From Noviherbaspirillum sp. UKPF54 (GTDB lineage Bacteria > Pseudomonadota > Gammaproteobacteria > Burkholderiales > Burkholderiaceae_D): DNA of 64,000 nt. The translations under genes were made by a program, and so were the position numbers. The stretch spans positions 3,534,001 through 3,598,000 of the forward strand of contig NZ_CP040128.1 of assembly GCF_007874125.1 (NCBI RefSeq), in the 5' to 3' direction. Below the pieces are notes generated by a model, which saw nothing but the letters and a program-made list of their open reading frames with translations, was not told where the DNA came from and searched no databases. Every line of letters starts with the position of its first letter. Positions within the stretch are counted from its first letter, which is position 1. Below, piece after piece: positions 1-64,000 of the stretch.

Positions 1-581
1 GCCGTCTCGGCAATCAGCTTGCCCTGAAAACGCGCGCCGTCCAGTTCGTTCGCGCTGGGCGCGCGCTGTCCCTGTCCGCCGGCAATCGTCGTCGCGCCGT
101 AAGGGCTGCCGCCGGCCACTTCATCCAGCGTCATCTGTCCCTGATAGCTGTAAGGCAAGCCGACAATCGTCATCCCGAAGTGAAGCAGATTGGTAATGAG
201 CGAGAACAGCGTGACTTCCTGGCCGCCGTGCTGGGTCGCGGTGGACGTGAATGCGCCGCCGACCTTGCCGTTCAGCGCGCCGCGCGCCCACAGGCCGCCG
301 GCCTGATCGAGGAAGCTGGCCATTTGCGACGGCATGCGGCCAAAGCGGGTCGGGCAGCCGACGATGATCGCGTCGTAGTTTTCGAGGTCGGCGACGCTGG
401 CCAGCGGAGCGGCCTGCTCGAGCTTGAAGTGCGCCGACTTGGCAATGTCCTGCGGGACGGTTTCCGGGACGCGCTTGACGTCGACGGTGGCGCCGGTCGA
501 GCGCGCGCCATCAGCCACGGCTTGCGCCATGGTTTCAATATGACCGTAAGTGGAATAGTAGAGGACGAGGACTTTCGCCAT
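1..581 (-). CDS. wrbA: NAD(P)H:quinone oxidoreductase WrbA (3' end off window)
   Basis: Flavodoxin-fold FMN enzyme that reduces quinones by two electrons from NAD(P)H, avoiding semiquinones. About 193 codons are visible, close to the usual 200, so only the last few residues are lost at the left edge. The N-terminus reads [16 protein letters not shown], the FMN phosphate loop of the family, followed by a CPTRFGRMP segment and [10 protein letters not shown], all typical of WrbA. The start ATG has an AGGGAG ribosome site. It is the last gene seen in a leftward run of quinone-linked genes and lies 103 bp after the DedA-rhodanese gene. Family assignment is firm; co-transcription with its neighbours is inferred. 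Confidence 0.93.
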
Positions 582-607
582 GAGGATCTCCCTGGTGGGT
601 TAAATGG

Positions 608-630
608 CCAGATATGCCAAAGGCATCTGG
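608..630 (-). other. Imperfect hairpin between dedA-rhodanese and wrbA
   Basis: CCAGAT and ATCTGG arms flank a GCC-AAA-GGC core with a two-base bulge. On the minus strand it follows the DedA-rhodanese stop and is trailed only by a short T-rich stretch (CCATTTAACC). It may be a weak terminator or processing hairpin that separates wrbA from the upstream run. Confidence 0.3.
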
Positions 631-684
631 TTGAAGAAATACGGTATGTCGGTTGAAGCTCGCATGGTCGTGATCCGGTCAGCG

Positions 685-1608
685 CTACAGTTCGAGGATG
701 TGCCCGGCCGCGATCCACGCCTCGATGCCGCCGGCCAGCGGGCGCACGCGCTTGTACCCCTTCTGCATCAATTGCTTGGCCACGACCGCGGCCGACGCTT
801 CGTTCGGACAGGCGCAATACAGGATCACTTCCTGGTCCGGCGAAATATCGAGCGCGAAGGTATCGATGCCGTCGCCCGGAATCGCCACCGCGCCCGGAAT
901 GCGGCCGGTTTGCTGCAGGTCCGCCGAGCGGACGTCGACGATGACCGGCGCGATGCCTTGCAGGCGCAGGCGCTCCAGCTCGTCGACCGAGATGCGCGCC
1001 ATGCGCAGGGAATGGAGAAAGCGCCGGCGCTGCCACCACTTGTTGGCGACGAAGGCGGCCAGGGCCAGGACCAGCAGAAACGCGCCCCATTTGCCCAGTT
1101 GTTCGAGCGTGGCCAGCAAGTCCTCGACGGTCGTGCTGAATAGCGAGCCGAGCAGGATGGCCGAGCCGGCCCAGAGGGCGGCGCCAAGGCAATCGAACAT
1201 AATGAAGACCGCCGGCCGCGTGTTGGTCGTCCCGGCCAGCGCGCTGGCAATCGAGGCGAAACCGGGAATGAACTTCGCCACCAGGAGCGAGGATGCGCCC
1301 CACCGGCGATAAATCGATTCCGTTTGCCGCACGCATGAATCGGGCGACAGGGAAATGCGGCAAAGCGCCGCCATCACTTTCCTGCCAAAGCGCTTGCCGG
1401 CCCGATACCAGACAAAATCCGCGACGAGCGCCGCCAGGACGGCGGTAGCCAGCAGCAGCGGCGCGGAATACTGCCCGCGATCGAACATCGCTCCGGTAAT
1501 AATCAAGGTCGGATAGGCGGGCAGCGGCGCACCGAGCTGCTCGACCAGCACATTGACGAACACGACGAGTACGCCGTACTGCTCGATCAGATGAAGAATG
1601 AGATGCAT
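685..1608 (-). CDS. DedA-family membrane protein fused to a rhodanese domain
   Basis: 307 residues. Residues 1-190 form a DedA (SNARE-associated/VTT) membrane domain with several hydrophobic segments. It carries the family signature around PAYPTLIITGAMF and the GAxxxxFIPG-like stretch KFIPGFASIASALAG; DedA proteins act in undecaprenyl-phosphate or phospholipid flipping. Residues 205-300 are a rhodanese domain with the active-site loop CACPNE, so the catalytic Cys is present and sulfur transfer is possible. The chosen ATG begins MHLILHLIEQYG, the usual DedA start; the longer upstream reading overlaps the preceding gene and looks non-coding. It lies 32 bp after the MlaC-like gene in the same direction. 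Confidence 0.88.
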   Translation of the reverse strand: MHLILHLIEQYGVLVVFVNVLVEQLGAPLPAYPTLIITGAMFDRGQYSAPLLLATAVLAALVADFVWYRAGKRFGRKVMAALCRISLSPDSCVRQTESIYRRWGASSLLVAKFIPGFASIASALAGTTNTRPAVFIMFDCLGAALWAGSAILLGSLFSTTVEDLLATLEQLGKWGAFLLVLALAAFVANKWWQRRRFLHSLRMARISVDELERLRLQGIAPVIVDVRSADLQQTGRIPGAVAIPGDGIDTFALDISPDQEVILYCACPNEASAAVVAKQLMQKGYKRVRPLAGGIEAWIAAGHILEL

Positions 1609-1640
1609 GGATGTGCCCGCCCTGGTCTCGCCTGTCCTTG

Positions 1641-2300
1641 CTAGCCGGCGTTCTTCTTCGCGCGCATGCTGCCGTCGGCAAGCTTGCGGTTTTTTTCCGC
1701 CAGTGTCCGAATCAAGCCATCGATCCCGCCGCGCGCCACTTCCGTGGCGAAGTTCCCCTTGTAGGTTTCGATCAGCCACGCGCCGAGGATGTTGACATCA
1801 TAGATCTTCCAGCCGTTTGCCGTGCGGATGAGCCGGTAGTTCATCGGTACCGGTTCGCTGCGTGGCTGCACGACTTGCGAGCGCACTTCCACCTCCGTGT
1901 CGGCGGGATCGGCGCGCAGCGGCTTGAACTCGATTTTCTGGTCCCTGACCTGGGAGAGCGCGCCCGAATAGGTATGCACGAGCAGGCTGCGGAATTCATT
2001 CGTGAGCTGGGTGCGCTGTTCCGGCGTGGCTTCGCGCCAGAACCTGCCGACGGCCAGGGCGGTCGTCCGCTCGAAATCGACGTAGGGCAGGATGCGGCTT
2101 TCCACCAGTTCCTGAACGCGGCGGTAGTGTCCGGCTTGCAGTTCCTTGTCGGCCTTGATGGCGTCCATGACGTCCTGGCTGATGCGCTTGACCAGCGCGT
2201 CCGGCGCTTCCTGCGCCTGCGCGCGTGAGGCAAACGCAACGACACTCGCGGCCAGCGCGAGAAGGGCTAGGAGTCTGTGCAGGCGGATAAACGTATTCAT
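1641..2300 (-). CDS. MlaC/Ttg2D-family periplasmic phospholipid-binding protein
   Basis: 219 residues with a clear signal peptide (hydrophobic residues 8-27, cleavage near AQA-QE). It then has the MlaC tol-organic-solvent fold, recognised by PYVDFERTTALAVGRFW and EFRSLLVHTYSGAL. MlaC shuttles phospholipids between the outer-membrane MlaA and the inner-membrane MlaFEDB. Here it is alone: no mlaFEDB or mlaA genes are near, so it may be a paralogue serving another lipid or quinone-like ligand. It starts 9 bp after the hydroquinone reductase gene, with a GAGA-type ribosome site. Family firm, exact role inferred. Confidence 0.88.
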   Translation of the reverse strand: MNTFIRLHRLLALLALAASVVAFASRAQAQEAPDALVKRISQDVMDAIKADKELQAGHYRRVQELVESRILPYVDFERTTALAVGRFWREATPEQRTQLTNEFRSLLVHTYSGALSQVRDQKIEFKPLRADPADTEVEVRSQVVQPRSEPVPMNYRLIRTANGWKIYDVNILGAWLIETYKGNFATEVARGGIDGLIRTLAEKNRKLADGSMRAKKNAG

Positions 2301-2309
2301 GATTTCTCT

Positions 2310-3257
2310 TCAAAGCGCGCCGGCGTCGGCGCAGAATTTCAGTCGCGGCCCGACGGGCACGATGCCGGTCGGGTTGATGTGCGGATGGCTCATAAAGTAG
2401 TGGCGCTTGATATGGTCGATATCGACCGTCGACGCGATGCCCGGCACGAGATAGAGCTCGCGCAGGTAGCGCGACAGGTGCGGAAAATCTTCGATGCGGT
2501 TGCGGCTGCACTTGAAATGGCTGTAGTAGACCGCGTCGAACCGCGCCAGCGTGGTAAAGAGACGCCAGTCCGCCTCCGTGATCTGGTCGCCCACCAGATA
2601 GCGGCTGTTGGCCAGCCATGCTTCGATCTGGTCCAGCGCCGCGAACAGCTTGTGGAACGCGTTTTCGTAGCTGGCCTGGGTCGAGGCAAAGCCGCAGCGA
2701 TAGACGCCGTTGTTGATGTTTTCGTAAATGAAATCATTTAGCGCATCGATCTCGACACGCAATGCTTCCGGGCAGAGATCAAATGACGCGTCGCCGAATT
2801 GGTTGAACGCTCCGTTGAGCATGCGGATGATTTCCGACGACTCGTTGTTCACGATGCGATTGCGCACCTTGTCCCACAACACCGGAACCGAAATCCGGCC
2901 CGAATAGTCGGGCTGCGTGGCGGTATAGAGCTGGTGCAGGAAAGAAAAGCCATTGACGTGGTCCGGCAGGGTGTCGCTGAAGCACCAGCCCTGCTCCGAC
3001 ATGACCGGCTCGACGATCGACACCGACACCACGGCTTCGAGCCGCTTGAGCGCGCGCACGATCAGGGTCCGGTGCGCCCACGGGCAGGCCAGGGAGACAT
3101 AGAGGTGATAGCGTCCCGGCTGCGCCGGGTAGCCGCTGGAACCGTCGGCCGTGATCCAGTCGCGAAAGACCGCAGCGGGCCGCAGGAACTCGCCGTGCGT
3201 GGCGCGCGTGTCATACCAGCCTGGATGCCACTCGCCATTTTGCAGATAGACGCTCAC
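2310..3257 (-). CDS. yqjG: Glutathionyl-hydroquinone reductase (Xi-class GST, YqjG/PcpF type)
   Basis: 315 residues, the usual length of the family. It reduces glutathionyl-hydroquinones back to hydroquinones using glutathione. The active-site motif CPWAHR near residue 58 is diagnostic of Xi-class GSTs, and the C-terminal helical domain carries the conserved YYSHFKCSRNRI and FPHLSRYLREL region. The start is a GTG preceded by a strong AAGGAGAAGGAA site. It sits between the YceI genes and the MlaC-like gene. The function fits the quinone theme of the run. Confidence 0.93.
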   Translation of the reverse strand: MSVYLQNGEWHPGWYDTRATHGEFLRPAAVFRDWITADGSSGYPAQPGRYHLYVSLACPWAHRTLIVRALKRLEAVVSVSIVEPVMSEQGWCFSDTLPDHVNGFSFLHQLYTATQPDYSGRISVPVLWDKVRNRIVNNESSEIIRMLNGAFNQFGDASFDLCPEALRVEIDALNDFIYENINNGVYRCGFASTQASYENAFHKLFAALDQIEAWLANSRYLVGDQITEADWRLFTTLARFDAVYYSHFKCSRNRIEDFPHLSRYLRELYLVPGIASTVDIDHIKRHYFMSHPHINPTGIVPVGPRLKFCADAGAL

Positions 3258-3346
3258 TTCCTTCTCCTTGCCAGCCGCGACGAGCGGCCGGCATTCAATT
3301 CACGCCGGCGGCAGGCGATGCGAACACCCGCCGCGTTCGGGGATGC

Positions 3347-3913
3347 TTATTGCTTGATCGCTTCGAGCGCGATGGTCAGGGTCACATCGTCGCCGACGTA
3401 GGGCGCGTATTTGCCGGCGTTGAACTCGGAACGCTTGATCGTCGTCGTGGCGTTGGCGCCGATGGCGGTCTTCTTCACGATCGGATGCTCCATCGAGTGG
3501 AAGGACGTGACATTGAGCGTGACGGGCTTGGTGACGCCCTTGATGGTCAGGTTGCCTTCGACCTTGCTCGGCTTGTCGCCGTTGAACACCACCTTGGTCG
3601 ACTTGAAGGTGGCGGTCGGGTACTTGCCGGTATCGAGGAAATCCTCGCCCTGGATATGCTCGTTGAACAGCGGCGAGCCGGTGCTGACCGACTTCATGTC
3701 GATCGTGACATCCACCGAGCCGGTCCTGGCGGCCTGGTCGAACACCACGGTGCCGGTGGTCTTGTCGAAGCGGGAAAGCTGCGTGGAGTAGCCGAAATGG
3801 TTGTACTCGAAGCGCGGGAAGGTGTGGGTATTGTCGATCGTGAAGGTTTCCGGCGTGGCGAAGGCGGAAGCCGAGAATGCGGAAGCGATGGCGATCAGTG
3901 CGAGTTTTTTCAT
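3347..3913 (-). CDS. YceI-family periplasmic protein (paralogue 1)
   Basis: 188 residues with a cleavable signal peptide ending near AFA-TPE. The rest is the YceI lipocalin-like beta barrel (FTIDNTHTFPRFEYNHFG, later MEHPIVKKTAIGANATTTIKR), a fold that binds polyisoprenoids such as ubiquinone precursors. It is 28 bp downstream of a second yceI gene and of cytochrome b561, a very common neighbourhood in proteobacteria. Start ATG has AAGGAAACC upstream. Confidence 0.92.
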   Translation of the reverse strand: MKKLALIAIASAFSASAFATPETFTIDNTHTFPRFEYNHFGYSTQLSRFDKTTGTVVFDQAARTGSVDVTIDMKSVSTGSPLFNEHIQGEDFLDTGKYPTATFKSTKVVFNGDKPSKVEGNLTIKGVTKPVTLNVTSFHSMEHPIVKKTAIGANATTTIKRSEFNAGKYAPYVGDDVTLTIALEAIKQ

Positions 3914-3941
3914 GATGGTTTCCTTGAGAAGCGGTCAAAAA

Positions 3942-4493
3942 TCATTTGGCGTTGGCAAGCAGGCGAAAGCGCACCTGCACGTCGTCGGCGACGACGCTCG
4001 GGTCAGCCCAGGCGCCTTCGCCGACCCCGAATTCACTGCGTTTGAAGGGGAAGGCCCCTTCGAAGACGGCGGACTTTCCGTCCTGTTTCAGATTGAACAC
4101 GGCCACGGTGTCCTTGGTCCGGCCTTTCATGCTCAGCTGGCCGCGCACCTCGTAACGGTTGCCGCCCAGCGGCTTGACGCTGCCGGAGACAAAGCTGGCG
4201 GTCGGATAGCTCGCGGTGTTGAACCAGCTCTTGCCGCGCACTTCCTTGTTGGCGTCGGCCGAGCCGGCATCGATGCTGGCGAGGTCGACGTCGATGCGTG
4301 CCTTGCTCGTTTCCGGCCTGGCCGGATCGAAGGCGACCTGCGCGGCGAACTTGCCGAAGCGGCCTTCCACCGGCACGCCCATCTGTTTGGAGACGAAGGT
4401 AATCTGGCTGCCGGCCGGCTGCACATCGCTGAACTGCATTGCATGGGCAGCGAAGGCGGCGAGGCCGAGCACGGGGAGAATCAAGCGTTTCAT
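3942..4493 (-). CDS. YceI-family periplasmic protein (paralogue 2)
   Basis: 183 residues with signal peptide (cleavage near AHA-MQF). The YceI barrel is recognised by GSQITFVSKQMGVPVEGRFG, GKSWFNTASYPTASF and KRSEFGVGEGAWAD. It differs clearly from the neighbouring paralogue, so this is an old duplication or a functional pair rather than a recent copy. It lies 14 bp after the cytochrome b561 gene and is almost certainly co-transcribed with it. Confidence 0.92.
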   Translation of the reverse strand: MKRLILPVLGLAAFAAHAMQFSDVQPAGSQITFVSKQMGVPVEGRFGKFAAQVAFDPARPETSKARIDVDLASIDAGSADANKEVRGKSWFNTASYPTASFVSGSVKPLGGNRYEVRGQLSMKGRTKDTVAVFNLKQDGKSAVFEGAFPFKRSEFGVGEGAWADPSVVADDVQVRFRLLANAK

Positions 4494-4507
4494 GGAAATG
4501 TCCTTTC

Positions 4508-5047
4508 TTACTTTGCGGTGCTGGGCAGGGGCGACATGCGCACCAGCGTTTCGTCGCGGTCGATGAAGTGGTGCTTGAGCGCCGCCGCCAAGTGCAGGCT
4601 AACCAGCGTTATCAGGCCGAAATTCAACAGCTCGTGGATTTCTTTCAGGAGGTCGCCCAGCTCCGCGTTCTTGGCCACCAGGTCAGGCAGCGGCAGTACG
4701 CCGAGATACACGACCGGAAAACCCTTGGCCGAACTCATCAGCCAGCCCGACAGCGGCACCGCGAACATCAGCGCGTACAGCAGGCCGTGCGTCAGCGATG
4801 CCACCTTGTGCTGCCATGCGGGTGCGGGCAGCGGCGCCGGCGCGCCCTTGGCGAAACGCCAGGCGATGCGCACGATCGCGATCAGCAGCGCCGTCATGCC
4901 GATCCATTTGTGATACGAGTACAGCTGCAGTTTGGCCGGGCTCAGCTTCAGGTCATGCATGTAGACGCCCAGCGGAAACGCGGTAAGGATCAACGCGGCG
5001 GTGAGCCAGTGCAGCGCCTTTGCAGGGCCGGTGTAGTGCTTTTTCAT
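4508..5047 (-). CDS. Cytochrome b561 family membrane protein (CybB-like)
   Basis: 179 residues, four transmembrane helices. Conserved His residues sit in helices 1, 2 and 4 (ALHWLTAALI, SYHKWIGMTA, LHLAAALKHHF) and can ligate two b hemes. Enzymes of this family exchange electrons between membrane quinones and periplasmic acceptors; E. coli CybB is a superoxide:ubiquinone oxidoreductase. The ATG follows a near-perfect AGGAGGAAAGCTC ribosome site. It lies directly upstream of two quinone-binding YceI proteins. Confidence 0.92.
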   Translation of the reverse strand: MKKHYTGPAKALHWLTAALILTAFPLGVYMHDLKLSPAKLQLYSYHKWIGMTALLIAIVRIAWRFAKGAPAPLPAPAWQHKVASLTHGLLYALMFAVPLSGWLMSSAKGFPVVYLGVLPLPDLVAKNAELGDLLKEIHELLNFGLITLVSLHLAAALKHHFIDRDETLVRMSPLPSTAK

Positions 5048-5077
5048 GAGCTTTCCTCCTGTCGTTGGGAGCGCAAA

Positions 5078-5827
5078 TCAGTGCTGTTCCCGAGTCTCGG
5101 CCATTTCGATGATGATGAAGTGCGCACTCTTGTCCGCGAGGGAAAACGTCAGTTCCGCCGGGCCGATGATTTCCAGCGCATCGCGCTCGTGCAGCGTGGC
5201 GACGCCGTCGATGTCCACCGCGCCTTCAAAGTTGTTGATGTACGCCTGCCGGCCCGCTTTCAGCGAGAAGGACACCCGCGCCGCCAGATCGGTCATTTCC
5301 GACACGTAGAAATTGACGTCCTGGTTCAGATGCAGCGGCGCGTCCTCCCGGCTGGCAGGATTGCCGACGATGTGCAGCAGCTTGTTCAGGCGATCCGATG
5401 CGTCGAATTTATGGTTTTCGTAGCGGACCGGCAGACCGTTGGCCGGCGGCAGGATCCAGATCTGCAGGAAACGGCACGCTTCGTCATGCTTGTTCAGTTC
5501 CGAATGCCATACGCCGGCTCCGGCGCTCACCGTCTGCACATGGCCGCGCTCCAGCGTGTCTTCGACATCGGTGGCGCTGTCCCAGTGGGTCAGCTTGCCG
5601 CTGACGACGTAGCTGACGATTTCCATGTTGCGGTGCGGGTGCTTGTCGAAGCCGCCGTGCGGCACCACGCCATCGTCATTGAGCACGCGCAGCACCCCGA
5701 AGTTGATGTTCTCCGGGTTGTAGTAATTGGCGAATGAGAAATGGAAGTACGTGTCCGCCGGGTGCCGATCACTGGCAGGCAGGTAATGCAAGGAAGCGCC
5801 ATCGATTTGTCGGTATTGCAAGGCCAT
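5078..5827 (-). CDS. Pirin-family bicupin
   Basis: 249 residues. The metal-binding cupin motif is seen in HGGFDKHPHRNMEIVSYV and the later HSELNKHDE, as in E. coli YhhW, a quercetin 2,3-dioxygenase-like pirin. Such proteins act as metal-dependent redox sensors or dioxygenases on flavonoid-like substrates. The ATG at 5827 is preferred over a GTG five codons upstream because a GGAG sits nine bases before it. It is the first gene of the leftward run and is divergent from a LysR gene 90 bp away, the usual arrangement for a regulator and its target. Confidence 0.9.
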   Translation of the reverse strand: MALQYRQIDGASLHYLPASDRHPADTYFHFSFANYYNPENINFGVLRVLNDDGVVPHGGFDKHPHRNMEIVSYVVSGKLTHWDSATDVEDTLERGHVQTVSAGAGVWHSELNKHDEACRFLQIWILPPANGLPVRYENHKFDASDRLNKLLHIVGNPASREDAPLHLNQDVNFYVSEMTDLAARVSFSLKAGRQAYINNFEGAVDIDGVATLHERDALEIIGPAELTFSLADKSAHFIIIEMAETREQH

Positions 5828-5876
5828 TTGTTCGTGCTCCACTGAGTTGATGGGGCTAGATTAAATGTTTAAACTG

Positions 5877-5914
5877 GCGTAATAAATAAGCTTTTCCGTG
5901 AAACATAATTACGC
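5877..5914. promoter_or_regulatory. Inverted repeat in the pirin/lysR intergenic region
   Basis: GCGTAAT (5877-5883) and ATTACGC (5908-5914) form perfect 7-base arms 24 bases apart in the 90-bp divergent region. An AT-rich TTTAAA core lies next to it. The location is right for a LysR operator controlling both directions; binding is inferred. Confidence 0.5.
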
Positions 5915-5917
5915 AAA

Positions 5918-6826
5918 GTGGAACAATACGATCTCATCTCCCTGCGCGCCTTCGTCGCCGTCGTCGAAACCGGCAGCTTCGTGCGTGCCGCGGAACAGCT
6001 GGACGCCAGCACCGCTGCCATCAGCCGGCGCATCGCCATGCTTGAGCAAGCCCTGGGCAGCCAGCTGATCAACCGGACCACGCGCCGCATCGACATCACG
6101 GAAGCGGGGCGGCGCTTCTACGAAGATGTCGTCAATGTCATGCAACTGCTAGGCGAAGCCGAGGAGCGGGTGCGTATTGGACGGGAAGCCGCCACGGGGA
6201 TCATGCGGGTGGCCGCGCCCTTGAGTTTCGGCATCGAGCGGGTCGCGCCGGTGCTGCCGGAATTCATGCGGCGGCATCCGGCGCTCAAGGTCCAGTTGCT
6301 TCTGGAGGACCGCTATACCGATCTGCATGGCGAGGCGATCGATGTCGCCATTCGCATCGGCACGGCCTTGCCGGATTCGTCGCTGGTCGCGGTGCGCATC
6401 GACTCGATCGCGCGCGTGTTATGCGCCGCTCCCGGCTATCTGGACAAGCATGGCGAACCGCGCACCCCGGAGGAGCTTAAGCAGCATTACTGCTTGCATT
6501 ACAGCCTGCTGAGCCTGCGCGACGAATGGGGATTTCTCTTCGAAGACCCGGCCGAAGCCGCCGAGATCAAGAGCCTGCTGTCGGTGAACAATGCCGAAGC
6601 TTTAAAAGAATGCGCCATTGGCGGAATGGGCATCACCTTGCTGCCGCGCTTCGTGGTCGAAGATGCCCTCGCTGATGGCCGCCTGCGACAAGTGATGGCG
6701 ACGTATAGTCCGCCCTCCTCCGGTCTTTTTGCCGTACGGCCATCGCGTCGCTATGTACCGGCACGTGTACGCCTGTTCATCGATTTCTTGCGCGAGTCGT
6801 TTGGCGGAGAAAAACTCAGGGCTTAG
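5918..6826 (+). CDS. LysR-family transcriptional regulator
   Basis: 302 residues. The N-terminal winged helix-turn-helix spans about 4-63 (LRAFVAVVETGSFVRAAEQL, then TAAISRRIAMLEQALG) and is followed by the substrate-binding domain from residue 90. The start is GTG with no clear ribosome site, consistent with leaderless or weak autoregulated expression. Its divergent position next to pirin suggests that it regulates the pirin/cytochrome b561/YceI run. The effector is unknown; a quinone or other electrophile is a reasonable guess. Confidence 0.92.
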   Translation: MEQYDLISLRAFVAVVETGSFVRAAEQLDASTAAISRRIAMLEQALGSQLINRTTRRIDITEAGRRFYEDVVNVMQLLGEAEERVRIGREAATGIMRVAAPLSFGIERVAPVLPEFMRRHPALKVQLLLEDRYTDLHGEAIDVAIRIGTALPDSSLVAVRIDSIARVLCAAPGYLDKHGEPRTPEELKQHYCLHYSLLSLRDEWGFLFEDPAEAAEIKSLLSVNNAEALKECAIGGMGITLLPRFVVEDALADGRLRQVMATYSPPSSGLFAVRPSRRYVPARVRLFIDFLRESFGGEKLRA

Positions 6827-6924
6827 ACGTAAAGAAAGTCCGAACGGCCAAATGCGCAGATCGCTCGAACCAGTTCGCCAGAAAGCTTGTCAAACGGTCA
6901 CAGTCGTTTATATCCGGAGGTTCT

Positions 6925-7179
6925 ATGAGTCTGCTGTGGTTTTTGTTCATCGGCTTGATCGCCGGCTGGCTGGCAAGCATGATTGTCGGCGGGCCATTCG
7001 GCTTGCTGGGCGATCTGATCGTCGGCGTCATCGGCTCGTATATCGGCGGCTGGCTGTTTGGCCGCATGGGCTGGAGCGCGGGGGGCGGCACATTGGGAAG
7101 CATCATTACGGCCACCATCGGTGCCATCGTGCTGCTGTTGATCTTGCGGCTGTTCAATAGCGCCCGCTGGCGCGGATGA
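6925..7179 (+). CDS. GlsB/YeaQ/YmgE-family small membrane protein
   Basis: 84 residues with three Gly-rich transmembrane segments (FIGLIAGWLASMIVGG, GVIGSYIGGWLFGRMG, IGAIVLLLILRLF). This is the transglycosylase-associated / YeaQ fold of stress-induced inner-membrane proteins. A CGGAGG ribosome site lies six bases before the ATG. A strong intrinsic terminator follows, so it is probably monocistronic. Confidence 0.9.
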   Translation: MSLLWFLFIGLIAGWLASMIVGGPFGLLGDLIVGVIGSYIGGWLFGRMGWSAGGGTLGSIITATIGAIVLLLILRLFNSARWRG

Positions 7180-7197
7180 ACCGGCACGCCATCATCC

Positions 7198-7225
7198 ACA
7201 GCCCGCGCACGCGGGCTGTTTTTTT
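7198..7225 (+). terminator. Intrinsic terminator after the YeaQ-family gene
   Basis: Palindromic stem ACAGCCCGCG/CGCGGGCTGT, with almost no loop beyond the central bases, followed by a run of seven T. It starts 18 bases after the stop codon. Confidence 0.9.
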
Positions 7226-7385
7226 ATCCGCGTCCGGCAGCGCCGGCATCAAGGGCGCTTCCGGGCGGTCTATACCTAATTGCAACATTCTGTAAGCGCC
7301 GTCATCATTGCCCGGCCCGGCCCGTTAATGGAGATAACAAGGGAACGTTTCCCTTGTCTTCCTTAACGCCGAAAGAGAGTACCAG

Positions 7386-7667
7386 ATGAAAAAGAGCATC
7401 CTGATTGCAGCCCTGTTCGCCATCGCCGGTTTCGCCAACGCACAGGCCCCGGCTTCGACTCCGGCTCCCGCCGGCGCAGCCGCCGCCAGCGCGCCCGCCG
7501 CAACGGAAGCCGCCAAGCCGGCCAAGGTACACAAGAAGGTTCACGCCAAGAAGCAGGCAAAGCACGCCGTGAAGAAGGATAAGCAGGCGAAAGCAGCCGA
7601 CGCGGGCAAGACCGCCAAGGCCGAACCTGCAGCCGCCGAAAAGACGGCTTCCGCGCCCGCCAAGTAA
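7386..7667 (+). CDS. Small secreted Ala/Lys/Pro-rich protein
   Basis: 93 residues. A standard signal peptide (MKKSILIAALFAIAGFANA-QA) precedes a low-complexity mature part. That part is first Ala/Pro rich and then has Lys-rich segments such as KVHKKVHAKKQAKH. It resembles acid-shock or histone-like repeats and is expected to be disordered and strongly basic in the periplasm. No catalytic domain is visible. The gene is framed by its own leader and an intrinsic terminator. Function unknown. Confidence 0.75.
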   Translation: MKKSILIAALFAIAGFANAQAPASTPAPAGAAAASAPAATEAAKPAKVHKKVHAKKQAKHAVKKDKQAKAADAGKTAKAEPAAAEKTASAPAK

Positions 7668-7692
7668 GTTCAGGCAGCCACAGCGCTCCACC

Positions 7693-7718
7693 AAGCCCGC
7701 GCAGCGTGCGCGGGCTTT
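7693..7718 (+). terminator. Intrinsic terminator after the Lys-rich secreted protein
   Basis: Stem GCCCGCGCA/TGCGCGGGC with a three-base loop, flanked by AA and followed by TTTTCATTTTT. It also lies just beyond the 3' end of the convergent symporter gene, so it may serve mainly the plus strand. Confidence 0.85.
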
Positions 7719-7756
7719 TCATTTTTCAGCCCACGCCACGCTACGCACTGGCCCGC

Positions 7757-9124
7757 TCAGAACAGGTTCAGCCCTTTGAGCATCACGGCCAGTATCAGGA
7801 GCGGCGAGATGTAACGCAACAAAAAGAATACCGCGCGGGCAAGTCCTTCGTTGTGCAGTTGTCCGCGGTTCGAGAGCGCCGTCCGGAACCTGTCGAAACC
7901 CCAGACCCAGCCGACAAACAGGGCCACGAAAATCCCGCCGGCCGGCAGGATCACGTTCGAGGACACGAAATCGAACAGGTCGAACATGTTGAGGCCGAAC
8001 AATTTAAAGTTCGCCAGCGTGCTGTTCGTGAGCGCGCATGTCGAGCCCATGACAGCCAGCAGCGCGAGCGTCAGCATCACGGCCTTGGGGCGCGTCAGGC
8101 CGAAGCGCTCGTGGATGATCAGCACCGGCACCTCCAGCAGGGAGAGCATCGCGCCGGTGGCCGCAATGGCGGCCAGGACGAAAAACACCACCATCAGCGC
8201 CTGTCCCATCGGGATTTGCGAAAACACCGCGGGAATCGTGATGAACACCAGCGCCGGCCCGGCCGCGGGCTCGAAGCCGAAGGTGAATACCGCCGGAAAA
8301 ATCGCCACGCCCGCCAGCAGCGACACGCACAGGTCGGCGCTCATGACGCGGAAGGTGGTCACCGGAATGTTCTGGTCGTCCCGGAAATAGCTGCCATAGG
8401 TCATCATCGTGCCCATGCCGATCGACAGCTTGAAGAACGCCAGCCCGAGCGCGGTCAGCACCACGGCCCCCGTCATCTTGCCGAAATCCGGGTGGAACAG
8501 GAATGCCAGCCCTTGCGCGGCCTTTTCCAGCGACAGGCTCACGCCGCACAACAGCAGCAGGAGCAGGAACAGCAGCGGCATCAGCTTCTTGGTCAGGGCC
8601 TCGATACCCTTGGTCACCCCGAGCAGCAGGATGCCGCCCATGCAGACGAGGACCAGCCACTGCCACAGTAGGGATTGCAGCGGATCGCTGATGAGCGCGC
8701 CGAAGGCGGCTTCGGTCACCTTGCGGTCGCTGCTCAGGATGGAGCCGCCGATCGCCTTGAAGACATAGGCGAACACCCAGGCCACGACTTCGGAATAGAA
8801 CGACATGATCAGGAAGGACGCCAGCATGCCCGCCGCCCCGATCAGCCACCATGGCTGCCTGGGCGGCGCCAGCGCGATCAGCGCCGTGACCGGATTGGCC
8901 TTGACGTGCCGGCCCAGCGTGATTTCCGCGATCATCACCGGCAAGCCGACCAGCAGCGTCGCCAGGACGTACACCAGCAAAAATCCGGCGCCGCCGTTGG
9001 CGCCCGTGAGATAGGGGAATTTCCAGATGTTGCCGAGCCCGACCGCCGACCCCAGGGTCGCGGCGAGAACGCCGAAACTGGAAGTGAATCCGTCGCGGCT
9101 CGGTTTGTGCGGGTGTTGACTCAT
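7757..9124 (-). CDS. Sodium-dependent transporter of the neurotransmitter:sodium symporter family
   Basis: 455 residues, about 11 transmembrane helices, LeuT/NSS fold. The first helix carries the family signature GSAVGLGNIWKFPYLTGANG, the unwound Na+/substrate-binding segment, and is followed by LPVMIAEITLGR. It probably imports an amino acid or related amine with sodium. The start MSQHPHKPSRDGFTSSFG is chosen because the extra 25 upstream codons read as non-coding Arg-rich sequence. It stands alone between convergent and divergent neighbours, so its substrate cannot be deduced from context. Confidence 0.9.
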   Translation of the reverse strand: MSQHPHKPSRDGFTSSFGVLAATLGSAVGLGNIWKFPYLTGANGGAGFLLVYVLATLLVGLPVMIAEITLGRHVKANPVTALIALAPPRQPWWLIGAAGMLASFLIMSFYSEVVAWVFAYVFKAIGGSILSSDRKVTEAAFGALISDPLQSLLWQWLVLVCMGGILLLGVTKGIEALTKKLMPLLFLLLLLLCGVSLSLEKAAQGLAFLFHPDFGKMTGAVVLTALGLAFFKLSIGMGTMMTYGSYFRDDQNIPVTTFRVMSADLCVSLLAGVAIFPAVFTFGFEPAAGPALVFITIPAVFSQIPMGQALMVVFFVLAAIAATGAMLSLLEVPVLIIHERFGLTRPKAVMLTLALLAVMGSTCALTNSTLANFKLFGLNMFDLFDFVSSNVILPAGGIFVALFVGWVWGFDRFRTALSNRGQLHNEGLARAVFFLLRYISPLLILAVMLKGLNLF

Positions 9125-9567
9125 GATATTCGCAGATAAATGGGAAAAGCGGCAGGCGTGTCCGCGCAAACGAGGGCGGCGCCTTTCAGCGGGAAACAAG
9201 TACAGGCAGTTGCGCGGAGATGGAATGGTCAGAACCGGGCGTCAGGCAGATGCATGTCGCGCGCGGAACAGTAGGTGGTCAAGACAGCGCGCGACTTTAC
9301 CACGCACTTGCCGCAACGTAAATTGATTTGACGCATGGATATCGGAAGCAATAACCATCGCCGTTCCCGTGCGGCGCCGCTACTTCTCTGCCTTCCCAGG
9401 CATGACCATGATGGTTTGTACAGGATGGCGCACAGAATTTCCTTGCCATCGTTGTCGGCGATCTGGGGGTTTGGGCCGGGGCCGCCAGTCACGTGCAATG
9501 CAGAAATTATGTATCCTCTTAAGCTCTCTTGAATTCGTGCAGACGTATACGGCATCCGGCCCCATCC
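9125..9567. other. 443-bp divergent intergenic region without a recognised gene
   Basis: This lies between the leftward symporter and the rightward DMT transporter. Open frames cross it, but their translations are Arg/His/Cys-rich with no family resemblance. An AT-richer patch (TTATGTATCC, near 9508) is a possible -10 region for the DMT gene. No strong terminator, RNA or operator was seen. Confidence 0.5.
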
Positions 9568-10470
9568 ATGACCCGCAAACTCACGTTCTCCACCGCTGTG
9601 ATGCTCGTCATCCCTCCCCTGCTGTGGGCGGGAAATGCCGTCGTCGGCCGTATGGTGCATGCGCTGGTGCCGCCGATTACGCTGAACTTCCTGCGCTGGG
9701 CCATCGCCTTCCTGATCCTGCTGCCGCTGGCCGGCTCAGTCTTTCGTCCCGGCAGCGGCTTGTGGACGTATCGCCGCCGCTTCGCGCTGCTGGGGCTGCT
9801 CGGCATCGGCTTGTATAACGCGCTGCAATACCTGGCGCTGCAAAGCTCGACGCCGATCAACGTGACCCTGGTGGCGGCCAGCATGCCGGTGTGGATGCTG
9901 GCGATCGGACGCCTGTTCTTTGGCGCGTCCGTGTCGCGCACCCAGGTGGCCGGCGCGGCGCTGTCGATCGCCGGCGTGCTGCTGGTGCTGTCGCGCGGCG
10001 ACTGGCATCAATTGCTGGCGCTGCGCCTGGTGCCGGGCGACCTGTTCATGATCCTCGCCACCATCGCCTGGTCGGTCTACAGCTGGCTGCTGGCGCGGCC
10101 GAACAAGGACCCGGCGGCTCTGCGCGCCAACTGGGCCGCTTTCCTGCTGGCGCAGGTCGCCTTCGGCGTGCTGTGGTCGGGCGCGTTCGCGGCCGGCGAG
10201 TGGGCCCTGACCGATGCGCGGATCCACTGGAGCTGGCCGCTGGGGGCCGCGCTGCTGTATGTCGCGGCCGGGCCGGCGGTGATCGCCTTTCGCTGCTGGG
10301 GCGCCGGCGTGCAGCGCGTCGGGCCGAACATCGCCGCCTTCTTCAGCAACCTGACGCCGCTGTTCGCTGCGCTGCTGTCGTCCGCGTTTCTCGGGGAATT
10401 GCCGCATGCATACCACGCGGCGGCGTTTGCGCTGATCGTGGGCGGCATCATCCTGTCATCGCGGCGCTGA
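9568..10470 (+). CDS. DMT-superfamily transporter (EamA domains)
   Basis: 300 residues, ten predicted transmembrane helices arranged as two EamA repeats. The first starts at MLVIPPLLWAGNAVVGR and the second near LRLVPGDLFMILATIAWSVYSWL, each with the typical small-residue helix ends. The family exports metabolites such as amino acids or purines. The ATG at 9568 is preferred because the upstream extension from a TTG adds an Arg/His-rich stretch without membrane character. Substrate unknown. Confidence 0.88.
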   Translation: MTRKLTFSTAVMLVIPPLLWAGNAVVGRMVHALVPPITLNFLRWAIAFLILLPLAGSVFRPGSGLWTYRRRFALLGLLGIGLYNALQYLALQSSTPINVTLVAASMPVWMLAIGRLFFGASVSRTQVAGAALSIAGVLLVLSRGDWHQLLALRLVPGDLFMILATIAWSVYSWLLARPNKDPAALRANWAAFLLAQVAFGVLWSGAFAAGEWALTDARIHWSWPLGAALLYVAAGPAVIAFRCWGAGVQRVGPNIAAFFSNLTPLFAALLSSAFLGELPHAYHAAAFALIVGGIILSSRR

Positions 10471-10524
10471 ACGTTTTGCCATCAAAAGCGCCAAAGCAGT
10501 TTTAGTCTGCAACAGGCGCACATC

Positions 10525-11139
10525 ATGACTTCCCACGACCCCGACGAAATCAACCGGTTGATCGGCGCTTTTACCGATTTGCAAGAACAGTGGGAAAACG
10601 CGCCGGATGCCTTCGACTGGTCCCGGCTGGAAGCCTTGGCCAGGGACGGCGCGCATGCCTACAACGAATGCTGCGGTCCCTCCTTCCATGCACTGGCGCT
10701 GGACGGCGTGCCGCATACCGAATTCCACGAACGCTTTCTCGCGCATTCGCTGCGCGCCGGCTTCGATCCGTTCAAGCTGGCCAGGGCCGGCAACGCCAGC
10801 GAGGAAATCCCGGTCATCGACCATGCCAGCCTTGCCGACACCGCGCTGTGGAATCCGAGTGCGGCGCGCATGCGCGCCTCGCTGATGGAGCTGGCGCGCC
10901 AGCGCTTCGCGCCGCTGGCCGACGACATCCGGCGCGCCGATCCGCCATCGTCGCATCCGCTGTTCATGACGGTGGAAGCCTGCGCCGAATCGCTGCCGCT
11001 CGACCTGCTGGAGCGCATCTCGCCGGAACTGGCGCGCGAGCATCACGGAGATGCCCGGGAGCAGTCGGTCGATCCGATCGAGGGCTATCTGTCGGCGGCA
11101 GAAGTCATCGTCGAAAGCAATACCAAGCCGTATGGATGA
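10525..11139 (+). CDS. Hypothetical protein coupled to a DUF2817 peptidase gene
   Basis: 204 residues, soluble, rich in Ala, Glu, Arg and Leu, predicted largely alpha-helical, no signal peptide. I do not recognise a domain. Conserved-looking features are the double Cys in YNECCGPSFHAL (about residue 48) and several His/Asp pairs (PHTEFHERF, IDHASL). Its last codons overlap the start of the metallopeptidase gene by 8 bp (TATGGATGA), indicating translational coupling and perhaps a shared pathway. A CAGGCGCACATC leader precedes the ATG. Confidence 0.7.
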   Translation: MTSHDPDEINRLIGAFTDLQEQWENAPDAFDWSRLEALARDGAHAYNECCGPSFHALALDGVPHTEFHERFLAHSLRAGFDPFKLARAGNASEEIPVIDHASLADTALWNPSAARMRASLMELARQRFAPLADDIRRADPPSSHPLFMTVEACAESLPLDLLERISPELAREHHGDAREQSVDPIEGYLSAAEVIVESNTKPYG

Positions 11140-12262
11140 GGCGGGCGCGCCGCAAGCGGCGTCACGCACGGAAAATGCCCCTGCGCTGTCGCTGCCCGGC
11201 AGCTACCTGGAGTCGCGCGACCGTTTCCGGGAACTCGGCGCGCGCATCGGAGCCGACCTGCGCGCCTTCCGTCACGACGAGGCCCAAGGCGCCACGCCGC
11301 CTCTATTTACCGATACCGCCTATCTCGGCGCGGCCGATGCGCCGGTGCTGGTCGTCATCGCCAGCGGCACGCACGGCGTGGAAGGCTACGCGGGCGCGGC
11401 CTGCCAGTTCCGTTTCATGCAAGACTATCCCGCGCGCCATGCCCGCTCCGGGTTCGCCTATCTGCTGGTGCACGCGGTCAATCCATGGGGATTTTTTCAC
11501 GACCGGCGCGTCACGCCGGAAGGCATCGACCTGAACCGCAATTTCGTCGACTTTCCCGTTACGCGCGAGGCCGGCGCCGCCTACGCGGCCTACCACGACC
11601 TGCTGCTTACCCGGTTCCGGCCGTTGCCGCGCGGCTGGTGGAATGAAATCCGCCTGCTGTCGCACGCGCTCACGCGCACGCGCCGCAAGACGCTGCAGGC
11701 CGCCATCACGGCGGGGCAATACGCCTATCCGGACGGCCTGTTCTTCGGCGGCGCGGCGCCGGCCCGCAGCCGCCTGGTGTGGGAAGAGATCGTAAACACG
11801 TTCGCCCGCGGCCGGCGGCGCGCCCTTCTGCTCGACCTGCATACCGGGCTGGGAAAGCGCGGCGCTGGCGAACTCATCAGCTACCTGCCCCCGGACGCGG
11901 CCGACTTCAGGAAGATGGCGCGCTGGTTCGACGGCGGCATCCGGTCGATGGCCGGCGGCGACTCGGTCAGCGCGGCCCTGAAAGGCGATCTGACGGCGGC
12001 ATTCGACCATGCCGTCGGCGGGCAGAGTTACGCGCTCGGGCTGGAGTTCGGCACCTGCGCGCCGCTGGCCGTGCTCAATGCCCTGCGCACCGATCACTGG
12101 TATCACAATAACGCGCACCGCCTGCCGCCGCCGGAGCGCGAGCGGGCGCGCCGCAAGATGAAGGCCGCCTTTGCAGGCGCCGACCGCGCATGGTGTGACC
12201 GGGTCGCGGCACGCTTCGATCAGGTCCTCGCGCAACTGGTGCGCGGGCTGGGCGCGGACTGA
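11132..12262 (+). CDS. DUF2817 / M14-like zinc metallopeptidase
   Basis: 376 residues. DUF2817 belongs to the carboxypeptidase M14/AspA-like fold. The zinc-binding motif GTHGVEG near residue 76 (His and Glu ligands) is followed by VNPWGF and DLNRNFVDF, the arginine-containing substrate loop, and by LLDLHTGLGKRG with a third ligand candidate. There is no signal peptide, so it acts in the cytoplasm, probably on a small amidated or peptide substrate. The ATG at 11132 lies inside the end of the preceding gene. The longer frame upstream is a shadow of that gene. Confidence 0.85.
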   Translation: MDEAGAPQAASRTENAPALSLPGSYLESRDRFRELGARIGADLRAFRHDEAQGATPPLFTDTAYLGAADAPVLVVIASGTHGVEGYAGAACQFRFMQDYPARHARSGFAYLLVHAVNPWGFFHDRRVTPEGIDLNRNFVDFPVTREAGAAYAAYHDLLLTRFRPLPRGWWNEIRLLSHALTRTRRKTLQAAITAGQYAYPDGLFFGGAAPARSRLVWEEIVNTFARGRRRALLLDLHTGLGKRGAGELISYLPPDAADFRKMARWFDGGIRSMAGGDSVSAALKGDLTAAFDHAVGGQSYALGLEFGTCAPLAVLNALRTDHWYHNNAHRLPPPERERARRKMKAAFAGADRAWCDRVAARFDQVLAQLVRGLGAD

Positions 12263-12398
12263 GGAAGGGCATCGGCACCGGCAACGCCGGGGGCAAGCAG
12301 CGCATCCGCCAATTCAGTAGTAACGCTTGCGGAGAAGCACAGGAATCTTTGCGCGGCCAATAGGTCAGACTGTAACACTGACTCATTGGCCTCGCCCG

Positions 12399-15300
12399 AT
12401 GCATGCATCACAAAGATCCTCGGCGCCTGAACAATATGATTTCCTTGCCGGTGAAGGCAAGGTGCGGGCGCTTTTGCTCGCGCATGACTGGTCGACGTTT
12501 CCCCTTGGGAATCCAAACTCATGGCCGAGCGCGCTCAAGACCGCCATTCAGCTCATGCTCGATTCCAGCCAGCCGACTTCCCTGGCCTGGGGCGCGGATC
12601 TTCGCTTCTTTTATAACGACGCCTTCATCGAAGTACTTGCGGACAGGCATCCCTCGGCGCTGACCCGTCCATTCTGGGAAGTCTGGCCGGAGGCCAGGCA
12701 GGATTTTGAGCCGGCAATGCAGCAGGTGTGGGACGGCAAGCCGGTCTTCCATATCAATATGCCTTTCCGGATACGCCGCCACGGCAGTGAAAAGGTCTGG
12801 TTCACCTATTCCCTGCTGCCCATCCGGGACGATGAGGGAAAGGTGGCCGGCGTCTTTAATCCGATCATCGAAACCACTCAGCAAGTCGTGACCGGGCAGC
12901 GCCAGTCTTTCGAACTCGAACTCGTGAACCGGTTGCGCAAGACGGGGTCGCCGGACGATGTCGTCGCGGCGGCAATCGACTTGCTTGGCCGGCGGCTCGG
13001 CGTCTCGCGCGTTCTGTATGCCGAAGTCGACCTCTCCGACGGCACTGCCTTCATTCGTCGCGATTGGACTGCCGAGGGGGTCGCCAGTATGGCCGGCACG
13101 AAAAATACCATGGATGATTTCGGCCCCGAAATGATCGCCGCATTGCGCTGCGGGACGGTGACGGCGATCGACGATGTCGTGCTGGATCGCCGCACCGGCA
13201 ATCACGCCGCAGCCTACGACAGCATCGGCGTGCGCGCCGAGCTGCTGGTGCCGCTGCCGCCCTCCGGCCCGTTGCGGGTGGTGCTGGCCCTGCACCGTGC
13301 CAAGCCGCATCACTGGCGCACCGAAGAGGTCCTGGTGGCGCAGGACACCGCCGAGCGCACCTGGATGGCGGTGGAAGCATCGCGCGCCGAAGCCGCGTTG
13401 CGGGCGGCGGCTGCCCGTGACGCCTTTCGCGTGCGCGTGGTGGATGCCCTGCGAGGACTCGACGATCCGGCCGAGATCGAGAATGCGGGCGCCCGCCTGC
13501 TCGGCGAGCATCTGCACGCCAACCGCGTCTTCTACTCGCCGCTCAAGGACGATCATTATGAATTCGTCGGGAACTTCGAGCGGGACGTGCCACACATGCC
13601 TCCAGAAAATTTTCCCGTACCCAAGTTTGGCCAGTGGGTATTTGACGCCTATCGCTCCGGCCTGCCGCTGATCTGCACGGATACCCAGGCCGATCCCAGG
13701 TTCTCACCGGCCGAGAAGCAAGCGTATGCATCGATCTATTGCATCGGCACCATCGGCGTGCCGCTGATCAAGCAAGGCAAGCTGGCGGCCATCCTGGGCG
13801 TACAGACGGCTGCCGCGCGTGCATGGACCGCCGACGAGGTCGCCCTGGTTGCGGACCTGGCCGAACGTATCTGGGAAACGGCGGAGCGTGCCAAGACCGG
13901 GGCGAAACTGCGCGAGGCGCAGGAACGCTATCTTGCGCTGTTCAACGCGATCGACCAGGGCTTCTGCACGATCGAGATGGCATTCGATGCGGAGCAAAAG
14001 CCGGTGGATTACCGCTTCCTGGAAGTCAGCCCGGCCTTCGAGCGCGAGACCGGCATCCATAACGCCGTCGGCCGCTGGGTACGAGACATTGTCCCCGACC
14101 ACGAACAGCACTGGTTCGACATATATGGACACGTCGCGCTCACAGGAGAGCCAGCCCGTTTCGAGAATTATTCGACGCCGCTGGGCCGCTGGTGGGAGGT
14201 CTACGCCTTCCGCATCCACCATCCCGCGCTGCGCCGGGTGGCCATACTGTTTCGCGACATTACCGAGCGCAGGCGCGCCGAAGACGCCCTGCGCGATTCC
14301 GAGGAGCGCCTGCGCGCGCTGTTCGATTCGATGAGCGAAGCCTTCCTCATCATGGAAGCGATCTTGACCGCGGAAGGGAAGATCGCCGACCTGCGCTTCA
14401 TCGAAACCAATCCGGCGTTCGACCGCTACACCACGCTCGGCGATCCGCGCGGGCGCACCATGAACGAACTGATGCCCGACGTCGACGCCATCTGGCACGA
14501 GCATTGCGAACGGGTCCTGCGCACCGGGGAAGCGGCGCAGTTCGAGATGCCGATCAAATCGCCCGACCGCTGGCTGGCCGTATCGGCCACCCGGCTTGGC
14601 GGAGCGAACAGCCGCCGCCTGGCGATCGTCTTCGCCGACATCACCGACCGCAAGCGGGCGGAAGAGATGATACGCCACGCCTCGCTGCATGACCCGCTGA
14701 CGGGGCTTCCCAACCGCGCCATGCTGTTCGAGTATGCTAACCATATGTTGCCGCACAACAGGCGCACCGGCCAGCGCGCCGCGGTGCTGTTCCTCGACCT
14801 GGACCGGTTCAAGCCGATCAATGACACCCACGATCATGAGACCGGCGATGCGGTCTTGCAGGACGTGGCCCGCCGGCTCGCCGAGCGCTTGCGTACCGAG
14901 GACATCGTGATCCGCCTCGGCGGCGACGAATTCGTCGTGCTGCTGCAGGAAATCAGGAACGAGGCGGCCGCCGCCGATATTGCGCGCCAGATCATCGCCC
15001 GCGTCGACGAGCCGTACCTGATCGGCGAACTGGCGCTGTCATTGTCGGCGTCGATCGGCATCAGCATCTTTCCCAACGACGGCCAGGACATCGATACGCT
15101 GATCAGCCATGCCGACCTGGCGATGTACCAGGCCAAGCAGGCCGGCCGCAACAACTTCCAGTTTTATTCGTCGGAGTATTCCGCAGCGACCCAGCTGCAA
15201 AGCCGCATCGAAGCGCAGTTGAAAAGCGCGTTACGCGACGAGACGTTGCATCTCTACTACCAGCCGGTGCTGGACGTGGAAACCGGCGCCGTGGTCAGCG

Positions 15301-15998
15301 TCGAGGCGCTGCTGCGCTGCAGCGACACCGATGTCGGCCCGGAGCGCTTCGTCCCGGTGGCCGAAGCCACCGGCATGATCAATCCGATCGGGCGCTGGCT
15401 GCTGGCCGAAGCGGCGCGGCAGCACAAGAGATGGCTCGCACACGGCTTGCCCATGATTCCGATCGCAGTGAACGTGTCGGTGGTGGAATTCCGCGACCGG
15501 GATTTCGCGGACCGGTTCGAGCGCACGATACGCGAGCACGGCATCGACACGCATGCCTTGCAGGTCGAATTGACCGAAACGGCGGTGATGGACGATGTGA
15601 CCCACGCAGTGCAAGTGCTGTCCCGCCTGCAGGCGCTCGGCGTGAAAATCCTGCTGGACGATTTCGGCACCGGGCATTCGAGCCTGGCCTATCTGGCGCG
15701 CCTGCCGCTGAACAAGGTCAAGATCGACAAGTCGTTCGTTTCCCCCCTGGAGAAAGATTCGGTCAGCCGCGCGGTGACCAATGCCATGATCGCGCTTGGC
15801 CGCACGCTGGAGCTGGAAGTGGTGGCCGAAGGCGTCGAAACCGAAAGCGCGCTCGACTACGTCCGCGCGCATGGCTGCACGCAGGCGCAAGGCTACTACT
15901 TTGGCATGCCGATGTCGGGCGACGCCTTCGAGCAGTGGTACCGCGAAAACCGGGGTCACCCGGGGAAGATGGTGTCCCCGGGCACCCGGCTCCATTGA
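12399..15998 (+). CDS. Large PAS/GAF sensor diguanylate cyclase / phosphodiesterase
   Basis: 1199 residues with no membrane segments. Domain order: PAS-like (about 70-165), GAF (170-330), second GAF (340-505), PAS (515-635), PAS (645-765), GGDEF (770-930) and EAL (945-1190). The cyclase site GGDEF is intact, and RTED five residues before it is the inhibitory c-di-GMP site. The EAL domain keeps EALLR, LTETAVMDD, DDFGTGHSS, the Lys in KIDKSF, and EGVETE, so both activities look possible. The ATG at 12399 is chosen over a TTG 24 codons upstream; neither has a good ribosome site. It is alone between convergent fabI and the peptidase pair. Signal unknown. Confidence 0.93.
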   Translation: MHASQRSSAPEQYDFLAGEGKVRALLLAHDWSTFPLGNPNSWPSALKTAIQLMLDSSQPTSLAWGADLRFFYNDAFIEVLADRHPSALTRPFWEVWPEARQDFEPAMQQVWDGKPVFHINMPFRIRRHGSEKVWFTYSLLPIRDDEGKVAGVFNPIIETTQQVVTGQRQSFELELVNRLRKTGSPDDVVAAAIDLLGRRLGVSRVLYAEVDLSDGTAFIRRDWTAEGVASMAGTKNTMDDFGPEMIAALRCGTVTAIDDVVLDRRTGNHAAAYDSIGVRAELLVPLPPSGPLRVVLALHRAKPHHWRTEEVLVAQDTAERTWMAVEASRAEAALRAAAARDAFRVRVVDALRGLDDPAEIENAGARLLGEHLHANRVFYSPLKDDHYEFVGNFERDVPHMPPENFPVPKFGQWVFDAYRSGLPLICTDTQADPRFSPAEKQAYASIYCIGTIGVPLIKQGKLAAILGVQTAAARAWTADEVALVADLAERIWETAERAKTGAKLREAQERYLALFNAIDQGFCTIEMAFDAEQKPVDYRFLEVSPAFERETGIHNAVGRWVRDIVPDHEQHWFDIYGHVALTGEPARFENYSTPLGRWWEVYAFRIHHPALRRVAILFRDITERRRAEDALRDSEERLRALFDSMSEAFLIMEAILTAEGKIADLRFIETNPAFDRYTTLGDPRGRTMNELMPDVDAIWHEHCERVLRTGEAAQFEMPIKSPDRWLAVSATRLGGANSRRLAIVFADITDRKRAEEMIRHASLHDPLTGLPNRAMLFEYANHMLPHNRRTGQRAAVLFLDLDRFKPINDTHDHETGDAVLQDVARRLAERLRTEDIVIRLGGDEFVVLLQEIRNEAAAADIARQIIARVDEPYLIGELALSLSASIGISIFPNDGQDIDTLISHADLAMYQAKQAGRNNFQFYSSEYSAATQLQSRIEAQLKSALRDETLHLYYQPVLDVETGAVVSVEALLRCSDTDVGPERFVPVAEATGMINPIGRWLLAEAARQHKRWLAHGLPMIPIAVNVSVVEFRDRDFADRFERTIREHGIDTHALQVELTETAVMDDVTHAVQVLSRLQALGVKILLDDFGTGHSSLAYLARLPLNKVKIDKSFVSPLEKDSVSRAVTNAMIALGRTLELEVVAEGVETESALDYVRAHGCTQAQGYYFGMPMSGDAFEQWYRENRGHPGKMVSPGTRLH

Positions 15999-16061
15999 CG
16001 GCGCGGGCGACGCCTGGCCCGCCCTTGCTCCGCACCTGCGCCTCGCTATGGCAGCACGGCG

Positions 16062-16826
16062 TCACCCCATGATGTGATAGCCGCCGTCGATATACTCGAC
16101 ATTGCCGGTCAACAGGCGCGCGCCGTCGCCTACCAGAAAGGCGGCCACGTTGCCGACGTCATCGATGCCCGCGAGCATGCGTTCCGGCGCGCGCGTGCGC
16201 GCATTGTCGAGCAATTCGTCGAAGCGCCCGATACCCGAGGCGGCACGCGTCTTCAGCGGCCCCGGCGACAGCGCATGCACGCGGATGCCCTTGTCGCCCA
16301 GCTCCGCCGCCATGTAGCGCACGCTGCTTTCGAGCGCGGCCTTGACCGGTCCCATCAGGTTGTAGTTTTCCACCACCTTCTCCGACCCGTAGAACGTGAC
16401 GGTCAACAGGCAGCCGCCATTCTTCATCAGCGGCTCCGCCATGCGCGCCATGCGGATGAAGGAATGGCAGGACACGTCCATCGCCAGCGCGAAGCCTTCC
16501 TGCGAACTCTCCACCAGGCGCCGGTGCAAGTCTTCGGTCGGGGCATAGGCGATCGAATGCAGCAGGAAATCGAGCTGCCCCCATTCGCCGGCGATGCGCT
16601 CGAACACGGCTTCCAGCTGCCCCGGCTCGCGCACGTCGCACGGCAGCAACAGCGCACTTTTCAGCTGCTCGGCCAGCGGCTGCACGTAGCGCCGCGCCTT
16701 GTCGTTCAGGTAGGTGAGGGCCAGTTCGGCGCCGGCGTCCCGGAATGCCTTCGCACAGCCGTACGCGATGCTTTGGTCGTTGGCGATGCCGACCACCAGC
16801 CCGCGCTTGCCTTCCAATGTCTTCAT
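16062..16826 (-). CDS. fabI: Enoyl-[acyl-carrier-protein] reductase (NADH) FabI
   Basis: 254 residues, SDR fold, the last step of each fatty-acid elongation cycle. It has the FabI-type nucleotide loop GIANDQSIAYGCAKAF and the catalytic pair in YNLMGPVK (Tyr, six residues, Lys). The substrate region reads LSPGPLKTRAASGIGRFD, and the C-terminal GNVEYIDGGYHIMG is typical. The start is fixed by CGGAGGATTACC before the ATG. No other fatty-acid gene is nearby, so a second enoyl reductase may exist elsewhere; lone FabI paralogues are common in Burkholderiales. Confidence 0.93.
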   Translation of the reverse strand: MKTLEGKRGLVVGIANDQSIAYGCAKAFRDAGAELALTYLNDKARRYVQPLAEQLKSALLLPCDVREPGQLEAVFERIAGEWGQLDFLLHSIAYAPTEDLHRRLVESSQEGFALAMDVSCHSFIRMARMAEPLMKNGGCLLTVTFYGSEKVVENYNLMGPVKAALESSVRYMAAELGDKGIRVHALSPGPLKTRAASGIGRFDELLDNARTRAPERMLAGIDDVGNVAAFLVGDGARLLTGNVEYIDGGYHIMG

Positions 16827-16973
16827 GGTAATCCTCCGCGAAACCGGGGGCGGCCACTGGACTACCGGCCGCCGGAGTGTCTCTGACATCCGTCCAGGGC
16901 GGCGGTTTCATCGGGATGGATCGATGTTGTGCGGCACGCGGTGTTTTCCGCGCGGCGCACTTGCCGTGCAGGA

Positions 16974-17915
16974 TCAGGCGTTGTCCGCGAGCGCCAGCCG
17001 GGCCATCGCCAGCGCGCCCGCGAACGACTTTGCGGCGGCGATGAAGCGCCCGTTGTGGCAAAAGCCGGCATCCGGCACGCCGGTGGCGGCGGCCAGTTCC
17101 GCACCCTGCAAGCCGGCCCAGGCGGCCGGCAAGTCCTTGCGCGCCTTGAAGCTGTCGGCGGCGGCGGGCACGGTGTGCACCATGTAGCGGTCTTCGGCGA
17201 GATTATGGCTAAGCACGAACAACACGTCCGGCATTTCGTTGCGCACCACCGACGACCACGGCAGCGAGGCATTCGGCAGGTACAGCACCCGCCCGCCCTC
17301 CAGCAGTTCCGCTTGCCGCACCTGCTGCACGGCGAGCAGGCCGCCGACGCGGAACTTGACCGCGTTGACCAGGATGTCGGCCATGAAGGCCATCGCGCGG
17401 CGGAACTGGCGCAGCCGCATGTCCTCGGCGGCGGCTGCGCCGCCGGCCTGCTGCTCGTCGAGCCAGGTCGGATTGAAGCCGGAGATCAGCGCCGACAAGC
17501 CATAGCCGCCCGGCGCGCTCTTGGCCGCGCCGGTGTCGGCCATGTCCATGTACTGCACCAGGTCGGCGTCGATGGCGTAGGCCATCTGCTGCGCGGTCTC
17601 TTCCGCCAGCGCGTGCCCGGCATGCGTGTGCGCGAGTTGCGCCACGCAGCGCGCGCCGTGGGCCTTCCACACCAGTCCGGCGCTGGCATACACGACGCCG
17701 GATTCGCGCGTGCCGCTAAAGCCTTTCTGGTGATGGTCGAAGCGCCCGGTCTGCTGGTCCCAGATGCCGCCGACGTCGACGGCGAAATCGGCTTGCCGGA
17801 TTTTTTCCGGGTCGCGCGTGCGGATCAGTTCGCAGCCGGGAAAGAGGATGTCCAGCACGGTCACCGCCCATACATCATCCGCGTGAAACTTTCCGGAGTG
17901 GGTTGCAATAATCAT
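16974..17915 (-). CDS. MYG1-family metal-dependent hydrolase/exonuclease
   Basis: 313 residues. MYG1 (UPF0160) is a DHH-related family; the eukaryotic member is a 3'-5' RNA exonuclease. The metal motifs HSGKFHADD at the N-terminus and FDHHQKGF near residue 78 are clear, as are DADLVQYMD and SGFNPTW. The length matches bacterial members. It is followed by fabI after 147 bp and preceded by the DUF2237 gene 20 bp upstream, with which it may be co-transcribed. Substrate in bacteria not established. Confidence 0.88.
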   Translation of the reverse strand: MIIATHSGKFHADDVWAVTVLDILFPGCELIRTRDPEKIRQADFAVDVGGIWDQQTGRFDHHQKGFSGTRESGVVYASAGLVWKAHGARCVAQLAHTHAGHALAEETAQQMAYAIDADLVQYMDMADTGAAKSAPGGYGLSALISGFNPTWLDEQQAGGAAAAEDMRLRQFRRAMAFMADILVNAVKFRVGGLLAVQQVRQAELLEGGRVLYLPNASLPWSSVVRNEMPDVLFVLSHNLAEDRYMVHTVPAAADSFKARKDLPAAWAGLQGAELAAATGVPDAGFCHNGRFIAAAKSFAGALAMARLALADNA

Positions 17916-17935
17916 CTTGAAAAATTTACCGCGAT

Positions 17936-18331
17936 TTATCCGGCGCTGCGCCGGCGGTGATCGAAACGCAGCAAGGCTTCCAGCGGCAGGCTGTCCAGCG
18001 CGCTGTAATTCGTGCTTTCCAAAACGACATCAGGCGCCACGCCAGCCAGATATGCCTCGCTCCAGCGCAACACGCACAGGCACCATTGGTCGCCAGGCTT
18101 CAGGCCTGGAAATCCCAGTTCCGGCACCGGCGTGCTCAGGTCATTGCCTTGGCGCAGACTGAATTCGAGAAATTCCTCGGTCATGATCGCACAGATGACA
18201 TGCGTGCCGACGTCGTCGGTAGTGGTCTTGCAACAGCCGTCGCGGAAAAAGCCGGTCAACGGATCGAAAGAACAGGGAACCAGCGGTTCGCCAAGGACGT
18301 TTCTCGCGGGAGGAGATGGAAAATCTTTCAT
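17936..18331 (-). CDS. DUF2237 family protein
   Basis: 131 residues. It shows the whole DUF2237 pattern: NVLGEPLVPCS, TGFFRDGCC, DVGTHVICAIMTEEFLEFS, GLKPGDQWCLCVLRWSEA and TNYSALDSLPLEAL. Conserved Cys residues suggest metal or redox chemistry, but the function is unknown. The ATG has no clear ribosome site. It is 20 bp upstream of the MYG1-like gene. Confidence 0.9.
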   Translation of the reverse strand: MKDFPSPPARNVLGEPLVPCSFDPLTGFFRDGCCKTTTDDVGTHVICAIMTEEFLEFSLRQGNDLSTPVPELGFPGLKPGDQWCLCVLRWSEAYLAGVAPDVVLESTNYSALDSLPLEALLRFDHRRRSAG

Positions 18332-18534
18332 TGTTTTAGTGTATGTCCCTGCATGTTATTAGCAAGCACGCAATTGCCATGACCGTGACGTGTTGTATGG
18401 CCCTGACATTTTCTGCATTGTTGCGAGCAATCATTGAATGGGCGTATGCGCCGAGGTAAAGTTTGTTCTCAGACGCCATTGTCTGATTAGATGTCTGAGA
18501 GCGTTGAATTTTATCCATGTAGTTAGGAAATACC

Positions 18535-18804
18535 ATGCAACCGAAGTTTGAACACCGCAACGAGTCAGCCTGGGACCTGGGCGACCAGGCCTACGATTTG
18601 GAAGACTCAATCGAAGCAGGTGTCGTGAAGGCAGCACAGCTGGGCATCCGCCCGGGATCGGATGGATACGCGGCATTCATCACCGCTTTTTCAAGAAGAG
18701 TGCGCAGCAAGCAAGTCTCTCCCAAAAAAATGTTGTCCAACGATGCCATCCAGGCTGGATCGGCCAAAGTGCTGACGCCGGATTTTCTGCGCGCGGCATC
18801 CTGA
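18535..18804 (+). CDS. Small hypothetical protein
   Basis: 89 residues, soluble, no recognised domain. The N-terminal half is acidic (AYDLEDSIEAG) and the middle is basic (FSRRVRSKQVSPKKM). The start is well supported by AGGAAATACC before the ATG and the codon use matches neighbouring genes, so it is probably real. It stands alone, divergent from the DUF2237 gene. Function unknown. Confidence 0.65.
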   Translation: MQPKFEHRNESAWDLGDQAYDLEDSIEAGVVKAAQLGIRPGSDGYAAFITAFSRRVRSKQVSPKKMLSNDAIQAGSAKVLTPDFLRAAS

Positions 18805-19143
18805 AACCTGACCGCCCTTCTTTCCTCTCGCCTGACTTCAGCAAGTCATTGCTGACATGCACGGTACTTGAGCAGCCCTCCGCCTCAAGTACCGCAACCA
18901 GCCGGCAGTCCGCCGGCTCGCGCTAACGCACAGTTTGCGCATTCACAATGAATGAAGCTTCCCCGCTCGGTACGGTAGCTTGATGCGGCCCGTCGCGCGC
19001 CGCGCATGCACGTCCATCTTTCCACGGAGCTAACATGGGGGAAACCGCATCCCGATTCGCCGCCGTCAAACCTCGCCCGCCGTGCCTCGGCGAATTGAGC
19101 ACTGCTTCGATGGCATGAGCGCCGGCCAGCGCAGCGGTTGCCG
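18805..19143. other. 339-bp region with a perfect hairpin but no gene
   Basis: This lies between the 89-residue protein and the TonB-like gene. Apart from the inverted repeat at 18862-18894, no feature stands out. The part close to the TonB start is GC-rich without an obvious promoter. Confidence 0.5.
18862..18894. repeat. Perfect 11-bp inverted repeat
   Basis: CGGTACTTGAG (18862-18872) and CTCAAGTACCG (18884-18894) enclose an 11-base loop. No T-run follows on either strand, so this is not a standard intrinsic terminator. It begins 58 bases after the stop of the 89-residue protein and may stabilise the mRNA 3' end or be a protein-binding site. Confidence 0.6.
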
Positions 19144-21165
19144 ATGACCCCGAACGATGCCTTCCTGCCAATCCGCGCGGGCGCGCCGCCTGCCGACCCG
19201 CCCCGCTCGCGCCTCGCGCTGGCGCTGGGACTGTCCCTCCTGTTTCATGCCTTTCTCCTGTCGCTGCGCTTCGGCATTCCCGGCCTGGGGCTACCCGGAC
19301 TGGAACTACCCTGGAATGAGCGGCGGGCGCAGGCACCGCAATTGCAAGTGCGGCTGACCGATACCAGCCGCAGTCCCCCGCCTGCGTCAGCTCCCGCGCC
19401 CGCGCCGGCAAGCGAAGCGCTCCCTGCGCCTTCCGCCCCGCCGGCAAACGACGCCTTGGCGGCACCCGTCGCGCCACCCCGCTTTCCCCCGCCGCCGGAT
19501 ACCGCGCCAGCCCTGAAGCTCCTGCCCCCACCTGAGTCGGCGGCACCACCAGTGCCGCCGATGGCGACACCCGTGCCGGCCCAGCCCGCCGGCAAGCCAG
19601 TGCCGCGCGCCGACGTGAAAGTCGCCCAGCGGCGCCGTCATCGGCGCAAGCCGGCGCACGCCAGGCCCAAGCCGCCCGTCATCGCGCAAGCCCTACCGCG
19701 GCAGGAAACATTCGCCATGCCGCTCCCGGAAGAACGCGAGCCGCAGGCCGCTAACGAGCCGCCCATCGCAAGCGAACCGCTCGCCAGCGAAGACGCTTCC
19801 GCGCGGCCAGACGCAGAAGCCCTCCGGCAAGCCGAAGAACGCGCCGCCCTGCTGGCCGCGCAGCAGGAGGAGGCACAGAGGGAAGCGCGCCAGCAGGCGG
19901 AAGACGCGCAACGCCTCGCCATGGAACAAGAAGCGAACAGGCAGGCCGAGGAACGCGCGCTCCAGCAGGCCGCGCAACGGCAGGAAGAAGAGGCGGCCCT
20001 GATGGCCCGGCAGCGGGAAGAAGCCAGGCTGGCGGAAGAAAACGCGCGGCGGCAGGAAGACGCGGCACGCCGCCAGGCGATGGAAGAGGACGCGCGCCGC
20101 CAGGCTGAAGCACACGAACGCCGCCGTCAGGAAGAAGACTTCCTGCGCACGCAGCAACTGGAGCTGCAACGCCGGGACGAAGAGGCAAGGCGGCTGGCGT
20201 TGGAGGAGCAAGCGCGCCGGCAGGAACAGGAAGCCATCCGGCATGCGCAGCAACTGGAGGCGCAACAGCGGGAAGAAGAAGCCGCGCACCGCCTGGCGCT
20301 GGAGCAGGAAGCGCGCCGGCAAGCGCTGCAGCGTCAGCAGGAAGAAGCGCTGCGGCGCGAGCAACAGCTGGCGGCGGAGGAAAGCGCGCGGCGCGCCCGC
20401 GAACTTGAGGCACAACGGCAGCAAGCGGAGCAAGCCGCACGCGCCGCGCAAGAGCAGGCTGCACGCAGGCAGGCCGATGAAGCGGCAAGGCAAGCCGCCG
20501 CGCAGGCGCAGCGCCAGCAGGGAGATCAGGCAGCGCAGGCTGCCGCAGCCGGCAACGGGTCGGCCGTACGCGCGGAAACAGCGCAGGCCACGGCGGTGCC
20601 GCCCAGGCAAGCGCCCGTCTCCCGAGCGCCGGCGCCGGAAACCGCCTCATCGGGCAACAGCGGCGCACCTGAGGAAACCGACAATGGCCCGCTCCTGCTC
20701 TCCGACGACAACATGGCTGCCATGCAAGTCCAGCGGGACAGAAAAATCGACCTGACCCGCCTCGACGCGCGCGAAGCCAGCGAACTGGCCGGCACGCCGC
20801 AGCAGCCGCGCCGGCGGTCCATCTTCGGCAGCGCCCCGGACGATATCGTGCTGCAAATGTATATCGACGGCTGGCGCCAGGCCGTCGAGCATAACGGCAA
20901 CCGCGCCGACGGCGCGTTCGCGCCGGGCCGGCTGCGCGGCGAATCCGTGGTCACCGTCGCCCTTCGCAGCGACGGCAGCGTCGAAAGCGTTTCCATCGAA
21001 CGCGCTGGCGCGCCGGAAATCGACGCCGCCGTGCGCCGGATCATCCAGGCATTCGAGCGGCACGACGCCTTCCCGCCGGATCTGCGGCGCAGGTACGACG
21101 TGATCGAAATCCGACGCCTGTGGCGTTTCGACGACCGGCTGCGCCTGGTCGAGGACGCGCGCTAG
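19144..21165 (+). CDS. TolA-like TonB-family energy transducer with a very long coiled coil
   Basis: 673 residues. One N-terminal transmembrane helix (LALALGLSLLFHAFLLSLRF) carries the His typical of TonB/TolA anchors. A Pro/Ala-rich segment (about 60-200) is followed by about 250 residues of charged Glu/Arg/Gln/Ala coiled coil built from repeats like EEARRLALEEQARRQ. The C-terminal 100 residues form a TonB-type domain (ESVVTVALRSDGSVESVSIE). The layout is that of TolA, but the C-terminal domain is TonB-like and no exbBD or tolQRB genes adjoin. The ATG at 19144 is two codons after a TTG alternative. It probably spans the periplasm to an outer-membrane partner. Confidence 0.85.
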   Translation: MTPNDAFLPIRAGAPPADPPRSRLALALGLSLLFHAFLLSLRFGIPGLGLPGLELPWNERRAQAPQLQVRLTDTSRSPPPASAPAPAPASEALPAPSAPPANDALAAPVAPPRFPPPPDTAPALKLLPPPESAAPPVPPMATPVPAQPAGKPVPRADVKVAQRRRHRRKPAHARPKPPVIAQALPRQETFAMPLPEEREPQAANEPPIASEPLASEDASARPDAEALRQAEERAALLAAQQEEAQREARQQAEDAQRLAMEQEANRQAEERALQQAAQRQEEEAALMARQREEARLAEENARRQEDAARRQAMEEDARRQAEAHERRRQEEDFLRTQQLELQRRDEEARRLALEEQARRQEQEAIRHAQQLEAQQREEEAAHRLALEQEARRQALQRQQEEALRREQQLAAEESARRARELEAQRQQAEQAARAAQEQAARRQADEAARQAAAQAQRQQGDQAAQAAAAGNGSAVRAETAQATAVPPRQAPVSRAPAPETASSGNSGAPEETDNGPLLLSDDNMAAMQVQRDRKIDLTRLDAREASELAGTPQQPRRRSIFGSAPDDIVLQMYIDGWRQAVEHNGNRADGAFAPGRLRGESVVTVALRSDGSVESVSIERAGAPEIDAAVRRIIQAFERHDAFPPDLRRRYDVIEIRRLWRFDDRLRLVEDAR

Positions 21166-21326
21166 GGCCTGTTCGGCTTGCCGGCGGCAAGGCTGCCCAA
21201 AGGCGCCAATCAGATTCTGAGGTATCCTTATGTTTTACCTAATGCAACTTCATCGACAGCGCCACGGTCCAATGCCCTCGCGCTGCCACGGCACGCATTC
21301 CCGGCAAATTTTCACGACAAAACAAG

Positions 21327-21905
21327 ATGCGGCAGTTTTTCCTCCGTTCGTCCGCCCTGTGCATGGTGCTGATGGGCCTGCTTTCCGGCTGCGCCACCTC
21401 GAAAAAAGCTTCCGTGTACCAGCATGAAGAGTTCAACACGGTCGACACGTTTTCGCGCACTTACCACGCGTCGGCCGCCGCCACCTGCGAAGCGGCGCGC
21501 CGCACCCTGCTCAGCCAGGGTTACGTGATCAGCAAGCGCCAGCCGGAACAGGTGGATGGCTACAAGAACTTCCAGCCGAGCATGGACGTGCACGTGGTCA
21601 TCGAGTTTCACGTGGTGTGCGCGCCCGACGGGGAAAACGGCGCAGATGCGACCGCGTTCGTCAACGCGGTGCAGGACAAGTACGTGGTCAAGAAGCAGTC
21701 CAATTCGGCCAGCCTCGGCGTGAGCGCGCTGGGCTCGCTGTCGCTGCCGTTCGGCTCGAGCGAGGATTCGCTGGCCAAGGTGGGCAGCGAAACGATTCCG
21801 ACCGTGCAGTTCTACGACCGTTTCTTCGCGCTGGTCGACCACTACCTGGCCGAGGCCGCCGCCAGCGCGCCCGGCGACAGCGGCGGGAAGGAACCGGCGC
21901 AATAA
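21327..21905 (+). CDS. DUF2242 lipoprotein
   Basis: 192 residues. The signal peptide ends in a lipobox (MGLLSGC-ATSK), so it is a membrane-anchored lipoprotein. The body matches DUF2242, a family common in Burkholderiales (TFSRTYHASAAATCEAARRT, then GYVISKRQPEQVDGYKNFQP). Function unknown. It is 160 bp downstream of the TonB-like gene in the same direction and convergent with the DUF3565 gene, only 13 bp from its stop. Confidence 0.88.
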   Translation: MRQFFLRSSALCMVLMGLLSGCATSKKASVYQHEEFNTVDTFSRTYHASAAATCEAARRTLLSQGYVISKRQPEQVDGYKNFQPSMDVHVVIEFHVVCAPDGENGADATAFVNAVQDKYVVKKQSNSASLGVSALGSLSLPFGSSEDSLAKVGSETIPTVQFYDRFFALVDHYLAEAAASAPGDSGGKEPAQ

Positions 21906-21918
21906 CTCGTTCCAATAA

Positions 21919-22125
21919 CTAGTTCCAGTCGCGCGGCGCGCCGGCGTCGCATTTCTTGCAGTTCAGCTCCATGCCCAGCGTCCTGGCGCGGCCCTCGGGC
22001 GAAATCACCCAGGGACGGTTGGTCCAGGGCGGGTTATGCCGCACGTGCTGGTTGTGCCCGCATTCGAGTTCGGCGACCCAGTGCTGTTCATCGTCCAGAT
22101 GAAAGCCGACGATTCGTTTCTTCAT
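21919..22125 (-). CDS. DUF3565 small protein
   Basis: 68 residues, the entire DUF3565 family signature: IVGFHLDDEQHWVAELECGHNQHVRH, split here between its metal-like Cys/His residues, and NCKKCD near the end. A Cys-Gly-His and a CxxC pair suggest a small zinc site. It overlaps the HAD gene by 4 bp (ATGA), so the two are translationally coupled. They follow cbbP by 33 bp and could be read from the cbb operon. Function unknown. Confidence 0.85.
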   Translation of the reverse strand: MKKRIVGFHLDDEQHWVAELECGHNQHVRHNPPWTNRPWVISPEGRARTLGMELNCKKCDAGAPRDWN

Positions 22126-22562
22126 GTATCTGCGAACGGGTGGGAAGACAGCCGCTCCCGCAAGGCGCGCTCGGTGGCGGCGTTAAAGCCGAGGGCGGGA
22201 TCGACCAGGATGAGATTGGCACATCCGGGAGAGAAAAACAATGCGCAATCGTCGATCGCCACCCACGGCTCCGTGCTGCGGCCGCGCAGGCTGCGCCATG
22301 CATCGATTTCAGCTTCCCGCACACACAGGGGGCCGGCGGCCGGCAATACCGGCGTCACGTCGATGATGCGCGCAGCGATATCGTCCGAGAAAAATCCCCG
22401 CAACTCCGCCAGGGTATAGCCCTCGCGCCAAGAACTCGAAATCACGATGTCGACCTCAGGATAGTCGCGCATCACGCGCTCGAAATCCGGCAGGCGCGTC
22501 AGCGCGCCTTGCGGCCGGTGAAACGGATGCAATACGCCGTCGAAATCGAGGAACAGGATCAC
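22122..22562 (-). CDS. HAD-domain protein
   Basis: 146 residues. The N-terminal ILFLDFDGVLHP carries the DxD catalytic motif of HAD phosphatases; SSSWR (motif II) and the AIDDCALFF acidic pair (motif IV) follow. The protein is short, without a cap domain, so it may be a small phosphatase or a non-catalytic relative. The start is GTG. It lies 33 bp after cbbP, in the same direction, and overlaps DUF3565. Confidence 0.85.
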   Translation of the reverse strand: MILFLDFDGVLHPFHRPQGALTRLPDFERVMRDYPEVDIVISSSWREGYTLAELRGFFSDDIAARIIDVTPVLPAAGPLCVREAEIDAWRSLRGRSTEPWVAIDDCALFFSPGCANLILVDPALGFNAATERALRERLSSHPFADT

Positions 22563-22595
22563 TGCCTTTAGGGCACCAAATCGTCCGTGAGTTTC

Positions 22596-23480
22596 CTAGT
22601 AAGCAGAGAATGCCCGCTTCTTGCGCTCCATCATGCGCCAGATGAACGGTGTAAAGATCAGCTGCATGGCGAGTTCCATCTTCCCGCCCGGGACGACGAT
22701 GGTGTTGGCGCGCGACATGAAGGAATCGTTAATCATGTTCAACAGGTACGGGAAATCGATCCCCTTGGGATTGGCGAAGCGGATCACGACGAAACTTTCA
22801 TCCGGCGCCGGGATGTCGCGCGCGATGAACGGGTTGGACGTGTCGACGCAGGGCACGCGCTGGAAGTTGACGTGGGTGTGCGTGAACTGCGGGCAGATGT
22901 AGTTCACATAATCCGGCATGCGGCGCAGGATGGTGTCGGTCACCGCCTCGGTCGAATAGCCGCGCTTGGCCTTGTCGCGCCACAGCTTCTGTATCCATTC
23001 CAGGTTAATCACCGGCACCACGCCGATCAGCAGGTCCGGGTACTGCGCGATGTTGATATCGCCATGCACCACCGCGCCGTGCAAGCCTTCGTAGAACAGC
23101 AGGTCGGTCTCCTGCGGCAAGTCTTCCCACGGGGTGAAAGTGCCGGGGTCCTGGTCGTAGGGCGCGGCTTCCTCGGTGTCGTGCAGGTATTTCCGGCAAC
23201 GCCCGTTGCCGCTTTCCGCATAGCTGCGAAACAGTTCTTCCAACTCGTGGAACAGGTTGTTGTCGGGACCGAAGTGGCTGAAATTCTTGTTGCCAGCTTT
23301 TTCCGCCTCGGCCTGGCGCAGCTTCATTTCCTGCCGGTCGTAGCGGTGGAAGCTGTCGCCTTCGATAATGGCGGCCGTCACCTTCTCGCGGCGGAAAATG
23401 TTTTCGAAGGTGTGGGTCACCGACGTGGTGCCGGCACCGGAAGAACCGGTGATGGCGATGATGGGGTAGCGTTCGGACAT
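22596..23480 (-). CDS. cbbP: Phosphoribulokinase
   Basis: 294 residues, bacterial class I PRK, which makes ribulose 1,5-bisphosphate from ribulose 5-phosphate and ATP. The P-loop is GSSGAGTTS near residue 12, and EGDSFHRYDR holds the catalytic and substrate-binding residues. LLFYEGLHG and PDLLIGVVPVINLEWIQK are conserved family segments. Twelve bp separate it from cbbF upstream. It is the last Calvin-cycle gene of the operon, and together with RuBisCO it shows a functional carbon-fixation pathway. Confidence 0.96.
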   Translation of the reverse strand: MSERYPIIAITGSSGAGTTSVTHTFENIFRREKVTAAIIEGDSFHRYDRQEMKLRQAEAEKAGNKNFSHFGPDNNLFHELEELFRSYAESGNGRCRKYLHDTEEAAPYDQDPGTFTPWEDLPQETDLLFYEGLHGAVVHGDINIAQYPDLLIGVVPVINLEWIQKLWRDKAKRGYSTEAVTDTILRRMPDYVNYICPQFTHTHVNFQRVPCVDTSNPFIARDIPAPDESFVVIRFANPKGIDFPYLLNMINDSFMSRANTIVVPGGKMELAMQLIFTPFIWRMMERKKRAFSAY

Positions 23481-23492
23481 GGGGCTCTTTCG

Positions 23493-24551
23493 TCAGACGG
23501 CGGTGCGAAACAGGCTGCGCTCCCGGAACAGCGGATTGGGCAAGTCGTCCGCCGACGTGTGGTGATAGCGCTCGATCCGCTCCACCTCGTGACGCGAACC
23601 GAACACCAGGCCGACGCGCTGGCCCAGCGATTCGGGTCGCACCGTCATCACCGGCTGGCGGCCGGTGGAGGCGCGCCCGCCGGCCTGCTCGACCAGGAAG
23701 GCGATCGGATTGGCTTCGTACAGCAGGCGCACGCGCCCCGGCATGGCCGCGTCCCTGGTGTCGCGCGGATACAGGAAGACGCCGCCGCGCATCAGGATGC
23801 GGTGCGCCTCGGCCACCATCGAGGCGATCCAGCGCATGTTGAAATCCATGCCGCGCCGCCCGCTCTTGCCTGCCATGCACTCGTTGACATAGCGCTTGAC
23901 CGGCTCTTCCCAGAAGCGACTGTTGGAGGCATTGATCGCGAATTCGCACGTATCCGGCGGGATCGACAAGCCCGGGTGGGTCAGCATGAATTCGCCCATC
24001 TGCGGGCACAGGGTGAAGCCGTGCACGCCGGCGCCCACCGACAGCACCAGCATCGTGGCCGGGCCGTAGATCGCGTAGCCAGCCGCGACCTGCTGCGCTC
24101 CCGGCTGCAGGAAATCCTGCTCGGTCACGATGCTGGTGCTGTCGCTGGACGCTGCGTCGGGCGCGCGCAGCACCGAAAAGATGCTGCCGACAGACAGGTT
24201 GACATCGATATTGGACGCGCCGTCGAGCGCATCGAACACCAGCAGGTAGCGCCCGCGCGGATGACAGCGCGGAATCTGGTACGGCGCCGCCATCTCTTCC
24301 GATGCCATGCCAGCCAGGTTGCCGCCCCAGTTGTTCCCCTCGATGAACATGTCGCCGCTGGCCGCGCCGAGCGTCTTGCGCGCTTCCCCCGGCGCGCCGT
24401 GCAGGGCGCCGGCGGCCACCTTGCGCGCGATGCGCTTGCACACCAGCGCGATGTTGAGCAGCAGGCTGTTGAATTCGCCGGTGGCGTGCGGGTGCTGCCT
24501 GCGCGACTCGATCAGGAACTGGGTCAGCGTGACCCGTATCTCGGAAGTCAT
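23493..24551 (-). CDS. cbbF: Class 1 fructose-1,6-bisphosphatase
   Basis: 352 residues. It hydrolyses fructose 1,6-bisphosphate (and in this setting perhaps sedoheptulose 1,7-bisphosphate) in the regenerative phase of the Calvin cycle. The metal-binding motif reads FDALDGASNIDVN, with Ala where many class 1 enzymes have Ser. KYVNECMAGKSGRRGMDF-type residues and YPRDTRD are also present. It lies 71 bp after cbbY and 12 bp before cbbP. Confidence 0.95.
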   Translation of the reverse strand: MTSEIRVTLTQFLIESRRQHPHATGEFNSLLLNIALVCKRIARKVAAGALHGAPGEARKTLGAASGDMFIEGNNWGGNLAGMASEEMAAPYQIPRCHPRGRYLLVFDALDGASNIDVNLSVGSIFSVLRAPDAASSDSTSIVTEQDFLQPGAQQVAAGYAIYGPATMLVLSVGAGVHGFTLCPQMGEFMLTHPGLSIPPDTCEFAINASNSRFWEEPVKRYVNECMAGKSGRRGMDFNMRWIASMVAEAHRILMRGGVFLYPRDTRDAAMPGRVRLLYEANPIAFLVEQAGGRASTGRQPVMTVRPESLGQRVGLVFGSRHEVERIERYHHTSADDLPNPLFRERSLFRTAV

Positions 24552-24622
24552 GGCGTCGTCTCCATCGGTATTGTTGTTTTGTCTTCATCACCCTGCATCC
24601 GCCTGCCCGGGTCCGCAGACGC

Positions 24623-25390
24623 TCAGCTCACCTCGAACAGCACGCCCTCGTGCCAGCGCCGCAATGCCGGCAGGTCGGCCCAGCGCTGGTCGGTGCCGGG
24701 CAGTCGCTGCGCCATCGGCTGGTCGGGGTCGCCCAGGTGCGGCAGCACCAGCAGCGCGCCGTCGAACGACTGCATCGCGGTATAGGCGGTGGGCGTGACC
24801 AGGGTCGGCACACCGGCGGCCATGGCGGCCCGCAAGCCGTTCTCGGAATCCTCGAACGCGAGGCAGTCGGCGGCGGGCACGTCGAGCGCATCGAGCACCG
24901 CGAAATAGACGTCCGGCGCCGGCTTCTTGTTCGGCACCACGCCGGCGTCGCAGACCGCAACAAAGTACTTGCGCCAGTCGGCCCCGAGCGGCGTGCGCAG
25001 CAGGGCGTCGATGTTGACCGGCGTGGTGGTGCTGGCGATCGCCAGCGGCATGCCGGCGGCATACGCTTCGTCGATCAGTCTTTCCATGCCGGGACGCAGC
25101 GGCAGCTTGCCGCCGCCCACGCGCGCTTCGTAGTGCTTCGTCTTGATCGCGTGCACCGCGTCCAGCGTCGCCCTGATCCTGCCATTCAATTCCGCGCCCG
25201 GATGGCGCATGCGCCAGTAGTGCGCGATGCGCTCCTTGCCGCCTGCCACCTGCAGCAGACGGGTGTACATGTCCTCGTCCCAGTGCCAGTCCAGGCCGGC
25301 TTCCTCGAACGCGGCGTTGAAGGCGCGGCGGTGCGCGTCCTCGGTATCGGCAAGCGTGCCGTCGACATCGAATATCAGGGCTCGCAACAT
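24623..25390 (-). CDS. cbbY: CbbY HAD phosphatase (xylulose-1,5-bisphosphate phosphatase)
   Basis: 255 residues, HAD subfamily IA with a helical cap. The catalytic motif is [18 protein letters not shown], and [17 protein letters not shown] is motif IV. CbbY removes xylulose 1,5-bisphosphate, a misfire product that inhibits RuBisCO. A GGAGGCTGC site lies before the ATG, which is inside the end of cbbX (16-bp overlap). Its position next to cbbX is typical of red-type RuBisCO operons and supports the CbbY assignment over a general phosphoglycolate phosphatase. Confidence 0.94.
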
Positions 25391-26292
25391 GCAGCCTCCT
25401 GCGTCAGGGATTGGTCGGTTGAAGGATGAAACACCCGGCTGGCGAGCAGGTCGGCGGCGGTGATCGTGATCAGCGCATCGTCATCGACCGCGCCCCGTTC
25501 GGCCAGCAGGCGCGACGCATGGCGCAATCGCGCGCGGTCGAGCGCATTGCGCACGCTGCGCGCGTTGGCGAAGTGCGGCAGCCGCATGCGCCGTTCCAGG
25601 TAATCGGAAAACACGCCCGCGGCAGCGTCGTCGAAGCGATACTGCATCTCGGCCAGCATCAGTCCGGCGATCTGCGCCAGTTCGTCGCGCCGGTAGTCGG
25701 GAAAATCGATGTGGTGCGCAATGCGCGAGGACATGCCGGGGTTGGATTCGAAGAAGCGGTCCATGCGGTCCTTGTAGCCGGCCAGGATCACGACCAGGTC
25801 TTCGCGGTTGTTTTCCATCACCTGCAGCAGGATCTCGATCGCTTCCTGGCCGTAGTCGCGCTCGTTCTCTGGCCGGTACAGGTAATAGGCCTCGTCGATG
25901 AACAGCACGCCGCCCATCGCCTTCTTCAGCACCTCCTTGGTCTTGGGCGCGGTGTGGCCGATGTACTGGCCGACCAGGTCGTCGCGCGTGACCGCGATCA
26001 ACTGCCCCTTGCGCACATAACCGAGGCGATGCAGGATTTCCGCCATGCGCATGGCCACCGTCGTCTTGCCGGTGCCGGGATTGCCCGTGAAGCACATGTG
26101 CAGGCTGGGCGCGCCGGCCGCATAGCCGCGCTCGGCGCGCAGCTTGTCCACCAGCAGCAGCGCGGCGATGTCGCGGATGCGCGCCTTGACCGGCGCCAGC
26201 CCGATCAGCTCGCGGTCGAGCTGCGCCAGCAGCTCGGTGACGCCGGAGCTGGCGAGGCGGTCGGCGACGGGGTTATCGGATGTCGGCTGCAT
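25375..26292 (-). CDS. cbbX: Red-type RuBisCO activase CbbX
   Basis: 305 residues, AAA+ ATPase. Walker A is [14 protein letters not shown], Walker B is [12 protein letters not shown], and the arginine-finger region [12 protein letters not shown] follows. CbbX threads the C-terminus of the large subunit to free inhibitory sugar phosphates. It lies 26 bp after cbbS and overlaps cbbY. Its presence, with a 490-residue CbbL and long CbbS, shows the RuBisCO to be red-type (form IC). Confidence 0.96.
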
Positions 26293-26318
26293 AAGTTCGC
26301 TCTCTGTTCATCAGCAAT

Positions 26319-26738
26319 TCAGTAACGCGCTCCTTCCGGCGCCCGGTTCACGGCATAGCTTTCCATGCCGTAGCGCAGCGTGCGCCCCGCCGCCTCCTGC
26401 CGCGCCAGCCTGAACCCCGGCTCGTCCCGCGGCCGCTGCACGATGAACGACAGCACCACCGACTCCACCGTATGCGTGGCATCGAATGCGGTGACGCGGA
26501 TGTAATGGTTGGGGAAAGTCTGGCGGCAGTTCCTGATCTCCATCATGATCCCGGCGGCGTCGCGCAAGTCGAACATCGGGTTGCCGAACATGTCCCAGTA
26601 CGTGTTGCGCGGATGCGGGTCGTCGCTGTATTCGATGCCGACCGCCCAGCCCTTGTCCAGGCAATATTGAAGCTGCTTGGCGATCTGTTCGTCGGTCAGG
26701 TCGGGCAAAAAGGAAAAGGTGCCTTGTGTAATGCGCAT
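26319..26738 (-). CDS. cbbS: RuBisCO small subunit
   Basis: 139 residues. The N-terminus MRITQGTFSFLPDLTDEQI is characteristic, as are GIEYSDDPHPRNTYWDMFG and the C-terminal extension typical of red-type small subunits, which form a beta barrel at the holoenzyme pore. The start has AGAGGACACC upstream and lies 19 bp after cbbL. Confidence 0.97.
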   Translation of the reverse strand: MRITQGTFSFLPDLTDEQIAKQLQYCLDKGWAVGIEYSDDPHPRNTYWDMFGNPMFDLRDAAGIMMEIRNCRQTFPNHYIRVTAFDATHTVESVVLSFIVQRPRDEPGFRLARQEAAGRTLRYGMESYAVNRAPEGARY

Positions 26739-26757
26739 GGTGTCCTCTTGGTATGGT

Positions 26758-28361
<1,604 letters not shown>

Positions 28362-29273
28362 ATGCGCAGATACACGCTTCGCCAGCTGGATATCTTCTTG
28401 ATGCTCGCGCGCGAGCAGTCGGTGTCGCGCGCCGCCGAAAAGCTGCATGTGACGCAGCCGGCGGTATCGATGCAGCTGCGGCTGCTGGAAGAGGCGGTCG
28501 GCGTGGCGCTGTTCGAACAGGCCGGCCGGCGCATCCGCCTGACCGACGCCGGCGAGGAGTTCCGCCGCTATGCGGGCGCGGCGATGGCGCAGTTCAGGGA
28601 GCTGGACGATGCGATGGCGCAGCGGGTCGGGATGAAGAAGGGCCGCATCGAACTGGCGATCGTGAGCACCGCGAAATACTTCGTGCCGATGCTGCTGGTG
28701 AACTTCCGCAAGCGCTTCCCCGGCATCGAGGTCGCGCTGCACATTCACAACCGCGACATCATCAGCGGCATGCTCGCGCGTAACGAGGTCGACCTCGTCA
28801 TCATGGGGCGCGCGCCGGCCAATATCGAATGCAGCGCGACGCCCTTCGCCACCAATCCGCTCGGCGTGGTGAGCGCGCCGGAGCATCCGCTGTCGCGCCG
28901 CCGGCGCGCGCCGCTCGCCATCCTGGCGGACCAGGAATTCGTGGTGCGCGAAAAGGGATCGGGCACGCGCCACAGCATGGAAAACCTGTTCGAGGAGCAC
29001 GGCATCGCGCCGCCGGTCGTGATGGAAATGCCGAGCAACGAAACCATCAAGCAGGCGGTCATGGCCGGCATGGGGCTCGGTTTCCTGTCGCTGCGCACGG
29101 TGCGCCACGAGCTCGCGGCCGGCCACCTGACGCTGCTCGATATCGAGGGCTTGCCGCTGCTGCGCCACTGGCATGTGACGCACCTGCAGTCGAAGCGGCT
29201 GTCGCCGGCGGCGCAGGCGTTCAAGGCATTCCTGATCGAGGAAGCGGGTCCGCTGGTGAACTTGTGGGCGTGA
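28362..29273 (+). CDS. cbbR: LysR-type regulator CbbR
   Basis: 303 residues. The N-terminal MRRYTLRQLDIFLMLAREQS and SRAAEKLHVTQPAVSMQLR form the winged helix-turn-helix, and the effector domain follows from residue 90. The divergent position next to cbbL identifies it as CbbR, which activates the cbb operon in response to metabolites such as RuBP or NADPH. The ATG at 28362 gives the standard CbbR N-terminus; the GTG 21 codons upstream would add an unconserved stretch across the promoter. Confidence 0.94.
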   Translation: MRRYTLRQLDIFLMLAREQSVSRAAEKLHVTQPAVSMQLRLLEEAVGVALFEQAGRRIRLTDAGEEFRRYAGAAMAQFRELDDAMAQRVGMKKGRIELAIVSTAKYFVPMLLVNFRKRFPGIEVALHIHNRDIISGMLARNEVDLVIMGRAPANIECSATPFATNPLGVVSAPEHPLSRRRRAPLAILADQEFVVREKGSGTRHSMENLFEEHGIAPPVVMEMPSNETIKQAVMAGMGLGFLSLRTVRHELAAGHLTLLDIEGLPLLRHWHVTHLQSKRLSPAAQAFKAFLIEEAGPLVNLWA

Positions 29274-29274
29274 A

Positions 29275-29290
29275 GGCGCCGCATGGCGCC
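29275..29290. other. Short hairpin filling the gap between convergent genes
   Basis: GGCGCC-GCAT-GGCGCC occupies the 18 bases between the cbbR stop and the response-regulator stop. There is no T-run; it may weakly terminate both transcripts. Confidence 0.35.
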
Positions 29291-29291
29291 G

Positions 29292-30959
29292 TCACTGCGA
29301 AAAGCCGCCCCACGCGCGGATGTGCGATTTCGCACTCATGTGTTCGAACGGGATGCTGAATTTCTTCAGCGTCGCCCGATAGCGGTCCGACAGTTCGCCC
29401 AGGCCTGGAAGACCCGGGTCCAGGCGGCGCGCGTTTTCGATATGCCGGTGCGCCTGCGCGCCCAGCTCGTCGTCCCAGCCGGCATGGTCGATGCAGGCAA
29501 GCACGGCGGCGGCGGCATTGAGCGCCACGCCCGGATTGTCCGCCATCTTTTGCGCGGCGCGCGTCATGAGCTCCGCCGCGCCCTGGTAATCGCCTTGCGC
29601 GATCTTCGCCTCGCACGACGCGGCGAGTTCGGCCGCCTGCTGGCGGCTTTGCTGCGCCAGGCTTTGGCTCAGGTCCTGGCGGCCGGCGCGTTCGAGCGCG
29701 CCGACGGCGCGCGCCATGGAAAGGTCGTCGGCGGCATTGTTCATCACGTCCAGCATGAGCATGGATGCGTCGTCCTCCATGCCGTTGTTCAGGCAGCTTT
29801 GCGCCAGCACCATCTTCACCTCGTTCGACAAGCCGGCGTTGTCCTGGCAGGCCGCGACCGCTTCCGCCAGGCGCTCCAGCGCGCGCTCGGTTTCGCTGTT
29901 GTGCTCATGGATCAGTGCCGACGAGATGGCGCCGCAGGCCTCGGTCTTCCTGAAGTCGCTCAAGGACTTGCCGAGTTCGTGCACCACCGCGCCGGCTTCA
30001 TGCACGCGCCCTTTTCCGAGCAGGGCCTGCACCAGATGCACATAGTCTTCCGGATCGCGGAAGCGGGAATGGCGTATCTTGCCCGCCACCTCCTGGAATG
30101 CCGACAGCGCCGTGTCGACGTCGCCGATTTCCAGCGCCAGCCGGCCGAGCTTGCGCAACCGGCGCACGGTGTGCGGCGCCAGCGCCACAGCGTCCGCCAG
30201 CACCTGCTTGGCCTGCGCCAGGCGGCCGGCGGCCTCGTGCACCCGGGCCAGGCAGTCATAGGCTTCCCACAGCTTGCCGTTTTCCTGCAGCAGCGCGGTC
30301 AGGATCGCCTCGGCTTCGCCGTGGCGCCGCTGCATGTGCAAGGATTTGGCCAGGCCGAGCAGCCCCCACTCGGCGGCCTTGGTCCGGGACAGTTCTTCAT
30401 ACAGTGCTTCGGCCTGCGCCGGCCGGCCCTGCTGCAGGTACAGGCCGGCGCGCATGAAGCGAAAGTCGAGCGCATGGCGCCGCGACGTGAGTTCACCCTG
30501 CTCGCAGCGGGCGATCGCCTGCAGCAGGTCGCCATGTTCCATGGCGCGGTAGACCGGCATGAACAACGCGCGCTTTTCCAGCGCGCGCCCCACGCGCTCG
30601 AGCAGCGACTGGGCGGTAAACGGCTTCAGCAGATACTCGTTCGGCGCCAGTTCCAGGGTGCTGATCACCTTGCCCTGCCCGCGCTCGGCGGTCACCATCA
30701 TGAACAGGGTGGTCAGCGGCAGCAGGCGGTGCCGGCGCAAGTCTTCCAGCAACTGCTGGCCGTCCTGCCCTTCGCACAGGTCGTATTCGCACAGGATGAT
30801 GTCATACGGCCTTTTCTGCAGTATGCCGATGGCGGTGGAAGCCCGCATCACGTGCTCGATGTGCGTGATCCCGCATTGCGTGAAGATGTTGTGCAGACTG
30901 GTCCGCACATTGGTGCTGGGCTCGATGAACATGACCGTCAGCGCGCTAATTTCGTCCAT
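29292..30959 (-). CDS. Response regulator receiver domain with TPR repeats
   Basis: 555 residues. Residues 8-130 form a receiver domain in which the usual acceptor Asp position appears to be Glu58 (motif C-E-Y-D-L). Thr (VTAERG) and Lys (LLKPF) of the switch are kept. Residues 150-540 are helical repeats of TPR type, for example LYEELSRTKAAEWGLLGLAK. It has no DNA-binding or enzymatic output and should act by protein contacts. The ATG at 30959 begins MDEISALTVMFIEPS; the longer frame is intergenic. It is divergent from a hybrid kinase 305 bp away, its likely partner. Confidence 0.88.
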   Translation of the reverse strand: MDEISALTVMFIEPSTNVRTSLHNIFTQCGITHIEHVMRASTAIGILQKRPYDIILCEYDLCEGQDGQQLLEDLRRHRLLPLTTLFMMVTAERGQGKVISTLELAPNEYLLKPFTAQSLLERVGRALEKRALFMPVYRAMEHGDLLQAIARCEQGELTSRRHALDFRFMRAGLYLQQGRPAQAEALYEELSRTKAAEWGLLGLAKSLHMQRRHGEAEAILTALLQENGKLWEAYDCLARVHEAAGRLAQAKQVLADAVALAPHTVRRLRKLGRLALEIGDVDTALSAFQEVAGKIRHSRFRDPEDYVHLVQALLGKGRVHEAGAVVHELGKSLSDFRKTEACGAISSALIHEHNSETERALERLAEAVAACQDNAGLSNEVKMVLAQSCLNNGMEDDASMLMLDVMNNAADDLSMARAVGALERAGRQDLSQSLAQQSRQQAAELAASCEAKIAQGDYQGAAELMTRAAQKMADNPGVALNAAAAVLACIDHAGWDDELGAQAHRHIENARRLDPGLPGLGELSDRYRATLKKFSIPFEHMSAKSHIRAWGGFSQ

Positions 30960-31264
30960 GATCCAGACAAGGAAGCTATAACAGGAAAACAATACCCCGG
31001 CGGCGTGCGCCGGCAGGCTCGGTCTTTCGATCTTACTGCGCCGCGATCGAGATTGCCATACGCGAGCACGCCGCAAGCCTACATGGCCAGCCGACGCGCC
31101 GATTTTGAAGAAAGCCCGGATTATGAATAAAATGACATCAATTCAGCACACTCGCAACGCCGGTGTCAATAACATGCACATTGTGCGCACGTACTAAACA
31201 AGACGGCTGAAAACCGGATAACATGGAGACTTGTTGTCCTTTGGAGAAAACGCCGGAGGAATAG
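30960..31264. promoter_or_regulatory. Divergent promoter region of the TPR regulator and hybrid kinase
   Basis: 305 bp without a gene. The part near 31120-31140 is AT-rich (TATGAATAAAATGAC). GCACA-T-TGTGC at 31176-31186 is a short palindrome that may be an operator. The kinase ribosome site GGAGG is at 31255-31259. Confidence 0.4.
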
Positions 31265-33622
<2,358 letters not shown>

Positions 33623-33691
33623 TCACGGCCCTCACGGCCGGTTTGATGCGCCGGCGGGACCGGCGCCCCTCATCCTGGCCGCAGTGCGGCG

Positions 33692-35128
33692 TCACATGCC
33701 CGGCGTGCAGTCGGTGCAGTGCTCGATTTCCGGCTCACCCTTCAACAGCTTGTCCTGCGCATCGTGCAGCGCGCTGCGCAATCCCTCCTCGATCACCGGA
33801 TGGTAGAACGGCATCTGCAGCATCTGCTCGACCGTCATGCCGCTCTGGCAGGCCCAGGCCAGCAGGTGCGCCAGGTGCTCGGCGCGCGGCCCGGCCATTT
33901 CGGCGCCCAGCAGGCGCCCCGAACCGTGCTCGGCGTACAGCCGCAGCAACCCGCGGTTCTGCCGCATCACCCGGCTGCGGCCCTGGTTGTCGAACGACAC
34001 CGAGCCCACCGCGAAGCTGCCCGGCCGCAGGCTGCGCCAGCCCTGGCCGACGCTGGCGATCTGCGGGTCGGTAAAGACGATGGCCAGCGGCGTGCGGCGC
34101 AGGCCCGGGCGCACATCGGGATAGCGCGCCGCGTTGTCGCCCGCGATGCGCCCCTGGTCGATCGCCTCGTGCAGCAGCGGCCTTTCGTTGTCCGCGTCGC
34201 CGGCGATGAAAATAGTGCTGTCGCAACACTGCATGGTATGCGCATCGAACAGCGGCAACCCGCGCGTGTCGAGCGCAATGCCGGTGCGCTCGAGGCACAG
34301 CGGGCGCAGATTGGGCACGCGCCCGGCCGCCGCCAGCAGCAATGAAAACGAGTCGCTGCGCTCGCTGCCGTCGGCGCCGCGCGAGCGGATCGTCACCTGC
34401 CCGCCGTCGCGCCGCACGTCGAGCAATTCCGTGTCCAGGCGCAGGTCGAGCTCTTGCCGGAATGCGCCGACTGCGGCGGCGAGCACGGCGGGATCGGCCA
34501 GCTGCGCGACCTTGCCGCCGCGCCCGAACAGCGTCACGCGCACGCCCAGCCGCTGCAGCGCCTGCCCGATTTCGAGCCCGATGATGCCGGTGCCGACCAC
34601 CGCGACCGACTCGGGCAGATCGTCCCATGCGAAGACGTCGTCGTTGACCACCAGCAGCTCGCCCGCCGCGCCCAGTTTGGGCGGCACGTGCGGGCTGGAG
34701 CCGGTCGCGATCACCACGCTGCGCGCATGCACGAGGGTGTGCTCACCGACCTGCAGGCGCGCGGCATCGAGGAAGCGCGCGCTGCCGCGCAGCAGGTCGG
34801 CGGGGTCGATGCGGTCGACGCCGGCGACCACATAATCGACGAAGCGGTCGCGCTCCGCGCGCAGCCGCGCCATGACCGCGCGCCCGTCGACGCGCACCGC
34901 GCCGGGGAATACGCCGAACGCCGGCGCCGCGCTCATGCCATGGGCCGCTTCGGCCGCAGCAATCAGCAGCTTGCTGGGCATGCAGCCCACGCGCGCGCAG
35001 GTAGTGCCGTAGGGGCCGCCTTCGATCAGCACCACGCGCTTGTCGTGGTGCGAGCGCGCCGCCTTGTACGCGGTCAGGCCGGCGCTGCCGGCGCCGATGA
35101 CGGCCACGTCCACTTCCAGCTCATGCAT
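33692..35128 (-). CDS. Dihydrolipoyl dehydrogenase-like pyridine nucleotide-disulfide oxidoreductase
   Basis: 478 residues. FAD-binding GAGSAGL, redox disulfide GTTCARVGCMPSK, NAD-binding GTGIIGLEIGQAL, the second FAD loop IFIAGDADN, and the C-terminal dimer region YHPVIEEGLRSAL. The usual HAHPT(L)xE active-site base region is replaced by HPVIEE, so it is probably not the pyruvate dehydrogenase E3. An added C-terminal tail ends in HCTDCTPGM with a CxxC, which could be a second redox site. It is followed leftward by no obvious operon partner. Substrate unknown. Confidence 0.88.
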   Translation of the reverse strand: MHELEVDVAVIGAGSAGLTAYKAARSHHDKRVVLIEGGPYGTTCARVGCMPSKLLIAAAEAAHGMSAAPAFGVFPGAVRVDGRAVMARLRAERDRFVDYVVAGVDRIDPADLLRGSARFLDAARLQVGEHTLVHARSVVIATGSSPHVPPKLGAAGELLVVNDDVFAWDDLPESVAVVGTGIIGLEIGQALQRLGVRVTLFGRGGKVAQLADPAVLAAAVGAFRQELDLRLDTELLDVRRDGGQVTIRSRGADGSERSDSFSLLLAAAGRVPNLRPLCLERTGIALDTRGLPLFDAHTMQCCDSTIFIAGDADNERPLLHEAIDQGRIAGDNAARYPDVRPGLRRTPLAIVFTDPQIASVGQGWRSLRPGSFAVGSVSFDNQGRSRVMRQNRGLLRLYAEHGSGRLLGAEMAGPRAEHLAHLLAWACQSGMTVEQMLQMPFYHPVIEEGLRSALHDAQDKLLKGEPEIEHCTDCTPGM

Positions 35129-35173
35129 GTGCGATGCCCTCGTGAAGATGCTGCGTCATCCGGCCAGCTGCCG

Positions 35174-35626
35174 TCACGGCGCCGTCACCAGATCAGTGTG
35201 GCCGAACCCTTTTTCATAATTGAGCACCGAGATCACCTGCGGCGTGATCTTCAACAGGACGATATCGGAAGCGGCGTCGGACTGTGCCCATTCGGAGATG
35301 TGCGGGTAGCGCTTGAGCATGCACTCGGTCGCACGTTTGATTTCTTCGGAATCGGTCAGGATCTCGGCGGTTGCGCCCATCGACACGCCCTTGATCTGGT
35401 TCCAGTCCTCGTAGTCCTCATTGATCGTGAGCGACACCTTGTTGCAATGGCGGATGTTGTTCGCCTTCTGGCTGTTCTTGCCGATGCCGATGTAGATGGT
35501 CAATCCGTCGTTGGCGTAGCTGACCGTGGTGGCCTGCGGGTATCCATCCGGCCGGATTGTTGCCAGGGTCAAATCCCTGGCGTGCTCGATGATGCGTTGT
35601 ACGAAATCCCTTGTTGCCTGGTCCAT
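35174..35626 (-). CDS. Pyridoxamine 5'-phosphate oxidase-like FMN-binding protein
   Basis: 150 residues, split-barrel flavin fold (LTLATIRPDGYPQATTVSYA, IYIGIGKNSQKANNIRH, VSLTINEDYEDW). Related proteins are general-stress FMN or F420-type reductases. The start has an excellent GTAGGAGGTCGCC site. It lies 45 bp upstream of the disulfide oxidoreductase gene, so an FMN protein and an FAD dithiol enzyme may share a transcript. Confidence 0.88.
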   Translation of the reverse strand: MDQATRDFVQRIIEHARDLTLATIRPDGYPQATTVSYANDGLTIYIGIGKNSQKANNIRHCNKVSLTINEDYEDWNQIKGVSMGATAEILTDSEEIKRATECMLKRYPHISEWAQSDAASDIVLLKITPQVISVLNYEKGFGHTDLVTAP

Positions 35627-35708
35627 GGCGACCTCCTACGCAGAGCAGTCCTGCTTTCGATCAGGCTCTTATTGTGCGTCTGCGGGAGGCATGACGTTTG
35701 ACTTCGAT

Positions 35709-36407
35709 CTATCTGGAGGATTTGTGCGCGGCGACTGTCAGCGTAGTGCCGGTGAAGTCGATTGCCTTGATGGAAATGCTGCCGAAGCTCGCGCCGGAAG
35801 TGTCGCCCTTGACGCGGATATTGTCGAAATTGATTTCACCGATCGAACTGGGCATGGACAAGGTGATCGAGCCGTCCGGATTGACCGTCGTCCTGGCGCG
35901 GGCAGGATCGTACGCCACGTCCTTGATCGTGGTATCCGCTTCCAGGAAATCCAGCACCGGATTCATCGCGGTGACCAGCTTTCCGAGCGTCTTGACGCCC
36001 CCGTCTTTCGACCGGACCTGATGCAGCAGGCTGTCGTCGAGCCCCTGCGCCGCAATTTCACCGAGATCGTCCTCGCTCAGCGCCAGCAAGCCGCCGCGCC
36101 CCTCCTGCCCGGCGGTTTGCACGCTGACCGGCGCGGCCGGGGCGGGCGCGACTGCCAGCGCCTCGATCGGCGCGACCAAGGCGGTCACGAGCGCGGCGGC
36201 CAGGCGCAGCTGGCGCTGCTTGCGCAGCGCACGCTCGATGTGGTGCTGGGTAAGAAGGTTCCACTCGGCGAGAATGTCGCCCAGGCGCTGGCCGGTCTTG
36301 CGCTGCTGCGCAATGGCTTGCGCCAGTTGTTCTTCGGAGATCAGCTTCTGCCTGACCAGAAGCTGGCCCAGCAGCGATTTTTCTTGGCTTTGCGAAAACC
36401 AGCCCAT
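35709..36407 (-). CDS. MshEN (PilB/GspE N-domain) protein with a C-terminal domain of unknown function
   Basis: 232 residues. Residues 9-65 are two tandem MshEN motifs (LLGQLLVRQKLISEEQL and RLGDILAEWNLLTQHHIE), the fold used by type II secretion and pilus ATPases to bind c-di-GMP. The motif Gly is Lys and Asn in the two copies, so ligand binding may be lost. A hydrophobic stretch (LAAALVTALVAPIEALAVA) follows. The C-terminal 130 residues are a Thr/Asp/Ser-rich domain with no match I know. There is no ATPase domain. The ATG has AAAGGCGGG before it. Possible membrane-attached adaptor; function unknown. Confidence 0.75.
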   Translation of the reverse strand: MGWFSQSQEKSLLGQLLVRQKLISEEQLAQAIAQQRKTGQRLGDILAEWNLLTQHHIERALRKQRQLRLAAALVTALVAPIEALAVAPAPAAPVSVQTAGQEGRGGLLALSEDDLGEIAAQGLDDSLLHQVRSKDGGVKTLGKLVTAMNPVLDFLEADTTIKDVAYDPARARTTVNPDGSITLSMPSSIGEINFDNIRVKGDTSGASFGSISIKAIDFTGTTLTVAAHKSSR

Positions 36408-36586
36408 GTTGCCCGCCTTTCAATGGAAGCGAATGCCGCGTCGCGGCACTTGGAGTATGCGGCCGATGCCGCCTGCATGATTCATCTTAATTGATGGAAA
36501 CCATGCCTCCACACAACAAGGTCTGTGATGTCAACAAGTCGCGCAACTGCGACGCGTCAGTGCGCCGAATGCAACATCGACTCCGG

Positions 36587-37156
36587 CTAGTCTTTCTCTC
36601 TTGCTAACGCGAGGAATTCGGTGCGCAGCGGGAAATTGGTTTGCATCTCGCCCAGCAGCGCCGAGGTGACCGTTTCCTGTCCCGGCGTGCGGATGCCGCG
36701 GCTTTCCATGCACATGTGGCGGCAGCGGATCACCACGCCGACCGACAGCGGCTGCAGATGCGTCATGAGCGCTTCGGCGATCTGGATCGTGAGCCGTTCC
36801 TGCACCTGCAGCCGCTTGGAAAAGCATTCCACCAGCCGGGTCAGCTTGGACAGGCCGACGATGCGTCCGTTCGGCGTGTAGCCGACTGTGGCGCTGCCGA
36901 AGAATGGCGCGAGGTGATGCTCGCAATGACTGTAGACCGGGATGCCGCGCACCACGATCAGTTCATTGTATTTTTCGGCGCCGTCCTCGAACACTTTCAG
37001 GATCTCGGCCGGGTCCTGGCCGTAACCGGACGTCCAGTGCTTCCAGGCGCGATCGACGCGCTCCGGCGTATCCTGCAAACCCTGGCGCTGCGGGTCCTCG
37101 CCAATGTGGCGCAGCAGTCGCCGCCAGTCATCCGCGGAAAAATGATTGTCATTCAT
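36587..37156 (-). CDS. folE: GTP cyclohydrolase I
   Basis: 189 residues, the usual size. It makes 7,8-dihydroneopterin triphosphate for folate or pterin biosynthesis. The zinc-binding residues are in YSHCEHHLAPFFG and IRCRHMCMESRG, and TPERVDRAWKHWTSGYG is the substrate region. The ATG at 37156 gives the normal length; the 27 upstream codons are intergenic. It follows the zinc-ribbon gene by 25 bp. Confidence 0.96.
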   Translation of the reverse strand: MNDNHFSADDWRRLLRHIGEDPQRQGLQDTPERVDRAWKHWTSGYGQDPAEILKVFEDGAEKYNELIVVRGIPVYSHCEHHLAPFFGSATVGYTPNGRIVGLSKLTRLVECFSKRLQVQERLTIQIAEALMTHLQPLSVGVVIRCRHMCMESRGIRTPGQETVTSALLGEMQTNFPLRTEFLALAREKD

Positions 37157-37181
37157 GTTGAACTCTCGATGCCCGGCCGAT

Positions 37182-37397
37182 TCAATGATGGTGGTGCGAC
37201 CAGTCGCCGTCGGAAGCGAGATACGATTCGACCGCATCCTTTTGCCCGGTGGCGTGGCGCATCACTTCGCCGCAGGCGCAGATGCCTTGATACGGCTGGA
37301 TATGGGAACAGGCGGAGACTTTTTGCAGAAATACCGTCACCGGCTTCGAACATTTGCGGCACTTGAATGTCAGTGTACGTGATGGCTTTTTGCTCAT
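37182..37397 (-). CDS. Small zinc-ribbon protein with a native C-terminal His run
   Basis: 71 residues. CRKCSK near residue 13 and CACGEV near residue 40 pair two CxxC/CxC sites into a zinc ribbon; ACSHIQPYQGI lies between them. The protein ends in WSHHHH, four native His residues that could also bind metal. The ATG has an AAGGA site. Its 25-bp spacing from folE, a zinc enzyme, suggests co-transcription and possibly zinc handling. Function inferred only from motifs and context. Confidence 0.72.
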   Translation of the reverse strand: MSKKPSRTLTFKCRKCSKPVTVFLQKVSACSHIQPYQGICACGEVMRHATGQKDAVESYLASDGDWSHHHH

Positions 37398-37765
37398 ACT
37401 TTCCTTCATTGATTGAACGTGACAACACAGCATCCGGCATTATCGCCCGAAGCCGCCGAGCCTGCCGACGGCCGGCCGTCTGTTGTAAAGCGAGACATTG
37501 ATGTGGCGCGCAAGTCTTTTTGCAAAGAGCAATATATAATACGCGCCCCTGCTCTGCTGGCCGCAATGGACATGGATACAGGGCTGCTGCTGCCGGATGT
37601 CTTCATCCCGTGACAGCACAAGATTTGCCTCGATATTGATCAACATTATTACCCCCAGCAAGTAAGACCGACGCACCAGTAACAGCATGGCGCCCGCTGC
37701 GCCGCTGAAGTCGCATGGCTGTCATGGCTTCATGCAGTGCGTCGCATCTTGTATTGATTGAAGCA
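37398..37765. promoter_or_regulatory. 368-bp divergent region before rpoD
   Basis: A perfect TATAAT lies at 37535-37540 (in AATATATAATACGC), about 225 bases before the rpoD start, but with no good -35 at 16-18 bases. It may be the rpoD promoter, giving a long leader. TCGATATTGATCAA at 37630-37643 resembles an FNR box (9 of 10), probably by chance. No dnaG or rpsU gene is here. Confidence 0.45.
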
Positions 37766-40246
37766 ATGACCAAACCCGTTAAAACGCTGACACTAACCGC
37801 AAAGACTGCCAAGCCGGAGGCGACGCCGGTCGAGCCCGGCATGGCGCGTACCATCGAACACGCCGCCGATGCGCTGCAACCTCCGACCAAGGTGACCGTC
37901 GTCACCAAGCGCTCGCGCCTGCTGTCGCCCGCCAAGGAAACGGCCGCGCCCGAGCTTCCGGCGACCGGCAACGTGACGGCCGGTGGCGAACCCGCTGCGC
38001 CCGACGCGGCCAAGCCGAAAGTCGTGGTGGTACGCAAAGCGGTGCCCAGGACCGTGGCCAAGCCGGCGGCCGAGCGCATTGCGCCGCCGGCCGCACCGGC
38101 GGCGTCCGCAGCGCCCGCGGCAACGACACCGGCCAGGACCAAGGCCGCGCCGCGCCAGGACAAGCCGGCCGCCGAACCGGCCACGACAGCGGCCGAGATC
38201 GACACTTCCGGCTACACCCTGCCGGCGGTGAAAGTGCCGGGCCGGCGCGGTCGCCGCCCGTCCGAATACCAGCCGGAACACGACGAGCTGGCCGCGGTCA
38301 ACGCGGTGGAGCGCGCCGAAATGACGGCGGCTTCGCGCGCGCGCAAGACCACGAGCGCCAGCATGAGCGCGGAAGACATGGAAGTGCGGCGCAAGCAGAT
38401 CATGGCGCTGGTCAAGGCCGGCAAGGAGCGCGGCTTTTTGACCCACGCCGAGATCCACGACCACTTGCCGGACGACTCGACCAGCCAGGAAACGCTCGAC
38501 AGCATCATCGCCACGCTGTCCGACATGGGCATCGCCGTGTACGACCAGGCGCCCGATGCCGAGACGCTGCTGCTGTCCGATAACGTGGTGGCGGTCAGCG
38601 ACGACGACGCGGAAGCGGCCGTCAACACCGCGCTGTCCAGCGTGGACGCCGACTTCGGCCGCACCACCGATCCGGTGCGCATGTACATGCGCGAGATGGC
38701 GACCGTGCCGCTGTTGACCCGCCAGGGCGAAATCGAGATCGCGCAGCGCATCGAAGCCGGCTTCACCGACATGATGCAGGCGGTGTCCGCCTGCCCGGCC
38801 GCGATCGAGGAAATCCTGGCGCAGGTCGAGCGCATCAGGAAGGACGAAATCCGCATCGACGACGTGGTCGACGGTCTGGTCGACCCGACCACGCCGGATG
38901 AGGCGGCCGTTGTCGCCAGCGCCGCCGACGACGAGGAAGACGACGAGGAACTGGACGAAGACGCCGCCGACGACGAGGAAGACGACAGCACGTCCGGCAG
39001 CGGCGCGGCCAGCCTGTCGGAAGAGCAGCTGGCGCAGCTGCAGAAGACCGCGCTGGAGCGCTTCGCGCTGATCGCGGCGCATTTCGACAAGATGCGCGCC
39101 GTGGCCGAACAGGAAGGCACGCATTCCAACGCCTACCGCGAAGCGCAACAGACGATCACCGCCGACCTGCTCGGCATGCGCTTTACCGCCAAGATGGTGG
39201 AAAAGCTGTGCGACATGCTGCGCTCCCAGGTCGAGGAAGTGCGCCGCCTGGAACGCCAGATCCTCGATATCGCGGTCAACAAGTGCGGCATGCCGCGCGA
39301 GCATTTCATCAAGGTTTTCCCGGGCAACGAGACCAACCTGGCCTGGGTCGATGCCGAAGCCGACAGCGACAAGGCCTATGCCGTCACGCTGCGCCGCCAC
39401 ATCCCGGCGGTGAAGGAATACCAGAAGCGGCTGGGCGACCTGCAGGCGCGCGTGGCGCTGCCGCTGGCAGAACTGCGCAAGATCAACAAGCAGATGACGA
39501 CCGGCGAGATGAAGGCGCGCAACGCCAAGCGCGAGATGGTGGAAGCCAACCTGCGCCTGGTAATTTCGATCGCGAAGAAGTACGTCAACCGCGGCCTGCA
39601 GTTCCTCGACCTGATCCAGGAAGGCAATATCGGCTTGCTCAAGGCGGTGGACAAGTTCGAATACCGCCGCGGCTACAAGTTCTCGACCTATGCGACCTGG
39701 TGGATCCGCCAGGCCATCACGCGCGCCATCGCCGACCAGGCGCGCACCATCCGCGTGCCAGTGCACATGATCGAAACGATCAACAAGATGAACCGCATCT
39801 CGCGCCAGATCCTGATGGAGACCGGTTCCGAGCCGGACGCCGCGATGCTGGCGAAGAAGATGGACATGCCGGAAAAGAAGGTGCGCGAAATCCTGAAGAT
39901 CGCCAAGGAGCCGGTGTCGATGGATACGCCGATGGGCGACGACGGCGACTCGCAGCTGGGCGACTTCATCGAGGACAGCTCCACGCTGTCGCCAGCCGAC
40001 GCCGCGCTGCACGCATCGATGCGCAACGTGATCAAGGATGTGCTGGACTCGCTGCCGGCGCGCGAAGCGAAGGTGCTGCGCATGCGCTACGGGATCGACA
40101 TGGCGAGCGACGCCACGCTGGAAGAAGTCGGCAAGCAGTTCGACGTCACCCGCGAGCGCATCCGCCAGATCGAATCGAAGGCGATGAACAAGCTGCGCCA
40201 CGCCTCGCGCGCGGACCGGCTGCGGACTTTCCTGGAAAGTAATTAA
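37766..40246 (+). CDS. rpoD: RNA polymerase primary sigma factor (sigma-70)
   Basis: 826 residues, longer than E. coli RpoD (613) because of a Lys/Pro/Ala-rich N-terminal extension of about 200 residues. Region 1.1 and a highly acidic stretch of Glu/Asp near residue 400 come before the core. Region 2.4 is [20 protein letters not shown], region 3 is [16 protein letters not shown], and region 4.2 is [18 protein letters not shown]. The ATG at 37766 starts [13 protein letters not shown]; an ATG 17 codons upstream is possible. It stands alone rather than in an rpsU-dnaG-rpoD operon and ends with a strong terminator. Confidence 0.96.
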
Positions 40247-40265
40247 GGCTGCCCGGGATGTGTCG

Positions 40266-40299
40266 AAGGCCGTCTGCCGGCGAGGCAGGCGGCCTTTTT
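40266..40299 (+). terminator. Intrinsic terminator after rpoD
   Basis: Stem AAGGCCGTCTGCC / GGCAGGCGGCCTT with one T-G pair and a five-base loop, followed by a T-run. It starts 20 bases after the rpoD stop. Confidence 0.93.
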
Positions 40300-40846
40300 C
40301 ATTTCATGGCAAAACCCGGTAATGGCATGGCCGCAGCGCCGACGCCGCCGGCATTAGCATATCGCCAAAATATATATATGCCGCGCCAGGTACCGCGTGG
40401 AGTTCGGAACGTACTCTGCTATAGTTCAGGGTTTGAGCCGCCCTCGCCACGCTGGTATCCCGGTGTGGCCGTCGGAAATCACGCTGCATACCGCTTCCCG
40501 CACGCTCAGGCTGATGCGGGGGAGACGAGCACGCGACATTAACGCACCAATCCTTGCGCTAGTCCTGCCGCTGCGCCGAATGCGAAATCCGGCGCCACAG
40601 CAGCAAGCCGACGAGGAACACGGTTGCGTTATTCCGCATCGAGCCGATCAGCGATATCGGCCTGCGTATGTTTTTCAGCGACGGGCATCTGTGCGGCATT
40701 GATACCTGTATCAGCTCGCATTCGGACAGAATTGACGCTTTGATAATGGGAGCAACACCTCCCAGCGTTGCCCGCGACGCGCTGTGCCGAAGGCTTTAAA
40801 ATAATCATCTATTTGAAATATTCTTTTAGCTTCTGAAAGGCGAACC
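40300..40846. other. 547-bp region between rpoD and fpr
   Basis: No established gene. TATAGT at 40420-40425 with TGGAGT 16 bases upstream is a possible promoter reading right. A TGGGAG/CTCCCA hairpin lies at 40747-40764. A 46-codon minus-strand frame (40559-40699) encodes a membrane-segment-like peptide. The last 50 bases before fpr are AT-rich (TTTAAAATAATC), probably its promoter. Confidence 0.45.
40559..40699 (-). CDS. Possible small membrane peptide
   Basis: 46 residues, starting MPHRCPSLKNIRRPISLIG. A single hydrophobic segment TVFLVGLLLW is flanked by basic residues, giving a plausible inner-membrane topology. A weak AGG lies five bases before the ATG. It lies in the otherwise empty rpoD-fpr gap. 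The evidence is only composition and position; it may be chance. Confidence 0.25.
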   Translation of the reverse strand: MPHRCPSLKNIRRPISLIGSMRNNATVFLVGLLLWRRISHSAQRQD

Positions 40847-41617
40847 ATGAGTAATATGTTTGAAGCCAAGGTGTTGACGGTGCATCACTGGACCGACCGC
40901 CTGTTTTCCTTCACGACGACGCGCGACACCAGCTTCCGTTACCAGAGCGGCCAGTTTGCCATGATCGGCCTGCAGGTCGACGGCAAGCCGCTGATGCGCG
41001 CATACAGCATGGTAAGCCCTCACTACGAAGAAAACCTCGAATTCCTGAGCATCAAGGTGCAGGATGGTCCGCTGACCTCGCGCCTGCAGAACATCCAGCC
41101 GGGCGACACCATCCTGGTCGGCCGCAAGGCATCCGGCACCCTGCTCACGCAAAACCTGCTGCCGGCCAAGCGCCTGTACCTGCTCGGCACCGGCACCGGC
41201 CTGGCACCGTTCATGAGCATCATCCAGGACCCGGACGTCTACGAAAAATTCGAGAAGGTGGTGCTGGTGCACGGCTGCCGCCAGATCCACGAACTGGCGT
41301 ACCAGGAGCGCATCACCGATTTGCCGAACAATGAATTCTTCGGCGAGATGGTGTCCGACAAGCTGGCCTATTTCCCGACCGTGACGCGCGAGCCGTTCAA
41401 GAACCAGGGCCGCATCCCGACCCTGATCGAAAGCCGCAAACTGTTCGAGGAACTCGGCCTGCCGGAACCGGACCTGGAAAACGACCGCTTCATGTTGTGC
41501 GGCAGCCCGGCAATGCTGAAGGATACGGTCGCCGTGCTGGAAAGCTTCGGCTTCAAGGAAGGCAACATGAGCCATCCGGGCCACTACGTGATCGAACGCG
41601 CGTTCGTCGAGAAGTAA
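40847..41617 (+). CDS. fpr: Ferredoxin/flavodoxin-NADP reductase
   Basis: 256 residues, bacterial subclass I FPR. FAD-binding RAYSMVSP, NADPH-binding GTGTGLAPFMS, and the C-terminal YVIERAFVEK tail that covers the flavin. It passes electrons between NADPH and ferredoxin or flavodoxin, important in oxidative stress and Fe-S biogenesis. Start ATG with AAAGGCGAACC. Monocistronic; an AT-rich promoter-like stretch precedes it. Confidence 0.95.
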   Translation: MSNMFEAKVLTVHHWTDRLFSFTTTRDTSFRYQSGQFAMIGLQVDGKPLMRAYSMVSPHYEENLEFLSIKVQDGPLTSRLQNIQPGDTILVGRKASGTLLTQNLLPAKRLYLLGTGTGLAPFMSIIQDPDVYEKFEKVVLVHGCRQIHELAYQERITDLPNNEFFGEMVSDKLAYFPTVTREPFKNQGRIPTLIESRKLFEELGLPEPDLENDRFMLCGSPAMLKDTVAVLESFGFKEGNMSHPGHYVIERAFVEK

Positions 41618-41668
41618 GCCCAACGTCTGCACGCGGCGGAAAGGCGCAGCGCTTTCCCGCCGCAGCGT

Positions 41669-41866
41669 TCATCTGCCGGGCAGCCCCGGCCTTTCGCAGC
41701 GCGCGTCCCTGAATGGACCGTCTGCTTTTTCCCATTCCCCCTGCATGACCTGGGCACAGACGACCGTGCCGTTGAGCTTGCTGCGCCACTTGTACCAGGC
41801 AGCGGGCACTGCAGTGGCGGAAACTGCGCTCAACACGGCAAGCGCGAACACAAGATATCTCGTCAT
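41669..41866 (-). CDS. Small secreted protein of unknown function
   Basis: 65 residues. The signal sequence MTRYLVFALAVLSAVSATAV precedes a short mature part with two Cys (VVCAQVMQG, DARCERPG) that could form one disulfide in the periplasm. The start is fixed by GGGAGGAAGA immediately before the ATG; a longer frame starting 59 codons upstream would run over the divergent ProQ-like promoter. No domain recognised. Confidence 0.65.
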   Translation of the reverse strand: MTRYLVFALAVLSAVSATAVPAAWYKWRSKLNGTVVCAQVMQGEWEKADGPFRDARCERPGLPGR

Positions 41867-42026
41867 TCTTCCTCCCTCGGCAAAAAGTCCGGCCTGTGCG
41901 CCGATGCCGTGTATTTTGCACGCGCTGCCGACAAAACCGAAGCCCCCATTCCATTTCCGGGCGAAGCGGAGGGCGCCATCGTGGTATTCTTCCGCCCCTG
42001 CGAGCTTTATCTTCCTATCATTGTCA

Positions 42027-42446
42027 ATGACTATGCCTGCCACCGCCTCTAACGCAGTCGATGCCGCGCGCGCGCTGCTGAAACAGATTCAAGAGAATTT
42101 TCCGGTCTTCCGCGAAAACAAGCCGCTTGCCATCGGGATCGACAAGCAGCTTCTTGCGCAGATGCCGGACGTGAACAAAAAGACCTTGCGGATCGCGCTC
42201 GGCCTTCACACCGGTTCATCGCGCTATCTGAAATCGATGGAAAAAGCCGTCTCCAGATTCAACCTGGATGGCACGCCCGCCGGCGACGTCGACGACACCC
42301 ATCGCACCCATGCGGCAGAAACTCTGCGGGCGCGATTCAAGAAAGCGGCGGAACAGAAAAAGGCGCAGCAGGAAGCGCTCAAGGCCGAGCGCCAGCACGC
42401 AGAGAAATTGCGCCAGCTCGCCGAGAAATTCTCCCCGCGCCACTGA
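42027..42446 (+). CDS. ProQ/FinO-family RNA chaperone
   Basis: 139 residues. The FinO domain covers about 15-95 (ALLKQIQENFPVFRENKPLAIG, LRIALGLHTGSSRYLKSM) and a Lys/Glu/Ala/Gln-rich helical tail follows. Such proteins bind structured sRNAs and 3' ends of mRNAs. It lacks the C-terminal Tudor-like domain of E. coli ProQ, as in minimal ProQ proteins such as NMB1681. The ATG at 42027 gives MTMPATASNAVDAARALL. Divergent from a small secreted protein gene. Confidence 0.92.
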   Translation: MTMPATASNAVDAARALLKQIQENFPVFRENKPLAIGIDKQLLAQMPDVNKKTLRIALGLHTGSSRYLKSMEKAVSRFNLDGTPAGDVDDTHRTHAAETLRARFKKAAEQKKAQQEALKAERQHAEKLRQLAEKFSPRH

Positions 42447-42470
42447 CGCCAGCGACATCTATGATGACGG

Positions 42471-42496
42471 GATGACGCAGGCCATGCCTGCGCATC
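42471..42496. other. Hairpin between convergent proQ-like and GlcG-like genes
   Basis: GATG-A-CGCAGGC, CAT, GCCTGCG-CATC: eleven pairs with one bulged base, a few bases from the stops of both genes. There is no T-run, so it may be a bidirectional 3'-end stabiliser more than a terminator. Confidence 0.45.
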
Positions 42497-42497
42497 C

Positions 42498-42905
42498 TCA
42501 CAGTCCCAGCGCCGCGATCCCCGCTTTGGCGACTTGCGCGTCTTCGGACGCCTTCACGCCGGATACGCCGACGGCGCCCAGGCACGCGCCCTCATGCAGG
42601 ATCGGCACGCCGCCTTCCAGCAGGCCTTCCACATCCGGCGCCGTGACGAATGCAAAGCGGCCATTGTTGATCATGTCTTCATGAAACTTGGTTTCGCGCC
42701 GGGCCAGCGCGGCGGTGCGGGCCTTGGCAGCGGCAATGCTGGCGGAAATCGGCGCTGCGTTGTCGAGCCGTTGCAGCGAAAGAAGATGGCCGCCATCGTC
42801 CACCACCGCGATCGTCACCGCCCAGCCGTTGCGCTTCGCCTCGGCTTCCGCTGCCGCAACCACTGCCTTCACTTCATCCAGCGTCAGAATTTGCTTCGAA
42901 TACAT
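42498..42905 (-). CDS. GlcG/HbpS-family heme-degrading-domain protein (DUF336)
   Basis: 135 residues. LTLDEVKAVVAAAEAEAKRNG, VAVVDDGGHLLSLQRLD-like and GGVPI followed by GAVGVSG are the signatures of the family, related to HbpS and the glycolate-operon protein GlcG. Some members bind heme; the ligand here is unknown. The ATG at 42905 is chosen because GAGG lies eight bases before it; a GTG one codon earlier is possible. Confidence 0.9.
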   Translation of the reverse strand: MYSKQILTLDEVKAVVAAAEAEAKRNGWAVTIAVVDDGGHLLSLQRLDNAAPISASIAAAKARTAALARRETKFHEDMINNGRFAFVTAPDVEGLLEGGVPILHEGACLGAVGVSGVKASEDAQVAKAGIAALGL

Positions 42906-43135
42906 CACTTGTCCTCTTCGTTGTCTTGTCCGGCCCGATCACGGTCAAGCCGGCGCACGTTCTTGTCATGTCACCGCACGAACGGCGTGCCATCGATTTT
43001 GCATGGCCGGCGCCGGCCGCATACGTGAATAGTTTTCATGCATCCCTGAAGTTTTTGACCTTGACGGTCGGATCACTTCCGCTACAAGACTGCGTGTGCC
43101 GGCTTGCGCAAGCGTAGCCATGATTGCATGCAAGA

Positions 43136-43606
43136 TCAGCGCGCCTCGCGCTTGCTTGCGTCGGCGCGCTTCCCAAAGCGGGAGAACACCCCGCGCAATC
43201 GTTGCTGCACCAGGAAAGCGGCGCTGCCGAGCAAGCCGAAGAACAGGTCGGACATGGTATCCGCCAGTCCCCACTGCATGGTCGTGCCGAAAAAATAGTC
43301 ACTAAGAAACTCGTAAAACTCCCAGCAGATCGCGGCCAAACCGACGCAGGAAAACACCAGCGTCATGCGGATCGGCCGCGGTATATGGCCAATGACATCG
43401 TCCGCGCTGTCGAACAGGTCGAGCAGGAAGTACGACAGCGCCGCCCCGCCGCTGAAGTGTGTCGCGCTGTCGAGCCACCAGTACAAGGGGTAGGCGTTGA
43501 ATACGAGCGAAGCGATCAGATAAAAGCCGAACAGCCCCGCAGGCGCCCACCCCGCCCTGCGCAATGCCGCCAGCACCCATCTGGCCAGAGCCTGCCTGTT
43601 TTTCAT
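43136..43606 (-). CDS. Membrane protein with YjdF/DUF2238-like features
   Basis: 156 residues, about four transmembrane helices. LDSATHFSGGAALSYFLLD and CWEFYEFLSDYFFG, then DTMSDLFFGLLGS, place His, Glu and Asp inside or at the edges of helices, reminiscent of YjdF-type integral membrane proteins. The ATG at 43606 is chosen because AAGG lies eight bases ahead; a GTG two codons upstream would be too close. It follows opgH by 75 bp on the minus strand and may be part of the same transcript. Confidence 0.7.
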   Translation of the reverse strand: MKNRQALARWVLAALRRAGWAPAGLFGFYLIASLVFNAYPLYWWLDSATHFSGGAALSYFLLDLFDSADDVIGHIPRPIRMTLVFSCVGLAAICWEFYEFLSDYFFGTTMQWGLADTMSDLFFGLLGSAAFLVQQRLRGVFSRFGKRADASKREAR

Positions 43607-43680
43607 CGACACTGCCTTCCTTCATGCCACGCTAGACCTGCAAGGAGCGTGCCCGGGAATCGAACGCGTCTTTTCGCGCT

Positions 43681-46194
43681 TCAAGCTTTTTCTTGCGCAA
43701 CGCGATAGCGCTCGTGAGCATAGGCGCAGGTCCACACGTCATGGTGCAGCTGCGATAACAGCAACGGGTCGTCCAGCAGCGCCGCCTTCTGCTTCTCGTC
43801 GAGCGCGTCCGGCCCGGCACGCAGCGCCGTGCGAGCCAGCGCCTCCCGCGCGGCCCGCAACACCGGCGGCAGCCCGGGGCGCGCCATGGCCGCCGCGCAG
43901 GCCAGCGCGTTGACGACCGGATCGACCACCGCGTCGATGAAGCCGGGCAGCTCGCCGGCCGCACGCTGATGCTCGCCGCACGCCCGCAACTCCGGCGGCG
44001 GTGCGCTTTCTTCGGGCGTCACGAACAGCCCGGCGCGTCGCAGGCGCCGCCCCAGCGACACCCGGCTCGACAACACCGACAGCGGCACCGACAGTGCCAG
44101 CGCGCCCGCGATCGGCAAAAGCCAGGGAAGAAACGACGGGTTGAGCCAGTACACCGTGCCGCCCCATGCCAGCCCCAGCAGCGTGTGCAGGCCGTGCTTG
44201 CCGCACGCTTCGCGCCAGGTGGTTTCCGAATCGGCGCGCGGCGGCGATTTCCAGTGCAGGGCCCAGCCGAGAAAGGCGGCCGCCACGAAGCGGGTGTGGA
44301 ACAGCATGCGCACCGGCGCCATCAACATCGACACCAGCATTTCGAGCAAAGCCCCGGCGACCACGCGAGCGCACCCGCCGAACTGGCGCGCGCCGTCGCG
44401 GCAGGCCAGCAGCACGCTCAGTATCTTGGGCAGGAACAGGAGCGTGGCGGTGGCGGAAAAAAGCGCCAGCGCCTTTTCCGGATGCCATTGCGGCCAGATG
44501 GGGAACAGCTGGCGCGGTTCGACGAAATACTGCGGCTCGACCAACGTGTGCAACGCCAGCAGGCCGGTCGACAGCGCCAGGAACAGGAACCACAAGGGCG
44601 CCGACAGGTATGCCATCACGCCGGTGACGAACACGGCGCGATGCACCGGGTGCATGCCGCGGGCGGCGAACAGCCGGAAATTCATCAGGTTGCCATGGCA
44701 CCAGCGCCGGTCGCGCTTGAGTTCGTCGAGCAGGTTGGGCGGCATTTCCTCGTAGCTGCCGTCGAGGTCGTAGGCGATCCACACGCCCCAGCCGGCGCGA
44801 CGCATCAGCGCCGCTTCGACGAAGTCGTGCGACAGGATCTCGCCAGCCAGCGCGCCGCGCCCCGGCAGCGGCGACAACGCGCAGTGGCGCATGAAGGGCG
44901 CGACTCGGATGATCGCGTTATGCCCCCAGTAATGCGACTCGCCCAGCTGCCAGAAATGCAGTCCGGCCGTGAAGAGCGGCCCGTACAGGCGCGTGGCGAA
45001 CTGCTGGATGCGCGCATACAGGGTGTCGCGGCCAGCGGCGCGCGGCGCGGTCTGGATGATGCCGGCGTCCGGGTTGGCTTCCATCAGCCGCACCAGCGTG
45101 GCCAGGCAGGCGCCGCTCATAACGCTGTCGGCGTCGAGCACGATCATGTAGCGATAGTTCTTGCCCCAGCGCCGGCAAAAGTCGTCGATGTTGCCGCTCT
45201 TGCGCTTGACGCGGCGCTTGCGGTGCCGGTAGAAGATGCGGCCGAAACCGCCGACAGCGCGACACAGGCCGGCCCATGCCGCCAGTTCGGCGGCGCGGAT
45301 ATCGCTGCTGCCGCTGTCGCTGAGCACGAAGAAGTCGAAACGCGCCAGCTCGCCGCTGCGCTGCAGCGATTCGTAGGTGGCGCGCAGGCCAGCCATCACC
45401 CGCCCCACGTCCTCGTTACAGATCGGCATCACGATCGCAGTGCGCGCGCCCGGATCGATCGGCGCCCGGTCATTGCGAGCGCGCGAGATGAGATAGCGGT
45501 CGTCGCCGCGCACCAGCGCCATAAATCCCGCCAACGCGGTCCAGAACCCGGCGGACACCCAGCAGAACAGCAGCGCGAAGAGCACCAGCATGGCCGCCTC
45601 GGCCGCCGTCGCGCCCTGATAGGGCAACACCTCGCGCATGAAATAAGCCGCGATCCCGGTTTGCGCGAGCATCAGCGCAAGCAGCGCGACGCGCCGGAGA
45701 TTGCCGTTGTGAGGCGATGCTCCCTGCGGGCCGGGCGCATCGCCCGCGCGCGCAGCTCGCCGCTCATTGCCGCCGGCCCGCAGCCAACGCGCGAGCGGAT
45801 TGAGCGCGCCCCAGGGCTGCGGCACCATCGACGCCCGGTTGACGGGCGGCGCAAACGGCAGCGGTGTGTTCCCATCCTGCCTGGCCACCAGGCGCTGGAC
45901 ATTACCGGGCTGAGAACCTGATTGTGCAGCGGTCCGGGGCGCGCGATATGCCAGCTGCAGGCGCGCTTGCACCGACGCGTGAACGGCGTCGGCATTCGTC
46001 GCATGCGCGGCCTGTGCGCCGGCCAGCGCGCGGTGCAGCGCGGCAAAACCGGCGCGCGGCGCGATGCTTCCAGCGAGTGCGCGGCGTTCATGCGGCGATA
46101 GCGGCAGTCGGCCCAGGTAACGTTCGCACAGCGCCTCGGGGGCGTGCGTTTCGGCCGGCGCGCGCCTCACTCCGGGGGCAAGATGTAGCTCCAC
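43681..46194 (-). CDS. opgH: Osmoregulated periplasmic glucan glucosyltransferase OpgH
   Basis: 837 residues. Inner-membrane glycosyltransferase that polymerises beta-1,2 glucan from UDP-glucose. Several transmembrane helices surround a GT2 domain with [11 protein letters not shown], the DxD motif LDADSVMSG, and WCHGNLMNF as the QxxRW-like region. The GTG at 46194 overlaps opgG by 28 bp. A second GTG at 46170 would overlap the opgG stop by four bases (GTGA) and is an equally plausible start. Partner of OpgG. Confidence 0.95.
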
Positions 46195-47702
46195 GTTTCT
46201 GACAGGGTGTTGTTGGCACTGCGTAGGTAACCGCGCAATTCGACCGGTTTCCGGTCATCGTTGCGCGCCAGCCGCGTCGTCATGCGCCAGCCGCCGCCGG
46301 CGGGGTTGCGGAAGGCATTCACCTCGATGATCCGGGCGTTGGCGTCGGCGCTGACGACCGCCTCGACGCGCGCATCGTCGGGCAGCTTTTTCAGCGCCGG
46401 CCCCTCGAAGTCGACCGACAGCGCGATGCTGTCGTCGGCCTTGCGCAGCCAGCCGTGGCCGCGCCGCGTCTGCGTCGCCCACGCCAGCGGCGGGCGCCGC
46501 TCGGCATCCTTCTGCCACAACAGCCGGTAGGCGATATCGTAGGGCTGCCCCGGCTTGGGAGGCGTATCCGGGACCCAGAACGCGACGACGTTGTCATTGG
46601 TTTCGTCGGGCGTCGGAATCTGGACCAGCTCGACCCGTCCCGCCCCCCAGTCTCCTTGGGGCTCGACCCAGGCGCTGGGGCGCGCTTCGTAATGCGCCTC
46701 CAGGTCTTCGTAGCTGCCGAAGCGCCTGTCACGCTGCATCAGCCCGAAGCCGAGCGGATTGGTCAGCGCAAACGAAGTCACCAGCAGGCGCCGCGGGTTC
46801 ACCAGCGGGCGCCAGATCCATTCGCCGGAGCCGGACTGAATCGACAAGCCGTCCGAGTCGTGCACTTCCGGCCGATAATCCTCGACCTGCGCGCGCTGGT
46901 TCTCGCCGAAGAAATACATGCTGGTGAGCGGCGCGATGCCGAGCTTGGCGACGTTTTCGCGCAGGTAGAGCCGCGCCGTCACATCCATGGCAGTGTCCGC
47001 GCCGGGCTTGAGCGTGAAGCGGTAGGCGCCGGTGACGCGGCGCGAATCGAGCAGCGCGTATACCGTCAGCTCCTTTGCCGTCGCGCCCGGCCGCTCGATC
47101 CAGAACTCGACGAATTGCGGAAACTCCTCGCCGGAATTGAGCGCGGTGTCGACCGCCAGTCCGCGTGCCGACAAGCCGTAGGCCTGGCCCTTGCCGATGG
47201 CGCGGAAATAGCTCGCGCCCAGGAACACCAGGACCTCGTCCTTGTATTTCGGCGTGTTGACCGGATAATGCACGCGAAAGCCGGCAAAGCCCAGCCCGGC
47301 AAGGTCCTTCGCATGGAGGTCGTTGGCGCCGTAGTGGAAGGATTTCGGATCGAAGCGGATTTCGCGCACGCTCTTGCCGGCGACTTCGTGGATCTTGACC
47401 GGGCTGTCGAACGCCATCCCCTGGTGGAAGAACGCCAGCTCGAACGGCAGCTTCGCGTTGCGCCAGTATGTCTTGTCGCGCTCGAAACGGATGTCGCGGT
47501 ACTGGTCGTAGCTGAGACTGGCAAGCTTCTTCGGAATGTTCTTCGGCGGCGCCTTGTAGGAGGAGGCGGCCAGCTGGCGGGCTCTGGCGGCGACATCGTC
47601 GAAGCCGAACGCGGCGGCCACCGCCGGCAGCAGCGACAGCGCCGCGCAGGCGGTCGCCGCGCGCAGGCGCGGCAGCATGAAATTGATTGCGGTTCCTGAC
47701 AT
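46167..47702 (-). CDS. opgG: Periplasmic glucan biosynthesis protein OpgG
   Basis: 511 residues. Signal peptide ([20 protein letters not shown]) followed by the MdoG fold: [25 protein letters not shown] and GVHY-like [15 protein letters not shown], with [10 protein letters not shown] and [13 protein letters not shown]. The protein is needed for release and branching of osmoregulated glucans. The start is uncertain; ATGs at 47747, 47702 and 47678 share the frame, and the last two both give a complete signal peptide. Cotranscribed with opgH by overlap. Confidence 0.93.
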
Positions 47703-47832
47703 TGCGGCCCATTGCACATTCACGTATGGACCATCTTGCCGCGTCATACCGGCGATGGTTTGAGGGCGTGCAATAGGCGCTTACTTAGGCGCGCGCGTTT
47801 GGTTCAAATACAACAGGATGGCCGGCAACCGC

Positions 47833-48390
47833 CTATTCAGGCACGAAGGTGCCGATCAGCGCGAGGAGCGTGAAGCTGCCGCCGAGCGCCACGACCAGCC
47901 AGTTCCACGCGCTCAGGCGCGCGTTGCGCTCATGCCCGGGGCAAGCGGCGGCATTGAGGCGGTTGGCATGCGCCTGCGCCGGCAGCAGGAAGATCACCGC
48001 CAGCGACGATGCCCACCAATACGGGTCGGGCAGCTTCCACAGCATGGTCGTGACGATCCAGCCCGCGGCCAGCAAGCCGGCCGGCGCGCGCATCGGCATG
48101 CCGCGGGCATTACCAAGATCGCGGATCCTGGCAATGCACTGGTAACAAAAGAAAAAGGAGAAAAACGCGCGCCAGAACGGCATGATGCGGCTGCCCTCGC
48201 GCTGCTTGATCCGCTGCCAGTTCCGGTAGTACCAGTACAGTTCATAAAAGCCCGCGGTGCACACGGACATGAGGGCGAGCTTGAAGAGGGACACGGCGAA
48301 GAACGGCGGCTCATCGTTCCGGGCGACCGCGTGCGTGGCTGCCTGCGCGGCAATGCCCGCCTGCTGTGGTGTGTCTAGATCGATGCTCAC
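47833..48390 (-). CDS. Multi-pass membrane protein of unknown function
   Basis: 185 residues, about four transmembrane helices. It has FYELYWYYRNWQRIKQREG followed by MPFWRAFFSFFFCY, a Trp/Tyr-rich segment seen in DUF4234-like proteins. The GTG start is supported by GGGAGAATTT. It lies between the phasin gene and opgG, all reading left. Function unknown. Confidence 0.75.
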   Translation of the reverse strand: MSIDLDTPQQAGIAAQAATHAVARNDEPPFFAVSLFKLALMSVCTAGFYELYWYYRNWQRIKQREGSRIMPFWRAFFSFFFCYQCIARIRDLGNARGMPMRAPAGLLAAGWIVTTMLWKLPDPYWWASSLAVIFLLPAQAHANRLNAAACPGHERNARLSAWNWLVVALGGSFTLLALIGTFVPE

Positions 48391-48444
48391 AAATTCTCCC
48401 CTGGCGCAAGGGTGCCATTGTACGCCGGGGAGCGCGGGTATATC

Positions 48445-48933
48445 TCAGGCGCGGCTTCCGGCCGCCGATTTGCGCATGGCGCTCTTCACAGTTTTTTCCT
48501 TACCCCTGGCGGCCGTCCTCCTTCCGCGCGCGCCAGCGTTCGACAAGGCCGTCACCGACTGGCACAGGCCATCGATTTCCTCTGTCAGGGCCTTCAGATC
48601 GTCCTGGGTCGGCACGCCAAGATTGCGCAGCGTGCGCGTGAAACGCTCCTCGAACACTTCTTCCATTTTCCCCAGCGGCACGGCTGTCTGCCTGCCGAGA
48701 GTCTCGCTCATCCTGGCGATCGCGCCCGAAATTGTTTGCCCGGCCAATCGCTGCGTGCGCGTTTGCAGGCTGGCGCCTTCCTTCATCAGCCTGGCGAGCA
48801 GGCCGCTGCCCTCGTCGCGCGCGATGGAAAAAGCCCCCAGTCCGGCTTGCCAGATCTGTTGTGCGGAATTGCGCACGGCATCCTTGAAATCAACTTCCTG
48901 GATTTGTGTCGCGTCGTGCAGTTTTTTCGTCAT
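48445..48933 (-). CDS. Phasin (polyhydroxyalkanoate granule-associated, PhaI/PhaF type)
   Basis: 162 residues. VDFKDAVRNSAQQIWQAGLGAF and the following coiled helix are the PhaI/PhaF-type phasin pattern. The C-terminal tail is Lys/Arg/Ala-rich (RGRRTAARGKEKTVKSA), as in PhaF, which links granules to the nucleoid. No PHA synthase is in the window. The ATG at 48933 gives MTKKLHDATQIQ. It lies close to wax-ester genes, so it might coat either PHA or neutral-lipid bodies. Confidence 0.88.
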   Translation of the reverse strand: MTKKLHDATQIQEVDFKDAVRNSAQQIWQAGLGAFSIARDEGSGLLARLMKEGASLQTRTQRLAGQTISGAIARMSETLGRQTAVPLGKMEEVFEERFTRTLRNLGVPTQDDLKALTEEIDGLCQSVTALSNAGARGRRTAARGKEKTVKSAMRKSAAGSRA

Positions 48934-49304
48934 AACTCTTTTCCGTCCGGTTAGTCGAAGTCGAATCCGTGTTTCATATCGATGCGCCAACGTTGCTGTT
49001 TCTGCTGAAGAGACGATGCACCGCGCACGCTCATTCTGCATTGCGCTCCATCAGAGCGCGCCTATCTTGGCTGCCCATGGATTCGTCATAGCCATCAAGC
49101 ATGTCGAACGCGCCCTGCACTGATTCCGGCGCGGATGACCTGGATCAAAGATTTCGGCGGCGCGGAAGAAGAGAGTATGAGTGCGCCGCACCAATCGACG
49201 GGCGCACTTCACTCCGTTTCTCCGCCGCCAGCCACGCCGACGATGCGCAATGATTCCGCATCCGGCAACTGGCGCCTTTCCACATACGACATGAAGGAAT
49301 CGAC
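48934..49304. promoter_or_regulatory. 371-bp divergent region between phasin and repeat-protein genes
   Basis: No gene. It contains an FNR-like box at 49135-49148. TATGAG at 49176-49181 is a possible -10 for the rightward gene. AAGGAATCG (49294-49302) is the repeat-protein ribosome site. The remainder shows no clear structure. Confidence 0.45.
49135..49148. promoter_or_regulatory. FNR/Anr-like box upstream of the repeat protein
   Basis: ATGACCTGGATCAA matches the FNR consensus TTGAT-N4-ATCAA at 8 of 10 positions, the right half-site perfectly. The extended core TGACCTGGATCAAAG is 13 of 15 identical to the box before the hemerythrin gene at 57199. It lies 157 bases before the repeat-protein ATG and 202 bases from the phasin start. 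Oxygen control is inferred. Confidence 0.5.
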
Positions 49305-50012
49305 ATGACGACCAAACACACCAGGGAAAGCAGCGCGCACAAGAACGAGGCAGCAACGGAAGTATCGACCGTCTCCGGAAACGGACAGGCGGGGCAGAAA
49401 GGCTATGCGGCGCACAACATCCAGGAAGGCATCGCCGGGCGTCTTGCCGGGCTCAACAGCATCGAGGCCGATATCGTGGTTCTCGTCAAAAGCACGGTTT
49501 CCGACGCACTCAAGACCGGCGGAGGCGCGGCGACCCAGCTGACGAAAGTGATACACGAAGTGGTCGAAGGCGCCATCGGTGCGGCAGAACAGGTCGGCAC
49601 CGGCCTGACCATGAGCACCAAGAGCGTGGCCAAGGGCATCGTGATGGGTGTGCACGAAGTCGGCGGCGACGTCATCGGCGCCGGCTCGGAAACAGTGCGT
49701 TCGGTGATTCATCAGGCGGCCGGGATCGGCGCCGATATCGGCCTGGTCGCCAAGCGCGCGGTGAACGGCATCATCGAAGGCGTGGCCGAAACCGGCGGCA
49801 ATGTCGGGCAGGCGGCGGCGCGCGCCACCGAGGGAGCCATCGAAGAAGCGGGCCGGATTGGCAGCATGGCGGTGAAAACGGTCAAGGAAGTCCTGATCGG
49901 CGCAAGCGAGAGCGCGGGCGAGGTGCTCGGCACGGTGCTTCCCCACGCGGCAAACCACCATCCTGCGCATCAGCGCGCGGCATCAACGCACGGAAAGACA
50001 CTGCACAGCTGA
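49305..50012 (+). CDS. Uncharacterised Ala/Gly/Val-rich helical repeat protein
   Basis: 235 residues, soluble, no signal peptide. A disordered N-terminus (1-40) is followed by amphipathic units that recur near residues 82, 109, 153 and 193 and share the pattern VxxGIIxGVxExGGxV (for example GIVMGVHEVGGDV and GIIEGVAETGGNV). The unit spacing is about 40 residues. Composition and periodicity resemble surfactant-like lipid-droplet or phasin coats, but I know no family for it. The ATG has AAGGAATCGAC before it. The neighbours are a phasin and wax-ester enzymes. A role on storage granules is a hypothesis. Confidence 0.75.
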   Translation: MTTKHTRESSAHKNEAATEVSTVSGNGQAGQKGYAAHNIQEGIAGRLAGLNSIEADIVVLVKSTVSDALKTGGGAATQLTKVIHEVVEGAIGAAEQVGTGLTMSTKSVAKGIVMGVHEVGGDVIGAGSETVRSVIHQAAGIGADIGLVAKRAVNGIIEGVAETGGNVGQAAARATEGAIEEAGRIGSMAVKTVKEVLIGASESAGEVLGTVLPHAANHHPAHQRAASTHGKTLHS

Positions 50013-50056
50013 CGCTTCATGCCGGGCCGCGCCTGCCGCGTCCCGGCTCCGCCCGG

Positions 50057-51562
50057 CTAATCGGGGCGCGCGCCTTGCCGGCCGCGGCGCGACTGCGGAA
50101 CGGCTGTATGCCGCGGCCAGGGCATCAGCAGGGCGCCGATCAGCAGCGCTTCGAATTCGGCGGCGAAACGCCTGACGATCGCCTCCGGGTCGGGCACGCG
50201 CCGCGCGTCGGTCATCACACCGAAATCAACCTTGCCGTCGTAGCTCAGGATGCTGATGCCCATGCCGATGCCGCCCGACTGCGGCACCCAGAACACCTGG
50301 CGCGCGATGCGCCTGCCAGCGAAATAGCGCGCGTCCGGCGCGCCGCGCACATTGGTGACAACGGCGCTGGCATTGGCCGCGAGTGCTTCCAGCGTCCTTT
50401 CCTTGATTACTTCCGGCACCATGCCCATGCTCATCAGGATGCCCAGCGCCACGGTGGGCTGTTGTGAGTGCTTGAGCTCGTCCATGCGCTGTTTCACCGC
50501 GAACACGCGCTCGGTCCTGTCCTCGACGCCGAGCGGCAGGTTCAGGAACACCATGCCGAAATGATTGCCCAGATCGACGAGCGGCCCGGGCGGACGCATG
50601 TTGACCGGCACAAGCGCACGCATGTCGGTGTCATCGACGGTGTCGCCGCGCTCCAACAGATAGCTGCGCAGTGCGCCGGTGACGCAGGCGAGCAGAACGT
50701 CATTGACGGAACAGGCGTACGCTTCGGCGATCGCCTTGACCTCGAACAGCGACAGCGGCTCAGCCCACGCTGCCCGCTTCATCACGCCGAGCGCCCCCTT
50801 GAAGCGCGTCGGCGAATCCGGCTTCATCGCGGCGATATAGGCTGCCTCGCGCGCCAGGTCAATGCCGGTGCGGGCATAGCCGGCGAGCTGCAGCGGATTG
50901 GCGAGCAATTGCCGGCCGATGCCGGCCAGCGACTGGGCCGAGCGCAGCACATCCCCCACCGCTTCCGAGGCCGGCCCGAGAATGCGCTCCCAAGCCGCGC
51001 GCGGCGCGTCCTCGGCGCCGACGTCGCCAGCCGTGTCATGCGGCAGCATGGGGTCGGCATCGGTCATACTGGAAAGCACGTGGATCAGCGCGAAGCCATC
51101 GGCGTAGCAATGATGAATGCGCAGCACCAGCGCGCTGCCGCCGTGCAGGTCGTCAATCAGGTGGAACTGCCACATCGGCTTGCTGCGGTCGAGCGGGGTG
51201 CTGACCAAGTCGCTGACCGCCTCCTCCAGCGCACGCGCGGTGCGCGGCAGCGCGACGTGGCGCACGTGCCAGTCGAGATCGAATCCGGCGTCGTTTTCCC
51301 AGAATGGCTCGCCGCCATGCTCGACCACACGCTGGCGGAAGCGGTGAAAGCACAGCATGCGCGTGGCGATCACGTCCCTGACGCGGCGCAGGTCGAGCCG
51401 CTGCTCGAACATCAGCATGCCGCAAATCATCATCAGGTTGGTGGGCCGGTCCATGCGCAACCACGCGGCGTCGATGTAGGACAGAGGCTCCCTCTCGCTG
51501 GACATCACGCTCATCATCGCGCTCCGCAGTGTTGTCGGTGACGGTTTCAGGCTGGGTTGCAT
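50057..51562 (-). CDS. Wax ester synthase / diacylglycerol acyltransferase
   Basis: 501 residues. Transfers an acyl group from acyl-CoA to fatty alcohols or diacylglycerol. The catalytic motif HHCYADG (HHxxxDG) is near residue 155. PLSYIDAAWLRMDRPTNLM, the N-terminal family block, and the later NDVLLACVTGALRSYL and MRPPGPLVDLGNHFG are typical. The ATG at 51562 has GGAA nearby; an ATG pair at 51517/51514 preceded by GGAG is an alternative. It lies 93 bp after the acyl-CoA reductase gene in the same direction, so the pair should make wax esters. Confidence 0.95.
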   Translation of the reverse strand: MQPSLKPSPTTLRSAMMSVMSSEREPLSYIDAAWLRMDRPTNLMMICGMLMFEQRLDLRRVRDVIATRMLCFHRFRQRVVEHGGEPFWENDAGFDLDWHVRHVALPRTARALEEAVSDLVSTPLDRSKPMWQFHLIDDLHGGSALVLRIHHCYADGFALIHVLSSMTDADPMLPHDTAGDVGAEDAPRAAWERILGPASEAVGDVLRSAQSLAGIGRQLLANPLQLAGYARTGIDLAREAAYIAAMKPDSPTRFKGALGVMKRAAWAEPLSLFEVKAIAEAYACSVNDVLLACVTGALRSYLLERGDTVDDTDMRALVPVNMRPPGPLVDLGNHFGMVFLNLPLGVEDRTERVFAVKQRMDELKHSQQPTVALGILMSMGMVPEVIKERTLEALAANASAVVTNVRGAPDARYFAGRRIARQVFWVPQSGGIGMGISILSYDGKVDFGVMTDARRVPDPEAIVRRFAAEFEALLIGALLMPWPRHTAVPQSRRGRQGARPD

Positions 51563-51655
51563 GGCATTCCGGGTTGAGTGGTTGACGTCACGCGCTTCGG
51601 CTCGAAGCGTTCGCGGCGCTTACGACACGAAGAGCGCTCCTGCGCATGCGCGCCG

Positions 51656-53644
51656 CTAAAAATGCACGCCGCGCAACAGCTGCTGCATGGCGCGCTGCTC
51701 CGCCGACAGCGGGGGCGCCGCTTTCTCGCCTTCCTTGGCTGCCGGCTCCATGTCCGCGAACATGCGAAACGCGGTGTTCAAGATGATCTGGGCCGCATGC
51801 GGCATCACCGTATGCAGCCCTTGACCTGCCAGCCCGATACGGGTCGCAATGCGCACCGGCTTGTCGACAATGGCGCGCACCACGAGATCGGCAGCCTCGT
51901 CCGGCGACAGCGTCGGCACGTCGCGGTAGATGCCGGTAGGCGCGATCATCGGCGTGCGCACCAGCGGCATGTTAATGGTGGTGAACTTGATGCCGACATC
52001 GGCGAATTCGGAGGCGGCGCACAGCGTCCATGCGTCGAGCGCCGCCTTCGACGCCACGTAGGCCGAAAAGCGCGGCGCATTGGTCAGCACGCCGATCGAC
52101 GAGATGTTGATCACCTGTCCCGCGCGCCGCTCCATCATCTTCGGCAGCAGTCCCATCGTCATCCGCAACGCGCCGAAATAATTCAGCTGCATGGTGCGCT
52201 CAAAATCGTGCAGCCGGTCGAAGCTGGCCTCGATCGGCCTGCGGATCGAACGCCCGGCATTGTTGATCAGGATGTCGACGCCATCGTGATTGGCGATGAG
52301 CGTCTGCACGAAGCGCTCGCAATCGGCAGCGTCGGCCAGGTTGACCTGGTAGGTGAGCACGTCGTGGCCGCGCGCCCGGATCGTCTCCCGGGCGGCGGCG
52401 AGCTTGCCCGCGTCGCGCCCGCAGATGAGCGTGATGGCGCCGGCCTCGGCCAGCTTGCGGGCGGTGGCCAGCCCGATGCCGGAGGAGCCGCCGGTCACCA
52501 GCACCGTCTTGCCCTCGACCTGCCCGCGCAGGCTGCGGTCGACGAACAATTCGGGATCGAGGTTGCGCTCCCAGTAATCCCACAGCCGGTCGGCGTATTG
52601 CTCCAGGCGCGGGCAGGCAATGCCGCTGCCTTCGAGCGCCCTGGCGGCCTCGCGGTTGTCGAAGCGGGTCGGATAATTCGCGAACTGCAGGATGCCATCC
52701 GGTAAGCCGAAGTCGCGCATCAGCGCATCCTTCAAACGGCGCACCGGCTTCATGGCCATCACGCCCTTCGCCACGGCATCAGGCACGAACCCGAACAGCG
52801 CGGCATTGATGCGCAAGCTGAGCGCAGGTGCGTGCGCCGAGCGCGCAAAGATGTCGAGCACAGTGCCCACCCGCAGCGGCGCCGGATCGGTCAGGTGAAA
52901 GCATTCACCGCCGGCGCGCGGCTGGTGCGCGATATGGCACATCGCATCGACCACATAGTCGACCGGCACGAGATTGATGCGCCCGCCCTCGATGCCGATG
53001 GCCGGCATCCATTGCGGCAAAAGGCGGCGCAGGCGCTGTATCGGTTTGAAGAAGTAGTACGGGCCGTCGATCTTGTCCATTTCGCCGGTGCGGGAGTCGC
53101 CCACCACCATGCCGGGCCGGTACACGGTCCACGGCACGGCGCAGGCGGTGCGCACGATTTTTTCGGACGCATGCTTGGTGGAGAAATACGGATGATCGAG
53201 ATGCTCGGCTTCGTCGAACATGTCTTCGCGAAACATGCCCTCGTACAGGCCGGCGGCGGCAATCGAGCTCACGTGGTGAAAATGCTTCACCTGCAGCGCA
53301 TTGGCCAGTTCCACCGCATGGCGCGTGCCGTCGACGTTGGTGACGATCTGTGCCTCGGGGGCGGCCTTCAGGTCATAGATCGCCGCCAGATGAAAGAAGT
53401 GGTCGATCCCGCCGGCGAGCGCGGCTGCCTCGCGGGCATCGATGCCAAGGCCGGGGGCGCGCACGTCGCCGCGCACCGGAATCGCGCTGGCCCGTTGCGG
53501 ATTCCAGAACGCAAGCAGGGCGGGCAGTTTGTCCGCGCTGGCCTCGCGCATCAGGAAATACACTTCGCTGCCCTCGCGCTCGAGCAATTTCCTGACGAGC
53601 CGTTTGCCGATGAAGCCGGTCGCTCCGGTAATGAAATACCGCAT
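51656..53644 (-). CDS. Fatty acyl-CoA reductase, two-domain SDR type (Marinobacter FAR-like)
   Basis: 662 residues. It reduces acyl-CoA to fatty alcohol with NADPH. Residues 1-360 are a thioester-reductase-like Rossmann domain (GATGFIGKRLV, HHVSSIAAAGLYEG, YFSTK). Residues 370-640 form a classical SDR domain (GGSSGIGLATARKL, ISSIGVLTNAPRFSAY, YVASK). Length, domain order and motifs such as FERTMQLNYFG match the 661-residue Marinobacter enzyme. The ATG follows AAGGAGGCGCA. It lies upstream of, and reads into, the wax ester synthase. Confidence 0.94.
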   Translation of the reverse strand: MRYFITGATGFIGKRLVRKLLEREGSEVYFLMREASADKLPALLAFWNPQRASAIPVRGDVRAPGLGIDAREAAALAGGIDHFFHLAAIYDLKAAPEAQIVTNVDGTRHAVELANALQVKHFHHVSSIAAAGLYEGMFREDMFDEAEHLDHPYFSTKHASEKIVRTACAVPWTVYRPGMVVGDSRTGEMDKIDGPYYFFKPIQRLRRLLPQWMPAIGIEGGRINLVPVDYVVDAMCHIAHQPRAGGECFHLTDPAPLRVGTVLDIFARSAHAPALSLRINAALFGFVPDAVAKGVMAMKPVRRLKDALMRDFGLPDGILQFANYPTRFDNREAARALEGSGIACPRLEQYADRLWDYWERNLDPELFVDRSLRGQVEGKTVLVTGGSSGIGLATARKLAEAGAITLICGRDAGKLAAARETIRARGHDVLTYQVNLADAADCERFVQTLIANHDGVDILINNAGRSIRRPIEASFDRLHDFERTMQLNYFGALRMTMGLLPKMMERRAGQVINISSIGVLTNAPRFSAYVASKAALDAWTLCAASEFADVGIKFTTINMPLVRTPMIAPTGIYRDVPTLSPDEAADLVVRAIVDKPVRIATRIGLAGQGLHTVMPHAAQIILNTAFRMFADMEPAAKEGEKAAPPLSAEQRAMQQLLRGVHF

Positions 53645-53724
53645 TGCGCCTCCTTGTCGTGGAGCCTGCCGTCGGATGGATGGGACATGCGAAACAAGCG
53701 GGCCGGCGCAGCCGCCCGCGACTC

Positions 53725-53753
53725 CTGCGGCAGCCGGTGCTGCGGCAGCCGGT
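53725..53753. repeat. Tandem 14-bp direct repeat upstream of the acyl-CoA reductase
   Basis: CTGCGGCAGCCGGT occurs at 53725-53738 and 53740-53753, period 15. It lies 81-109 bases before the acyl-CoA reductase start, next to AT-rich sequence (GATAATGAAATG on the minus strand) that could be its promoter. Possible regulator-binding direct repeat. Confidence 0.55.
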
Positions 53754-53859
53754 ACATTTCATTATCTGGCGGCGCCCATGACAAATCCTTGAACGATGTC
53801 AAATGTGCCCGATCGCAGCGGGGCATTCAACCTGTCCCCGCGCTTCCCCATGCGACCGT

Positions 53860-54519
53860 TCAGCGCTTGCGCGCCAGCATCAATCCATCCGCGATCGGCA
53901 CCAGCGACAAGTCGACGCGCTCATCGGCATGCAGCTTGCGATTGAACGCCTGGAGCGCGGCCGTGTCCGCATCCTGCGCGGGCCGCGCCACCGCGCCGCC
54001 CCATAGGACATTGTCGACCGCGATCAGCCCGCCCGTGCGCAGCAGCGCCAGGCAGCGCTCGTAGTAGACGTCGTAGCCGCCCTTGTCGGCATCGATGAAG
54101 GCGAAGTCGAAGCGGCCCGCCTCGCCGTTGGCGATCAGGTCGTCGAGCGTGTCCGCCGCTGGCGCAATGCGCAGATCGATCTTGTGCGCCACGCCCGCCT
54201 TTTCCCAGAAGCCGCGCGCCACGTCCGTGAATTCGCGGCTGACGTCGCAGCCGATCAGGCAGCCGTCCGGTGGCAGCGCCAGCGCTGTCGCCAGCGCGCT
54301 GTAGCCGGTGAAGACGCCGACCTCGATGGTGCGGCGCGCGCCGATCAGCCGCACCAGCAGCGCCATGAACTGGCCCTGTTCCGGTGCGATCTGCATCGAC
54401 GCCTGCGGATGGGTACGGTTGAACTCGCGCAGCTCGGCCAGCGCCGGATGCTCGCGCAGCGACGCATCGAGCAGGTAGCGATACAGCGTGTCGTCCAGGT
54501 TCAGGGTACGGGTGGACAT
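53860..54519 (-). CDS. Class I SAM-dependent O-methyltransferase
   Basis: 219 residues, caffeoyl-CoA/catechol O-methyltransferase type. SAM-binding is in EVGVFTGYSALATAL, FAFIDADKGGYDVYYE holds the metal-binding Asp, and NVLWGG is the third conserved block. The ATG follows AGGAGAACGCG. It is alone between the acyl-CoA reductase and the REC-GGDEF-EAL gene. The substrate may be a catechol or similar aromatic. Confidence 0.92.
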   Translation of the reverse strand: MSTRTLNLDDTLYRYLLDASLREHPALAELREFNRTHPQASMQIAPEQGQFMALLVRLIGARRTIEVGVFTGYSALATALALPPDGCLIGCDVSREFTDVARGFWEKAGVAHKIDLRIAPAADTLDDLIANGEAGRFDFAFIDADKGGYDVYYERCLALLRTGGLIAVDNVLWGGAVARPAQDADTAALQAFNRKLHADERVDLSLVPIADGLMLARKR

Positions 54520-54890
54520 CGCGTTCTCCTCGCCAATGGGTCGATTGGGACCGATCCAATTATCGTAGCGGGGGCCGCGGCACGCATCTGCTGTTAGCGC
54601 AAAGCCTGCGCGCGGCGTTGATGCCTGCAATAAAGGTTGTAATTTGAACTCAACTAGCGGCCCCGCGTCTAATCCTGCACCGGAGAGGTATACAGAAACT
54701 TGTGCCTGCCATCGCTAATCTACGAACTGGACTCGACGCATCGTGTTGCCTGGATTAACTGCATGAAGCGCATTCCGCATGGCCGATGCCGATCGGCAGC
54801 GCGTGTACGAATGGCCATGTTCGACTATACATTCAGCTCCCCTTTATCAATGCCGCCGCTGTCCACAGGCACCGGCGCGAGGCGCCAGAC
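54520..54890. promoter_or_regulatory. 371-bp region before the REC-GGDEF-EAL gene
   Basis: No gene. TTGAAC (54644-54649), 18 bases, TCTAAT (54668-54673) is a fair sigma-70 promoter reading right. TATACA at 54826-54831 is a second possible -10, giving a 53-base leader. No strong hairpin. Confidence 0.4.
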
Positions 54891-57167
54891 ATGATTCATC
54901 GCCCGGCTTCGGCCCTGCAAGGCCAGACCATCATGATGGTGGACGACACCCCGGCCAACCTGGGTGTATTGGCCCACGTGCTGGAAGAGCACGGCCTGAC
55001 GGTGGTGGTGGCACAGGACGGCGAGGAAGCGCTCGCGCGCGCCGAGCGGGTGCGGCCGAACCTGATCCTGCTGGACGTAATGATGCCCGGCATCGACGGC
55101 TTCGCGACCTGCCGCCGCCTGAAGGCGCATGCGCAATTGCGTGACATCCCGGTGATCTTCATGACCGCGCTGGCGGAAAACAGCGACAAGGTGCGCGGCT
55201 TCGAAGTGGGCGGCGTCGATTACGTGACCAAGCCGTTCCAGATCGAGGAAGTGCTGGCGCGCATCAATACCCACCTGACGCTATGCCAAGTGCAGCGGCG
55301 CCTGACCGAGCAGAACGAGAAGCTGCAAAAGGAAGTCGCGCTGCGCCGCCAGATCGAAACCCACCTGCAGACCGCCTACGACCAGCTCGAAGAACGGGTG
55401 GCGCAGCGCACCGACGAGCTGGCGCGTGCCAACGCGCAGCTAACGGCGGAAATCAATGAGCGCATGCGCGCGGAGAACTCCCTGCGCAAGAGCGAGGCGC
55501 GCATCCGCCGCCTGGTCGACGCCAATATCATCGGGATCTATTTCTGGACACCCGACGGCGCGCTGACCGAGGCGAACGACGCCTTTCTGAACCTGCTCGG
55601 CTATACGCAACAGGAGCTGCGCGACGGCAAGGTGCGCATCGAGCAGATTTCGCCGCCCGAATATGCCACGCTGTTCAAGCGTGAAGAAGAGGAGATCAGG
55701 CGCACCGGCAGCCTGCAGCCGTTCGAGAAGGAATACCTGCACAAGGATGGGCGCCGCGTGCCGGTGCTGGTCGGCGCGGTTTTCCTCAACGGCGGCCAGG
55801 ACGAGGGCGTGGCCTTCGTGCTCGACCTGAGCCAGCACAAGGAAGCCGAGGAACGCATCCGCTACATGGCCGACCACGACGCCCTCACCGGGTTGCCCAA
55901 TCGCGCGCTGCTGCAGGATCGGCTGCAGCAGGCACTGGCGCATGCACACCGCTCCCGCACCGATGTCGCAGTGCTGTTCATCGACCTCGATTACTTCAAG
56001 CACATCAATGATTCGCTCGGCCATCAGGTCGGTGACAGCCTGCTGCGCAGCGTCGCCACGCGGCTGCAGCAATGCGTGCGCGAGGGCGACAGCGTGGCGC
56101 GCCTGGGCGGCGACGAATTCGTGCTGACGCTACCGCTGATCACCGACAGCGCCGACGTAGCACTGGTGGCGCAAAAGGCGCTCAATGCGCTCGACGCGCC
56201 GTTCCATTGCGATGGCCATGAACTGCACGTCAGCGCCAGCATCGGCATCAGCATGTATCCGGACGACGGGCACGACGTCGAAACCCTGATGCGCACCGCC
56301 GACACCGCCATGTACCATGCCAAGGAAAACGGGCGCGGCAATTACCAGTTCTTCACCTCGGCGCTGAACCGGGCGGCGCAGCGGCGCCTGGCGATGAGCA
56401 ATTCGCTGCGGCACGCGCTGGCACGCAACGAATTCACGCTGTTTTATCAGCCGCAGGTGGAGCTCGAAAGCGGCACGATTTTTTCGGCCGAGGCTCTGCT
56501 GCGCTGGCGCCAGCCGGGCCAGACGCCGATCACCTGCAGCGAGTTCGTGACCTTGGCCGAGGAAACCGGCCTGATCCTGCCGATCGGCGAATGGGTGCTG
56601 CGCGAAGCCTGCCTGCAGCTGAAGCGCTGGCACGAGCTCGGCTACACAAACCTGGTCATCGCGGTGAACCTGTCGGCGCGCCAGTTCTTCCAGCCGAATT
56701 TCCTGGGCACGATCCGGAATATCCTCGACGACAGCGGCATTCCCGCATCCTGCCTCGACCTCGAAATCACCGAAAGCATGCTCATGCAGCGCAGCGAAGA
56801 CAATGTCGCCACCCTGCAGCGCCTGTCCGGCATGGGGATAAAGCTGTCGATCGACGATTTCGGCACCGGCTATTCGAGCCTGGCCTACCTGCAGCGCTTC
56901 CCGGTCGACGCGCTCAAGATCGACCGCTCCTTCATCAGCGGCATCGGGCAGGATTCCAACGACACCGCGCTCGTCACCGCGATCATTTCCATGGCCCACA
57001 GCCTGCGCCTGAAAGTGCTGGCCGAGGGCGTCGAAACGCCGGAACAGATCACCTTCCTGCGCTCGCACGGCTGCCTGTCGGCGCAAGGCTACTTCTACAG
57101 CGAAGCGGTATCGGCCGAGGCATTCACGAAGCTGTTGCGGCAGCAGCAGCGGACCGTGGATGCGTGA
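54891..57167 (+). CDS. Response regulator REC-PAS-GGDEF-EAL protein
   Basis: 758 residues. Receiver domain (15-130) with acceptor Asp in ILLDVMMPGIDG; a coiled coil (135-195, QRRLTEQNEKLQKEVALRRQ); PAS (200-315); GGDEF (325-485) with RLGGDEF intact and REGD as an inhibitory c-di-GMP site; EAL (500-750) with EALLRW, EITESML, DDFGTGYSS, KIDRSF and EGVET. Both turnover activities look possible, controlled by phosphorylation. The ATG at 54891 is preceded by GAGGCGCC. No kinase adjoins, so the partner is unknown. Confidence 0.93.
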   Translation: MIHRPASALQGQTIMMVDDTPANLGVLAHVLEEHGLTVVVAQDGEEALARAERVRPNLILLDVMMPGIDGFATCRRLKAHAQLRDIPVIFMTALAENSDKVRGFEVGGVDYVTKPFQIEEVLARINTHLTLCQVQRRLTEQNEKLQKEVALRRQIETHLQTAYDQLEERVAQRTDELARANAQLTAEINERMRAENSLRKSEARIRRLVDANIIGIYFWTPDGALTEANDAFLNLLGYTQQELRDGKVRIEQISPPEYATLFKREEEEIRRTGSLQPFEKEYLHKDGRRVPVLVGAVFLNGGQDEGVAFVLDLSQHKEAEERIRYMADHDALTGLPNRALLQDRLQQALAHAHRSRTDVAVLFIDLDYFKHINDSLGHQVGDSLLRSVATRLQQCVREGDSVARLGGDEFVLTLPLITDSADVALVAQKALNALDAPFHCDGHELHVSASIGISMYPDDGHDVETLMRTADTAMYHAKENGRGNYQFFTSALNRAAQRRLAMSNSLRHALARNEFTLFYQPQVELESGTIFSAEALLRWRQPGQTPITCSEFVTLAEETGLILPIGEWVLREACLQLKRWHELGYTNLVIAVNLSARQFFQPNFLGTIRNILDDSGIPASCLDLEITESMLMQRSEDNVATLQRLSGMGIKLSIDDFGTGYSSLAYLQRFPVDALKIDRSFISGIGQDSNDTALVTAIISMAHSLRLKVLAEGVETPEQITFLRSHGCLSAQGYFYSEAVSAEAFTKLLRQQQRTVDA

Positions 57168-57198
57168 GGCGCGGCGGCAGTCCGCCCGCCCGCTTGAA

Positions 57199-57212
57199 TT
57201 GACCCAGATCAA
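57199..57212 (+). promoter_or_regulatory. Near-consensus FNR/Anr/Dnr box before the hemerythrin gene
   Basis: TTGACCCAGATCAA matches TTGAT-N4-ATCAA at 9 of 10 positions. With a -10 candidate TACACT at 57236-57241 and a start near 57247, the box centre is at about -41.5, the class II activation position. Binding is inferred. Confidence 0.65.
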
Positions 57213-57349
57213 AGTTGCCAAAATGCACTTGCATTTACACTGATTTCAAGCAATCCATGCTTTTTGGCAATATCGCCGGCGCGCGATCCGATCGCCGGCC
57301 AGCCTCTCCCATGGGTGCCTGATGCTCACTGACTGGCAAAGAGAAAATC

Positions 57350-57847
57350 ATGTCCCAAGAAGAAAGCGGCAAGCATGCCCCATTCGTCATCGAGTGGCGA
57401 AAAGGATTCCAGGTCAATATTGAACAAGTCGACACGGAGCATCAGCACCTGTTCGCCCTGGTCAAGGCGCTGAACCTGGATTCGGTCGAAAAGACGGTCG
57501 AGGAATTGCTCGATTACGTGGTCGTGCACTTTTCAAACGAGCAGGACCTCATGGAAAAGAGCGGCTATCCGGGTTTCGAGCAGCACCTGAAGCTGCACGA
57601 GGATTTCGCCACCCATGTCGCGGATTTCCTCGGCAATGGAGAAGCGTGGTCGGAGGAGCGGGTGCAGGAGTTGCGCCGCTTCCTGAACAAATGGCTGGTC
57701 GGCCACATCATGACCCACGACCTGCGCTTCGGCCGATGGTACGCGGAGCACGCCGTGCATGCCCCGGCCGCGATGCCGGCGCCAGTCGCCGCCCAGGCGC
57801 CCAAGGCGCACCGAGGATTCTTTGCCGCGCTGTTCGGCTTGAAATGA
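57350..57847 (+). CDS. Bacteriohemerythrin
   Basis: 165 residues. Four-helix di-iron O2-binding protein. The ligand set is complete: EWRKGFQVNIEQVDTEHQHLF, split here at the first His, HFSNEQDLM (His and Glu), QHLKLHEDF (two His), and HIMTHDLRF (His and Asp). The C-terminal 35 residues are Ala/Pro-rich and end in a hydrophobic FFAALFGLK. The FNR box upstream fits a role in oxygen storage or delivery when oxygen is low. Confidence 0.95.
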   Translation: MSQEESGKHAPFVIEWRKGFQVNIEQVDTEHQHLFALVKALNLDSVEKTVEELLDYVVVHFSNEQDLMEKSGYPGFEQHLKLHEDFATHVADFLGNGEAWSEERVQELRRFLNKWLVGHIMTHDLRFGRWYAEHAVHAPAAMPAPVAAQAPKAHRGFFAALFGLK

Positions 57848-57923
57848 GGCGTCCTGCCCAGAAGGTGTGATGAGCCGGGGATGGGGCGCGCGTCGCGCCG
57901 CGCGCCATACGGCAACGGGCAGC

Positions 57924-58724
57924 TCAAAGGTGCTGGCAAAAGCCCGAAGCCGGCAAGCCGTCGCCGAACAGGGACAGCACTTGCAGAAAACTCGCTTCCG
58001 GCTCCGCGTTCAAGCACATCCGCTCGCCGGTGTGCGGGTGCAGGAAAGTCATGCCGATGGCCGCCAGCATCAAGCGCCCCTGTCCGAACCGTTGTGCGAA
58101 ATAGCGGTTGTGGCGCCCTCGCCCATGGTAGGCATCGCCGATGATCGGGTGGCTGACATGCTTCATATGCCGCCGCAACTGGTGCTTGCGTCCCGTTTCG
58201 GGGTACAGCGCGACCAAGCTGTAGCGGCTGGTGGCGTGGCCTTCGATCTGCACCGGGATTTCCGCGGTCGCCAGGCGGCGGTAGCGGGTGCGGGCCTCGC
58301 GCACCGGTTGCGGCTCGTCCTTGCGCCGCCGGTCTTCCGGCTCCTCCCGCAGCGGGTGATCGATGCAGCCCTGCTCCGGCGTCCATCCCCGCACCATCGC
58401 CAGGTAGGTTTTACTCACCTCGCCTGCCATCATCGCCTTGCCCAGCGCGCTCGCGGTGCGTGGATCTTTGGCAAAAACCAGCAATCCCGAGGTGGGACGA
58501 TCCAGCCGGTGCACCGGGTACACATGCTCGCCGCCGTTCATCGCCCGCGCGTATTGCAGGGCAAACTCGGTTTCATGCGCATCAATGGGGCTGCGGTGCA
58601 CCAGCAAACCGGCCGGCTTGTGGACGACCAGCAGCCACGGATCGCGATAAATCTCGGTGAGTGGATTTTCCACCGGCAAAGACTGGATTTCAGCCGGCAT
58701 CAGCGCCCCGTCAGCCCCGCACAT
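57924..58724 (-). CDS. Pseudouridine synthase (RluA/TruC family)
   Basis: 266 residues. The catalytic Asp is in VHRLDRPTSGLLVFAKD, and ETGRKHQLRRHMKHV and PIIGD are conserved substrate-side blocks. TruC-type enzymes modify tRNA U65. The ATG at 58724 overlaps the cysE stop (TGATG), giving translational coupling; an ATG at 58700 (MPAEIQSLPV) with GGGGCG five bases before it is an alternative start. Confidence 0.9.
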   Translation of the reverse strand: MCGADGALMPAEIQSLPVENPLTEIYRDPWLLVVHKPAGLLVHRSPIDAHETEFALQYARAMNGGEHVYPVHRLDRPTSGLLVFAKDPRTASALGKAMMAGEVSKTYLAMVRGWTPEQGCIDHPLREEPEDRRRKDEPQPVREARTRYRRLATAEIPVQIEGHATSRYSLVALYPETGRKHQLRRHMKHVSHPIIGDAYHGRGRHNRYFAQRFGQGRLMLAAIGMTFLHPHTGERMCLNAEPEASFLQVLSLFGDGLPASGFCQHL

Positions 58725-59611
58725 CAAATCGTCTGATCCATCTCGGTCGACGGGCAGCTGTCGAGATGCTGGCGCACCACCCGCGCCGGCACGCCGGCCA
58801 CCGTGCAATGCGGCGGCACCGGCTTCAACACGACGCTGCCGGCGGCCACCTTGCTCATCGTGCCGATCTCGATATTGCCCAGGATCTTGGCGCCGGCGCC
58901 GATCATCACGCCGCTGCGGATTTTCGGATGGCGGTCGCCGTGCTCCTTGCCGGTGCCGCCCAGGGTGACGTTCTGCAGCAGCGACACGTTGTCTTCGATA
59001 ACCGTGGTTTCGCCGATCACGATGCCGGTGCCGTGATCGAGCATGACGCCGGCGCCGATGCGCGCGGCCGGATGAATGTCGACCGCAAACACCAGCGACG
59101 CCCGGTTGGCCAGCGCAAAGGCCAGCTCGCTGCGCCCTTCCCGCCACAGGGCGTGGGTCGCGCGGTAGGTCTGCAGCGCATGAAACCCCTTCAGATTCAG
59201 CAGCACGTGCAGATGGTCGGGGCAGGCCGGGTCGCGCTCCTTGACGGCGGCGAGGTCGGCCGCCGCCTGTTGCAGCGCCGTTTCTTCCTGTTCGAATAGT
59301 TGCCGCAGCAGCGCGAACAGCTGCGGCTCCGGCAAGTCGCCGCATGCCAGGCGCTGCGCCAGCACGGCCGCCAGCGCCGGCGCCAGCCCATCGTGCCGCA
59401 GCACCTGTTGCTGCATGCGCAATTGCAGCAAGGGCTCGCGCGAGCAGATTTCCTCGGCCGCCGCGCGTATGCCCGGCCACAGCAGCGCCGCCGCGCCGTG
59501 CCGCTCCGCCGGCGGCACCGGCGCGATGCGCAGGCGCCATTCCCGCAGTCCGGACTCTTCCGCGGGCGGCGCTTCATGGCGCGCCGCGATGCCTTGCTCT
59601 ATCCTGTTCAT
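58724..59611 (-). CDS. cysE: Serine O-acetyltransferase CysE
   Basis: 295 residues. Makes O-acetylserine, the carbon skeleton for cysteine. The left-handed beta-helix has hexapeptide repeats, with DHGTGIVIGETTVIEDN as the active-site block and GGTGKEHGDRHPKIRSG as a conserved loop. The C-terminus ends in an Ile (MDQTI), as needed to bind O-acetylserine sulfhydrylase in the cysteine synthase complex. The ATG follows GGAGAGCAGTC. The leader contains an intrinsic-terminator-shaped hairpin, so expression may be attenuated. Confidence 0.93.
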   Translation of the reverse strand: MNRIEQGIAARHEAPPAEESGLREWRLRIAPVPPAERHGAAALLWPGIRAAAEEICSREPLLQLRMQQQVLRHDGLAPALAAVLAQRLACGDLPEPQLFALLRQLFEQEETALQQAAADLAAVKERDPACPDHLHVLLNLKGFHALQTYRATHALWREGRSELAFALANRASLVFAVDIHPAARIGAGVMLDHGTGIVIGETTVIEDNVSLLQNVTLGGTGKEHGDRHPKIRSGVMIGAGAKILGNIEIGTMSKVAAGSVVLKPVPPHCTVAGVPARVVRQHLDSCPSTEMDQTI

Positions 59612-59649
59612 GACTGCTCTCCATGGCCGTGCCCCCATCGGCGCGGCGC

Positions 59650-59691
59650 AAAAAACAAAAATGGCTGCAGGTCTTGCAACGCTGCAGCCAT
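59650..59691 (-). terminator. Strong intrinsic terminator in the cysE leader
   Basis: On the minus strand ATGGCTGCAG, an 11-base loop and CTGCAGCCAT form a perfect 10-bp stem, followed by TTTT-G-TTTTTT. It ends about 38 bases before the cysE ATG. No minus-strand gene lies between it and the divergent phosphodiesterase, so it must end a short leader RNA or a small RNA, or attenuate cysE. Confidence 0.8.
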
Positions 59692-59787
59692 CGGAATCTG
59701 TCGAAAATGCATGCTAATCGGCCAGCCCCTCCGGCTGCACGCGACAACATGCCACAATAATCAGGTGGGAAACACCGGGCCGTTTCA

Positions 59788-59817
59788 TTGGTCCAACATC
59801 CTACATATCGATATAAG
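59788..59817 (+). promoter_or_regulatory. Candidate sigma-70 promoter for the phosphodiesterase
   Basis: TTGGTC (59788-59793), 18 bases, TATAAG (59812-59817). A start near 59824 gives a 44-base leader to the ATG at 59868. Confidence 0.45.
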
Positions 59818-59867
59818 CATCCTATTTAAGCACATTTCAGCCGGGCGGGCATGTCCCGCGATCCTTC

Positions 59868-60332
59868 ATGACGACCATCGGCCTCATTTCCGACACCCAC
59901 GGCTTGCTGCGCCCGGAAGCGCGCTTGGCGCTGCGCGGCGTGGACCGCATCCTCCACGCCGGCGACATCTGCAATGCGGAAGTCCTGGCTGCGCTGGCGG
60001 AAATCGCTCCGGTGACGGCGGTACGCGGCAACAATGACCGCGGCGCGTGGGCCGAGTCGGTGCCGGAACGCGCGCTGATCGATGTCGAAGGCGTGAAACT
60101 GTACGTGCTGCATGACTTGCACGAGCTGGATATCGATCCGAGAGCCACTGGCGTGAAGGCGGTGATTTCCGGCCATTCGCACCGCCCGCTGTCGAAGATG
60201 GAGAACGGGGTACTGTACGTTAATCCGGGCAGCGCCGGCCCGCGCCGCTTTCGGCTGCCGATCTCGCTCGGCTTCCTGGAAATCGACGGCACGCAGATCA
60301 AGGCGCGCCTGCAGACGCTGGAAGTCGATTAG
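59868..60332 (+). CDS. YfcE/MJ0936-type metallophosphoesterase
   Basis: 154 residues. The two-metal site is complete: DTHG (Asp, His), HAGD, GNND, VLHD and GHSHRP. Members are small cytoplasmic phosphodiesterases with unclear in vivo substrates. Divergent from cysE. Start ATG 59868 has little ribosome site. Confidence 0.93.
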   Translation: MTTIGLISDTHGLLRPEARLALRGVDRILHAGDICNAEVLAALAEIAPVTAVRGNNDRGAWAESVPERALIDVEGVKLYVLHDLHELDIDPRATGVKAVISGHSHRPLSKMENGVLYVNPGSAGPRRFRLPISLGFLEIDGTQIKARLQTLEVD

Positions 60333-60498
60333 CGGCGATTTTTCCGGCATTACTGCGTTTCGCGCCATCGCGCCCCATGGCCGATTTTGTCCGCATCTTG
60401 TCTTTCCCATGCATTTCGGCGGCCGCCCGCGCTGCGTAACATGGTTTGCACCTGCAGCCTGGGTTCCCTCCCACCAAACACATGCAAAGGGGCAAATG

Positions 60499-61140
60499 AT
60501 GGTCAGCGTAGGCATACTGGTGTTCGACGATGTCGAAATCCTGGATTTTTCCGGCCCGTACGAAGTGTTTTCGACGGCGGCGCGCGTGCAGGCGCGACTG
60601 GCGCAGGCGCAGACGCCGTTGCTCTGCTACCTGGTGGCAGAGCAGATGCGCCCGGTGCGCGCACGCGGCGGCATGAAGGTGCTGCCCGATTGCGTGCTGC
60701 CGCCGGCAGGCGATATCGACGTGCTGATCGTGCCCGGCGGCGACGTCACGCAGGTGATGCAGCGCGCCGCCGTCATCGACTGGGTGCGGGCCCAGAGCAC
60801 ATCCATCACGGCATCGGTGTGCACCGGCGCCTTCCTGCTGGCAGAGGCGGGTCTGCTCGACGGCCTCGCCGCCACCACGCACTGGGAGGACCAGGCCGAA
60901 CTGCAGGCGCGCTTTCCGGCGCTGTCGGTGCGGCAGGACGTGCCGTGGGTGGACTGCGGTAAAGTAGTGACCTCCGGCGGCATCTCGGCCGGCATCGACA
61001 TGAGCCTGCATCTGGTCGAGCGGCTCGCCGGCGGGCAGCTGGCGCAAGCCACGGCCAGGCAAATGGAATACAGGTGGAATGCACATGGAACAGATCATCC
61101 CGCACAGCCAGCCGCTTCCCGTCTATTTCGTGCTGCGTGA
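60499..61140 (+). CDS. DJ-1/PfpI-family protein (isonitrile hydratase-like)
   Basis: 213 residues. The nucleophile elbow VCTGAFLLAEAGLLDG holds the Cys, with EVFSTAAR-type Glu region near GPYEVF and a TTHW that completes the site. It resembles isonitrile hydratase and related amidase-like DJ-1 proteins. AAGGGG lies six bases before the ATG at 60499; another ATG at 60496 is one codon earlier. Its 3' end overlaps the next gene by 56 bp, so both are on one transcript. Confidence 0.88.
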   Translation: MVSVGILVFDDVEILDFSGPYEVFSTAARVQARLAQAQTPLLCYLVAEQMRPVRARGGMKVLPDCVLPPAGDIDVLIVPGGDVTQVMQRAAVIDWVRAQSTSITASVCTGAFLLAEAGLLDGLAATTHWEDQAELQARFPALSVRQDVPWVDCGKVVTSGGISAGIDMSLHLVERLAGGQLAQATARQMEYRWNAHGTDHPAQPAASRLFRAA

Positions 61141-62092
61141 GCGCACGCTGGCGCTGGACCTGATCGGCCCGGCGGAAGTGCTGCGCTACGCCAACCGTCA
61201 GGCGGAAAAGGAAGGACGGCCGGCGCTGTTCGCGCTGCACTACGTCAGCGCCGAGTCGCGCATCGACACCTCGGTCGGGCTCGACGTGACCGGCTTTACC
61301 GCCCTGCCCGAGCGCCTGCCCAACGATGCCATCGTGATCCTGGTGGCGTGCGCCGGCAGCGACAACGATTTCAGCGGCCCCGTTGCGCAGGCGACGGTCG
61401 CATGGCTGCGCCGCCACGTCACGCCCCGGCACCGGCTGCTGTGCATCTGTACCGGCGCGCTGCTGGCCGGTTTTTCCGGCCTGCTCGACGGCCGCCAGTG
61501 CACCACGCACCACAGCCATTGCGACGACCTGCGCAACATAGCGCCGCGCGCGAACGTACTGGAAGACCGGATTTTCGTGGAAGACGGCCGTATCTATACC
61601 AGCGCCGGCGTCACCGCCTGCATCGACCTGACGCTATACCTGGTGGCGCAGATCGCCGGCCATCCATTCGCCGCGGCGGTTGCGCGCAACATGGTCATCT
61701 ACCTGCGGCGCGCCGGCAGCGATCCGCAATTGTCGCCGTGGCTGGCGTTTCGCAACCACCTGCACCCGGCGGTGCACCGGGTGCAGGACGCGATCATCGG
61801 CGACCCGGCCAACGACTGGAACATCGCGCAGCTGGCGCAGATCGCCTGCGCCAGCGAGCGCCACATCACGCGCCTGTTCCGCGAGCACACCGGCACCGGC
61901 ATCGTGGACTACATCCAGCGCATCCGCGTGGCGCTGGCGCGCGAGCTGCTGGCGCAGTCGCCGTTGGACATGGAGCGCGTGGCGGAAAAGGCGGGTTTCA
62001 ATTCGTCGCGCCAGCTGCGGCGCGTATGGAACAAGTTCGAGGCCGCGCCGCCCAGCCGCTACCGGGCCGGGATGGAAGACGCGCTACAGTAA
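61085..62092 (+). CDS. GlxA-type AraC regulator with a DJ-1/PfpI domain
   Basis: 335 residues. Residues 1-190 are a DJ-1-like domain with CICTGALLAGFSGLLDG holding a Cys. Residues 230-330 are an AraC DNA-binding domain with two helix-turn-helix motifs (IAQLAQIACASERHITRLF, then VAEKAGFNSSRQLRRV). The ATG at 61085 is favoured because AGGTGG lies seven bases before it. It probably senses a small amide or similar ligand and controls the overlapping DJ-1 gene. Confidence 0.92.
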   Translation: MEQIIPHSQPLPVYFVLRERTLALDLIGPAEVLRYANRQAEKEGRPALFALHYVSAESRIDTSVGLDVTGFTALPERLPNDAIVILVACAGSDNDFSGPVAQATVAWLRRHVTPRHRLLCICTGALLAGFSGLLDGRQCTTHHSHCDDLRNIAPRANVLEDRIFVEDGRIYTSAGVTACIDLTLYLVAQIAGHPFAAAVARNMVIYLRRAGSDPQLSPWLAFRNHLHPAVHRVQDAIIGDPANDWNIAQLAQIACASERHITRLFREHTGTGIVDYIQRIRVALARELLAQSPLDMERVAEKAGFNSSRQLRRVWNKFEAAPPSRYRAGMEDALQ

Positions 62093-62100
62093 AGGTCCGG

Positions 62101-63756
62101 TCAGTAGATCTGAGCGCCGCCCGCCGTGCCGCCGTGGATGTCGGTGCTGCCGACCATGCTCAAGGCCACCGCTTCGGCCACCTTGATGCCGTCCACGGCC
62201 GCGGAAAGAATGCCGCCTGCATAGCCCGCGCCTTCGCCCGCAGGGAATAGCCCTTTGACATTGAGGCTCTGGAAGTTGTCCAGCCGCTTGATGCGTACTG
62301 GCGACGAAGTGCGGGTTTCGACGCCGGTCAGCACCGCATCGCTCATCGCATAGCCGCGAATCTGCCGGTCAAACACGGGCAGCGCTTCACGCATGGCCTC
62401 GATCGCATAGTCGGGCAACGCTGGCGCCAGATCGGTGAGATGCACGCCCGGCTTGTAGGACGGGAGCACCGAGCCGAATTCCTTCGACGGCCGTCCGGCG
62501 AGGAAATCGCCCACCAGCTGCCCCGGCGCGTCGTAATTACTCCCGCCCATCACGTAGGCGCGCGACTCCAGCTCACGCTGGAAATCGATACCCGCCAGCG
62601 GGTGGCCTGGGTAATCGTCGGGCGTGATGCCGACCACGAAACCGCTGTTGGCGTTGCGCTCGTTGCGCGAATACTGGCTCATGCCGTTGGTGACCACGCG
62701 CTGCGGCTCCGATGTGGCCGCCACCACGGTGCCGCCCGGGCACATGCAGAAACTGTAGACCGCGCGGCCATTCTTGCAGTGATGCACCAGCTTGTAGTCG
62801 GCCGCGCCCAATAGAGGATGGCCGGCGAACTTGCCGAAGCGCGCGCGGTCGATCAGCGATTGCGGATGCTCGATGCGGAAACCGATCGAGAACGGCTTGG
62901 CTTCCACGTACACGCCACGCTCGTACAGCATCTGGAAGGTGTCGCGCGCGCTGTGGCCGACGGCCAGCACGACGTTGTCCGTGGCGATATGTTCGCCGTT
63001 TTCCAGCACCACGCCGCGAATTTGCTTCCCTTCTTGGCCGTTGTCGATGTCGAGATCGGTGACCTTGGCCTGGAAGCGGAATTCGCCGCCGAGCGATTCG
63101 ATCGTCTCGCGCATGGCTTCCACCATCTTCACCAGGCGGAAGGTGCCGATGTGCGGCTTGCTCACGTACAGGATTTCTTCCGGCGCGTAGTGCTTCACGA
63201 ATTCGGCGAGCACCTTGCGGCTGTAATGCTTCGGGTCCTTGATCCCGCTGTGCAGCTTGCCGTCGGAAAAAGTGCCGGCCCCGCCTTCGCCGAACTGCAC
63301 GTTCGATTCCGGATTGAGGTCGCGCTTGCGCCACAGGCCCCAAGTATCCTTGGTGCGCTCGCGCACCACCTTGCCGCGTTCGAGGATGATCGGCCTGAAG
63401 CCCATCTGCGCCAGGATCAGCGCGGCGAAAATGCCGCACGGGCCGAAGCCGATGATCACCGGTCGCTGTTCGACGCGGGCCGGCGCCTGCGCGACGAACT
63501 TGTATTCCATGTCGGGCGTGATGCCCACATGCGGCACGCCTTGCATCCGCGCCAGCACGGCCGCTTCGTTTTTCACCTCGACGTCGAGCGTGTAGACCAG
63601 CATGATCGCACTGCGCCTGCGCGCATCGTAGCCGCGCCGGAAAACGGTATAGCCTGTCAGCTCGCCGGCGTCGATGTTCAGGCGCGCGAGGATGGCGGCG
63701 GGCAGGTCGGAATCGGGGTGGTCGAGCGGGAGTTGTACGTCAGTCAATCGCAGCAT
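62101..63756 (-). CDS. FAD-dependent dehydrogenase (COG2509-type)
   Basis: 551 residues. The FAD loop GFGPCGIFAALILAQ follows an N-terminal ferredoxin-like domain of about 90 residues. Other conserved blocks are NVQFGEGGAGTFSDGKL, AVGHSARDTFQMLYE, MCPGG and AGEGAGYAGGILSAA. The family is widespread but the reaction is unknown; it is a probable NAD(P)-linked oxidoreductase. It is convergent with the GlxA-type regulator and 8 bp from its stop. Start ATG 63756. Confidence 0.9.
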   Translation of the reverse strand: MLRLTDVQLPLDHPDSDLPAAILARLNIDAGELTGYTVFRRGYDARRRSAIMLVYTLDVEVKNEAAVLARMQGVPHVGITPDMEYKFVAQAPARVEQRPVIIGFGPCGIFAALILAQMGFRPIILERGKVVRERTKDTWGLWRKRDLNPESNVQFGEGGAGTFSDGKLHSGIKDPKHYSRKVLAEFVKHYAPEEILYVSKPHIGTFRLVKMVEAMRETIESLGGEFRFQAKVTDLDIDNGQEGKQIRGVVLENGEHIATDNVVLAVGHSARDTFQMLYERGVYVEAKPFSIGFRIEHPQSLIDRARFGKFAGHPLLGAADYKLVHHCKNGRAVYSFCMCPGGTVVAATSEPQRVVTNGMSQYSRNERNANSGFVVGITPDDYPGHPLAGIDFQRELESRAYVMGGSNYDAPGQLVGDFLAGRPSKEFGSVLPSYKPGVHLTDLAPALPDYAIEAMREALPVFDRQIRGYAMSDAVLTGVETRTSSPVRIKRLDNFQSLNVKGLFPAGEGAGYAGGILSAAVDGIKVAEAVALSMVGSTDIHGGTAGGAQIY

Positions 63757-63864
63757 GCGCGTCTTGGGGTGTGCGGTGGAAGGGCGCTATTTTACCGCAC
63801 GCCATGCGGCGGCCGGCGCAACGGAAGGCCGCTGCGCCGGCATCTTTTCCCCGGGCGGACGCGC

Positions 63865-64000
63865 CTACGCGCTGCGGTACTGGTCGCGCAGGCTTCTCAC
63901 CTGGTCATGGTTTTTCAGCACGCCCTGGTACTGCCGCTCCACCACGGCGCGCACCGCCGCCGGCAAGCCCTTTTCCAGCGCATTGCGATAGCGCGACACC
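63865..64000 (-). CDS. PA2169/DUF2383 four-helix-bundle protein (5' part off window)
   Basis: Only the last 44 codons are visible. They read VSRYRNALEKGLPAAVR, then RQYQGVLKNHDQVRSLRD, and end in QYRSA before the stop. The spacing of basic residues and the LRDQYR end match the C-terminus of the PA2169 family, ferritin-like helical bundles induced by stress. Its start lies beyond the right edge. Confidence 0.8.
   Translation of the reverse strand, partial: VSRYRNALEKGLPAAVRAVVERQYQGVLKNHDQVRSLRDQYRSA

Follow-up and report, generated by a model that had tools for sequence, protein, structure and literature searches.

We found that a fatty acyl-CoA reductase gene (FAR1) and a wax ester synthase gene (WS_A) of Noviherbaspirillum sp. 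UKPF54 lie in tandem and, judging from their sequences, probably make wax esters, a reading for which both sequence and genomics give good support. The genes lie within the 64,000-nucleotide stretch of DNA that was analysed (the window), and the host, a soil bacterium, is Oxalobacteraceae-like. A sequence-only reading of the window had proposed the FAR-WS pair as the unit. The two genes are adjacent and co-directional on the minus strand with a gap of 93 bp, confirming the pair, whereas its two-gene extent did not hold: the unit also takes in a phasin gene, ORF235 and, among most relatives, a FadD. The wider unit is FAR-WS-(ORF235)-FadD-phasin, and ORF235 is the new part of this module.

FAR1 (51656..53644, minus strand) encodes a two-domain fatty acyl-CoA reductase of 662 aa, in which profile searches placed an N-terminal NAD_binding_4 domain (PF07993, residues 5–235) and a C-terminal adh_short domain (PF00106, residues 379–568). 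The NCBIfam family NF005539/PRK07201 matched residues 1–662 at 957 bits (cut-off 549). The motifs TGATGFIG and Y153xxxK of the N-terminal domain and TGGSSGIG, NNAG and Y529xxxK of the C-terminal domain are all intact, and a 16-row alignment shows no variation at Tyr153, Lys157, Tyr529, Lys533, the NNAG residues or the final glycine of either glycine motif. Relatives were collected by a scan of genome contigs, of which the best 80 of at least 260 were kept, so that the set is no census; among these 80, three Marinobacter MAG proteins are 57–58% identical to FAR1 over residues 1–662, covering both domains and bearing out the expected kinship with a Marinobacter FAR. With these proteins as proxies for the VT8 protein, FAR1 was assigned to the MAQU_2507 type of Marinobacter, and MAQU_2507 would itself be expected to fall under the NF005539/PRK07201 model. 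The sequence-only reading had instead pointed to Maqu_2220, a protein that we take to be ~513 aa long. Maqu_2220 was rejected as the reference enzyme because the available excerpts of PMC3522743 and PMC10351704 identify the long homologue as MAQU_2507, for which an alignment of 639 aa with the 650-aa FCR1 is given (PMC3522743).

WS_A (50057..51562, minus strand; 501 aa) encodes a wax ester synthase/diacylglycerol acyltransferase. TIGR02946 covers residues 27–474 of 501 at 403.3 bits (cut-off 309.95), and PF03007 and PF06974 scored 130.7 and 121.4 (cut-offs 23.6 and 20.7). The sequence HHCYADG at residue 150 corresponds to HHxxxDG, the active-site motif of WS/DGAT enzymes. Both proteins thus scored above curated cut-offs with their catalytic motifs intact, in agreement with the enzyme identities first proposed. 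Many WS_A homologues align only from residue 8–24 onwards and others from residue 1–2; the start of WS_A is therefore uncertain and may lie further in, for example at Met20, which would lengthen the gap to FAR1 by 57 bp. The spacer (51563..51655, minus strand) is 93 bp long with 67% GC and a predicted 7-bp hairpin, CGCTTCG-AGC-CGAAGCG, with no T-run. No terminator-like site begins inside it in the terminator scan, which returned two weak sites overlapping the 3′ end of FAR1 (51680–51663) and five sites in total against a shuffle mean of 4.2, a number near chance. A promoter scan of the locus found no sigma-70-like promoter, which we counted against the wax-ester reading. Both scans were uninformative; the two genes would be co-transcribed.

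The linkage of FAR and WS is conserved in the family. Among 245 family genomes, at the thresholds used, FAR is present in 27, each of which also carries a WS homologue; eight genomes have WS alone, 210 have neither and none has FAR alone. The FAR-to-WS tandem is found in 10 of the 27, from five genera, with match ends −41 to +96 bp apart, and in a tree of 86 FAR loci the FARs of all 10 tandems group in a single clade (SH-aLRT 100). This tree was computed by a quick method with SH-aLRT support only, after matches shorter than 600 aa, with internal stops, or identical to or contained in others had been dropped. For the WS tree, matches shorter than 400 aa or with stops were dropped and 77 places were reduced to 39 by de-duplication; rows L070 and L071 sit on long branches. 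In the FAR genome G015 the WS homologues are all distant (27–29% identity), and two genomes (G003 and G350) carry a clade-A WS without an adjoining FAR; these cases were also entered on the negative side for wax esters. We rejected the view that the compact pair is special to this genome: the tandem recurs in 10 genomes of the family, and the available part of PMC10351704 already reports Burkholderiales contigs with MAQU_2507-like SDR genes close to WS/DGAT.

The phasin gene (48445..49041, minus strand, as FAR-WS) encodes a probable inclusion-surface protein that matches PF05597 at 101.7 bits, above the gathering score of 28.8, and TIGR01837 at 80 bits, below the cut-off of 94.7. Phasins recur beside FAR or WS in relatives, with one at most 1.5 kb from FAR in at least 31 of 86 FAR loci; WS and phasin counts around FAR loci are lower bounds because many of these loci have only ~1.5 kb of flank. 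Of the 17 clade-A WS loci, 12 have a nearby FadD that shares at least 60% identity with that of genome G004, and 12 have a nearby phasin. The window locus itself lacks a FadD, another observation set against the wax-ester reading. At 0.85 Mb in the same genome, a FadD 74% identical to the G004 protein is followed by a phasin, and this pair is probably the split-off half of the module. A second set lies elsewhere in the genome, consisting of FAR2-phasin-patatin-TetR-TPR, with GMC oxidoreductase and hydrolase-like genes also at the FAR2 locus, and of WS_B beside a PHA_gran_rgn gene.

ORF235 (49305..50012, plus strand, convergent with WS_A) encodes an uncharacterised 235-aa amphipathic helix protein with a strong 11/22-residue repeat. 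Of the 245 family genomes, 9 carry it, each of which also has FAR, and 8 of these have it 51–329 bp from a clade-A WS. A Pfam search with five members (E ≤ 10) gave no match above cut-off, a PDB profile search gave four weak hits, none named as a lipid-droplet protein, and these searches showed no sequence kinship to any named family. All 19 aligned homologous members have a helix period of 3.656–3.666, with a periodicity power of 17.7–27.2 against 6.1–11.9 for the highest of 100 shuffles of each. Residue-identity repeats in the window protein reached 0.19 at lag 22 and 0.22 at lag 44, just above the shuffle 95% level of 0.187. In the AlphaFold model (pLDDT 68.3, pTM 0.63) the helices are spaced at ~22 residues in a packed helical repeat, and the top structural matches of this model are designed helical repeats. 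ORF235 is a candidate coat protein of wax droplets. We tentatively suggest, at somewhat less than even confidence, that it founds a new bacterial family of wax-droplet coats, built of 22-residue amphipathic helical repeats often broken by Gly-Gly, which would act like perilipins and exchangeable apolipoproteins while being unrelated to them in sequence, and which would have been recruited with phasin beside a wax synthase clade in Oxalobacteraceae. In that case the gene for a dedicated surface protein would sit next to that for the enzyme making the core lipid.

That a generic SDR and an acyltransferase are neighbours by chance could be imagined from the 241 NCBIfam families that match FAR1 at E ≤ 0.001, nearly all of the 25 shown on the C-terminal domain only. 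This explanation is already contradicted by the full-length NF005539 match far over its cut-off, by an identity of 57–58% to Marinobacter homologues that spans both domains (among the best 80 of at least 260 relatives) and by the retention of the tandem in 10 genomes, and we regard it as extremely improbable. The 4.72-Mb genome holds two full-length FARs and four WS/DGAT-like loci, from which chance FAR-WS adjacency was estimated as 8 pairs × 2 neighbours / ~4,300 assumed genes = 0.004; because copies are so few and the tandem recurs, chance adjacency is unlikely. It is also conceivable that WS_A is chiefly a DGAT making triacylglycerol, with the FAR1 alcohol used otherwise or FAR1 oxidising alcohols. 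The name of TIGR02946, wax ester/triacylglycerol synthase, records that the family also makes triacylglycerol, which counted against the wax-ester reading, and the GMC oxidoreductase and hydrolase-like genes at the FAR2 locus would fit alcohol turnover. Against this, in none of the 245 genomes was FAR found without a WS homologue, and FAR and WS directly adjoin or overlap in 10 genomes, which favours one pathway and leaves a separate DGAT role improbable.

The coat proteins raise a different question, compatible with the enzymatic part of the wax-ester reading, namely whether the phasin and ORF235 belong to PHA granules and are nearby by accident. PF05597 is named for PHA granules, a PHA synthase is present in 15 of 15 genus genomes, so that the phasin could serve such granules (a point likewise weighed against wax esters), and the ORF235 paralogues of the own genome and G014 lie ~4.5 kb from a PhaC_N match. 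The confinement of ORF235 to FAR genomes, its position beside clade-A WS in nearly all of them and the recurrence of phasins close to FAR argue against an accidental association, which we consider rather unlikely.

The proposal that the pair links autotrophic carbon to neutral lipid is circumstantial. RuBisCO lies ~22 kb from the FAR-WS pair and three of the 15 genus genomes carry it (G000, G014 and G004), all with the tandem; G001 has the tandem and no RuBisCO match, and in G004 the two are on different contigs. That the tandem tracks RuBisCO was unsupported among the 15 genus genomes, a weak test at this number, and the pair is weakly tied to CO2 fixation.

In the mechanism that we favour, FAR1 would reduce long-chain acyl-CoA with NADPH to fatty alcohol, the step from acyl-CoA to aldehyde presumably falling to the Acr1-like C-terminal domain and that from aldehyde to alcohol to the N-terminal domain. 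WS_A would then join the alcohol to a second acyl-CoA, and the wax ester would accumulate in an inclusion coated by phasin and possibly also by ORF235. On the simplest line of descent, the FAR-WS-FadD-phasin unit would have formed once in the family after a FAR duplication, with its FadD-phasin half now at 0.85 Mb in this genome and the second set persisting elsewhere.

Most of what is known of wax-ester synthesis comes from Acinetobacter, Marinobacter and actinobacteria. Among open-licence papers, where absence proves little, we found no literature on wax esters in Oxalobacteraceae and nothing on the topic by title for Noviherbaspirillum. In these Oxalobacteraceae the two enzymes, in many cases together with an acyl-CoA synthetase and phasin, are encoded in one compact unit, so that deletion of a single short region can test the function. 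Should ORF235 coat wax inclusions, it would offer a simple bacterial system for the recognition of neutral-lipid droplets by repeat helices, and a means of steering wax storage in engineered strains, RuBisCO carriers included.

Marinobacter MAQU_2507, like FAR1, is a two-domain SDR of the same length class, and it supplies fatty alcohol for wax esters according to the available text of PMC10351704. In line with the separate loci that the sequence-only reading had stated for Marinobacter, searches with these queries around the two fully flanked FAR loci there found no WS within 10 kb on either side, no FadD within 6 kb and no phasin within 1.5 kb, whereas FAR is followed by WS here. The ws/dgat scaffolds of Burkholderiales and Gammaproteobacteria from Antarctic and Subantarctic sediments share with the window locus a MAQU_2507-like SDR gene near ws/dgat; the Burkholderiales scaffolds carry SDR genes 58.8–59.2% identical to MAQU_2507, phasin and a PHA-system protein, and a gammaproteobacterial scaffold has an adjacent SDR-ws/dgat pair (61.9%) (PMC10351704). 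The excerpts of that survey mention ACBP rather than FadD beside these genes and describe neither an ORF235-like gene nor a one-clade FAR-WS tandem. M. tuberculosis FCR1/Rv3391, a 650-aa NADPH-dependent enzyme with 40% identity to MAQU_2507, acts on acyl-CoA, reducing it to aldehyde and alcohol for wax esters, as proposed for FAR1, and is annotated with reductase activity in its C-terminal part (PMC3522743, in the portions available). FAR1 is 41–42% identical to four Mycobacteriaceae loci (among the best 80 of at least 260 relatives), and at 21 actinobacterial FAR loci these queries detected neither WS nor phasin, many FAR loci having ~1.5 kb of flank. On the coat side, the accessible text of PMC5504291 describes Rhodococcus MLDS as a helical surface protein of neutral-lipid droplets said to share an apolipoprotein motif, and that of PMC5889406 describes perilipins as droplet-surface proteins with 11-mer repeats. 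With droplet binding as a candidate property, ORF235 resembles these in its 11/22-residue helix repeat and differs from them in the packed helical repeat of its AlphaFold model.

The FAR gene (53644–51656, minus strand; 662 aa) and the WS gene (51562–50057, minus strand; 501 aa) are separated by a spacer of 93 bp. NF005539/PRK07201 covers FAR end to end with 957 bits (cut-off 549), and TIGR02946 matches WS residues 27–474 with 403 bits (cut-off 310); a Pfam search agrees with both NCBIfam assignments. Each of the two glycine motifs and two YxxxK motifs is present in FAR, and WS contains HHCYADG. The top PDB sequence match of FAR is 4u7w, labelled MxaA (E = 1.1e-27, N-terminal part), and WS matches 6chj (diacylglycerol O-acyltransferase) and 7nxg (O-acyltransferase WSD). 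Coordinates, strand and profile matches confirm the adjacent, co-directional pair proposed in the sequence-only reading.

That reading had also labelled FAR as Maqu_2220-type. Among the best 80 of 260 relatives in a named-genome scan, at least three Marinobacter MAG proteins are 57–58% identical to FAR over residues 1–662. A database search with one Marinobacter MAG protein listed proteins mostly of 661 aa, one of them being named fatty acyl-CoA reductase at source (Marinobacter litoralis). PMC3522743 aligns the 650-aa FCR1 with MAQU_2507 over 639 aa, and in PMC10351704 MAQU_2507 is the enzyme against which SDR genes close to WS/DGAT are compared. Given these homologues and comparisons, MAQU_2507 is the likelier counterpart of FAR and the Maqu_2220 label is very probably wrong; the functional reading of FAR is unharmed.

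To define how common the pair is, we surveyed 245 genomes of the family, finding FAR in 27 (E ≤ 1e-80) and WS in 35 (E ≤ 1e-15). All 27 FAR genomes carry a WS homologue, eight carry WS without FAR and 210 carry neither; within the genus, both occur in the same 6 of 15 genomes. A co-directional WS comes directly after FAR in 10 of the 27 (UKPF54 itself, G000; its genus-mate G014; G004, G001, G334, G321, G438, G320, G360 and G339), with match ends −41 to +96 bp apart. In a tree of 86 FARs, kept after removal of matches that were <600 aa, interrupted by internal stops, identical or contained, the ten tandem FARs form one clade (SH-aLRT 100). Next to it is an 11-member clade (SH-aLRT 84) with a divergent phasin in 8/11, which includes FAR2, the second UKPF54 FAR (71% identical to FAR). 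The WS tree (matches <400 aa or with stops dropped; 77 places, 39 after de-duplication; L070 and L071 on long branches) assigns the tandem WS genes to clade A (17 rows; 100/100), distinct from the nine-row clade B, which holds WS_B, another UKPF54 WS, as well as WS genes from clusters in Rhodoferax and Ramlibacter. Most simply, the tandem arose once, and the genome counts are not independent events. Outside the family, WS and FAR are found close but divergent, for example 168 bp apart in G055 (locus L143) and 165 bp apart in a Proteobacteria MAG (L070). FAR genes from records assigned to Aeromonas salmonicida, Microvirga alba and Bifidobacterium breve (L050, L053, L068) group with unexpected relatives in the FAR tree, a placement that may reflect contamination or transfer.

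The surrounding layout varies. FAR-WS-FadD-phasin occurs in G004 and G001, and FAR-WS-ORF235-FadD-phasin-TPR in G320, G321 and G339; in G380 and G307, FAR-FadD-phasin precedes a more distant WS, G003 shows WS-FadD-phasin but lacks FAR, and the window and G014 have FAR-WS-ORF235-phasin with no FadD at the locus. In UKPF54 the unit appears split, since no FadD lies beside the window WS and a FadD 74% identical to that of G004 lies at 849421–851109, with a phasin directly after it. A second layout, common outside the family (Ramlibacter, Rhodoferax and Betaproteobacteria bacterium UKL13-2, for example), is WS-TPR-TetR-patatin-phasin with FAR divergent; the FAR2 locus retains phasin, patatin, TetR and TPR, and WS_B lies elsewhere beside a PHA_gran_rgn gene. 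A phasin lies ≤1.5 kb from FAR in at least 31 of 86 loci (28 of these upstream and divergent) and in 0/21 actinobacterial loci; with only ~1.5 kb of flank at many loci, phasin and WS counts are lower bounds.

Several further genes were also observed. Beside FAR2 (L136, 4486–7117), a GMC oxidoreductase (PF00732) and a hydrolase-like gene, both recurring in relatives, may serve turnover of fatty alcohol or wax. A fourth UKPF54 WS/DGAT-like gene (G000:C1, ~548.9–550.1 kb; L139, 6789–8543, minus strand) lacks the HHxxxDG motif retained by the other three and may be non-catalytic or degenerate. Downstream of the window phasin, MdoG (PF04349) and a likely MdoH (43681–47747, minus strand) are present, as in G014.

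A RuBisCO large-subunit match in the window (26827–27750, minus strand) lies ~22 kb from WS. Among the 15 genus genomes, RuBisCO occurs only in G000, G014 and G004, all with the tandem. The proposed link between autotrophic carbon and neutral lipid is circumstantial: G001, a draft of 420 contigs, has the tandem and gave no RuBisCO match, and the gene data do not establish a functional connection. Judged by gene content, a CO2-to-wax route would be possible in UKPF54. In G014, RuBisCO and FAR lie ~29 kb apart on one contig.

ORF235 (49305–50012, plus strand) matched no Pfam family; 18 database relatives reach E ≤ 1e-3, the closest of them (80%) bearing the name Noviherbaspirillum autotrophicum. 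It occurs in 9/245 family genomes, all FAR genomes, and in eight (G000, G014, G350, G380, G321, G320, G339 and G482) a clade-A WS is 51–329 bp away, measured between match ends, G004 being the exception; 8 of 17 clade-A WS loci have it. Extra copies in G000 and G014 lie away from any WS. The second UKPF54 copy (G000:C1:4210420–4211058) has a PhaC_N match ~4.5 kb away, at 4215570, with similar spacing in G014 (498688 and 503901). Also in G014, a region at least 15.6 kb long with an ORF235 paralogue is present in three copies (C2 44829, C17 2764814 and 3252825; L179, L180, L181), 100% identical where compared and containing transposase-like ORFs, which may represent recent duplication or an assembly artefact.

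Hydrophobicity in the ORF235 core recurs with a period of 3.66 residues (11/3) in 19/19 aligned members, with periodicity power of 17.7–27.2 against highest shuffle values of 6.1–11.9, and hydrophobicity autocorrelation maxima at 22 and 44 residues; identity repeats are barely above shuffles. One reading of this pattern is an array of helices lying on a lipid surface, in the manner of apolipoproteins and perilipins. Amphipathicity alone is not unique to ORF235, since the window phasin also has helical periodicity, its best segment reaching 14.6 at 3.70; the other five window proteins tested reach 5.6–8.1. The AlphaFold model (pLDDT 68.3, pTM 0.63) predicts helices ~22 residues apart, its nearest solved folds are designed helical repeats, and taken alone it would favour a soluble scaffold built of helical repeats. 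Its gene's proximity to WS would instead point to a possible role for ORF235 at the wax inclusion.

In the open-licence literature searched, we found no report of a FAR-WS-FadD-phasin unit forming one clade, as in this family, or of a 22-residue-repeat protein linked to wax synthase. PMC10351704 describes Burkholderiales scaffolds in which WS/DGAT has MAQU_2507-like SDR genes, a phasin and a PHA-system protein nearby. Measured against that precedent and this literature, the locus is an established pathway encoded by a distinctive operon, together with one uncharacterised linked family, ORF235, that is worth testing.
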